Assembly: GCA_025455465.1 (NCBI GenBank)
Contig: JALOMI010000019.1
Coordinates: forward strand, 1-33,010
Direction of reading: 5' to 3'
Length of the DNA stretch: 33,010 bases
Source: Cyclobacteriaceae bacterium
GTDB taxonomy: Bacteria; Bacteroidota; Bacteroidia; Cytophagales; Cyclobacteriaceae
Shown here: positions 1-33,010 of the stretch, one piece after another
Layout of the letters: every line of letters begins with the position of its first letter
How positions within the stretch are numbered: position 1 is the first letter of the stretch
The notes under the pieces: generated by a model
Told to the model about the DNA's origin: nothing
What the model saw: only the letters and a program-made list of their open reading frames with translations
Database searches by the model: none
Position numbers and translations under genes: made by a program

Positions 1-550
1 TATTAACAAGGCAGGAAGTCAGTGTTGTTGGTGATCCGTTGAATTCCCGTTTGACATACTTCCATGTTTTTTGATTAGTGCCCGCCAGCATGGTGGTGCG
101 GTTTAGAAACTCTTCATTTGGTACAGCGGTGTAGGTTTCTTCAAAATCAAAGCCCAGAATTTTTGTTTTCCATTGCAGGGTATTTTCAGTGAGTGAAATG
201 ATTTCAAACGGAAAACCCAGGATGGACAACTGCCTTCCGTTGAACGACCAATTGAAAACCTCGCCATCCTGCACTGTTGTGCCGTTGGAGCAGGGTTCCA
301 TCAGGCAGGTGAACGTGGAGAACTGCCCCCGGTTATTGCTGAAGAAACGCACTTTACTGTATTTCAGCACACAGGTGCCGAGGCACTCGTCCGCATTCAT
401 AACCTTTTGTGTGGTGAGCTTCCAGGTCTTTCCGGATTCATCGGCAAGCAACTGAATATCAATATTTGGATTTTCATTGTTATCGCTGCAGGAACTGATG
501 ACCGTCAACACAGCAGAGCAAATGGTTAGGCAAAAAATCAATCTTCTCAT
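1..550 (-). CDS. Lipocalin-like lipoprotein, 3' end cut by window edge
   Basis: An open frame runs from ATG at 550 to the left edge without a stop, giving 183 visible residues. The N-terminus is a lipoprotein signal: basic MRR, a hydrophobic stretch, then a lipobox ending VISSC with Cys21, followed by an acidic/Asn-rich linker (SDNNENPN). The mature part begins GKTWKLTTQ and has alternating strands with Cys pairs, the layout of the lipocalin-like lipoproteins common in Bacteroidota, which sit in the periplasm or outer membrane. The ligand is unknown. It is followed upstream (69 bp) by the AraC-type gene in the same direction. The signal peptide is seen directly; the lipocalin assignment is by pattern only. 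Confidence 0.75.
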   Translation of the reverse strand, partial: MRRLIFCLTICSAVLTVISSCSDNNENPNIDIQLLADESGKTWKLTTQKVMNADECLGTCVLKYSKVRFFSNNRGQFSTFTCLMEPCSNGTTVQDGEVFNWSFNGRQLSILGFPFEIISLTENTLQWKTKILGFDFEETYTAVPNEEFLNRTTMLAGTNQKTWKYVKREFNGSPTTLTSCLVN

Positions 551-619
551 GTTACTTGTCTTTCAGTTAACGCAAAACTAAACGTTCTGATATTTTTCCA
601 ATTGTACAATTCCGAATTT

Positions 620-1456
620 TCAGTTCGAAGCGTTGCTGCCCAGGAAGAACCGTTCAAATTCCAATGATTTATTGAAATAACTGGTGGGCGTGGTTCCGGT
701 GAAATAGCGGAACTCGCGGATAAAGTGCGACTGATCATAAAATCCGCATTCCTGAATAATATCCTGCCAGGGCCGGTGTGTCGGATTGTTTTGCATCAGG
801 GCAAAAACTTTGTTGAAACGCAGGATGCGGTTATACAGTTTGGGTGAAACTCCGATTTGTGATTTAAACACATTCTCCAGATGGCGTTCGCTGATATCCA
901 GATGCTTTGCCAGCAAATGCACGGAACACAAGCCTGCATAGCGGTGCATTTCCTTAATAGCTTGTTTGGTCTTTACCACCGGTGCCTGATTCAGCCCGGC
1001 CCGCTTGCTGATATACTGCTCCATGATAACGATCCGTTCGTAATCAGAAACCGCTTCGATAATGCGACCTGTAATGTCGTGGATTTCTTTACCCAGCAAG
1101 ACATCCGCCTCCACGGAAATATCGGCTAACTCCTGCATGGGCAAACGGAAAAGGGAATAGAAAGCAGCCGGATGAAATTCAACACAGTACACCCCTATAC
1201 GCCCGCTCATTTCCAGGTATATTTTGCGATGGGTTATCGGTCCGAGGATGCCGTGGTAAGGCACTTTATCACGCTTTCCATCGCTGTACTGTACCGTATG
1301 AAACTGATCTCCATAAACAAACTCCAGCGTAGGCACCACCAGGGGTAAAATCGGTTGAACGTTAGGCTTGTCGTTCGAAAATTCCTGTTCATAAATGCAG
1401 TGGCGCTTGATGATGCCGGTAAGCTTTTCGCCTGGCGGATAAGCCCTGAAGTTCAT
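620..1456 (-). CDS. AraC-family transcriptional regulator
   Basis: The 278-residue protein has a variable N-terminal half (about 1-155) and a C-terminal double helix-turn-helix (about 165-265). The first HTH reads LLAKHLDISERHLENVFK and the second includes IIQECGFYDQSHFIREFRYF followed by TGTTPTSYF, the typical AraC signature. The N-terminal half resembles the sensory domain often found on Bacteroidota AraC proteins that are followed by no enzyme, so the effector cannot be told. The ATG at 1456 leaves 45 bp to the recQ stop, so it may be transcribed behind recQ or on its own. Target genes are unknown; the neighbouring lipoprotein is a possible one by position only. Confidence 0.88.
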   Translation of the reverse strand: MNFRAYPPGEKLTGIIKRHCIYEQEFSNDKPNVQPILPLVVPTLEFVYGDQFHTVQYSDGKRDKVPYHGILGPITHRKIYLEMSGRIGVYCVEFHPAAFYSLFRLPMQELADISVEADVLLGKEIHDITGRIIEAVSDYERIVIMEQYISKRAGLNQAPVVKTKQAIKEMHRYAGLCSVHLLAKHLDISERHLENVFKSQIGVSPKLYNRILRFNKVFALMQNNPTHRPWQDIIQECGFYDQSHFIREFRYFTGTTPTSYFNKSLEFERFFLGSNASN

Positions 1457-1501
1457 GTGATCATGATACGGATTATTATTTTCCAGGTTGCAGTAATGAC
1501 A

Positions 1502-3433
1502 CTAAGACCGCGATGGAATCCGGCCAGTTAACCGAAGATTCCAGACATCATCATACTCCAGCGTTCCCTCATCCACCAGTTCGCGAATAACTTCAATGAG
1601 CAGTTCCAGGTCTTTCGGATTAATGTGCTCCTCCAGTTCCTCGCTGGTCATCGGGCGCACCGATAAAAACCGGATGATTTCTTCATGGAGTTCACGTGAT
1701 TCCGTGGCATTGTCTTTTTTCCGCTGACTAATGCATACATCGCATAAACCACACATCTGCCAGCTTTGTTCTCCGAAGTAATCCAGGATAATCTGCATGC
1801 GACAGCGGTGCTGTTCTTCCGTGTAGGTAATCATGGCATTCATATTATCCAACGCCAGTTGTTTGCGTTCCGCCAGCCTCTGGCGATTAACCGGAAGGTA
1901 AGCAGCATCTTGCCGTGACATAATGAAAGTTACCTGCGGCCCATCGGCAACCGGAAAATAGTTCAATACCTGCAGGTTGGTGAGGTGGTTTAACTGTTGT
2001 TTCAGTTCAGGCTCTGTGATTGTCATTCCTTTCGCCAGTTGCAATTCAGAAATAGGTATGAACTCCGTAAATAATTGCGCTCCGTAAAGTCGCAGCAGCA
2101 TTTTAATAAGCGGATCAAACCTTTCATGAGCAACCTGGAATTCATACAAAGCAGAACGATCAGCCAAGAACATCAGCCTTGAAGGACTGTAATAACTTTC
2201 ATTAAACTGTATCAATCCCTCCTCTTCCAGCTTTTTTAATGCTACATACACCTCCGATAGTTGCATGTTAAAGCGATCGCAGAAATCATGCAGGTCAAAT
2301 ATGAAACTCTCTCCCTCGGCACTGCCTACGGCCAGCTGGTAATAATTGGCAAGGCACTGGTAGATGTGTTTTAAATACTCAATATCCGGATGGTTCTGAT
2401 TGACTTTGGCCTGTAGTGACAATACATCAGATTTATGATAGAGGATTACCGCATAGGAACGTTTACCGTCACGACCGGCCCGACCGGCTTCCTGATAATA
2501 TGATTCAAGATTTTCAGGCAGGTCCATATGTACCACCAGACGCACATCTCCCTTATCAATACCCATGCCGAAGGCGTTGGTAGCAACCATCACACGCCTC
2601 TGCCCCATGAGCCAGGCTTCCTGTTGCTCTGCCCGCTCGTGATGCTTAAGACCGGCATGATAAACTGCTGCGCTGATCTGATGCTGCAACAGCCATTCGG
2701 CCAAATCCACTGTCTTCTTGCGTGACCTGACGTACACAATGGCACAGCCCTTCACTTTCCGCAAAATCTCCAGCAGCTTTTTTTCTTTTCGCTCCGTTTC
2801 GCGTACCACAAATGAAATATTATCCCGCGCAAAAGTGCGCTGATGCACTTCACAGCCGGTTCGGAATTTCAGTTTGTCGATGATGTCTTCCTTCACCCGA
2901 GGGGTTGCCGTGGCCGTCAGTGCAATGACCGTTGTTTCCGGATGAATATCGCGCAGATCAGCCAGCTGCAGGTAAGGCGGCCGGAAATCATATCCCCACT
3001 GAGAAATGCAATGTGCTTCATCCACGGCAAGCAGGGCAACCTTCATTTGCCGTACCCGGGCAATGAACAAACCCGATTGAAGGCGCTCAGGTGATACATA
3101 TAGAAATTTAAAGTGACCATGAATGCAGTTATCCAGCAGCCTGTCGATTTCAGACCGGTCCATACCCGAGTGGATTGCCACGGCCGGTATACCGCGCTTT
3201 CGCAGGTTCTCTACCTGGTCCTTCATCAACGCAATGAGTGGGGAAACAACTATGCATATGCCTTCCATCAGCAGGGCCGGCACCTGAAAGCAAACCGACT
3301 TCCCACCTCCTGTCGGCAGCAAGGCCAGGGTGTCATGCCGCTGAAGAACGGAATTGATAATCTCCTCCTGCAGCGGCCTGAACTGCAGGTGCTTCCAGTA
3401 TTTGAATAATATGGATTGCGGAGTTTCAGGCAT
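1502..3433 (-). CDS. recQ: RecQ-family ATP-dependent DNA helicase
   Basis: The 643-residue protein is a superfamily 2 3'-5' DNA helicase used in recombination and replication-fork repair. Visible motifs in order: Walker A LLPTGGGKSVCFQ (about 39-51), motif Ia VVSPLIALMKDQ, DEAH box with the RecQ-specific loop VDEAHCISQWGYDFRP, motif III ALTATATPRV, and motif VI YYQEAGRAGRDGKR. A zinc-binding segment near 560-585 carries four cysteines (CRMQIILDYFG...CGLCDVC). The winged-helix region is divergent and there is no recognisable HRDC domain, so it is a shorter RecQ than that of E. coli. It follows the enoyl-CoA hydratase gene with a 43-bp gap and is likely the last or next-to-last gene of the phoH-comEC transcription unit. 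Bacteroidota often have more than one RecQ, so the symbol is a family name here. Confidence 0.95.
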   Translation of the reverse strand: MPETPQSILFKYWKHLQFRPLQEEIINSVLQRHDTLALLPTGGGKSVCFQVPALLMEGICIVVSPLIALMKDQVENLRKRGIPAVAIHSGMDRSEIDRLLDNCIHGHFKFLYVSPERLQSGLFIARVRQMKVALLAVDEAHCISQWGYDFRPPYLQLADLRDIHPETTVIALTATATPRVKEDIIDKLKFRTGCEVHQRTFARDNISFVVRETERKEKKLLEILRKVKGCAIVYVRSRKKTVDLAEWLLQHQISAAVYHAGLKHHERAEQQEAWLMGQRRVMVATNAFGMGIDKGDVRLVVHMDLPENLESYYQEAGRAGRDGKRSYAVILYHKSDVLSLQAKVNQNHPDIEYLKHIYQCLANYYQLAVGSAEGESFIFDLHDFCDRFNMQLSEVYVALKKLEEEGLIQFNESYYSPSRLMFLADRSALYEFQVAHERFDPLIKMLLRLYGAQLFTEFIPISELQLAKGMTITEPELKQQLNHLTNLQVLNYFPVADGPQVTFIMSRQDAAYLPVNRQRLAERKQLALDNMNAMITYTEEQHRCRMQIILDYFGEQSWQMCGLCDVCISQRKKDNATESRELHEEIIRFLSVRPMTSEELEEHINPKDLELLIEVIRELVDEGTLEYDDVWNLRLTGRIPSRS

Positions 3434-3476
3434 CTGTGCGTTTTTGATTTTCCAGGCAGAGCAGTGGTTAAATCGT

Positions 3477-4244
3477 TTACCAGATGATTTTTTCCTTATT
3501 CAAAAAGGCGGCCATGCCGCGCTTGCATTCCTCGGTGCCTCTGGCCTGCGCATTAACCTGTGCCGCAAGGTCAAGCGCCTGTTCCAATGGCATGTCCTGT
3601 ATATCGGCAATCAGTTTTTTCGTGAGGCGCATACTTTCCGAAGCGTTGGCGGTGATCAGCCGTTGTGCAAATGCATTGACCACATGTTCCAGCCGGCTGG
3701 CATCGACTACCTCATGTACAAGACCCATCTGCATAGCATGCTCTGCGCTAATGGCTTCTCCGCTGATCAGCAGGTTACGGGCTGCCCCCTCACCGATTTT
3801 CCGGACAAGAAAAACTGCGACCAGGGCAGGAACGAAACCAATCTTCACTTCTGTATAACCGAACTTAGCCTGCGGCACAGCAAAGACAAAATCACATACA
3901 GTAGCCAGTCCGCAACCACCGGCCAGGGCATGACCCTGTACCTGGGCAATCACTACTTTCGGATGCGTATAAATTCGGTAGAACAAATCGCGCAGGTACA
4001 TCGAGTCGCTGAGGTTTTCCTCATAACTGAATTGCTGCAACTGCTGCAGGTAGGCCAGGTCGGCACCGGCACAGAATGCTTCTCCGTTTGCTTTCAGTAC
4101 AACCACTTTAACGCCATCATCCTTTGCCGCTTTATTGAAGGCCAGTTTGAGCTCGGAGATGAGTTCAAAGCTTAACGCATTCCGCTTCTCCGGACGGTTT
4201 AGTGTTATGTAAGCGATTCGTTCCTGTACCTGATAATCAATCAT
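3477..4244 (-). CDS. Enoyl-CoA hydratase/isomerase family protein
   Basis: This 255-residue crotonase-fold enzyme is near the usual family length. The first oxyanion-hole segment is GEAFCAGADLAYLQ (about 54-67) and the second is GHALAGGCGLATVCDF (about 102-117); a Glu in the following GYTEVKIGFVPALV segment is at the place of a crotonase catalytic glutamate. The FCAGADL...L pattern and EVKIGFVPA segment are like methylglutaconyl-CoA hydratases of leucine degradation, so that is a possible substrate, but 2-enoyl-CoA of fatty-acid oxidation cannot be excluded. No other leucine or beta-oxidation gene is next to it. Its ATG at 4244 lies 12 bp after the comEC stop, so it is probably co-transcribed with comEC. 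Confidence 0.9.
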   Translation of the reverse strand: MIDYQVQERIAYITLNRPEKRNALSFELISELKLAFNKAAKDDGVKVVVLKANGEAFCAGADLAYLQQLQQFSYEENLSDSMYLRDLFYRIYTHPKVVIAQVQGHALAGGCGLATVCDFVFAVPQAKFGYTEVKIGFVPALVAVFLVRKIGEGAARNLLISGEAISAEHAMQMGLVHEVVDASRLEHVVNAFAQRLITANASESMRLTKKLIADIQDMPLEQALDLAAQVNAQARGTEECKRGMAAFLNKEKIIW

Positions 4245-4256
4245 ATCCCCTATGGA

Positions 4257-6323
4257 TTAAAGTTGTGCTACAAATGCCCCTTCGTGTAAAACCGAATATA
4301 CCTGAATTCCTTTACGCGTGGCCTCATCCAGCAAGCGACTGGCAGTAAAATACGAATTGCTGCTATCAATGATGATATGCTTTACGTTTGACAGCATTGA
4401 ATGATCGAGTTTTCTTACGGCATTCAGGCTAACCACCAGGTAATCCAGCTCCGAATTTACCGGTAATTCGTTGAGCGGCTCGGTTAACTGACCAATGCGT
4501 AAGCCACTCCAGGCAAACAGCCTGAACCCAGGATATTCGACCATGAATTCATCGGAATTAAATACTACAGTGCGTATTCCATGCATCAGTCGGTTAGGAC
4601 GGATATGAAAACGCATGCGTTCTTTATCCTGAATCAACGACTCACGGGCAAAAAAGTATGACTTGCCATCTTCCATCCACTCCATAGCACTTTCACCGCG
4701 TACCTGATAAACCGTAAACTTCGGCACCTGCACAACCCGGTAATCATGATACCACTGTATCACCCCAAACAGTATCCCGAAAGCACCCATTGCAATAACA
4801 AAAGCAAACCTGCGATATTCCACCATCAACAAGACCGAGATAATTAGGCCCATCAGTAACCAGCTTTGAAAGGTGGTAATGCGGATATCGGTCAACAGGC
4901 TGTACGGAAAGGCTTCCACACGATAAACGAGGTCGTTCAGCATAAACAGCAGATCTTCAAAAATATTTCCTGCTACAGCAGCTAAAGGAGGAATTCCGCC
5001 AACAGCAATGAGAAAAATTCCGATACCAAGTGACAGCAAAGCTCCCGGTATAACAAACAGATTAGACACCAGGAAGTACACCGGAAACTGGTGGTAATAC
5101 AGCAGACCAAGTGCGAATGTTGCCACCTGTGCTGCCATCGAAACGCAGGTGATCTGCCAGATTTTATCGATGATGATATTTCTGGGTACCCAAAGCCGGT
5201 ACAGCCGCGGCTGTAGGTAAACAATGCCGATTACTGCGAGGAAAGAAAGTTGAAAGCCTACCGCCATGATCATGTAGGGATCCAGAAGCAACAAAACAAA
5301 CGCAGTAAAGGCGAGCGTATTGAAAATACTAGTGGGATAATTCATGGCCCGCGCACCGGCCAGAACGCTGAACATCGTAACGGCACGGAGCACCGATGGG
5401 GAAAGACCGGTGAAGAAGGCGTAAAACCAGAGTGCCGCAATGCTCAATACAGCAAACAAAACACGACCGTTGCGCCTGCGCTCCAGCGGACGCAAAACGA
5501 TCCGAAGCAGAAGGTAAAGGATGCCTACGTGCAGACCCGACACCGCCAAGACGTGCATGGCACCCGAGGAGGCATAGGCATTAACAAGATCATTATCCAG
5601 GCCGTCTTTGATGCCCAGCACCAATGCTGAAGCCACTGCGCGTTCGCGGTCGCCCTGAATATTTTTTCGCAGAACCTGCTCCGCCCAGGCCCTTGCCTTA
5701 TAAGCTGAAGCCAGCCAGGGATAGGTTGGGTCGTTGCCGATGTATTCAAGCTGATTGACCCGCAGAAATTGCTGATGATAAACATTTCGATAGGAGAGAA
5801 AACGCTTGTAATCAAATTCACCGGGGTTGGCCGGAGGGTGCAGCTGCGAAGGTTTACCATGAATCAACAGTTCATCACCGTAGCGGTATGGCCTTTCAAA
5901 ATCCTCACGTGAAAAATACAGCAATACTTTTCCGCTCACCTCATGCCATTCACGCCCGTCATAAATCCGGTCAACGCGTGCCTCGCATTTCCAAGAACGG
6001 GCTTTTTCTTCCGGGTAACTGCTGATTACAGCTGTGTACAATTTTGCTTCACCTGCATACATGAAATGCCGGGCATTCAGCGATTGCGTCTGGTAAAGGG
6101 TGTGAAGGTATCCGGCCAAAAAGACCATCAGTAATATAAGCAGGCCAGTTAGTTGCCGGTTGCTTGTTTTCCATTGAATCCAAAGCAACGCGATGGCACC
6201 CATTACGAAAAGAATGATTCCTGCCTGTTCTCCCGGTAACCCGGGCAGGTAAATGCCCGTGACTATTCCGGCAATCAACAAGAAGGTCAGCCGTACGAAA
6301 CCGTATGGTGTCCAGAAAAACAC
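4257..6323 (-). CDS. comEC: ComEC/Rec2-family DNA-uptake membrane protein
   Basis: The 688-residue polytopic inner-membrane protein has an N-terminal soluble DUF4131-like domain between membrane segments (about 30-190) and the ComEC competence domain (about 220-510), including ALVLGIKDGLDNDLVNAY and SGAMHVLAVSGLHVGILY, the family's most conserved stretch. In competence systems this channel passes single-stranded DNA into the cytoplasm. The C-terminal 180 residues sit where other ComEC proteins carry a metallo-beta-lactamase domain, but I see no HxHxDH metal motif; shortened or degenerate C-termini are seen in Bacteroidota members. The start appears to be GTG at 6323, 26 bp after the phoH stop. 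No other competence gene is in the window. Confidence 0.9.
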   Translation of the reverse strand: MFFWTPYGFVRLTFLLIAGIVTGIYLPGLPGEQAGIILFVMGAIALLWIQWKTSNRQLTGLLILLMVFLAGYLHTLYQTQSLNARHFMYAGEAKLYTAVISSYPEEKARSWKCEARVDRIYDGREWHEVSGKVLLYFSREDFERPYRYGDELLIHGKPSQLHPPANPGEFDYKRFLSYRNVYHQQFLRVNQLEYIGNDPTYPWLASAYKARAWAEQVLRKNIQGDRERAVASALVLGIKDGLDNDLVNAYASSGAMHVLAVSGLHVGILYLLLRIVLRPLERRRNGRVLFAVLSIAALWFYAFFTGLSPSVLRAVTMFSVLAGARAMNYPTSIFNTLAFTAFVLLLLDPYMIMAVGFQLSFLAVIGIVYLQPRLYRLWVPRNIIIDKIWQITCVSMAAQVATFALGLLYYHQFPVYFLVSNLFVIPGALLSLGIGIFLIAVGGIPPLAAVAGNIFEDLLFMLNDLVYRVEAFPYSLLTDIRITTFQSWLLMGLIISVLLMVEYRRFAFVIAMGAFGILFGVIQWYHDYRVVQVPKFTVYQVRGESAMEWMEDGKSYFFARESLIQDKERMRFHIRPNRLMHGIRTVVFNSDEFMVEYPGFRLFAWSGLRIGQLTEPLNELPVNSELDYLVVSLNAVRKLDHSMLSNVKHIIIDSSNSYFTASRLLDEATRKGIQVYSVLHEGAFVAQL

Positions 6324-6349
6324 GAAGGGAAGTTAGGAAAAAGAACCGA

Positions 6350-7309
6350 TCAGGAAGCCTGATCCTGCCGGCCAGCACGGGCATAGGCATCGATAATGTC
6401 CCGCACCAAGCGGTGGCGGATAACATCCCGTTCCGACAGTTCAATAATACCAATACCTTTTACACCCTGTAAAATTTTTAAGGCCTCACTCAGACCTGAC
6501 GATTGCTTCTTTGGAAGATCTACCTGCGTGGAATCACCGGTGACAATCATTTTGGAATCCGGGCCCATGCGGGTGAGAAACATCTTCATTTGCATGGGAG
6601 TTGTATTCTGCGCTTCATCCAGCAGGATAAAGGCATTATTCAGTGTTCGGCCACGCATATACGCCAACGGTGCAATCTCTATGATTTCCCGCTCCATGTA
6701 GTACTGGAGTTTTTCAAAGGGAATCATGTCGTTCAGCCCGTCATAAATCGGTCGCAGGTAAGGATCGATTTTCTCTTTCAGGTCACCGGGTAAAAAGCCG
6801 AGGTTCTCACCGGCCTCCACAGCCGGCCGGGTGATGATGATCTTTTTTACCTGTTTGTTTTTCAGGGCGCGCACAGCCAGCGCAACGGAAATATAGGTTT
6901 TACCGGTACCCGCAGGCCCAAGGGCAAATACCAGGTCATTCTCCTTAACCAGTTGAACCAGCTTTTGCTGATTCGGTGTTTTCGCCTTGATGGGTGTGCC
7001 CCGCGTACCGTGAAGAATAAGCTCATCGGATGACGGGTCATCCACCACGGTTTCCTGTTCCCGGGCAATCAGGTTTTGTACATGATCCTGGGTAATGTGC
7101 CCGAACTTATGGTACTGATCGATAAGGGACTGGAGAATATCATCGATCTGAATAATTTCAGACGTGCTTCCCCGCACCATGATCTGGTTACCACGGGCTA
7201 CGATTCGGCTTTTCGGAAAGGCGGAGGCCAGCTCGGTGATATTCTTGTTTTCAATTCCCAGAAAATCGACCAGGGAAATATTTTCCAGCGTGATGACTTT
7301 TTCGATCAA
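6350..7309 (-). CDS. phoH: PhoH-family ATPase
   Basis: The 319-residue protein has a short KH-like N-terminal region (about 15-75, ITELASAFPKSRIVARGNQI) and a PhoH P-loop ATPase domain. Walker A is ALGPAGTGKTYIS (about 130-142), Walker B is FILLDEAQNTTPMQMKMFL, and TRMGPDSKMIVTGDSTQVDLP is the family's sensor region. PhoH proteins are cytoplasmic RNA-associated ATPases; the precise role is poorly defined. The start is TTG at 7309: an in-frame TAA lies five codons upstream and the next internal Met is residue 44, inside the conserved part. It heads the run phoH-comEC-hydratase-recQ and has a good Bacteroidota promoter at 7368-7398 that gives a leader of about 50 nt. Confidence 0.93.
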   Translation of the reverse strand: MIEKVITLENISLVDFLGIENKNITELASAFPKSRIVARGNQIMVRGSTSEIIQIDDILQSLIDQYHKFGHITQDHVQNLIAREQETVVDDPSSDELILHGTRGTPIKAKTPNQQKLVQLVKENDLVFALGPAGTGKTYISVALAVRALKNKQVKKIIITRPAVEAGENLGFLPGDLKEKIDPYLRPIYDGLNDMIPFEKLQYYMEREIIEIAPLAYMRGRTLNNAFILLDEAQNTTPMQMKMFLTRMGPDSKMIVTGDSTQVDLPKKQSSGLSEALKILQGVKGIGIIELSERDVIRHRLVRDIIDAYARAGRQDQAS

Positions 7310-7367
7310 ACAATTATGCGATTAAGACGGGTGAAAATTCTGATGCAAAAGTGCTTATTTTACAGAC

Positions 7368-7398
7368 CAAAAATACAAAAGAACCCGGGGAGCTTCAA
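7368..7398 (-). promoter_or_regulatory. Bacteroidota-type promoter for phoH
   Basis: On the minus strand a -7 element TATTTTTG (7375-7368) matches TAnnTTTG exactly, and 19 bp upstream stands TTGA (7398-7395) as the -33 element. The start of transcription would fall near 7361, about 50 nt before the phoH start. The -33 box lies against the ATG of the divergent gene at 7402, so the two genes share a compact control region. Confidence 0.55.
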
Positions 7399-7401
7399 CC
7401 C

Positions 7402-8175
7402 ATGGCGATAATTACCCTGCTGACCGATTCCGGAGAAAGTGATCATTACGTTGCTGCCATCAAGGCTCGTATTCTGTCGATCAACCCCGGCATCACCCTG
7501 GTCGATATCACCCATCAGGTTCAGCCCGGAGATCTGGCACATGCCGGTTTCGTATTGCGCAGTGTGTTCCGTGATTTTCCGAAAGGAACCACCCACCTGG
7601 CAGGGGTGCATGCCACCGCTAGCCAGCAGGATGCCTGCATCGCCATGCAACTGGAAGACCACTTCTTTGTAGGAGCTGACAACGGACTATTTGGCCTGAT
7701 CAGCGAAAAAAATCACCAGCAGTTGGTTGAACTAAACCAGATTAATGCCCTCAAAACCACGTTTCCGGAAAAGGAGATTTTTGCACCAGCTGCGGCTAAA
7801 CTGGCCAGCGGGGTAAACATCACTACACTCGGAAAGCCCATGCCCTTCTTTAAAAAGGCTATCGACCGTCAAATGAAAGCCACCAAAAAACAGATTGTAG
7901 GGCATGTTATCCGGGTGGATTATTTCGGCAACCTGATTACGAATATTACCCGTGAGGCTTTCGATATCCTGAGCCAGGAGAAGTCCTACACCATTCAGTT
8001 TGGCGGTGAACGCTTTAAACGTATACACAGCGCTTACTATCAGGCGGATGAAGGGGAATGTTTTATTCTTTTCAACGCGCTCGGGCTGCTGGAAATCGGC
8101 ATTAACAGAGGCAATGCGTCAGAACTGCTGGGGCTTTCCTACGACAGCACCGTGAACATCCTGTTTGATGATTAA
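7402..8175 (+). CDS. SAM hydroxide adenosyltransferase (DUF62) family protein, active-site triad not conserved
   Basis: The 257-residue protein begins MAIITLLTDSGESDHYV; ATG 7402 is preferred over upstream in-frame codons because the family begins exactly there. The fold is clear: VDITHQVQPGDLAHAGFVL (about 34-52), DFPKGTTHL, FFVGADNGLFGLI, IFAPAAAKLASG and VIRVDYFGNLITNI. Members normally hydrolyse S-adenosylmethionine to adenosine and methionine with an Asp-Arg-His triad. Here the VDPGVGxxR segment reads GVHATASQQD, so the Asp is His and the Arg is Asp, and the FHGRD segment reads TFPEKE, so the His is Pro. SAM hydrolysis is therefore doubtful. The same change may be general in a Bacteroidota subgroup. 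It is divergent from phoH. Confidence 0.85.
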   Translation: MAIITLLTDSGESDHYVAAIKARILSINPGITLVDITHQVQPGDLAHAGFVLRSVFRDFPKGTTHLAGVHATASQQDACIAMQLEDHFFVGADNGLFGLISEKNHQQLVELNQINALKTTFPEKEIFAPAAAKLASGVNITTLGKPMPFFKKAIDRQMKATKKQIVGHVIRVDYFGNLITNITREAFDILSQEKSYTIQFGGERFKRIHSAYYQADEGECFILFNALGLLEIGINRGNASELLGLSYDSTVNILFDD

Positions 8176-8210
8176 GTCATCGGTATACTTACCTATATAA
8201 TGAAAGATAT

Positions 8211-8504
8211 ATGCTGATCAGAATTGTTCGTCTGCATTTCACGGAGGCTGGAGTGGATGAGTTCCTTGAAATTTTTGAGTCCAATAAAGTGGCGATCCGG
8301 AATTTTGAGGGTTGTACCCACCTGGAATTGCTGCGCGACCTGCACGACCCGACAATCTTTACTACACTCAGTCACTGGCGCGATGAACATTGCCTGGAAG
8401 CGTACCGGAAATCAGAACTTTTTGCCCGTGTCTGGGGACGTGTAAAAACCTTGTTTGCTGAGCGCACACAGGCATTTTCGCTCCAGAAATTTATTGAATT
8501 GTAA
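8211..8504 (+). CDS. Antibiotic biosynthesis monooxygenase (ABM) domain protein
   Basis: The 97-residue protein begins MLIRIVRLHFTEAGVDEF and contains GCTHLELLRDLHDPTIFTTLSHWRDE followed by a Y/F-rich end, the ferredoxin-like ABM fold of small dimeric monooxygenases and related proteins. Members include quinol monooxygenase YgiN-like and heme-degrading enzymes; the sequence does not tell which, and many act only as small-molecule binders. The ATG at 8211 follows the preceding stop by 35 bp in the same direction, so it may be read from the same message. A GAAAG stretch just upstream could serve as a weak ribosome binding site. Confidence 0.8.
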   Translation: MLIRIVRLHFTEAGVDEFLEIFESNKVAIRNFEGCTHLELLRDLHDPTIFTTLSHWRDEHCLEAYRKSELFARVWGRVKTLFAERTQAFSLQKFIEL

Positions 8505-8505
8505 A

Positions 8506-8536
8506 TTGGACACTCGGCAAAGATTAATCATATTTG
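8506..8536 (+). promoter_or_regulatory. Promoter of tRNA-Leu
   Basis: TTGG (8506-8509), 19 bp, then CATATTTG (8529-8536) gives one mismatch to TAnnTTTG at the standard spacing. The tRNA starts 43 bp downstream of the -7 box. It lies immediately after the stop of the ABM gene. Confidence 0.5.
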
Positions 8537-8578
8537 CAGCCCTTGACGGAAGCCCCGCAAGGTTAACGCGCACCACAA

Positions 8579-8662
8579 GCCCGGATGGCGGAATTGGTAG
8601 ACGCGTTGGTCTCAAACACCAATGGTAGCAATACTGTGCCGGTTCGACTCCGGCTCCGGGTA
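8579..8662 (+). tRNA. tRNA-Leu (anticodon CAA)
   Basis: A class II tRNA can be folded by eye. The acceptor is GCCCGGA (8579-8585) with TCCGGGT (8655-8661), having a first G-U pair as in some other bacterial tRNA-Leu, and A8662 is the discriminator. The anticodon stem is TTGGT/ACCAA with loop CTCAAAC, giving anticodon CAA, which reads UUG. A long variable arm follows, and the T arm is GCCGG-TTCGACT-CCGGC. CCA is not encoded. A strong terminator follows five bases later. Confidence 0.95.
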
Positions 8663-8666
8663 CTGA

Positions 8667-8694
8667 AGCCTCAGCCAACGCTGAGGCTTTTTGT
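8667..8694 (+). terminator. Rho-independent terminator of tRNA-Leu
   Basis: A perfect 9-bp stem AGCCTCAGC (8667-8675) and GCTGAGGCT (8680-8688) with loop CAAC is followed by TTTTGT. Confidence 0.9.
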
Positions 8695-8760
8695 TTGCAT
8701 CCGAGGTCCGATCTGAAACCGTAATGCGAGTCACTGCGTTATACCATCGTTGTCTCACGA

Positions 8761-9033
8761 ATGAAAGTAAAATTCTTCATACTGATCATCACCGCCCTGC
8801 TGCTGACGCAGCAGGGAATGGAAATAATTTCAGAAAATTACCTGCCGTCTGAAGACACGAAAAAAGAATCCGTCATCTTCACCGTTACCCAACAGAAAAA
8901 ACAACAGATAGTCAAACGTGTTAAAAAACCGGATACTGCTTTTCCGGTTATTCACTCCAAACTTCAGCAACGAGTCATCACCAATCATCCGCCTGCAGCG
9001 TTGTTTATCCTGCATCAGGCGTTGCTGTTGTAG
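8761..9033 (+). CDS. Small secreted basic protein, unrecognised
   Basis: The 90-residue product begins with a likely signal peptide (MKVKFFILIITALLLTQ) and continues with a lysine/glutamine-rich stretch (QQKKQQIVKRVKKP) and a hydrophobic C-terminus ending LFILHQALLL. I recognise no family. No Shine-Dalgarno is visible, but the phylum generally lacks one. It stands alone between the tRNA terminator and the SPFH gene. The signal-like start supports a real gene; the unusual C-terminus and lack of a homologue in memory keep confidence moderate. Confidence 0.45.
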   Translation: MKVKFFILIITALLLTQQGMEIISENYLPSEDTKKESVIFTVTQQKKQQIVKRVKKPDTAFPVIHSKLQQRVITNHPPAALFILHQALLL

Positions 9034-9134
9034 CATGTGCCGGGGCACGACCTGCCCGTAACTCCCTTTCGTTGCTTCAATTCCATCTCGCTGCCGGCTT
9101 TGCTGGCGCGTTCCAATCAAAAAATAAAAAGGCT

Positions 9135-9917
9135 ATGAAAAAGCTACATCAAACCATAGTGCTTATTGTTGTTGTATTACTGTCCGGTTGTGCCGTTGTT
9201 CGACAGGATGAAATAGGCGTAAAGCGCAAGCTTGGTAAATTGCAACCCAATGTTTATAATCCCGGTCCTGTAGGATTCAACCCGTTTACTTCAACGATAA
9301 TTAAACTTCCTGTTCGCACCATCAACGTTGAATTAAGTTCGAATCTGCCTTCGAAAGAAGGATTGAATGTGGCCGCGGTGATTTCGATCCTTTACCGGAT
9401 CAATCCGGAGCAGGCGCCATCCATTCTTCAAACTATTGGGCTTCGGTATGAAGATGTGGTTATTACCAGTGTATTCCGTTCGGCAGCTGCCGATGTATGC
9501 TCACGCTTTTTTGCCAAAGACATGCATTCTGCTGAACGTGCCGCTATTGAGCGGGAGATAACCCAGCACATGGCCAACCTGCTCCAGTCCCGGGGCTTTA
9601 TTATTGAAGCTGTGCTGCTAAAAAATATTCAGTTGCCGCCCGGCCTCGCACGGGCTGTTGAAGAAAAACTGGAAGCAGAGCAGGATGCTCAGCGGATGGA
9701 ATTTCTGTTAGAACGCGAAAAGCGTGAGGCGCAGCGAAAAATGATCGAAGCGGAAGGTATCCGTGATGCCCAGAAAATTTTATCGGAAGGACTTAACGAC
9801 CGCATCATTAAATGGCAGAGCATTGAGGCTTTTCGTGAGTTGAGTCGTTCACCGAATGCAAAAATTATCATCACCGATGGTAATGCTCCTTTTTTAATTG
9901 ATTCCGCAAAACAATAA
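9135..9917 (+). CDS. SPFH/prohibitin-like lipoprotein
   Basis: The 260-residue protein starts at ATG 9135 with a lipobox-like signal (IVVVLLSGC, Cys17), which decides against the upstream in-frame start at 9072. The SPFH domain covers about residues 20-190: RQDEIGVKRKLGKL, a central segment VAAVISILYRINPEQAP, then LQSRGFIIEAVLLKNIQLP, the prohibitin hallmark, followed by a coiled-coil-like charged helix (EEKLEAEQDAQRMEFLLERE). Such proteins form membrane rings that scaffold proteases or microdomains. Anchoring by a lipid rather than by the usual transmembrane helix would be unusual; the hydrophobic stretch could also act as an uncleaved anchor. The next gene starts 13 bp downstream. Confidence 0.85.
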   Translation: MKKLHQTIVLIVVVLLSGCAVVRQDEIGVKRKLGKLQPNVYNPGPVGFNPFTSTIIKLPVRTINVELSSNLPSKEGLNVAAVISILYRINPEQAPSILQTIGLRYEDVVITSVFRSAAADVCSRFFAKDMHSAERAAIEREITQHMANLLQSRGFIIEAVLLKNIQLPPGLARAVEEKLEAEQDAQRMEFLLEREKREAQRKMIEAEGIRDAQKILSEGLNDRIIKWQSIEAFRELSRSPNAKIIITDGNAPFLIDSAKQ

Positions 9918-9930
9918 ACCTGTTGTAATT

Positions 9931-10131
9931 ATGAAATGGAAAGTGATCATCGATAAACTGAATAAATCAAATTGTGTCCGTATTGTACCCGAACAGGAAA
10001 AGCTATCACGGCAGCACACCATGGAAGCATCTGCGAACCGCTTCGCCACCATTGATGAGGCTGTAGAATATGCCCGTGTGCTGACACAAGTCAGCGGCAT
10101 ACGGCATATCCGCATCAACCATAATGCGTAA
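9931..10131 (+). CDS. Conserved-looking 66-residue protein, function unknown
   Basis: The protein starts MKWKVIIDKLNKSNCVRIVP at ATG 9931, 13 bp after the SPFH stop; an in-frame earlier ATG at 9898 would overlap the SPFH gene. It has a strand-rich first half and a helix FATIDEAVEYARVLTQVSG followed by a final strand IRHIRINHN. The pattern of a short beta hairpin, then a TxxEAxxxAr helix, then a strand is like DUF2188-type small proteins, but this is only a resemblance. It is probably co-transcribed with the SPFH gene, and a strong terminator follows. Confidence 0.6.
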   Translation: MKWKVIIDKLNKSNCVRIVPEQEKLSRQHTMEASANRFATIDEAVEYARVLTQVSGIRHIRINHNA

Positions 10132-10149
10132 CTGCAAATCCAGATTAAC

Positions 10150-10191
10150 AGCCGCTGACTGCTTTGAATTGCCGTCAGCGGCTTTCTTTTT
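10150..10191 (+). terminator. Rho-independent terminator after the SPFH pair
   Basis: The stem AGCCGCTGAC (10150-10159) with GTCAGCGGCT (10174-10183) is a perfect 10 bp, with a 14-nt loop and a TTCTTTTT tail. Confidence 0.85.
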
Positions 10192-10240
10192 AGCAGACAA
10201 TAAGCAATTTTACATCAGGTAAAACATTATCCAAAAGACC

Positions 10241-11566
10241 ATGAAACTCGAACGTATCGATAAGCTGCTCAGACCGATCAACAGTTTTATCAAAAACGAA
10301 TCCACAGCCGGCTTCTTGTTGCTGGCCTGTGCGGCAGCTGCGATGGTTATCTCCAACTCACCGCTGGCAGAAGCTTATCATCACTGGTGGGAGTTTGAGT
10401 TTTCTATCGGTTTTGCCGGATATGAAATTGTCAAGTCGCTGCACCACTGGATTAATGACGGGCTTATGGCTATGTTCTTTTTTGTGGTGGGCCTGGAATT
10501 GAAACGTGAAATTGTCGGAGGTGAATTGTCATCACCCCGCAATGCCGTGCTGCCGCTGGCTGCTGCCGTAGGCGGTATGCTGTTGCCCGCATTGATCTAT
10601 GCCCTCTTCAACCGGGAATCCCCCGCGCTTGACGGCTGGGGTATTCCGATGGCCACCGACATCGCCTTTGCTTTGGGCATCCTGTCGTTATTGGGCAATC
10701 GTGTGCCGCTCTCGATAAAAATTTTTCTGACAGCACTGGCCATCGCGGATGACCTCGGTGCTGTGCTGGTCATCGCATTCTTCTACACATCCGATATATC
10801 CTTCTTCAATCTTGCTACGGGCGCTGCTTTTATGATCGCCTTGCTGCTTGGTAATTACCTGGGCGTGCGAAACACCTTGTTTTACGGCCTGCTGGGCATC
10901 GGAGGATTGTGGCTTGCATTTCTGATGTCTGGCGTGCATGCTACCGTAGCCGGTGTGCTCGCGGCACTGGCCATACCGGCTCGGACTAAAATCGATGAAG
11001 CAGGGTTTGCCATCCGGCTGCGAAACTATGTCAGTGAATTTGAACAGATACCTCCTAACAACACCCGGTTGCTGGAGCCGGAGCAGCGGCATATTGTCGA
11101 AAAAATTAAAGTGCTCACCAAGGCAGCAGACACGCCATTACAGCGACTCGAGCATGCCTTGCATCCGGTTGTGCTGTTTATCATTATGCCGGTATTTGCC
11201 TTCTCCAATGCCGGCATCACCCTGGAAGGCGTAACCTTGCAGGATGTTCTTACACCGATTACAATGGGAATTTTTCTGGGTTTGCTGCTCGGCAAGTTCC
11301 TTGGTGTAGTGGGCATCAGCTGGATCTTCCTAAAACTGAAATGGGCTACACTGCCGGAAGATATGACGTTTAAAAATCTTTATGGTGCAGGGTTTCTGGC
11401 CGGCATCGGCTTTACCATGTCACTGTTTATTACCAACCTGGCTTTTTCTTCCCCTCAACTGATTCTTCAGGCAAAAATCGGGACGCTCGCAGCTTCCTTG
11501 CTGGCCGGCCTGATTGGATTTCTGTTGTTAAAAAAGACTTTACCGCAAACCGGACAAACCCCTTGA
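10241..11566 (+). CDS. nhaA: NhaA-type Na+/H+ antiporter
   Basis: The 441-residue protein is an inner-membrane antiporter that expels Na+ in exchange for protons. Family landmarks are in order: LLLACAAAAMVISNSPLAEAYHHWW region at 26-50, FFFVVGLELKREIVGGEL, WGIPMATDIAFALGIL with the Asp equivalent to Asp133 of E. coli NhaA, and ALAIADDLGAVLVI containing the adjacent Asp pair (Asp163/164 in E. coli) that binds the ion. FAFSNAGI and AGIGFTMSLFITNLAF are the later helices. The N- and C-termini are intact and the length is slightly above that of E. coli NhaA. It sits alone between two terminators or promoter regions. Confidence 0.96.
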   Translation: MKLERIDKLLRPINSFIKNESTAGFLLLACAAAAMVISNSPLAEAYHHWWEFEFSIGFAGYEIVKSLHHWINDGLMAMFFFVVGLELKREIVGGELSSPRNAVLPLAAAVGGMLLPALIYALFNRESPALDGWGIPMATDIAFALGILSLLGNRVPLSIKIFLTALAIADDLGAVLVIAFFYTSDISFFNLATGAAFMIALLLGNYLGVRNTLFYGLLGIGGLWLAFLMSGVHATVAGVLAALAIPARTKIDEAGFAIRLRNYVSEFEQIPPNNTRLLEPEQRHIVEKIKVLTKAADTPLQRLEHALHPVVLFIIMPVFAFSNAGITLEGVTLQDVLTPITMGIFLGLLLGKFLGVVGISWIFLKLKWATLPEDMTFKNLYGAGFLAGIGFTMSLFITNLAFSSPQLILQAKIGTLAASLLAGLIGFLLLKKTLPQTGQTP

Positions 11567-11573
11567 AAAGCAG

Positions 11574-11581
11574 TAACTTTG
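11574..11581 (+). promoter_or_regulatory. Candidate -7 element for the FKBP gene
   Basis: TAACTTTG matches TAnnTTTG exactly. No good -33 TTG stands 19 bp upstream, so the assignment is weaker. It would give a leader of about 75 nt. Confidence 0.3.
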
Positions 11582-11662
11582 CACTATTATCAAGGCTGAA
11601 CCACTTGCCTTCGCTCAACTGATCAGCCGAACGTTAAATTATTTTCGAACAAAACAATCAAC

Positions 11663-12145
11663 ATGCAAATTTCAAAACACACAGTCGTCTCCATTCATTA
11701 TACCCTTCGCGATAATGAAGGGTCAGTTTTAGATTCCAGTGAAGGCCGTGATCCTTTATTGTATATCCAGGGAATTGGCAACCTGATACCCGGCATGGAA
11801 GAAGGTCTGGAAGGGAAAGCAAAAGGCGATAAACTGAGCATTAAAGTCAGCCCCGAGAAAGGCTATGGCGTTCGCAGCGAAGAATTGATTCAAAAAGTTC
11901 CGCGCGCTGCTTTTGGCGATCAGGAAGTACGGCCAGGCATGCAATTTCAGGCACAGAGCCAGCATGGCACCCAGGTGGTAACTGTTACTGAAGTAGGTCT
12001 TGAAAATGTGACCGTTGACGGCAACCATCCGCTGGCCGGAGTCGAACTAAACTTCTCAGTAGAAGTGATGGATGTTCGCGAAGCCACGGCCGATGAACTC
12101 GATCATGGTCATGTTCACGGTCCCGGAGGACACCACCACCATTAG
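11663..12145 (+). CDS. FKBP-type peptidyl-prolyl isomerase, SlyD-like, His-rich tail
   Basis: The 160-residue protein has the SlyD plan. An FKBP half domain (VVSIHYTLRDNEGSVLDSS, about 8-26; LIPGMEEGLEGKAKGDK, 41-57) is followed by an inserted chaperone flap (about 68-125: SPEKGYGVRSEELIQKVPRAAF, split here across the loop) and then the domain's final strand (HPLAGVELNFSVEVMDVREA). The end DHGHVHGPGGHHHH can bind metal such as Ni2+ or Zn2+, as in E. coli SlyD, although shorter. Members catalyse proline isomerisation in folding proteins in the cytoplasm. A bidirectional terminator follows. Confidence 0.93.
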   Translation: MQISKHTVVSIHYTLRDNEGSVLDSSEGRDPLLYIQGIGNLIPGMEEGLEGKAKGDKLSIKVSPEKGYGVRSEELIQKVPRAAFGDQEVRPGMQFQAQSQHGTQVVTVTEVGLENVTVDGNHPLAGVELNFSVEVMDVREATADELDHGHVHGPGGHHHH

Positions 12146-12151
12146 TCAATA

Positions 12152-12176
12152 AAAAAGCCGGTCTCCCCGGCTTTTT
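12152..12176. terminator. Bidirectional terminator between convergent genes
   Basis: GCCGG (12157-12161) pairs with CCGGC (12167-12171), flanked by an A tract (12152-12156) and a T tract (12172-12176), so both the FKBP gene and the minus-strand Spy-like gene could end here. Confidence 0.8.
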
Positions 12177-12182
12177 CTTTTC

Positions 12183-12566
12183 TCATCGTTTACGTTCGTA
12201 TCGTTCGCGTTGTTTGCGCTTGTATTCCCGAAGGTTCTCCATCTGATCAGCAGACAAAACAACTTCTAATTTTTTATCCAGCGAATCAACAACGCTACGA
12301 ACCTGCTGATTGGTGATCTCCTGCAGGGAATCAATCTTCTCCATGGCTTGAAGAAACACCGGTTTCAGTTTAACCGCCTGTGCACTGTCGGCTGCAGCTG
12401 CCTCCAGCAACCGGTCTGCATAGACATCTTTTCCTTCATGTCTCCAGCCACGCGGATCCGGAGGGGTTGTACGGCTAAGTAACCCTATGGTTAGGGCACC
12501 GATAACAAAGCCGGCAATAAAGGTTAATGCGATAATCAGGATGGCTCGTTTACGTTCCGTTTTCAT
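12183..12566 (-). CDS. Membrane-anchored Spy/CpxP-like periplasmic protein
   Basis: The 127-residue protein has a basic start (MKTERKR), one membrane helix (about 8-30, AILIIALTFIAGFVIGALTI) and a periplasmic helical domain of about 90 residues. That domain ends with LSADQMENLREYKRKQRERYERKR, a form of the LTxxQ motif of the Spy/CpxP/CnrX group, which sense misfolded proteins or metals or act as chaperones. It begins 2 bp after the stop of the anti-sigma-like gene. In CnrYXH-type systems a protein of this fold passes the envelope signal to the anti-sigma factor, and that role is inferred here. Confidence 0.75.
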   Translation of the reverse strand: MKTERKRAILIIALTFIAGFVIGALTIGLLSRTTPPDPRGWRHEGKDVYADRLLEAAAADSAQAVKLKPVFLQAMEKIDSLQEITNQQVRSVVDSLDKKLEVVLSADQMENLREYKRKQRERYERKR

Positions 12567-12568
12567 GG

Positions 12569-12988
12569 CTAATCTGGTAAGTTGTCATTGATGTCAATAG
12601 AGAAAATATCCTGGTCAGTGCCTTTATCCAAACCGAAGATGCCGGCTATTGAAAATTCATCAGAAAGCATCAGGTTAACAATCAGGAGGGCAACGATGAT
12701 GCCTGCAATCAGCACCTGGTACTTTTTGAAAAAAAAGAATAACTGAAAATCAAGATCCTGTTTACGTTGGCTGATCATGTGCATGATCCGTTCAGCAAAA
12801 AAAGGCCCGAAGGTGTCGGGTTCAGTTCGCTGAATGGCATTCCGTATTCGCAGATATTGGTCGTGATGCCTTCGCAGTACTACCTCTTCCTGCATGGCTC
12901 TTGCTAACTGCTGCTGTTCAGCCGGGGAGACCGTTGCATCCAGCGAACGCAGCAGCAACCATTCATTCTGATTTTGTTCCGGTTCCAT
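12569..12988 (-). CDS. Putative membrane anti-sigma factor
   Basis: The 139-residue protein has a helical cytoplasmic N-terminal part (about 1-85, with the TVSPAEQQQLARAMQEE helix), one membrane helix at about 91-108 (VLIAGIIVALLIVNLML) and a short acidic outer tail. The layout is that of a membrane anti-sigma factor, although I do not see the zinc HxxxCxxC motif. The start ATG overlaps the sigma factor stop by one base (TAATG), a sign of translational coupling, and the Spy-like gene follows 2 bp downstream. The role is inferred from context. Confidence 0.65.
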   Translation of the reverse strand: MEPEQNQNEWLLLRSLDATVSPAEQQQLARAMQEEVVLRRHHDQYLRIRNAIQRTEPDTFGPFFAERIMHMISQRKQDLDFQLFFFFKKYQVLIAGIIVALLIVNLMLSDEFSIAGIFGLDKGTDQDIFSIDINDNLPD

Positions 12989-13533
12989 TATCGCAATGTT
13001 TCTTCCAAGGCATACCGAATCCTCGATTGTGCCAGTGCCAGTCGCTCTATAATTGCTTCTTTGCTTACATCCAAAATCTTCTCCATTTGTGTGACCGAAT
13101 AACCTTCAATCAGCCGCAAAGCAATAACAACCTGAAGCTCCGGCTCCAGGTGATTAAAGATAAACTGGAATATTTCATACCGATCCATCGGCTGATCAGC
13201 ATTCTTTATGGCACTCACCGGATCAACCGACTGGTTGAACTCCCTGCGGCTTTGCTTTTTCAAGACAGGCATAACAATGGCTACGGCTGTGTGAAGCAGG
13301 AATAATTGAAATTCCTCTTCACGCTGAAAGCGCTTTAGTGACGCAAATGCTTTAAGGAAAACATCCTGCCCTAAATCTTCCGCCAGGGGTATTGGTCCCA
13401 GTAATGTCCGTAGGAATGCAGCTATTTTACCTTCTGAGTGCTGCACCAGGTTCCTGAATGCTTCAGTATCGTCCTGCTGCGCTGCAGCCAGCAGTTCATC
13501 CGTGGCAGATAAGGAGAGTTCCTTTACAGTCAT
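12988..13533 (-). CDS. ECF-type RNA polymerase sigma factor
   Basis: The 181-residue protein starts at ATG 13533, 28 bp after the preceding gene's stop; a longer frame to 13605 would overlap that gene. Region sigma2 is seen at about 15-75 (DTEAFRNLVQ, EDLGQDVFLKAFASLKRF) and sigma4 at about 115-175 (LQVVIALRLIEGYSVTQMEKIL, written here in part, then KEAIIERLALAQSRIRYAL), which is the usual two-domain ECF form. It heads a three-gene set with a membrane anti-sigma-like and a Spy-like protein. The stress that activates it cannot be told from the sequence. Confidence 0.88.
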   Translation of the reverse strand: MTVKELSLSATDELLAAAQQDDTEAFRNLVQHSEGKIAAFLRTLLGPIPLAEDLGQDVFLKAFASLKRFQREEEFQLFLLHTAVAIVMPVLKKQSRREFNQSVDPVSAIKNADQPMDRYEIFQFIFNHLEPELQVVIALRLIEGYSVTQMEKILDVSKEAIIERLALAQSRIRYALEETLR

Positions 13534-13561
13534 CAACCAGTAATAAGGGTTTATAACCTTG

Positions 13562-15991
13562 TTATTCGTTTCTGCGCCAACTCCAACCCACACACCCAAC
13601 GACAATAATCAATAGCAGCCAGGAAGCGATCAGTGTCACTTTATTTCCTATCAGGTATGCATCGGGCTGGAAATATAATTCAATCACATGCTGGCCTGCA
13701 GGAATAACCAAAGCCCGTAAAATATAGTTTGCCCGTAGTATGGAAACTTCCTTGCCATCGATAAAAGCATGCCATCCCTGCGGATAATAGACCTCAGACA
13801 AAACAGCCAGGTTATCCGTTGCGGTGGAAGCTTCGTAGCGCAGGTAGTTCGGTCTACTATCCGTGAGCCGGATTACTGCCGTTGAATCAGGTTGAACGGC
13901 CGACCAGGAAAAGAGTGAAACATCGATTACGGCCTGCGTCTTCGAATCAAGAGAGCAAGTCTGGCTGAGTTCCTCATTAGCCGACTCTACCCGTATTACC
14001 TCGCTTACGAACCAGGCATTACCATTGGCCTGCGGGTTCGGAATCACGTTCTCGCGGTTCTGCCCATACATCAGGTATTTCGTATTCAGCATATTCAAGA
14101 CTGGATATTCGCTGAAATCAAAGCGTCCAGCCTGAGCGCTGGTAATGAAGTCCTGGTATTCGCGTGAAATGCAGGAGTCGTACAAATCCTGATAACGTCT
14201 GAGTTTGGCACCGTGATAACCTCCGATGGAGTTGTGATAAAACGATGTGATAGCATCATTCATCGGACCGTTGATATTCATCACGCGGAAATAACTTTTA
14301 TCAGCCAGCACCTGCTGATCCCCTTCGCTCATCTGAATGCCGGCATTTCGGCTCTTGCGCTGATAATTACCTTCTCCGAAATACCGCCTGTCGACCAGGG
14401 CCATGTCGATAAGCACGAAGAAAACCAGAAATGCATAAAAGCCGGCTGTTGAGATTTTCCGGTGAAGGTCAAAATACAACACTACCCATACCATACCCAT
14501 GAAGATGAGCGATCGGAAGGCATCGCTCTGCATCAGGCTTTTACGTTCATCACGCAATGCCTGAATAAACCATCCGGGCATGCCGGCCTCCCCTTCTTTC
14601 AAGAATCCGAACATACCGGCACCCAGCAGCACCAGCAGACACAGGCCACCGCTTATTGAAATGGCGATGACCAATTGTCGTCTGATGGATGGAGTAATTC
14701 CCTTTTCAATAACCAGCTGTAGCCCCAGTATACCGAGCAAGGGCATGGCAAAGAGAGCGATGATGATGGCAAAAGTTACCGATCGGAATTTGTTGTATCC
14801 GGGGAAGTAATCGAACATGAAATAATTGAACGAAGCAAAGTTGCTGCCCCAGGTAAGGATGACAGCAAATAGGCTGAGCGGGACCAGCCACCAGACGTAT
14901 TTTTTATCCGCCAGCAGAACGCCCAATACAAAAAGAAAGAAGATAATGGCTCCGCCATAATACGGTGCTGATAAACTCTGCGGTCCCCAATAGGCAGGCT
15001 GTGCCATCTGCCGCGGGTCATATTGAATTCCCTGGCTGTTGAGTGCCTTCCGCAAGGCACTCTGCTCATCAGCAAAGAGATTTTGCATGCTCGAGCCTCC
15101 GTAAAAATTAGGAATAACCAGGGTGAGGGGTTCAAGGATGCCATTGCTGTATTCAAATGCATAGTCTTTACGCAATCCTGTTGATGCCTCAGTGCCCGGC
15201 TTAACCAGGTCAGACTTACCACGGATAGAGTAGGCACTGTATTCATTAATCGCCCACATCGGACCGAAAAAGGTTGCAGCACCTAAAACCGCTGCAGGCA
15301 GCAGCAAGGCAACATTTGTTATCAGCTCCTTCAGTTTATTCTCCTTTATGGCAAATACCAATTGCACGAATCCGTAGACGAATACAATCAGCAATAAGTA
15401 ATAGGTTATCTGCAGGTGGTTTTCGCGCAGGTGCAGCGCAAGTGCAGCAGCGGTTACACCGAATCCAAGTATTCGCATGCCGCTAAACACCAGGTGAATA
15501 CCAGCCACCACCAGTGGCATAAACGCAATGGCACCGATGCGCGCGTTATGTCCGGCCGCAATGCCAATAATCATGTACGAGGAGAGCCCAAAAGCCAGCG
15601 CACCGGCAATGGCCAGGTAGGGTTTCACCCGGAAGGCCAGCAGCATGATGTAATAACTAATGAACGCCAGAAAGATATTGGCTACCGGATGCGGCAGCCC
15701 CAGCGATAATAATTTTTTGAGAAACAGCACCGGTTGATTACTCCATTGCACATTCACCAGGTAAGCCGGCATACCACTGAACATACTTGGAGTCCATAAG
15801 CCTTCTTCCCCGCTTTTATCGCGGTAATCATGAAGCGCCTTAGCGGCCCCAACAGATTGGGTGATATCATGCTGATTGAGTACCTTGTTTTCGAAAAATA
15901 CCGGGCCAAAGAAAAAAACGGTTACCACCAGAAAGACGGCAACAGCAATTAAGTGGGGTAAAATATGTGCGGTAAAGCTGATCTTTTTCAT
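13562..15991 (-). CDS. YfhO-like large membrane protein
   Basis: The protein from ATG 15991 has 809 residues (start MKKISFTAHILPHLIAV); ATG 16000 is also possible and the frame continues to 16051. It is a polytopic membrane protein of the YfhO kind: about a dozen hydrophobic segments in the first 520 residues, with a soluble loop DITQSVGAAKALHDY near residue 42, and an extracytoplasmic C-terminal domain ending with one more membrane helix. YfhO proteins share the GT-C glycosyltransferase plan and in Bacillus help glycosylate cell-surface polymers; in Bacteroidota the substrate is not known. Conserved VYYPQGWHAFIDGKEV near the end is characteristic. It is divergent from the small membrane protein at 16066. 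Confidence 0.88.
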   Translation of the reverse strand: MKKISFTAHILPHLIAVAVFLVVTVFFFGPVFFENKVLNQHDITQSVGAAKALHDYRDKSGEEGLWTPSMFSGMPAYLVNVQWSNQPVLFLKKLLSLGLPHPVANIFLAFISYYIMLLAFRVKPYLAIAGALAFGLSSYMIIGIAAGHNARIGAIAFMPLVVAGIHLVFSGMRILGFGVTAAALALHLRENHLQITYYLLLIVFVYGFVQLVFAIKENKLKELITNVALLLPAAVLGAATFFGPMWAINEYSAYSIRGKSDLVKPGTEASTGLRKDYAFEYSNGILEPLTLVIPNFYGGSSMQNLFADEQSALRKALNSQGIQYDPRQMAQPAYWGPQSLSAPYYGGAIIFFLFVLGVLLADKKYVWWLVPLSLFAVILTWGSNFASFNYFMFDYFPGYNKFRSVTFAIIIALFAMPLLGILGLQLVIEKGITPSIRRQLVIAISISGGLCLLVLLGAGMFGFLKEGEAGMPGWFIQALRDERKSLMQSDAFRSLIFMGMVWVVLYFDLHRKISTAGFYAFLVFFVLIDMALVDRRYFGEGNYQRKSRNAGIQMSEGDQQVLADKSYFRVMNINGPMNDAITSFYHNSIGGYHGAKLRRYQDLYDSCISREYQDFITSAQAGRFDFSEYPVLNMLNTKYLMYGQNRENVIPNPQANGNAWFVSEVIRVESANEELSQTCSLDSKTQAVIDVSLFSWSAVQPDSTAVIRLTDSRPNYLRYEASTATDNLAVLSEVYYPQGWHAFIDGKEVSILRANYILRALVIPAGQHVIELYFQPDAYLIGNKVTLIASWLLLIIVVGCVGWSWRRNE

Positions 15992-16065
15992 AGGAAACAT
16001 TAACCTGACAATAATAGGAAGTATACACGAATAACAGGGTTTCAAAACCACATTTCAACGACAAT

Positions 16066-16329
16066 ATGCTGGGCGGATTTCTAAGGCAAATGAACGATAC
16101 CATTAAGCAAAACCGCGAAATGGTGGAGGAGAAAAAGAAAAAGCTATTCAGGCAGAAATCCGAGCATAAACTTTCTATTGAGCCCACCGAAGATGCCACC
16201 GAACTGAACGGTGATTACCTGAAACAGCTTCGTAAAAAGATGCTGCGCGATCAGCACAGGCAATACCGGTATCGCATTATCGCTATTGCTGTTTTGCTAT
16301 TAATTACGCTGCTCATTTTTACCTGGTAA
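16066..16329 (+). CDS. Small charged membrane-anchored protein
   Basis: The 87-residue protein has a long charged helical N-terminal part (NDTIKQNREMVEEKKKKLFR) and one C-terminal membrane helix (about 69-86, RIIAIAVLLLITLLIFTW), so it is probably a tail-anchored cytoplasmic-facing protein. I do not recognise the family. It is divergent from the YfhO gene and converges on moaA. Composition and the complete helix suggest a real gene; function is unknown. Confidence 0.65.
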   Translation: MLGGFLRQMNDTIKQNREMVEEKKKKLFRQKSEHKLSIEPTEDATELNGDYLKQLRKKMLRDQHRQYRYRIIAIAVLLLITLLIFTW

Positions 16330-16358
16330 TCCACTATTCAACTATGAACGGCCACGAT

Positions 16359-17360
16359 TCAGCCGCCTATCGTGGACATTGATTCGGATGCCGGCATCCG
16401 GGAAAGGCGAAGTTTTTCAGCCTCAAATCCGTCTTTAGGACGTTGATTGAAGGCCTGCAGAAGACTTGACTTCAGTGCTTCATCATTGCATCCGGAGCGC
16501 ATCCGGTCGCGGATATTCAGCACACCATCATCATACAGGCAGGTTTTTAAAACGCCCTGCGCGGTAATACGTATACGGTTGCACGTTCCGCAAAACGTAC
16601 GGCTGAACGCAGCAATGATACCGATATTGCCGGCATAACCCGGTACCTGGTAATGATAGGCCGTAGAGTTGTCAGGATCAACCAGACGCTGCAAGCCGGG
16701 ATACTGTTGTTTCAGATAATCTTCGATTCTGCGGTACGTCCAGTGCAGCACCGGATAGTGACTGCCTTCACCGTTAAAAGGCATCTCTTCAATAAAACGC
16801 ACCGAGACTGGATGTTGCCGGGTCAATTCGGCCAACGGAATAATATCATCAGTGTTTTTACCCTCCATCACCACCGCATTAATTTTGACGGGAATTTCGT
16901 GGAGCAATAATTTATCCAGTGTTTCCCGTACCAGTTTGTATTCATCTCTTCGGGTGATGCGGTAGAAGCGTTCCTCATCGAGTGTATCCAGGCTGAGGTT
17001 AACCGAAGCAATGCCGAGTGCTTTTAATTCCTCAACATAAGGGGCTGCGAATACACCGTTCGTAGTCAGGTGCACATTGGTTATTCCGTGTATGTCAACA
17101 ATCTTTCTGATCAGTTGCATCAAATCCCTGCGCACAAAGGGTTCGCCACCGGTCAACCTGACTTTCGATATTCCCATCCCAGCCATGATACCCAGCAGGC
17201 GTTCGATCTCTTCAAACGTCAACAACTGCTTTTTAGGTAAGTACTTGATACCTTCCTCTGGCATGCAGTAAAAACAACGCAGGTTGCAGCGATCGGTGAC
17301 AGCCAACCGCACATAGGTTAAGGGCCTTCCGTGATTGTCGAACAGCACCGGTTTACTCAT
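16359..17360 (-). CDS. moaA: GTP 3',8-cyclase MoaA
   Basis: The 333-residue radical-SAM enzyme makes the first step of molybdenum-cofactor synthesis, GTP to 3',8-cyclo-7,8-dihydro-GTP, with MoaC. The N-terminal [4Fe-4S] motif is DRCNLRCFYCMPEEG (about 22-36). The C-terminal second cluster motif is CGTCNRIRITAQGVLKTC (about 260-277). SKVRLTGGEPFVRRDL is the SAM-binding GGE motif and the protein ends with the essential Gly-Gly pair (STIGG). Length is standard. It points away from moaE across a 173-bp control region that contains a symmetrical structure. Confidence 0.97.
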   Translation of the reverse strand: MSKPVLFDNHGRPLTYVRLAVTDRCNLRCFYCMPEEGIKYLPKKQLLTFEEIERLLGIMAGMGISKVRLTGGEPFVRRDLMQLIRKIVDIHGITNVHLTTNGVFAAPYVEELKALGIASVNLSLDTLDEERFYRITRRDEYKLVRETLDKLLLHEIPVKINAVVMEGKNTDDIIPLAELTRQHPVSVRFIEEMPFNGEGSHYPVLHWTYRRIEDYLKQQYPGLQRLVDPDNSTAYHYQVPGYAGNIGIIAAFSRTFCGTCNRIRITAQGVLKTCLYDDGVLNIRDRMRSGCNDEALKSSLLQAFNQRPKDGFEAEKLRLSRMPASESMSTIGG

Positions 17361-17399
17361 GATGGAAAGATATTAATTCTGAAAACAGAAAACACCGGC

Positions 17400-17454
17400 C
17401 GGATCGCTGTGAGGCTATTTTTTCACCTGTCCGGAGCCGCTTCGGGCCGATCCG
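17400..17454. promoter_or_regulatory. Possible structured leader or operator between moaA and moaE
   Basis: A perfect 7-bp inverted pair CGGATCG (17400-17406) and CGATCCG (17448-17454) encloses two smaller hairpins: GTGAG/TTCAC (17409-17413 and 17422-17426) and CCGGA/TTCGG (17431-17435 and 17441-17445, loop GCCGC). Together this can be drawn as a three-way junction on either strand. On the minus strand it would lie in the moaA leader, the position of Moco riboswitches in other bacteria, but it is shorter than that motif. It may instead be an operator or chance. Confidence 0.25.
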
Positions 17455-17533
17455 TGATATTCATTTGGAATTTTTCAGCCAATGTGATACTTTCAATCAC
17501 CCTGCCTTAATACACCAACCAAACTGAGAACCC

Positions 17534-17965
17534 ATGATTAAAATCACCGAAAAACCCATCGACATTCAAAAAGTGACCGACACTGTTTCCAGCCTTAGCG
17601 CTGGGGCCGTGAATGTCTTTATCGGCACCGTGCGCAACAATGCCAACGGAAAAAATGTGGTCTGGCTTGAATATGAAGCGTACGAATCCATGGCTGTTTC
17701 CGAGATTCGCAAAATTATTGATGACGCTTCCCAGCGCTGGCCGATACTCGGTTCCGCTGTCGTTCACCGCGTGGGAACGCTGAAGCCCGGTGAGACATCT
17801 GTTGTGGTAGCGGTATCATCTCCTCACCGGAAAGAATCCTTCGATGCATGCCAATACATCATCGATACTGTCAAAGCAAAAGTTCCCATCTGGAAAAAAG
17901 AGCATTTCGAAGACGGAGAAGAGTGGGTATCGGCCCAGCCGAATGTTTCAAAGAATTACAACTGA
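17534..17965 (+). CDS. moaE: Molybdopterin synthase catalytic subunit MoaE
   Basis: The 143-residue protein is the large subunit of molybdopterin synthase, which with thiocarboxylated MoaD inserts the dithiolene sulfurs into cPMP. Family landmarks include AVNVFIGTVRNNANGK (about 29-44), WLEYEAYESMA, VVHRVGTLKPGETSVVVAVSSPHRKESFDACQYIID (split by me into VHRVGTLKPGE and SSPHRKESFDACQYIID), and the C-terminal KVPIWKKEHFEDG with active-site lysines. Length is standard. Its partner MoaD is not in the window. A weak TTTG-N20-TACTTTC promoter lies at 17464-17494. Confidence 0.95.
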   Translation: MIKITEKPIDIQKVTDTVSSLSAGAVNVFIGTVRNNANGKNVVWLEYEAYESMAVSEIRKIIDDASQRWPILGSAVVHRVGTLKPGETSVVVAVSSPHRKESFDACQYIIDTVKAKVPIWKKEHFEDGEEWVSAQPNVSKNYN

Positions 17966-18078
17966 CTGATCAGCAGTAATATTCCGGTTACCAGGGATAC
18001 GGCCAGCACCATACCTGTAATTAACAGGATGGCCAGATCACGATTAATCGGATTGATGGATTTGAGAACGATCTTCAT
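17956..18078 (-). CDS. Possible 40-residue single-pass membrane protein
   Basis: ATG at 18078 to TAA at 17956 encodes 40 residues: MKIVLKSINPINRD, then one hydrophobic helix (LAILLITGMVLAVSLVTGIL) and a short end. Its stop overlaps the 3' end of convergent moaE by 10 bp. It is too short to be listed by usual ORF cut-offs. The positively charged start before a clean helix argues for a real small protein, but no family is recognised and the gene could be chance. Confidence 0.4.
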   Translation of the reverse strand: MKIVLKSINPINRDLAILLITGMVLAVSLVTGILLLISQL

Positions 18079-18125
18079 AAGCCAAAAAATTTAGACAATG
18101 CAAAGGTACCTCATTCCTAAGTGTT

Positions 18126-18314
18126 TTATTTTAAGCGTAAGGAATTATTCAGAGTACTTTCGATACCTTTAATACGCATCGCGGAATAATTGTTTTCACC
18201 TGCCTCAAAAAGTTTTTTATCTGATTGAAATTGAGGCAATTGCAGATTCATGAATAGGCCACTTTGGATAACTGCGGGTGACTGCAACCGTTTTCTGATA
18301 AAGTCGCTTTTCAA
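18126..18314 (-). CDS. Doubtful 62-residue ORF overlapping the mobA stop
   Basis: A TTG start overlaps the mobA stop (TTGA at 18314-18311), which would permit coupled translation. The product (MKSDFIRKRLQSPAVIQSGL...) has no signal, membrane helix or family that I recognise. It may be a real small protein, the worn remnant of a larger gene, or chance. Together with the small frame at 17956 it fills the otherwise empty 18079-18310 stretch. Confidence 0.2.
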   Translation of the reverse strand: MKSDFIRKRLQSPAVIQSGLFMNLQLPQFQSDKKLFEAGENNYSAMRIKGIESTLNNSLRLK

Positions 18315-18898
18315 ACGATTTTGGAGGACAATCCAATAAAATTTTTCAGCTCTTCCGGAGTGTTGATGTTCAGAAGATAGTTCTTGTCAGGTACAGGTAT
18401 GATATTCACCGGGTGCCTGCTTATAAAATCACGCAGACTAACATGACCAAGATGATAAAAATCTTCCAGCGGCCGATAAGCATGGCGTTTCCACAACGCC
18501 AGCAGTGGCTCTGGTGAATTTCCGGAGGAGTCATAAAAGCAGGAAGCCATTGACTGCGAATCCTTATGACTGATCAGATAACGAATCAGTTTATCATCGA
18601 CCAAAGGCATATCCACCGGCACGGTTAACCAGCACACATCCGGGTGCTTTTGGATAGCCGTAAGCAATCCATTCATCGGATTATCACCTTCATAATAATC
18701 CGGCAGCGGATTATAGCCCTCGTACGATTCATCAGCTTGTTTACAGGAAACATAAACCTTGCGGCAATAGCGCTGCAGCAATTCATACAAATAGACATAC
18801 TGCGGTTTGCCGTGGTAATGCATTAAGGCCTTGCTTGTACCCATTCTTGAACTGCGGCCACCGGCAAGTATCAGCCCATATAACGGTGCATCAGTCAT
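18311..18898 (-). CDS. mobA: Molybdenum cofactor guanylyltransferase
   Basis: The 195-residue protein starts at ATG 18898 with MTDAPLYGLILAGGRSSRMG, the nucleotide-binding signature LAGGxSxRMG, followed by SKALMHYHGKPQ. VDMPLVDD (about 95-102) holds the metal-binding Asp. It joins GMP to Mo-molybdopterin to give the MGD form of the cofactor. The frame is open further upstream to 19021, but that extension overlaps the channel gene and lacks the family start. It overlaps the channel gene's end by 8 bp, so the two are likely co-transcribed. Confidence 0.88.
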   Translation of the reverse strand: MTDAPLYGLILAGGRSSRMGTSKALMHYHGKPQYVYLYELLQRYCRKVYVSCKQADESYEGYNPLPDYYEGDNPMNGLLTAIQKHPDVCWLTVPVDMPLVDDKLIRYLISHKDSQSMASCFYDSSGNSPEPLLALWKRHAYRPLEDFYHLGHVSLRDFISRHPVNIIPVPDKNYLLNINTPEELKNFIGLSSKIV

Positions 18899-19688
18899 GA
18901 AAGTCTTTACCACAATGAGGACAGGTATGTTTTTTACCCTGTGGCTTGTGCAGCAATTCAAAAAATCCAGAAGACAATATACCGGCAGGTAAAGCCAGAA
19001 TGGCCACACCGATGAGCGCAATTAATCCTCCCAGTAACTTACCCAAAGGCGTGACCGGCACAACATCGCCATAACCGACTGTGGTTAAGGTGGCAACTCC
19101 CCACCACATCGCATCCGGAATTGAACCGAATTTATCCGGCTGTGCATCATGCTCAGCGTAATACATGAAAAACGATATGATTACAAGAATAAACATGATA
19201 AACAGCAGACTTAACATCAGCTGTTCCTTGCGGTCATACAAAACACGCTTGAAAATCTCCCAGGCTGTCAGATAGCGGGTAATTTTGAACATCCTGAACA
19301 GCGCCATCAACCGAAGAATCCGGAGAAAACGTAAATCAAAGGGAAAAAATGTCAGGTAAAAAGGAAGGATAGCCAGCAAATCAATGATGGCCATATTGCT
19401 CATTAAGTAGTTTAGCCTTCCTTTAATGGGATCCTTATAGCGCTGATCTTCTACAGCAACATAAACCCGGGCGATGTATTCAATACTAAAAAACAGAACT
19501 GAGAATAATTCAAAGGCATCGAAGACCTCCTCATGCTGCTCGTAATAATCGTGCATGGAGGAGAGTACAATCGCAGCAATGTTCAAAATGATCAGTATAA
19601 CCAGAATGAATTCAAAAAGTCGTTCCAGAAACTTATCCGTTTGGAATCCGGGCTCAAGGATCAGGTAAAGCTTTTTTCGGAATGTCAT
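18891..19688 (-). CDS. Voltage-gated potassium channel
   Basis: The 265-residue protein has the six-helix voltage-gated layout: S1 about 27-45, S2 about 60-80, S3 about 97-114, S4 about 118-140 with spaced arginines (R120, R123, R126, R132), S5 about 157-177, a pore helix and the K+ filter TTVGYGD (202-208), and S6 about 215-240. The C-terminus ends with CPHCGKDFHD, a single Cys-x2-Cys knuckle that could bind metal in an oligomer. It is set in the Moco gene row: 2 bp after moaC and overlapping mobA by 8 bp. Co-transcription is likely; a functional link to Moco is not shown. Confidence 0.92.
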   Translation of the reverse strand: MTFRKKLYLILEPGFQTDKFLERLFEFILVILIILNIAAIVLSSMHDYYEQHEEVFDAFELFSVLFFSIEYIARVYVAVEDQRYKDPIKGRLNYLMSNMAIIDLLAILPFYLTFFPFDLRFLRILRLMALFRMFKITRYLTAWEIFKRVLYDRKEQLMLSLLFIMFILVIISFFMYYAEHDAQPDKFGSIPDAMWWGVATLTTVGYGDVVPVTPLGKLLGGLIALIGVAILALPAGILSSGFFELLHKPQGKKHTCPHCGKDFHD

Positions 19689-19690
19689 GA

Positions 19691-20170
19691 CTAGTCTCGT
19701 TTATAATTTTTCTTTCCACCAGTTTTTTCTATCAACCGGATGTCTGTAATCACTATGTCGTGGGATAATGCCTTACACATATCATAAATAGTCAATGCAG
19801 CTACACTGACTGCTGTTAGTGCTTCCATTTCTACACCGGTTTTGGAACCAATAGATGCAGAAGCGTGAATAATGACCCGGTCTGCTGACGGCTCAATACG
19901 GATTTTGCAATCCTCCAAAGGAATAGGATGCGTCAACGGAATCAGATCTGCTGTACGCTTGGCTGCCATCACCCCGGCAATAATTGCCGTCTGAAATACA
20001 GGTCCCTTTCTCGTTTGAAGTTCCTGGTCTTTGATCAACTGCATGATTTCCTTACCGAGAATTACGGTGCCCTCAGCACGTGCAACGCGATGTGTTACCG
20101 CTTTGGAAGACACATCCACCATCCCAGGGTTCCCTGCTTCATCGGTGTGGGTTAATTTTTTACCTTTCAT
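19691..20170 (-). CDS. moaC: Cyclic pyranopterin monophosphate synthase MoaC
   Basis: The 159-residue protein converts MoaA's product to cPMP. Family features: LTHTDEAGNPGMVDVSSKAV near the start (MVDVSxK), IAGVMAAKRTADLIPLTHPI (about 68-87) with the conserved KxTxxLIPLCHP form (His in HP, though Cys is Thr here as in many), and VEMEALTAVSVAALTIYDM (about 112-130), followed by a basic C-terminus. Length is standard. It is divergent from moeA across 53 bp and leads the minus-strand row moaC-channel-mobA. Confidence 0.96.
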   Translation of the reverse strand: MKGKKLTHTDEAGNPGMVDVSSKAVTHRVARAEGTVILGKEIMQLIKDQELQTRKGPVFQTAIIAGVMAAKRTADLIPLTHPIPLEDCKIRIEPSADRVIIHASASIGSKTGVEMEALTAVSVAALTIYDMCKALSHDIVITDIRLIEKTGGKKNYKRD

Positions 20171-20223
20171 CGTCCATGTATTGATACCATGGCTAGAAAG
20201 TTAACACTTTAATTTTTGGATTT

Positions 20224-21414
20224 ATGACAAGCGTGGTCGAAGCTGATTACATCATTCAATCCGTAAATATCGCCTTGCCCGTAGTTCAGGTATCCATCGA
20301 AGAAATTAACGGGCATATTTTGGCCGAGCCTGTTTATACCGATCGCGACCTTCCACCTTATCATCGCGTTACGATGGATGGTATAGCCGTGCAAAGTGCT
20401 TCGCTCATGCCCGGGAAAATGTTTTCTGTACAAGGCGTACAGCCAGCAGGTGCTGAACCCATGACTCTTCTCTCCCCTGATCATTGCATTCGGGTGATGA
20501 CGGGAGCCAAACTTCCGGTTGGAACTGACACTGTTATCCCAAAAGAATTATTGTCCGTTGAAGAGAACGGTATTCGTGTTGCGGATGATAAAATTAAACC
20601 TGGAATAAATATTCATTTTCGAGGCAGTGATTGCCGGCAGGGCGATTGCCTGCTACAACCAGGTACCCGGCTTACACCAGCAGAGGTTGGCATACTGGCT
20701 GCTACCGGTAAAGCATTGACTCAGGTTTTTGGATTTCCGAAAACGGCTGTCATTTCAACTGGTGATGAACTGGTAGATCTCCATGATCAACCAAAACCCT
20801 GGCAGGTGAGGCGCTCCAACAGCTACATGCTGCAAACAGCGATGCGTAGCTTAGGATGGCATTCAGACCGTTATCATTTTAATGATGACGAAAATTTGAT
20901 TAAGCATGAACTGAAGCGATTGCTTGGCATTTACAACATCGTCATTTTATCCGGTGGCGTATCCCAGGGTGATTTTGATTTTATTCCGTCTGTTTTGGAT
21001 ACCTGTGGCATCCGAAAAAAAATTCATCACATCGCCCAGCGGCCCGGTAAGCCTTTCTGGTTTGGTGCTGATGAAACAGCAAGTAAAATTGTCTTCGCCT
21101 TACCTGGTAATCCTGTAGCCAGCTTCGTCAGCTTCTTTCGGTATATCAAACCATGGATGCACCGCCAGATGGGTGTTCATGACCATTTTCCAACTGCACA
21201 GTTGGCCGATGATTTCAGTTTCAAACCGGCATTGACGTACTTCCTTCAGGTAAAGCTGAAAATTGAGAATGGGTTGTTGAAAGCGAAACCTGTTCCGGGT
21301 GGCGGGTCGGGTGATTTTCATAACCTGATCCACTCTGATGGATTTCTGGAATTGCCTCCGGACCGAAATGAATTTTACCGGGGCGAATCATTCCCGCTGA
21401 TCAGATTTCGTTAA
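20224..21414 (+). CDS. moeA: Molybdopterin molybdenumtransferase MoeA
   Basis: The 396-residue protein inserts molybdate into adenylated molybdopterin. Landmarks: GHILAEPVYTDRDLPPYHRVTMDG (about 32-55, the PPxxxSxMDG form, with Thr here), VMTGAKLPVGTDTVIP (about 92-107), ISTGDELVD, VILSGGVSQGDFDFIP (about 239-254) and FALPGNPVASFVSFF. Length fits MoeA without a fused Cnx1G part. The TAA stop shares TTAA with the stop of the convergent histidine kinase gene, so the two genes overlap by four bases and no terminator can stand between them. Confidence 0.96.
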   Translation: MTSVVEADYIIQSVNIALPVVQVSIEEINGHILAEPVYTDRDLPPYHRVTMDGIAVQSASLMPGKMFSVQGVQPAGAEPMTLLSPDHCIRVMTGAKLPVGTDTVIPKELLSVEENGIRVADDKIKPGINIHFRGSDCRQGDCLLQPGTRLTPAEVGILAATGKALTQVFGFPKTAVISTGDELVDLHDQPKPWQVRRSNSYMLQTAMRSLGWHSDRYHFNDDENLIKHELKRLLGIYNIVILSGGVSQGDFDFIPSVLDTCGIRKKIHHIAQRPGKPFWFGADETASKIVFALPGNPVASFVSFFRYIKPWMHRQMGVHDHFPTAQLADDFSFKPALTYFLQVKLKIENGLLKAKPVPGGGSGDFHNLIHSDGFLELPPDRNEFYRGESFPLIRFR

Positions 21415-22673
21415 GCCGTAGAAACACTGTCTTTACCAAAATCAAAACGTATGATGGTGCCCTTGTCGGTGCTGTCTATGGTCAGGTCGACATTCAAGAA
21501 GGTGGCTATGCGATGCATTATTTGAAGGCCGAATCCGGATTTATCATTTTTGGCATCGGTTAGAAAGACATGCCCGCGTTTAACCTGATCAATCAATGTC
21601 GTTGGTATTCCATTTCCGGTATCCGTCACTTCAACAACCGCACCATGTTCACGTTGACTAATAGTTAAACTGACAGATCCGGGTGCGGTCGTATAGCGGA
21701 TCGCATTAATGACAGCATTCTGAATCATCATCAACACCATGGAATAATTCGAGTTCGCAATAGGCACCGCTACGTCTGCTTCCACCGAAAAGTTCAGCCC
21801 TTTTTCACGGGCCACCGGTTCCCAGGTCTCGATCACTTCCTGCACTACCTGGCATAAATCAACCATCTCATTTTTCACATATTGGGCATTGCTGATCTTA
21901 GAGATCAGTAACAAGGAATTCACCAGGTGCTTAAAGCGTTGAATGGTCTGTTGCATGTCCATCAAACGTTGGAGCTCCTCCGGACTCAGGTGAGACTCCG
22001 AAAGCATGTTCTCAATTTTTGATTGAATCACCGAAATCGGTGTAAGGCTGTTGATGGCTTCATCTAAAATCTTGAAATCCTTCGTACCGGTTTTTATTGG
22101 CTCATAGGTATACTGGCTGGGCTCGCGTATCTCTGGTATTTTTTTATAAATGATTTTATTGAACGGACGGAGAATAACACCATGAAAGGAAGTATCCATG
22201 ATAATGGTGATACCGATGAAGATAAAGAAAGCCGCGACAATCAGTGAAGATATTACTTTCTCTATTTGCTGAATAGTTGCCAGGCTTCGCCCGATTTCCA
22301 GCAGGTAGGTATTCCCACCTTCCTGAAAAGTGTAGGCAAGAACACGGTAAGAAACAACATCCTCTTCAATAATGCGCTCTTCGTTAAAGATGGTGTCAAG
22401 AGTGGTGTTGTCAACAATCCTCTCCAGTGAAATATATTCTTCTTTCAGCAGGTTATAACTTCCGTACCCGCTCTCTGGATCATCCTGAAAAAAATTCTCA
22501 ATGCCTTCGTCAGCGATAATCTCCAGCACTTGGCTGCGCTTCTCGAGCAAGCGGTCATCCGTATAATCCAAGGCATATTTCTTCAGCAGGTAGGGTCCTA
22601 CAGAAAAGAAAACCAGCAGAATAACCCCTTTCGACAAGAGGTTGAACAGAATCATTTTATAGGAGAGTCGCAC
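21411..22673 (-). CDS. Sensor histidine kinase without visible H-box histidine
   Basis: With a GTG start at 22673, 5 bp after the response-regulator stop, the protein has 420 residues (MRLSYK...); ATG 22655 is an alternative. Membrane helices lie at about 8-28 and 140-160 with a 110-residue acidic sensor domain between. The ATPase domain is intact: N box NAVINAIRY (319-327), G1 DTGNGIP (351-357) and G2 GFGLQI (380-385). The H-box, normally SHExxTP, reads AINSLTPIS: the phospho-acceptor place (207) is Ile. The text jumps from the linker (FKILDEAINS) to LTPISVIQS, as though a piece of about 20-25 residues containing the His was lost in frame. It may not autophosphorylate in the usual way. Confidence 0.85.
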   Translation of the reverse strand: MRLSYKMILFNLLSKGVILLVFFSVGPYLLKKYALDYTDDRLLEKRSQVLEIIADEGIENFFQDDPESGYGSYNLLKEEYISLERIVDNTTLDTIFNEERIIEEDVVSYRVLAYTFQEGGNTYLLEIGRSLATIQQIEKVISSLIVAAFFIFIGITIIMDTSFHGVILRPFNKIIYKKIPEIREPSQYTYEPIKTGTKDFKILDEAINSLTPISVIQSKIENMLSESHLSPEELQRLMDMQQTIQRFKHLVNSLLLISKISNAQYVKNEMVDLCQVVQEVIETWEPVAREKGLNFSVEADVAVPIANSNYSMVLMMIQNAVINAIRYTTAPGSVSLTISQREHGAVVEVTDTGNGIPTTLIDQVKRGHVFLTDAKNDKSGFGLQIMHRIATFLNVDLTIDSTDKGTIIRFDFGKDSVSTA

Positions 22674-22678
22674 GCTTG

Positions 22679-23356
22679 CTATAAGAGTTGGATCCGGTAA
22701 CCTACACCACGTACGGTTTCCAGCCAATCAACCGGAGCAAAGGACCCAAGTTTCTTACGCACATTCTTCACATGCACGTCAATAAAATTCGACTGGTGAT
22801 CATCTTCAAAATATTCGCCCCAGATGTGCTCGGCCAGTTGAAACCGGTTAATGACTTTATTTTTATGAATCAGTAAAAAATACAGCAAGTCAAATTCCTT
22901 TTTGGTTAGTTCAATAACATTGCCGTTATGAGCTACTTCGCGCTTTTGTGTATCCATGGTAAATCCCCCAAACGCAATGGCTGTTTCATTCCAACCACTC
23001 TTTCTGCGAAGAATGGCCTGCATGCGCGCTTTCATTTCGAGCAAAGAAAATGGCTTGGCCAGGTAATCATCCGCACCGCTCAGCAAGCCCTCCACTTTAT
23101 CCTGCACTTCGCCACGGGCAGTGATGATAATATACAAAGCACTTTCCTGGGTTTTCTTTGCTTCTTTCAGCAAGTCCATACCGTTACCATCCGGCAAACC
23201 CAGGTCAATCAGAATAAAATCGAAGCTGCCACCAGCTAATTTTTCTGTTGCTTCCTTGTAGGAATGCGCCAAGGTACAGTGAAAATTTTCTTTTTGCAGG
23301 TAACTCTTGATCTCTTCGGCTAACTCACGTTGATCTTCAATTATCAGCGTTCTCAT
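22679..23356 (-). CDS. OmpR/PhoB-type response regulator
   Basis: The 225-residue protein has a complete receiver domain: acidic pair E7/D8, phospho-acceptor D51 in LIDLGLPDGNG, Thr in IIITARGE and Lys in DDYLAKPFSL. The C-terminal winged helix (about 125-225) includes KKEFDLLYFLLIHKNKV and VDVHVKNVRKKLG, ending TVRGVGYRIQLL. The 4-bp ATGA overlap with the barrel gene and the touching kinase gene show a single transcription unit. It is probably a DNA-binding regulator of this locus or of envelope genes. Confidence 0.94.
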   Translation of the reverse strand: MRTLIIEDQRELAEEIKSYLQKENFHCTLAHSYKEATEKLAGGSFDFILIDLGLPDGNGMDLLKEAKKTQESALYIIITARGEVQDKVEGLLSGADDYLAKPFSLLEMKARMQAILRRKSGWNETAIAFGGFTMDTQKREVAHNGNVIELTKKEFDLLYFLLIHKNKVINRFQLAEHIWGEYFEDDHQSNFIDVHVKNVRKKLGSFAPVDWLETVRGVGYRIQLL

Positions 23357-24471
23357 ATCCGTACTTTTTTCTTTCGCTTAACGGGTATGCTGTAATATAG
23401 ATCAAAAGTTTGTATAAAGACAGGTTTTGACGGATCGCCTGCGATAACATTGAGCGGAGTGGCATAACGCGATGTACATTCCAGCGTGAAGTTACCCCAC
23501 TGAAACGTTAACGGTAACGCAAATTCCCAGCTCAGAAATCCGGGTTTGCTTCCATCTTCAGTTGAACCTGTTGGCTCTGATAAGGGCTCCGGAGTTGTCG
23601 TTCCAGTGCCCGTGTTATTGCCACCTGAATTACTGCTATTACCGTTATTACCGTTGTTTCCATTATTTCCTTGACCATTGCCCTGGCCGGGAGTAGTTGA
23701 ACCGGAATTACCAGGAGTTGAACTTGTTCCTCCCTTAGAAGGATTTTTTGCTGAACGGATTAATGCCCGGGGATTTTTAATACCACGGTTTTGCAATACC
23801 GGGTCTTCAGAATAATAAAAACGATTCGTTCCCCAAGTTATGGTAAACATCGGCTGAAAAGAGACCCCGATCTTATTGAAAAGTTTTTCATTGAATTCAA
23901 AATAGCGCGAGTGCTGAGAGATCAGGAAAAAGTCCTGATCATCAAATGCCATTACCTGAGCTTGCAGGGTGGAGTAAAGAATGGTCCAGTCCAAACCAAA
24001 ACCGCCCTGATAAAATCCCAACTGTTCAATACTTCCTGAACCTTCACCGGACTGAATAAAAAACTGACCCCCGCTTACATTCACGTCAATACGTTTCGAA
24101 AGATCAGCGCGGTAACCAGCTGTTACTGCGGTTTGAAACGGTATAGACTCATCCATGAATTTAAAGGCGGAACCGCTTACCCACAGTCTATTATTAAAGT
24201 AATAAGTTAAATCTCCGGTAACAAAGGGAATGGATTGACCGAAGTTTCTCCCCAGGAAGGCAAACTGGTTCTGGTACTTGCTGCCCACAAAGAGGAAATC
24301 ATAAACCACAGAATCCTTGCGTGGATTTTTGCCATCATTTAATAATGCCGATGATCTGGCGGAAAGTCTGTCTGAATTAATCAGGGCAACAAGCATTACC
24401 AGGATAACCTTCCGGTTAACCTTTAACGAGTTCACTGCCTGTAACCATGTTAATTTCATGATAATGATCAA
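23353..24471 (-). CDS. Outer-membrane barrel-like protein with disordered insert
   Basis: The 372-residue frame begins MIIIMKLTW; Met5 (24459) is an alternative start. A signal-like hydrophobic segment is at about 21-34. The remainder alternates polar and aromatic strands (LTYYFNNRLWVSGSAFKF, VNVSGGQFFIQSG, FALPLTFQWGNFTLECTS) as in outer-membrane barrels, ending in aromatic-rich FDLYYSIPV. Residues about 243-310 form a low-complexity Gly/Asn/Ser/Thr/Pro segment (core GNNGNNGNSSNSGG), probably an exposed loop. It starts 3 bp after the stop of the secreted repeat gene and overlaps the regulator by 4 bp. No known family recognised. Confidence 0.72.
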   Translation of the reverse strand: MIIIMKLTWLQAVNSLKVNRKVILVMLVALINSDRLSARSSALLNDGKNPRKDSVVYDFLFVGSKYQNQFAFLGRNFGQSIPFVTGDLTYYFNNRLWVSGSAFKFMDESIPFQTAVTAGYRADLSKRIDVNVSGGQFFIQSGEGSGSIEQLGFYQGGFGLDWTILYSTLQAQVMAFDDQDFFLISQHSRYFEFNEKLFNKIGVSFQPMFTITWGTNRFYYSEDPVLQNRGIKNPRALIRSAKNPSKGGTSSTPGNSGSTTPGQGNGQGNNGNNGNNGNSSNSGGNNTGTGTTTPEPLSEPTGSTEDGSKPGFLSWEFALPLTFQWGNFTLECTSRYATPLNVIAGDPSKPVFIQTFDLYYSIPVKRKKKVRI

Positions 24472-24474
24472 CTG

Positions 24475-24822
24475 CTATTTGCCGGGTGGTTTACCAGCCA
24501 TATTGGGTTTACCGGGGTTTGCCGGCCTTCCAGCTGTGGCAGGTTTACCGTTATTGATAGGTTTTCCTGCGGTTTCAGGCTTACCATGTCCTTCCGGCTT
24601 ATTTCCGTTTCCCGGCTGTGACGGTCGTATACCTGACGGTCGAGCGGCACTGGAGATTTTTGCCGGCTTTGATTTTACCTCTGCCGAAGGAACATTTTTT
24701 ATTTCCTTTCTGTCATTAATTCCCTGTTCAGGCTTTGTCTTGTCATCACCGCGCTGAGCATATGACCAACCTATCGCCAGAAAACAAGTAAGAGCAGCTA
24801 TGGAGGTAAACCTTTTCATCAC
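24475..24822 (-). CDS. Secreted protein with hexapeptide GKPxx(A/N) repeats
   Basis: The 115-residue product has a signal peptide ending near SYA-QR (23) and a charged mature part with SSAAR at 57-61. From about residue 74 it carries a strict six-residue repeat G-[K/R]-P-x-x-[A/N/P], with glycines at 80, 86, 92, 98, 104 and 110. No cysteine lies in the mature part. The repeat is flexible and basic, like a wall- or polymer-interacting tail. It is the first gene of the run towards the barrel, regulator and kinase. It is a paralogue of the gene at 24956. Function unknown. Confidence 0.78.
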   Translation of the reverse strand: MMKRFTSIAALTCFLAIGWSYAQRGDDKTKPEQGINDRKEIKNVPSAEVKSKPAKISSAARPSGIRPSQPGNGNKPEGHGKPETAGKPINNGKPATAGRPANPGKPNMAGKPPGK

Positions 24823-24871
24823 CTTAACAAATATCTCTTAATTATCGGATTTATTTTAATTCGAAACCCCT

Positions 24872-24912
24872 AAAAAGGGAACGTCTCCCCGCTTGATACG
24901 AAGGAGACGTTC
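24872..24912 (-). terminator. Terminator after the upstream secreted-repeat gene
   Basis: On the minus strand GAACGTCTCC (24912-24903) pairs with GGAGACGTTC (24888-24879), a perfect 10-bp stem with a 14-nt loop, followed by CCTTTTT. It lies between the two paralogues and should partly or fully end messages from the first one. Confidence 0.75.
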
Positions 24913-24917
24913 GAAGT

Positions 24918-24949
24918 AAACTCTAAAGCCAACTAACTCCTTAGAGTTT
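24918..24949. repeat. Second hairpin next to the terminator
   Basis: AAACTCTAA (24918-24926) and TTAGAGTTT (24941-24949) form a perfect 9-bp stem with a 14-nt loop, starting 6 bp after the stop of the gene at 24956. It lacks a T run in the minus direction but has TTTTCTT on the plus strand. It may protect the 3' end of the message or help termination. Confidence 0.5.
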
Positions 24950-24955
24950 GTTTTC

Positions 24956-25342
24956 TTAATTACGGACGTTTAATCCGACTGGTCTAGGTTTCATGGCTGG
25001 TACCACTCGCGGACCCTGAGCTTTCGGAGCTGAGGCTGATTTTCCGGAATTTTCTGGCCTTCCAGCAGTTTCAGGGCGATTTCCGTATTGATTTTCAGGT
25101 TTATCGTTAGAAGTCACTGCAAACTGGCCTTTTGGTAAACCTTGCTTACGGGCTGCACTACTGACTATCTTTCCTTTTTCCGGTCCATTGGGTGTAGATT
25201 TAACCGATTCACTTACAGTTTTACCATGATTCGCAGCGGGTACTTCTTTGATTTTGTCGTTATTGTCAACTGTTTCTCCTGCTGACTGTGCAAAACCTAC
25301 AGAAGCAAATAATGCTACTACTATAGTAATCAGGGTTTTCAT
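24956..25342 (-). CDS. Secreted paralogue with degenerate hexapeptide repeats
   Basis: The 128-residue product has a signal peptide ending near GFA-QS (18) and a mature part sharing the order of elements with its neighbour: an acidic NDK-IKEVPAA segment (28-37; NDRKEIKNVPSA in the other), KI-SSAAR (58-65), and a Pro-rich region with a six-residue period (RPETAG at 89-94, RPENSG at 95-100). The end is longer and rich in Pro/Arg. The two genes therefore arose by duplication and the repeat has decayed in this copy. It is followed by hairpins, so its message may be more abundant than that of the downstream operon. Function unknown. Confidence 0.78.
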   Translation of the reverse strand: MKTLITIVVALFASVGFAQSAGETVDNNDKIKEVPAANHGKTVSESVKSTPNGPEKGKIVSSAARKQGLPKGQFAVTSNDKPENQYGNRPETAGRPENSGKSASAPKAQGPRVVPAMKPRPVGLNVRN

Positions 25343-25461
25343 TTGCTGTTGTCAACAATTAATGATTCAAAGAAAATGAGGCATCATGAAGGGAACATGA
25401 AAAGGACAATGACCTGAAAGAAATTTTCAAATAATTAATCCATCAGTTCAAAAAAGGCCTA

Positions 25462-25492
25462 TTGGACTTCGTTTTAAGGGAAGTTACTTTTG
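25462..25492 (+). promoter_or_regulatory. Bacteroidota-type promoter for ffh
   Basis: TTGG (25462-25465), 19 bp and TACTTTTG (25485-25492) match the consensus TTG/TTTG-N19-TAnnTTTG. Transcription would start near 25499, leaving a 55-nt leader before ffh. Confidence 0.65.
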
Positions 25493-25553
25493 TGCCTTAT
25501 GTTAACGGGTAGTGAACTGCTTACCCGCACGATACCTCTAATCAGATACAATT

Positions 25554-26885
25554 ATGTTCGAAAATCTCAGTCTTAAACTCGATAAAGCTTTTCAATCTCT
25601 GAAAGGTCAGGGCCGCATTACTGAAATCAATGTTGCCGGTACCATTAAGGATATTCGCAAGGCGCTGATCGATGCTGATGTTAATTATAAAGTAGCCAAG
25701 GAAGTTACTGATGAAATAAAAGTGAAAGCGTTAGGCCAGAACGTGCTAACCGCTATTTCACCGGGTCAGCTTCTGGTGAAAATCACAAACGATGAACTCA
25801 CTGCACTGATGGGCAGTGAGAGTGTTGACATAAACATTTCCGGAAACCCCGCTATCATACTGATTGCCGGTTTGCAGGGTTCCGGTAAAACCACCTTCTC
25901 CGGTAAATTGGCCAACTACCTCAAACGTCAGGGACGCCAGGTGCTGCTCACCGCCTGTGATATCTACCGCCCTGCTGCTATCGACCAGCTAAAAGTCCTG
26001 GGTGAACAGATTGGCGTGGAGGTCTATGCCGAACCGGAAAATAAAGATGCTTTAAATATTGCCCGGGCTGCCCTTGATCATGCCAAAAAGAATAACCACC
26101 GCATCGTGATTGTCGATACCGCTGGCCGGCTGGCTGTGGATGAGGAGATGATGAATGAGATCGCCCGCTTAAAGGAAGCACTCAATCCCTCAGAGACCTT
26201 ATTTGTTGTCGACTCGATGACCGGTCAGGATGCCGTCAACACAGCCAAAGCATTCAACGAGCGATTGAACTTTGACGGTGTCGTGCTGACGAAGCTGGAT
26301 GGTGATACTCGCGGTGGTGCAGCGCTGTCCATCCGAAGGGTGGTACAAAAGCCAATCAAGTTCATCAGCACCGGTGAAAAAATGGAGGCCATCGACCGGT
26401 TCTACCCCGACCGTATGGCCAGCCGCATTCTGGGTATGGGTGATGTGGTTTCACTGGTTGAAAAAGCCCAGCAGACTTTTGATGAAGATGAGGCGAGGCG
26501 ACTCAGCAAAAAGATGCGCCAGAATCAGTTCGACCTCAATGACTTCCTCGGTCAACTGGAGCAAATCAAAAAAATGGGCAACATGAAAGACCTGCTGGGC
26601 ATGATACCCGGCATGGGAAAAGCCCTCAAAGACGTTGATATTGATGATAACTCATTCAAGCCGATTGAGGCCATGATTCGCTCCATGACGATGGAAGAAC
26701 GCCAGAATCCGGATATGATCAACGGTAGTCGTAAAAACCGCATCGCCCTGGGAAGCGGAACCTCCGTCACCCAGGTCAACCAGTTGCTGAAGCAGTTCTC
26801 CGATATGCGAAAAATGATGAAGACGATGAATAAAATGGGGGGCGGCAAACGCGCGCTTTCAGCCTTGAATCCGTTTGGCAAATAA
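25554..26885 (+). CDS. ffh: Signal recognition particle protein Ffh
   Basis: The 443-residue GTPase binds 4.5S RNA and signal sequences and brings ribosomes to FtsY at the membrane. N domain about 1-90; G domain with G1 GLQGSGKTTFSGKLA (about 105-119), DIYRPAAIDQL, G3 VDTAGRLAVDEEMM (about 187-200), and TKLDGDTRGGAALS (about 246-259). The Met-rich M domain (about 300-443) includes GMIPGMGKALKDVD and GSGTSVTQVNQLLKQF, ending MMKTMNKMGGGKRA. Length is standard. It has its own promoter and a strong terminator. Confidence 0.98.
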   Translation: MFENLSLKLDKAFQSLKGQGRITEINVAGTIKDIRKALIDADVNYKVAKEVTDEIKVKALGQNVLTAISPGQLLVKITNDELTALMGSESVDINISGNPAIILIAGLQGSGKTTFSGKLANYLKRQGRQVLLTACDIYRPAAIDQLKVLGEQIGVEVYAEPENKDALNIARAALDHAKKNNHRIVIVDTAGRLAVDEEMMNEIARLKEALNPSETLFVVDSMTGQDAVNTAKAFNERLNFDGVVLTKLDGDTRGGAALSIRRVVQKPIKFISTGEKMEAIDRFYPDRMASRILGMGDVVSLVEKAQQTFDEDEARRLSKKMRQNQFDLNDFLGQLEQIKKMGNMKDLLGMIPGMGKALKDVDIDDNSFKPIEAMIRSMTMEERQNPDMINGSRKNRIALGSGTSVTQVNQLLKQFSDMRKMMKTMNKMGGGKRALSALNPFGK

Positions 26886-26981
26886 TACTTCCAAACCGAA
26901 ACTTTTTTCTGTAAGTTCGGATCGGAATAAAACCTGAATGAACTCAATAACGTTTTATTTCCAGTTTACAGGTAAATAATT

Positions 26982-27016
26982 AAAAAGTGCTCCTGAACTG
27001 CTAAGGAGCACTTTTT
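26982..27016 (+). terminator. Terminator after ffh
   Basis: AAAAAGTGCTCCT (26982-26994) and AGGAGCACTTTTT (27004-27016) form a perfect 13-bp stem with a 9-nt loop. The A and T tracts make it able to act in both directions. Confidence 0.9.
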
Positions 27017-27050
27017 ATTCGTATCCGTTTCACATTTAAAACCTTTCATT

Positions 27051-27596
27051 ATGAACAAGTTGAATTTCTTTCTGATCGCCCTGATGGCCTGGTGTATTAT
27101 GCCAGCCGATGTTACCGCACAAAAGATTACTGGCTTAGATGCCAGCCCAGCTGATATTGCGTATTTCCGCCCGGGTGGACGCAATGCTGACCCGCTAATC
27201 AAGGTAATTTACAGCAGGCCCGCTAAAAAAGGACGCACGATGTTGGGAGGCACTGAAGCGTACGGAAAAGTATGGCGCACAGGGGCTAATGAAACAACCG
27301 AAATTAAATTATTTAAGGATGTGACCTTTGGCGATAAGCTGATTAAGGCCGGCACCTACTCACTCTATAGTATTCCGGATAAAAATGAGTGGACGATAAT
27401 CTTCAACACTAAGCTTGACACCTGGGGTGCATATGCCTATGATGAAAAGGCCGATATTGCCCGGATAAAAGTACCGGCTGGAAAAACAGATGAAGAGGCT
27501 GAATATTTCACCATCATGTTTGACGGCACCGGAGATAAAGCTGTTATGATCCTCGCCTGGGAAAACACCTTGGTGAAGGTGCCTCTTAAGTACTAA
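27051..27596 (+). CDS. DUF2911 family secreted protein
   Basis: The 181-residue protein has a signal peptide (about 1-23, ending DVTA-QK) and the DUF2911 domain: VIYSRPAKKGRTMLGG, AYGKVWRTGANETTEI (about 73-88) and IKAGTYSLYSIPDKNEWTII. The family is widespread in Bacteroidota, is found in the periplasm or outer membrane, and its function is unknown. Length is usual. It stands alone between two terminators. Confidence 0.92.
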   Translation: MNKLNFFLIALMAWCIMPADVTAQKITGLDASPADIAYFRPGGRNADPLIKVIYSRPAKKGRTMLGGTEAYGKVWRTGANETTEIKLFKDVTFGDKLIKAGTYSLYSIPDKNEWTIIFNTKLDTWGAYAYDEKADIARIKVPAGKTDEEAEYFTIMFDGTGDKAVMILAWENTLVKVPLKY

Positions 27597-27618
27597 TCAA
27601 TAACAAGTATGTATTTAC

Positions 27619-27648
27619 AAGCCCGGTGCTGATGACCGGGCTTTTTTT
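27619..27648 (+). terminator. Terminator after the DUF2911 gene
   Basis: AAGCCCGGT (27619-27627) and ACCGGGCTT (27635-27643) form a 9-bp stem with a 7-nt loop and continuing T run to 27648. Confidence 0.9.
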
Positions 27649-27692
27649 ATTTCCATCTTTCCGGTACATTTCTTAAAGCATAGTCAACCGTC

Positions 27693-28151
27693 ATGGAAAT
27701 TCTCGGCCGCTCCGATCGGGTAGACCTGCCCGGCTTGGGCTTATACAATATCCACGCAAAGATTGATACCGGTGCCTACACCAGCAGCCTACATTGCTCC
27801 CGTGCCGAAGTCGTGAATGGTGCCCTTGAATTTGTACTTATGGATGATGAGCATCCTGAATTCACCGGAATGACATTTGTATTTAAAGAATTTACAGAAC
27901 GGGATATCCGCAATTCATTTGGACTTAAGGAGAAGCGTTATGTGATACGTACCACCATGAAAATATTTGAGGAAGAAATTCCTGCGGAGTTTACGCTCAG
28001 CGCCCGCGATGAGATGCGTTTCCCCATCCTGCTGGGAAGAAAAATTATACGGGATCGCTTTCTGATTGATGTCACTAAAAAAAATCTATCTTTCCGCAGG
28101 AAGAAATCAGCTGGCCGAAAGCGCAAAAAAACACCCAATAAAGATTTATGA
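27693..28151 (+). CDS. Retropepsin-like protease (RimB / putative ATP-dependent zinc protease family)
   Basis: The 152-residue protein has the aspartic-protease motif [11 protein letters not shown] (24-34; catalytic D25-T26-G27) of the family once named 'putative ATP-dependent zinc protease', later likened to retropepsins, and a later [15 protein letters not shown] segment (about 123-137). The C-terminal tail is strongly basic ([17 protein letters not shown]). In proteobacteria the homologue RimB is encoded with the glutamate ligase RimK and is reported to remove residues added to ribosomal protein S6. The ATGA overlap (28148-28151) with rimK shows translational coupling here. Confidence 0.88.
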
Positions 28152-29059
28152 ATATTGCCATCCTCTCGCGCGACCCGAAGCTCTATTCCACCAGGCGCTT
28201 AAAGGAGGCCGGTGAAAAGCGAGGGCACTCCATGGAAATCATTGACCACATGAAATGTGTGCTCTTCATTGAAAAGAAAAATCCGATGGTACTATACCAG
28301 GGTAAACGCCTCGATTATTTTGATGCTGTTATTCCCCGCATCGGTGCATCCGTAACCTTTTACGGTGCCGCTGTCGTGCGGCAATTTGAAATGATGAAAG
28401 TATTCTCGGCTGTTGAATCACAGGCGCTGATCCGATCACGCGATAAACTGCGCAGCCTGCAGATTCTATCCAGAGCAGGTATCGGCTTGCCCAAAACAAT
28501 ATTCATGGATTATTCACGCGACACCGAAGGAATTATCGAGGCGGTAGGTGGTGCTCCTGTAGTCATCAAATTACTGGAAGGAACACAAGGTCTTGGGGTA
28601 GTTCTTGCTGAAAATAAGAAAGCGGCACAGTCTGTTATCGAAGCGTTTCACGGCATTCATGCCCGCATCATCGTTCAGGAATTTATCAAAGAATCACGCG
28701 GTACCGATATTCGTGCATTTGTGGTGGACGGTGAAGTTGTTGGCGCCATGAAACGGGAAGCTACCCGTGAAGGCGAGTTCCGATCTAATCTGCACCGGGG
28801 TGGAAAAGCCACCGTCATCAAATTATCACGAGCAGAGAAAGCCACGGCAGTAGCTGCTGCCAAAAAAATGGGCCTCGGTGTTGCCGGTGTTGATATGCTT
28901 ACCAGTAACCGCGGCCCCCTGATTATCGAAGTTAATTCTTCACCCGGATTGGAAGGTATTGAAGGAGCCACACAGGTCGATATTGCAGGTAAAATCATCC
29001 GCTACCTGGAAAAAAATGCGGGCAAGCATAAAATCCAGAAAGACAAAATCAACGCGTAG
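28148..29059 (+). CDS. rimK: RimK-family alpha-L-glutamate ligase
   Basis: The 303-residue ATP-grasp ligase joins an amino acid, usually glutamate, to a protein carboxyl end or small molecule. ATP-grasp features: [18 protein letters not shown] (about 138-155), [20 protein letters not shown] (about 175-194), [19 protein letters not shown] and the metal-binding [20 protein letters not shown] (about 257-276). E. coli RimK adds glutamates to ribosomal S6; the target here is unknown. It forms a coupled pair with the retropepsin-like gene and precedes an aspartoacylase-like gene. Confidence 0.92.
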
Positions 29060-29149
29060 GCGAGGTCATTCAATTTTTCTAATTCATTCTTATACTTCCG
29101 TAAGTAAGCATTTACTCCATCCGAAAGTTTGAATATTGTATCTTGATGC

Positions 29150-30130
29150 ATGCGAATCGTTAAAATTGCCGGCCAGGAAATAAAGCCCGGGGAATTCAAG
29201 GAAATCAAAATCAACATCGCCAGGCTTCCCTCCCACACCGTCATTGATACGCCCATTTATGTCTCACGCGGACTGGAAGAAGGTCCGGTTCTAGCGCTGA
29301 TGGCCGGCATGCACGGTGATGAAATAAACGGTTTGGAAATTGTGCGAAGGATACTGGATGGAAACCTGCACCAGCCCAAACGCGGTACCATTTTATGCAT
29401 GCCGGTAGTTAATGTGTACGGCTTTTTGAACTTTTCACGGGAAGTACCTGATGGAAAAGATGTTAACCGCTCCTTTCCGGGAAGTAAAAAAGGATCACTC
29501 GCCAGCCGGGTAGCCTGGCACGTAACCCATGATATTTTACCCAACATCGACTACGGCATCGATTTTCATACGGGTGGCGCCATGCGTACGAACTTTCCCC
29601 AAGTGAGAGCGATGTTGAGTAATGAGAAAAACCAGGAACTGGCCTCTGCCTTTAATGCACCCTTTACACTCGATGCACCGTTTCGCCCCAGTTCATTACG
29701 AAAAGAGGCGTCTAAAAAGGGCAAGAACATTATCGTTTATGAAGGAGGTGAATCCCTGCGGTTTGATCAGCATGCTATTGAAGAAGGTATTGCCGGAACC
29801 CTGCGGCTAATGCACCATCTGAACATGATTGACTGGGCGCCAGAGGCCAAAGCAGAAACAAAATATATCTGGAGTTCTACCTGGGTACGCGCTAAATATG
29901 CCGGTTTATTTCAATCGTTGGTACATAGCGGCCAAATGGTCCATAAAGGGGAGTGGATTGGAACAATCACTGATCCATTTGGTGAATTCAAAGAACGCGT
30001 GCTTGCTCCTGAAACTGCCTATGTTATCGGGTTGAATAATATACCGGTTATTAATGCCGGTGACGCCCTGATGCACCTGGGCATGGACAACTACTGCAAG
30101 CTCAGCACGCAGTCAGCAGAAGCTGATTAG
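29150..30130 (+). CDS. Succinylglutamate desuccinylase/aspartoacylase family zinc hydrolase
   Basis: The 326-residue protein has the M14-like zinc fold of AstE/AspA: GMHGDEINGLEIVRR (53-67) with the zinc ligands H55 and E58, DVNRSFPG (about 104-111), IDFHTGG and YEGGESLRF, the latter with a Glu in the place of the catalytic base. The C-terminal third is a beta domain (GEWIGTITDPFGEFKERV). Members cleave N-acyl amino acids. Genes of this type are often next to rimK, so it may process the RimK product; this is inference. ATG at 29150 lies 90 bp after rimK, close enough for the same message. Confidence 0.9.
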   Translation: MRIVKIAGQEIKPGEFKEIKINIARLPSHTVIDTPIYVSRGLEEGPVLALMAGMHGDEINGLEIVRRILDGNLHQPKRGTILCMPVVNVYGFLNFSREVPDGKDVNRSFPGSKKGSLASRVAWHVTHDILPNIDYGIDFHTGGAMRTNFPQVRAMLSNEKNQELASAFNAPFTLDAPFRPSSLRKEASKKGKNIIVYEGGESLRFDQHAIEEGIAGTLRLMHHLNMIDWAPEAKAETKYIWSSTWVRAKYAGLFQSLVHSGQMVHKGEWIGTITDPFGEFKERVLAPETAYVIGLNNIPVINAGDALMHLGMDNYCKLSTQSAEAD

Positions 30131-30156
30131 AACAATAGGAGTTAGAGTTATAAACA

Positions 30157-31400
30157 TCATCCACCGGTTGTAATCCGATGAAGACGCTGCAACAGGGGCG
30201 GATGTGAATAATGGAAAAACACATAAGCCGGATGCGGGTATAAATTCGATAGATTATCTACCGAAAGTTTCTTGAGCGCATCCGCTAAAGCCTGTCCGTT
30301 GTAGGTCTCGCACGCATAAGCATCCGCTTCATATTCGTTTTTACGACTGTAGATATTCATCAACAATCCGGTATAATTTGATGGCCTGAATCAACTCAGG
30401 CAATCAGGTTGAGGTGAATCGCCAGTTGTTGCCCACCTAAGGCGAGGGATAGATTTTCATTGAAGACCATCCTGGACAGGATAAACAAAGTGAAGGCAAT
30501 CTGAAAGACAGAAAGCACATAACCCCAGATGATATGCTTCTTTTTGTAATGTCCTACTTCGTGAGCCAGCACGGCAACCAGCTCTTCGGTGGATTGATTG
30601 GCAATCAGGGTATCATACAATACTATCTTTTTACGCTTACCAATGCCGGAGAAAAAGGCATTGGCTTTGTTGCTTCGCTTTGAACCATCAATAACAAATA
30701 TGTTCGTGATCGGAAAATTGATCTTACGCGAAAATTCCTCGATGGCTGTTTTCAGCTCTCCATCGGCCAGCGGGGTTAGCTTGTTGAACATCGGCAGGAT
30801 CAGCGAAGTGTAGAATATATTCATCAGCAAAATGAACACGGCTGCCAGCGCAGCAAACCAGATCCAGAAATCGGGACCAAGCCACTGGATCAGGTAGAGC
30901 AGCGCCAGCAGCAGGGCACCGCCAATCACCCCACCCAACAAGTATCCTTTCATCTTGTCGGCAAGAAAGGTTTTTAAAGTGGTTTTGTTGAAGCCGTACT
31001 TTTCTTCAATGACAAACGTACCGTACCACTGAAACGGAAGAGAGATCAGGTCGGAAGCAACGCCCAGTAAACCAAAAAACACCAAGGGAAGCACCAGATT
31101 GTTAACCGTAAAAGTGCGCAATAAAGCATCCACCCAGCCAAAACCACCCAACAACAACATGGCGATTGACAACAGAAAGCTAAATCCAGAACTGATGAAG
31201 GAAAACCGTGCTACTTCGCGGTGGTAGGCCTGCGACTTCACATATTTTTCGTTGTTATAAAACGCAGCTATTTCTTCCGGTATATGCGGGCGCATGGCTT
31301 TCAGATTCAGGTAATCAAGAATTTGACCAGCCAAATAACTGATACTTACAATACCGATAATTAACCACAACCACGTTTCCGGAGAAAATTGCATAGACAT
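30157..31400 (-). pseudogene. M48/Ste24-like zinc metalloprotease, frame disrupted
   Basis: ATG 31400 begins a membrane protease of the Ste24 (CAAX protease) type with several helices and the zinc motif LAHEVGHYKKKH. The frame stops at 30396 after HLNLIA. A second frame (30157-30366) restores the family's C-terminus: MNIYSRKNEYEADAYACETY with the third zinc ligand (Glu in NEYEAD), then LSNLYPHPAYVFFHYSHPP. No single frame connects them: a short disrupted segment lies between about 30366 and 30410. Either the gene is broken, or an indel in the sequence causes a false split; the rest looks uneroded, which favours a recent event or an error. Members cleave prenylated or membrane proteins. Confidence 0.85.
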
Positions 31401-31438
31401 ACTGCCGTTATTATTTTGTGAGCAAATTAGTACTTGGT

Positions 31439-31918
31439 ATGCGCATCCGGAAAGAAATTTCAAAAACCAATTATCAACTGCTGGTTAAACTCATCATCCT
31501 CTTCACGCTGATTTTCAATACTGTGTATTTCATCATGGTCTACTTCTTCCCGGGAGACGACCAGCCGAATATCAGTTTTTGGGTAATGTACAGCGTAATC
31601 TACCCGATTATCCTGAGTTCCGCTTTTATACAGAACTTTAAGACGGTAACGCTGTACATCAACGATTATCATAACGTCAGCAATTTTCAGGATAAACTGA
31701 AAGCGCGCATCGCAAAAGAAGACCTGGTACCGGAACCCGTCACAGATCACGAAACAACCTATCGTCCGAAAACACGGATGGGCAGACTCTTTGGCAAATG
31801 GGCAGGTTCAGAGGGACTGACGCTTCGCCTTGGTGAAGAGGTTACTCTCCATGGCCCTCTAAAAACGGTTACCAACATTGAAGACACGCTTACCTGGAAT
31901 ATGGATTTCAAGCGGTAA
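31439..31918 (+). CDS. Small two-helix membrane protein, unknown
   Basis: ATG 31439 gives 159 residues (MRIRKEISKTNYQ); a GTG at 31418 in frame would add seven. Two membrane helices lie at about 16-36 (LVKLIILFTLIFNTVYFIMV) and 46-63, followed by a soluble cytoplasmic-looking domain of about 95 residues ending TWNMDFKR. I recognise no family. It is divergent from the M48 gene with its start about 38 bp away, so they share a control region. Confidence 0.72.
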   Translation: MRIRKEISKTNYQLLVKLIILFTLIFNTVYFIMVYFFPGDDQPNISFWVMYSVIYPIILSSAFIQNFKTVTLYINDYHNVSNFQDKLKARIAKEDLVPEPVTDHETTYRPKTRMGRLFGKWAGSEGLTLRLGEEVTLHGPLKTVTNIEDTLTWNMDFKR

Positions 31919-31989
31919 AAACCACTGGTGATCATTGCGAAGTTTTAATAAGGAAGTATTCAGTTAGAAAAGCCAACCTGTACAGAAAA

Positions 31990-33010
31990 TCAACGAAGTA
32001 GGGTATCTACAGCACGTTGGACTAAAGAAAAATTAAACCGGCCCATCACATCATCCATCATCCGCTGAATTTCCGGCAAACATAAATTGCCGATACTGCC
32101 TTCATGAGAGTGATGTACATGCTTGCCAGGATTAAATGTTCCGGCTTCGATAGCCATCCCTACCTTCTTGTAGGCATCGCGGAAAGGAATACCGGCCAGC
32201 ACCAGCTTGTTTACTTCTTCCACGCTAAAGAGATAGCTGTATTGATCATCCTGCAGGATATTTTCCTTGATCCGAATATTGCTCAGCATCAGGTGCATCA
32301 TTTGCAGGCAATCCTTCAGCTGCTGAAAGGCCGGAAACAATACTTCCTTCAGTAATTGCAGATCTCGGTGATAACCGCTGGGCAGATTAACTGTCATCAT
32401 CGCGATATCGTTCGGGAGTGCCTGTAGTTGATTGCAGCGGGCACGCACCAACTCAAATACATCGGGGTTTTTCTTGTGAGGCATGATGCTCGAGCCGGTA
32501 GTTAGTTCATCAGGAAAAGAAATGAATCCGAAATTCTGATTCATGAACAGGGTAGCATCCATCGCCAATTTACTCAGCGTTGCCGCAACATTGGCCAGTG
32601 ACGAAGCCACGATGCGTTCTGACTTACCCCTTCCCATCTGGGCATACACAACATTGTAATTGAGATCATCGAAACCCAGCAGCTCAGTTGTCATTTTCCG
32701 GTTGAGGGGAAAGGAAGAGCCATAACCGGCCGCAGAACCCAGCGGATTCTTGTTAACCACACGATACGCGGCTTCCAGCATCACCAAGTCATCAACAAGT
32801 CCTTCGGCATAGGCGCCAAACCACAATCCAAATGAAGAGGGCATGGCCACCTGCAAATGCGTATAGCCGGGCATCAGCTGATTCCTGTACCGTTCGCTCT
32901 GTTCCATCAGCAGATCAAATAGTTGACGTGTTTCATGAACGATCGATTCCATTTCGGCCCGGAGCATCAGCCGGATATCCACCAGCACCTGGTCGTTGCG
33001 CGAACGGCCG
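31990..33010 (-). CDS. argH: Argininosuccinate lyase, 5' end cut by window edge
   Basis: The visible 339 codons continue to the right edge: the frame beyond 32988 reads GRSRNDQ, the conserved start of the ArgH active-site segment (HTGRSRNDQ). The superfamily signature GSSIMPHKKNPDVFELVRAR is present, with the catalytic Ser. It splits argininosuccinate into arginine and fumarate, the last step of arginine synthesis. Roughly the first 110 residues of the usual 450 lie outside the window. The C-terminus (FNFSLVQRAVDTLLR) is of the Bacteroidota type. No other arg gene is present in the window. Confidence 0.95.
   Translation of the reverse strand, partial: GRSRNDQVLVDIRLMLRAEMESIVHETRQLFDLLMEQSERYRNQLMPGYTHLQVAMPSSFGLWFGAYAEGLVDDLVMLEAAYRVVNKNPLGSAAGYGSSFPLNRKMTTELLGFDDLNYNVVYAQMGRGKSERIVASSLANVAATLSKLAMDATLFMNQNFGFISFPDELTTGSSIMPHKKNPDVFELVRARCNQLQALPNDIAMMTVNLPSGYHRDLQLLKEVLFPAFQQLKDCLQMMHLMLSNIRIKENILQDDQYSYLFSVEEVNKLVLAGIPFRDAYKKVGMAIEAGTFNPGKHVHHSHEGSIGNLCLPEIQRMMDDVMGRFNFSLVQRAVDTLLR

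Follow-up and report, generated by a model that had tools for sequence, protein, structure and literature searches.

Gene organization of the locus

The window, a stretch of 33,010 nucleotides from a Cyclobacteriaceae bacterium, carries five genes that, as the preliminary description stated, lie on one strand, the minus strand. The first two encode low-complexity proteins taken to be exported, S1 (24956..25342, 128 residues), with the motif HGK-x-VS...EKG-x-x-VSSAAR, and S2 (24475..24819, 114 residues), which is basic and combines SSAAR with GKP-type hexapeptide repeats. Both N-termini, read by eye, were signal-peptide-like, as had been noted earlier. They are followed by BAR (23353..24459), a 368-residue protein predicted to form a 12-stranded outer-membrane barrel, RR (22679..23356), a 225-residue response regulator of the OmpR/PhoB type, and HK (21411..22673), a sensor kinase of 420 residues with a GTG start.

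The nearly touching gene ends that had been reported hold for some of the junctions. The start codon of RR overlaps the stop codon of BAR (ATGA) and 5 bp separate RR from HK, but the 3-bp gap before BAR presumes a TTG start at 24471, while the ATG at 24459, which is conserved in a sister genome, leaves 15 bp. S1 and S2 are not in contact. Because 136 bp, containing two strong hairpins, lie between them, the tight unit consists of S2, BAR, RR and HK only.

The double hairpin (24868..24956, minus strand) is conserved, with a T run after the second hairpin, and is terminator- or attenuator-like. It was the same at 64 of 69 positions in the sister genome and folded with a z of -4.5 in the window and -3.9 in the sister. 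The first hairpin was present in 2 of 17 genomes of the genus, those of the window and the sister, and the structure was found nowhere else among the genus genomes or module loci checked. An Rfam search of the region gave no family above the gathering score. A simple terminator scan flagged the hairpin end, with 5 sites in the region vs 4.9 in shuffled sequences, i.e. no excess. Across the module loci, 24 of the 42 gaps of at least 30 nt between the S and BAR genes folded with z below -2 relative to shuffles that keep base composition only; an additional 60-nt gap cut was picked after inspection of the list.

S1 and S2 look coding because the differences from the sister genome pile up at third codon positions (42/34/74% over the three positions for S1 and 37/33/66% for S2). 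Their counterparts there (locus L018) lie at 7383-7763 for S1, with 44% amino acid identity over aligned codons, and at 6922-7239 for S2. Nothing scored above the cut-off when S1 was searched against Pfam and NCBIfam, and neither protein matched LTXXQ at E up to 1, a search in which the HMMER filters drop most weak matches.

The barrel-like strands noticed earlier in the third gene were borne out by structure prediction. The model, with a mean pLDDT of 77.8, places a 12-strand barrel at residues 53-361, with a G/N-rich loop of low confidence at residues 211-306, and the best of its listed structural matches were outer-membrane barrels, headed by KdgM (Z 16.6). The sequence supports a barrel fold. 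No Pfam family was general to the BAR proteins: a search of 55 members (E up to 0.1) gave seven families, each matched by a single member, with a best E of 6.3e-5 (TrAA12), and the best match of the BAR in the window fell below its cut-off (13.6 vs 27). Searching the PDB at E up to 1 yielded no sequence matches. The genome of the window and three relatives also contain a distant BAR paralogue, again preceded by a small exported protein, this one with an LTPxxAExFWP stretch; both loci that were read carry an ECF sigma gene further upstream. The partner of the paralogue matched LTXXQ (CpxP/Spy) below the Pfam cut-off in one locus (L244, E 0.0012) and not at all in another (L245).

The receiver and winged helix of RR are intact, as had been claimed, since Response_reg and Trans_reg_C both scored above their Pfam cut-offs; RR therefore has the receiver and C-terminal winged helix that define OmpR/PhoB response regulators.

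HK had been described as an unusual kinase with an intact ATPase domain and an altered H-box. The first part stands: HATPase_c scored above the cut-off, and the N and G boxes are kept. HisKA scored below its cut-off, and the H-box is missing, not altered, so that HK differs from orthodox HisKA kinases in lacking the phospho-acceptor. Relative to the sister kinase, which reads ASHELRTPIS there, HK lacks 23 residues through an in-frame deletion of 69 bp; the junction, ...DEAINSL / TPISVIQ..., was placed approximately at 22040..22055 (minus strand), read from the sequence with the sister kinase and 32 relatives aligned. The phospho-acceptor histidine was kept in all 32 relatives compared. A new kinase type was rejected, as the deletion accounts for the altered appearance. 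A relative-rate count gave 6 changes confined to the window and 7 confined to the sister, and since the window kinase shows no excess, either the deletion is recent or it stems from faulty assembly. The missing H-box is a feature of this one copy, whether lost locally or through misassembly. Without an H-box the kinase cannot autophosphorylate normally, and the copy is therefore either unresponsive or mis-assembled.

Structural matches of the kinase covered mainly residues 209-438, and the top match, the cytoplasmic part of CpxA (Z 21.0), reflects generic similarity. The sensor region gave three matches to PDB sequences at E up to 1, the best at E 0.31, and none was convincing as a sequence match.

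Recurrence of the module in Bacteroidota

The genes of the module are linked in distant genomes, which is the pattern that the preliminary description had named as support, and it was found for the small secreted protein, the barrel, the regulator and the kinase. When only the sensor region served as query, the best 80 of 153 relatives were taken, and 78 of these 80 loci contained a member of the BAR family and a response regulator; one kinase (L124) was present with neither. Conversely, a regulator and kinase accompanied 32 of 35 loci defined by the barrel. Carriers were found in Cyclobacteriaceae, Hymenobacteraceae, Spirosoma and Bacteroidales, and among the matches listed the neighbours outside the module varied among genera. 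In some Cyclobacteriaceae (L018, L065, L066, L111) the module has antiporter-like genes, recognized by inspection, as neighbours.

Counting also those outside a complete module, barrel homologues occurred in 34 of 390 genomes of the order and 40 of 395 of the class. A single-sequence query over 59 relatives had recovered only the genome of the window and its sister; that search was poor because the query was too narrow, and the count of 34 was obtained with a two-row profile. The stop codon within ffh in one genome (G013) is a frame shift near the end of that gene. Separate occurrence of homologues, which had been named as evidence against the module, was partly seen: beyond the family of the window, 16 class-level loci were fetched, and 12 of them had a barrel homologue without the RR-HK pair, one of the 12 (L259) with a weak kinase match. 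Because distant barrel homologues also occur without regulators, the earlier interpretation is partly supported. The five genes first described are real, and the observations made on them are confirmed in part.

The small secreted protein is conserved in make-up, and its sequence varies from clade to clade. At 65 of 68 testable loci a small exported basic protein poor in aromatic residues was encoded directly upstream of the barrel. The filter required a signal-like start and less than 3.5% F/W/Y/C, so the low aromatic content was partly selected. Among control genes it passed 8 of 431 other genes (at least 200 residues), 2 of 77 response regulators and 0 of 89 kinases; one of the eight, in L133, is an S gene itself. 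The count leaves out 12 of the 80 loci: L124 and L140, where the barrel was not found; L168, where it is on the opposite strand; L115, L117, L134 and L143, where it lies 3' of the kinase; and five loci at contig edges. For L122, L127 and L137 the barrel gene was picked by hand. The three misses were L112, with little upstream DNA, L148, in which the protein is present and the signal-peptide pattern missed it, and L157, with none within 220 bp.

A direct repeat upstream of the module

About 25 bp before S1 lies a promoter-like element (25368..25402, minus strand), TTTCAT-N5-CTTCAT followed after N10 by the -7-like box TTTCTTTG. The repeat is conserved in the sister genome, and each of these genomes contains a single exact match to TTCATNTTCCCTTCATG. 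An 11-bp direct repeat of the CTTCAT-N5-CTTCAT type was found in the 2.1 kb preceding the barrel at 56 of 66 other loci, a count that omits seven loci without a same-strand barrel upstream of the kinase and seven with less than 500 bp of upstream sequence. It gave 62 hits in 137 kb of upstream sequence vs 30 in 551 kb elsewhere, and nine of the ten loci without a repeat belong to Hymenobacter. When 30 bases after the repeat were scanned, a -7-like box followed at an offset of 10 in 33 of 53 cases, of 11 in 6, and at no other offset; about 14 of the 53 had no such box.

The composite of repeat and box occurred at 32 sites in 20 of 22 module-bearing genomes, compared with 0 for the reversed pattern; G314 and G373 had no composite site at one mismatch. 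By coordinates, 23 sites, among them every one of the 16 exact matches, are at the module, a result that is partly circular because the composite was derived from these loci. Six others precede DUF4382-type lipoproteins, three of them with a Pfam match and three so classed because they visibly resemble one of these, and one precedes an S paralogue elsewhere; the placement leaves out two sites (G218, contigs 26 and 86). The element in the window has two mismatches to the family composite. At up to three mismatches, G000 and G011 had 8 and 10 composite hits vs 1 and 12 reversed ones, not clearly above background. The distribution of the repeat is sequence evidence that the pair may regulate its own operon, and the repeat suggests that the two-component pair controls the set, as had been proposed earlier.

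Relation to known systems and possible functions

In agreement with the earlier statement that no named system has this composition, none was found in the titles and abstract openings of the open-licence papers listed in the literature search, and the module seems undescribed. The best near-full-length profile match of intact relatives of the kinase was the PorY family, NF052314 (e.g. residues 2-421 of 438 in L093), and a response regulator lies alongside the kinase in all 12 PorY-family loci examined. In contrast to the module, none of the 12 had a BAR match in its 1.5-kb flanks. The identification of the module as PorY or PorXY was rejected, as the cut-off of 350 bits was reached neither by the window (148.8) nor by ten intact relatives (190.5-236.5). 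PorXY/SigP of type IX secretion shares a kinase akin to the one found here, but the module regulator combines a receiver with a winged helix, whereas the effector domain of PorX is PglZ-type. No type IX secretion genes were recognized among the five genes of the window.

The reading we consider best, at about even chances, is an envelope module that regulates itself by a logic like that of Cpx. The kinase would sense through a periplasmic region flanked by two membrane helices and signal to the OmpR-type regulator. By binding the direct CTTCAT repeat in front of its own operon, the regulator would drive S, BAR and the two-component pair and, in some genera, DUF4382 lipoproteins. A hairpin behind S, where present, could make S more abundant than the products of the later genes. 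S would be exported unfolded and act in the periplasm or at the surface with BAR; joint action of the barrel and the repeat proteins at the surface, as first suggested, is plausible. Most likely S would feed back on the kinase, as CpxP does in Cpx, or buffer negatively charged envelope material. The likeness to Cpx would lie in an autoregulated pair with a basic exported accessory protein. The small exported partner of the distant BAR paralogue speaks for the same logic, and its weak or absent LTXXQ match counts against it. Unlike CpxP, S is of low complexity and has no LTXXQ match, the barrel belongs to the module operon, and the CpxR box differs from the module box. CpxP inhibits CpxA via positive charges (PMC4160245). 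The sensor segments of the module kinases are acidic, with a median net charge of -11 (n=33). PorY-family sensors are acidic too (median -8, n=12), so a charge pairing with S is not distinctive.

An unlikely alternative is that S is the cargo and BAR the pore, so that a single dedicated barrel brings disordered polycations to the cell surface for matrix, adhesion or charge shielding, switched on by the two-component pair. A small exported charged protein is also encoded upstream of BAR in four loci free of the kinase pair (L255, L256, L257, L260), the low F, W, Y and C content of S could suit an unfolded cargo, and the predicted 12-strand barrel adjoining a low-complexity exported protein recalls Fap export. 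The amyloid secretion channel FapF did align with the BAR model (Z 15.4, 197 residues, 3.3 Å), but it scored about 1.2 Z less than KdgM, in the company of autotransporter and uptake barrels. Because FapF ranks there amid unrelated barrels, the fold says nothing about cargo, and BAR differs further in having no PDB sequence match. FapF has a coiled coil and Fap partners. A more elaborate form, in which the barrel would export aromatic-poor disordered polycations to the surface, the kinase would gauge the cargo left in the periplasm, and cargo would be kept in its physics, not its sequence, is in our judgment improbable.

Also quite improbable is a role in uptake, in which BAR would form a channel for a nutrient or an ion, S would bind or buffer its ligand in the periplasm, and the kinase would sense that ligand, as in uptake operons for metals or oligosaccharides. 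Uptake channels of the KdgM/VhGalP type were among the top structural matches, S has His-rich tails in three kinase-free barrel loci (L255-L257), and antiporter-like genes adjoin some modules. Yet the tails in kinase-linked loci are mostly rich in Pro, Gly, Arg and Lys, and, apart from the antiporter-like genes, a non-systematic look among the matches listed found no transporter or enzyme gene recurring upstream across families. An ordinary two-component pair beside unrelated neighbours, adjacent merely by shared descent, is very unlikely: OmpR-type pairs beside envelope genes are common, and PorY-family kinases adjoin regulators too, but here the order persists across families while the outer neighbours change, a promoter repeat is shared among the loci, and S-type proteins of divergent sequence occupy the same position.

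About a tenth of the sampled genomes have a barrel homologue. If the self-regulating reading is correct, they would carry an envelope control module built on a barrel without a Pfam family. Sequence searches would easily overlook the exported partner, since make-up, not sequence, is kept. The module would offer a concrete DNA site and cultivable strains, such as Belliella pelovolcani DSM 46698 and Pontibacter ramchanderi LP43, and would tie the uncharacterised DUF4382 lipoproteins to a regulator.

Gene layout in the window and in the genus

The source assembly (G000) was fragmented, with 344 contigs and 87% completeness, and the window is one 33-kb contig of it. On the minus strand, the genes for two small basic proteins predicted to be exported, S1 and S2, were followed by those for a predicted outer-membrane barrel (BAR), an OmpR/PhoB-type response regulator (RR) and a sensor kinase (HK). 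The preliminary description had reported five closely packed genes in one direction. All five do lie on the minus strand, but only S2-BAR-RR-HK form a tight unit, while S1 is 136 bp farther upstream, beyond a conserved double hairpin (24868-24956, minus strand). The hairpin was identical at 64 of 69 positions in the sister genome G011, a conservation well above that of the flanking coding DNA, the flanking genes being much more diverged, and it matched no Rfam family above the cut-off.

In G011, the nearest module-bearing genome, the five genes are arranged as in the window, and amino acid identities across the aligned codons were 44% (S1), 49% (S2), 62% (BAR), 79% (RR) and 70% (HK). No S2 match was found in the other 15 of the 17 genus genomes, and among 59 relatives BAR (E up to 0.001) and HK (E up to 1e-30) were matched only in the window genome and G011. 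With gene names assigned by reading, moeA directly adjoined ffh at the module's site in four genus genomes (G003, G005, G006 and G013), while the site held an antiporter-like gene in seven others and a different gene in one; three genomes were not parsed. Antiporter-like membrane proteins, again by reading, also adjoined the module in the sister (locus L018, 7860-9335) and in the Cyclobacteriaceae loci L065, L066 and L111.

Recurrence of the module and its predicted secreted proteins

A profile built from the window and sister barrels found homologues within the order in 34 of 390 genomes, spread over 11 of 129 genera, and RR and HK were present in 32 of the 35 barrel-defined loci examined, L018 included, the exceptions being L079, L091 and L092. 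As an independent test of linkage, the kinase sensor region alone was used as the query against one genome per species (84,980 species). Barrel, regulator and kinase do recur together in distant genomes: of the best 80 of the 153 relatives found, 78 also had the barrel family and the regulator, all but L140, where the contig starts inside the kinase, and L124. Carriers among these 80 included Belliella, Aquiflexum, Cyclobacterium, Cecembia, Algoriphagus, Mongoliibacter and Arthrospiribacter, as well as Pontibacter, Hymenobacter, Rufibacter, Adhaeribacter, Spirosoma and Bacteroidales MAGs. The arrangement varied; the barrel was 3' of the kinase or on the opposite strand in five Hymenobacter loci (L115, L117, L134, L143, L168), and in L127 about 2.4 kb separated regulator and kinase and one barrel was broken into two frames. 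In some Bacteroidales loci (L122, L132, L137 and also L127) a pair of barrel genes preceded the regulator, and several had a lipoprotein-like protein of 296-299 aa without a Pfam match upstream of S (L113, 2695-3591; L120, 1108-1995).

In 65 of the 68 loci that could be tested, the gene immediately before the barrel encoded an exported-looking protein of 80-356 aa. With the first 20 residues left out, the pI of these S proteins was 9.3-12.0; F, W, Y and C together made up at most 3.1% of residues and were lacking entirely in 38 of the 65, and the C-terminal tail was usually rich in Pro, Gly, Arg and Lys. The filter required a signal-like start and set a limit of <3.5% on aromatic residues and Cys combined; basicity was not a criterion. 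It was passed upstream of 8 of 431 other genes (≥200 aa), 2 of 77 RR genes and none of 89 HK genes, which strengthens the finding. The sequences comprised SISSAAR and RPNxPxxRP in Cyclobacteriaceae, HGQxVSxxA...KGxxV repeats in Pontibacter/Rufibacter, and EEGxGEQVRTQ repeats or GARPxxIxRPSGSRIPKGxGRPGG in Bacteroidales. The predicted S proteins are conserved in make-up and vary in sequence by clade.

The kinase and candidate control elements

The preliminary description had called the H-box of the kinase altered. It is indeed abnormal, but alignment with the sister kinase showed an in-frame loss of a 23-residue stretch whose last residues are ASHELR, so the predicted phospho-acceptor is missing from this copy. 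The remainder of the kinase shows no sign of decay: at positions that eight outgroups conserve, 6 changes were private to the window protein and 7 to the sister. Because the rest of the protein is undecayed and the histidine was kept in 32 of 32 relatives (33-sequence set), the loss represents a recent event or an assembly error and not a trait of the module. A regulator matching the module's RR profile also adjoined PorY-family kinases scoring above the NCBIfam cut-off in 12 of 12 loci (L203-L214).

Of 66 loci, 56 had a direct repeat, TTCAT-N6-TTCAT (typically CTTCAT-N5-CTTCAT), no farther than 2.1 kb upstream of the barrel; the ten that lacked it there were nine Hymenobacter loci and L166. 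The density of the repeat was 62 matches in 137,418 upstream bases versus 30 in 551,470 other bases on the same strand, and in 53 of 65 loci no more than 400 bp separated it from the start of S. In the 30 bases scanned downstream of the repeat, T[AT]nnTTTG, which we take to be the Bacteroidota -7 consensus, was found at a spacing of 10 bp in 33 cases, 11 bp in 6 and at no other spacing. A second promoter repeat lay farther upstream in L113, L120 and L129.

With at most one mismatch allowed, the composite of repeat and -7-like box gave 32 sites in 20 of 22 module-bearing genomes and none in the reversed control; their coordinates placed 23 of these sites at the module, among them every one of the 16 exact matches. 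Since the pattern was derived from module loci, only the off-module matches are free of circularity. Of the 30 sites looked at, six off-module ones preceded DUF4382-type lipoproteins, Pfam confirming the domain in three, and one preceded an S paralogue elsewhere. The six lipoprotein genes (L193, L177, L199, L200, L201 and L202) came from two families and lay away from the module, L201 only a few kb from it. The window's own site departs from the composite at two positions, yet is conserved with the sister.

The gap between S and BAR was at least 30 nt in 42 of 65 loci. Among these 42, judged against shuffles that preserved composition only, 24 had a fold z < -2, and 14 carried a terminator-like mark; with a 60-nt cut, picked after seeing the data, the fold z was < -2 in 24 of 26. 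The folding gaps suggest that, where a hairpin exists, the S message would be in excess of the barrel or kinase message.

The barrel family and a proposed mechanism

The BAR model (mean pLDDT 77.8) had 12 strands, which were predicted with high confidence. Residues 211-306, between strands 9 and 10, were Gly/Asn-rich and of low confidence, and by strand alternation they are predicted to face the outside. No Pfam family matched more than one of 55 BAR members, and nothing in the PDB matched BAR by sequence. Because the structural matches span KdgM (Z 16.6), EspP/NalP-type autotransporters, FapF (Z 15.4) and other barrels, the fold leaves the function unnamed.

A class-wide search with a 55-row barrel profile gave matches in 40 of 395 genomes, representing 24 of the 196 genera, and 20 of these class-level loci were fetched. 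Four (L248, L249, L250, L252) had barrel, regulator and kinase, the kinases being without the GSYN motif; three of them had a small exported-looking protein with 3-6% F/W/Y/C directly upstream. Twelve had a barrel without the regulator-kinase pair, and in four of these (L255, L256, L257, L260) a small charged exported protein was upstream. Those of L255, L256 and L257 ended in His-rich tails, suggesting metal binding. The remaining four held a distant barrel paralogue, L244 in the window genome (G000:C50:1-7000; hhalign probability 97.8%) and L245-L247 in three relatives. In front of the paralogue was a small exported protein that contained LTPxxAExFWP and in L244 was weakly LTXXQ-like (Spy/CpxP-like). 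An ECF sigma gene and a possible anti-sigma gene were upstream in L244 and L245, the two loci whose upstream genes were read. The barrel family is therefore found with two or more kinds of regulator, each time alongside a small exported partner.

The module is real, conserved and apparently unnamed, and the oddity of the kinase is a local deletion. In the main rival explanation, BAR would serve as the export route for S. In the self-regulating envelope module that we favor, the kinase and regulator would sense the state of the envelope and drive their own operon, with S and BAR as its outputs; S, probably made in excess, would act outside the cytoplasm and feed back. The model for such feedback is the Cpx system, in which CpxP inhibits CpxA through its positive charges (PMC4160245).
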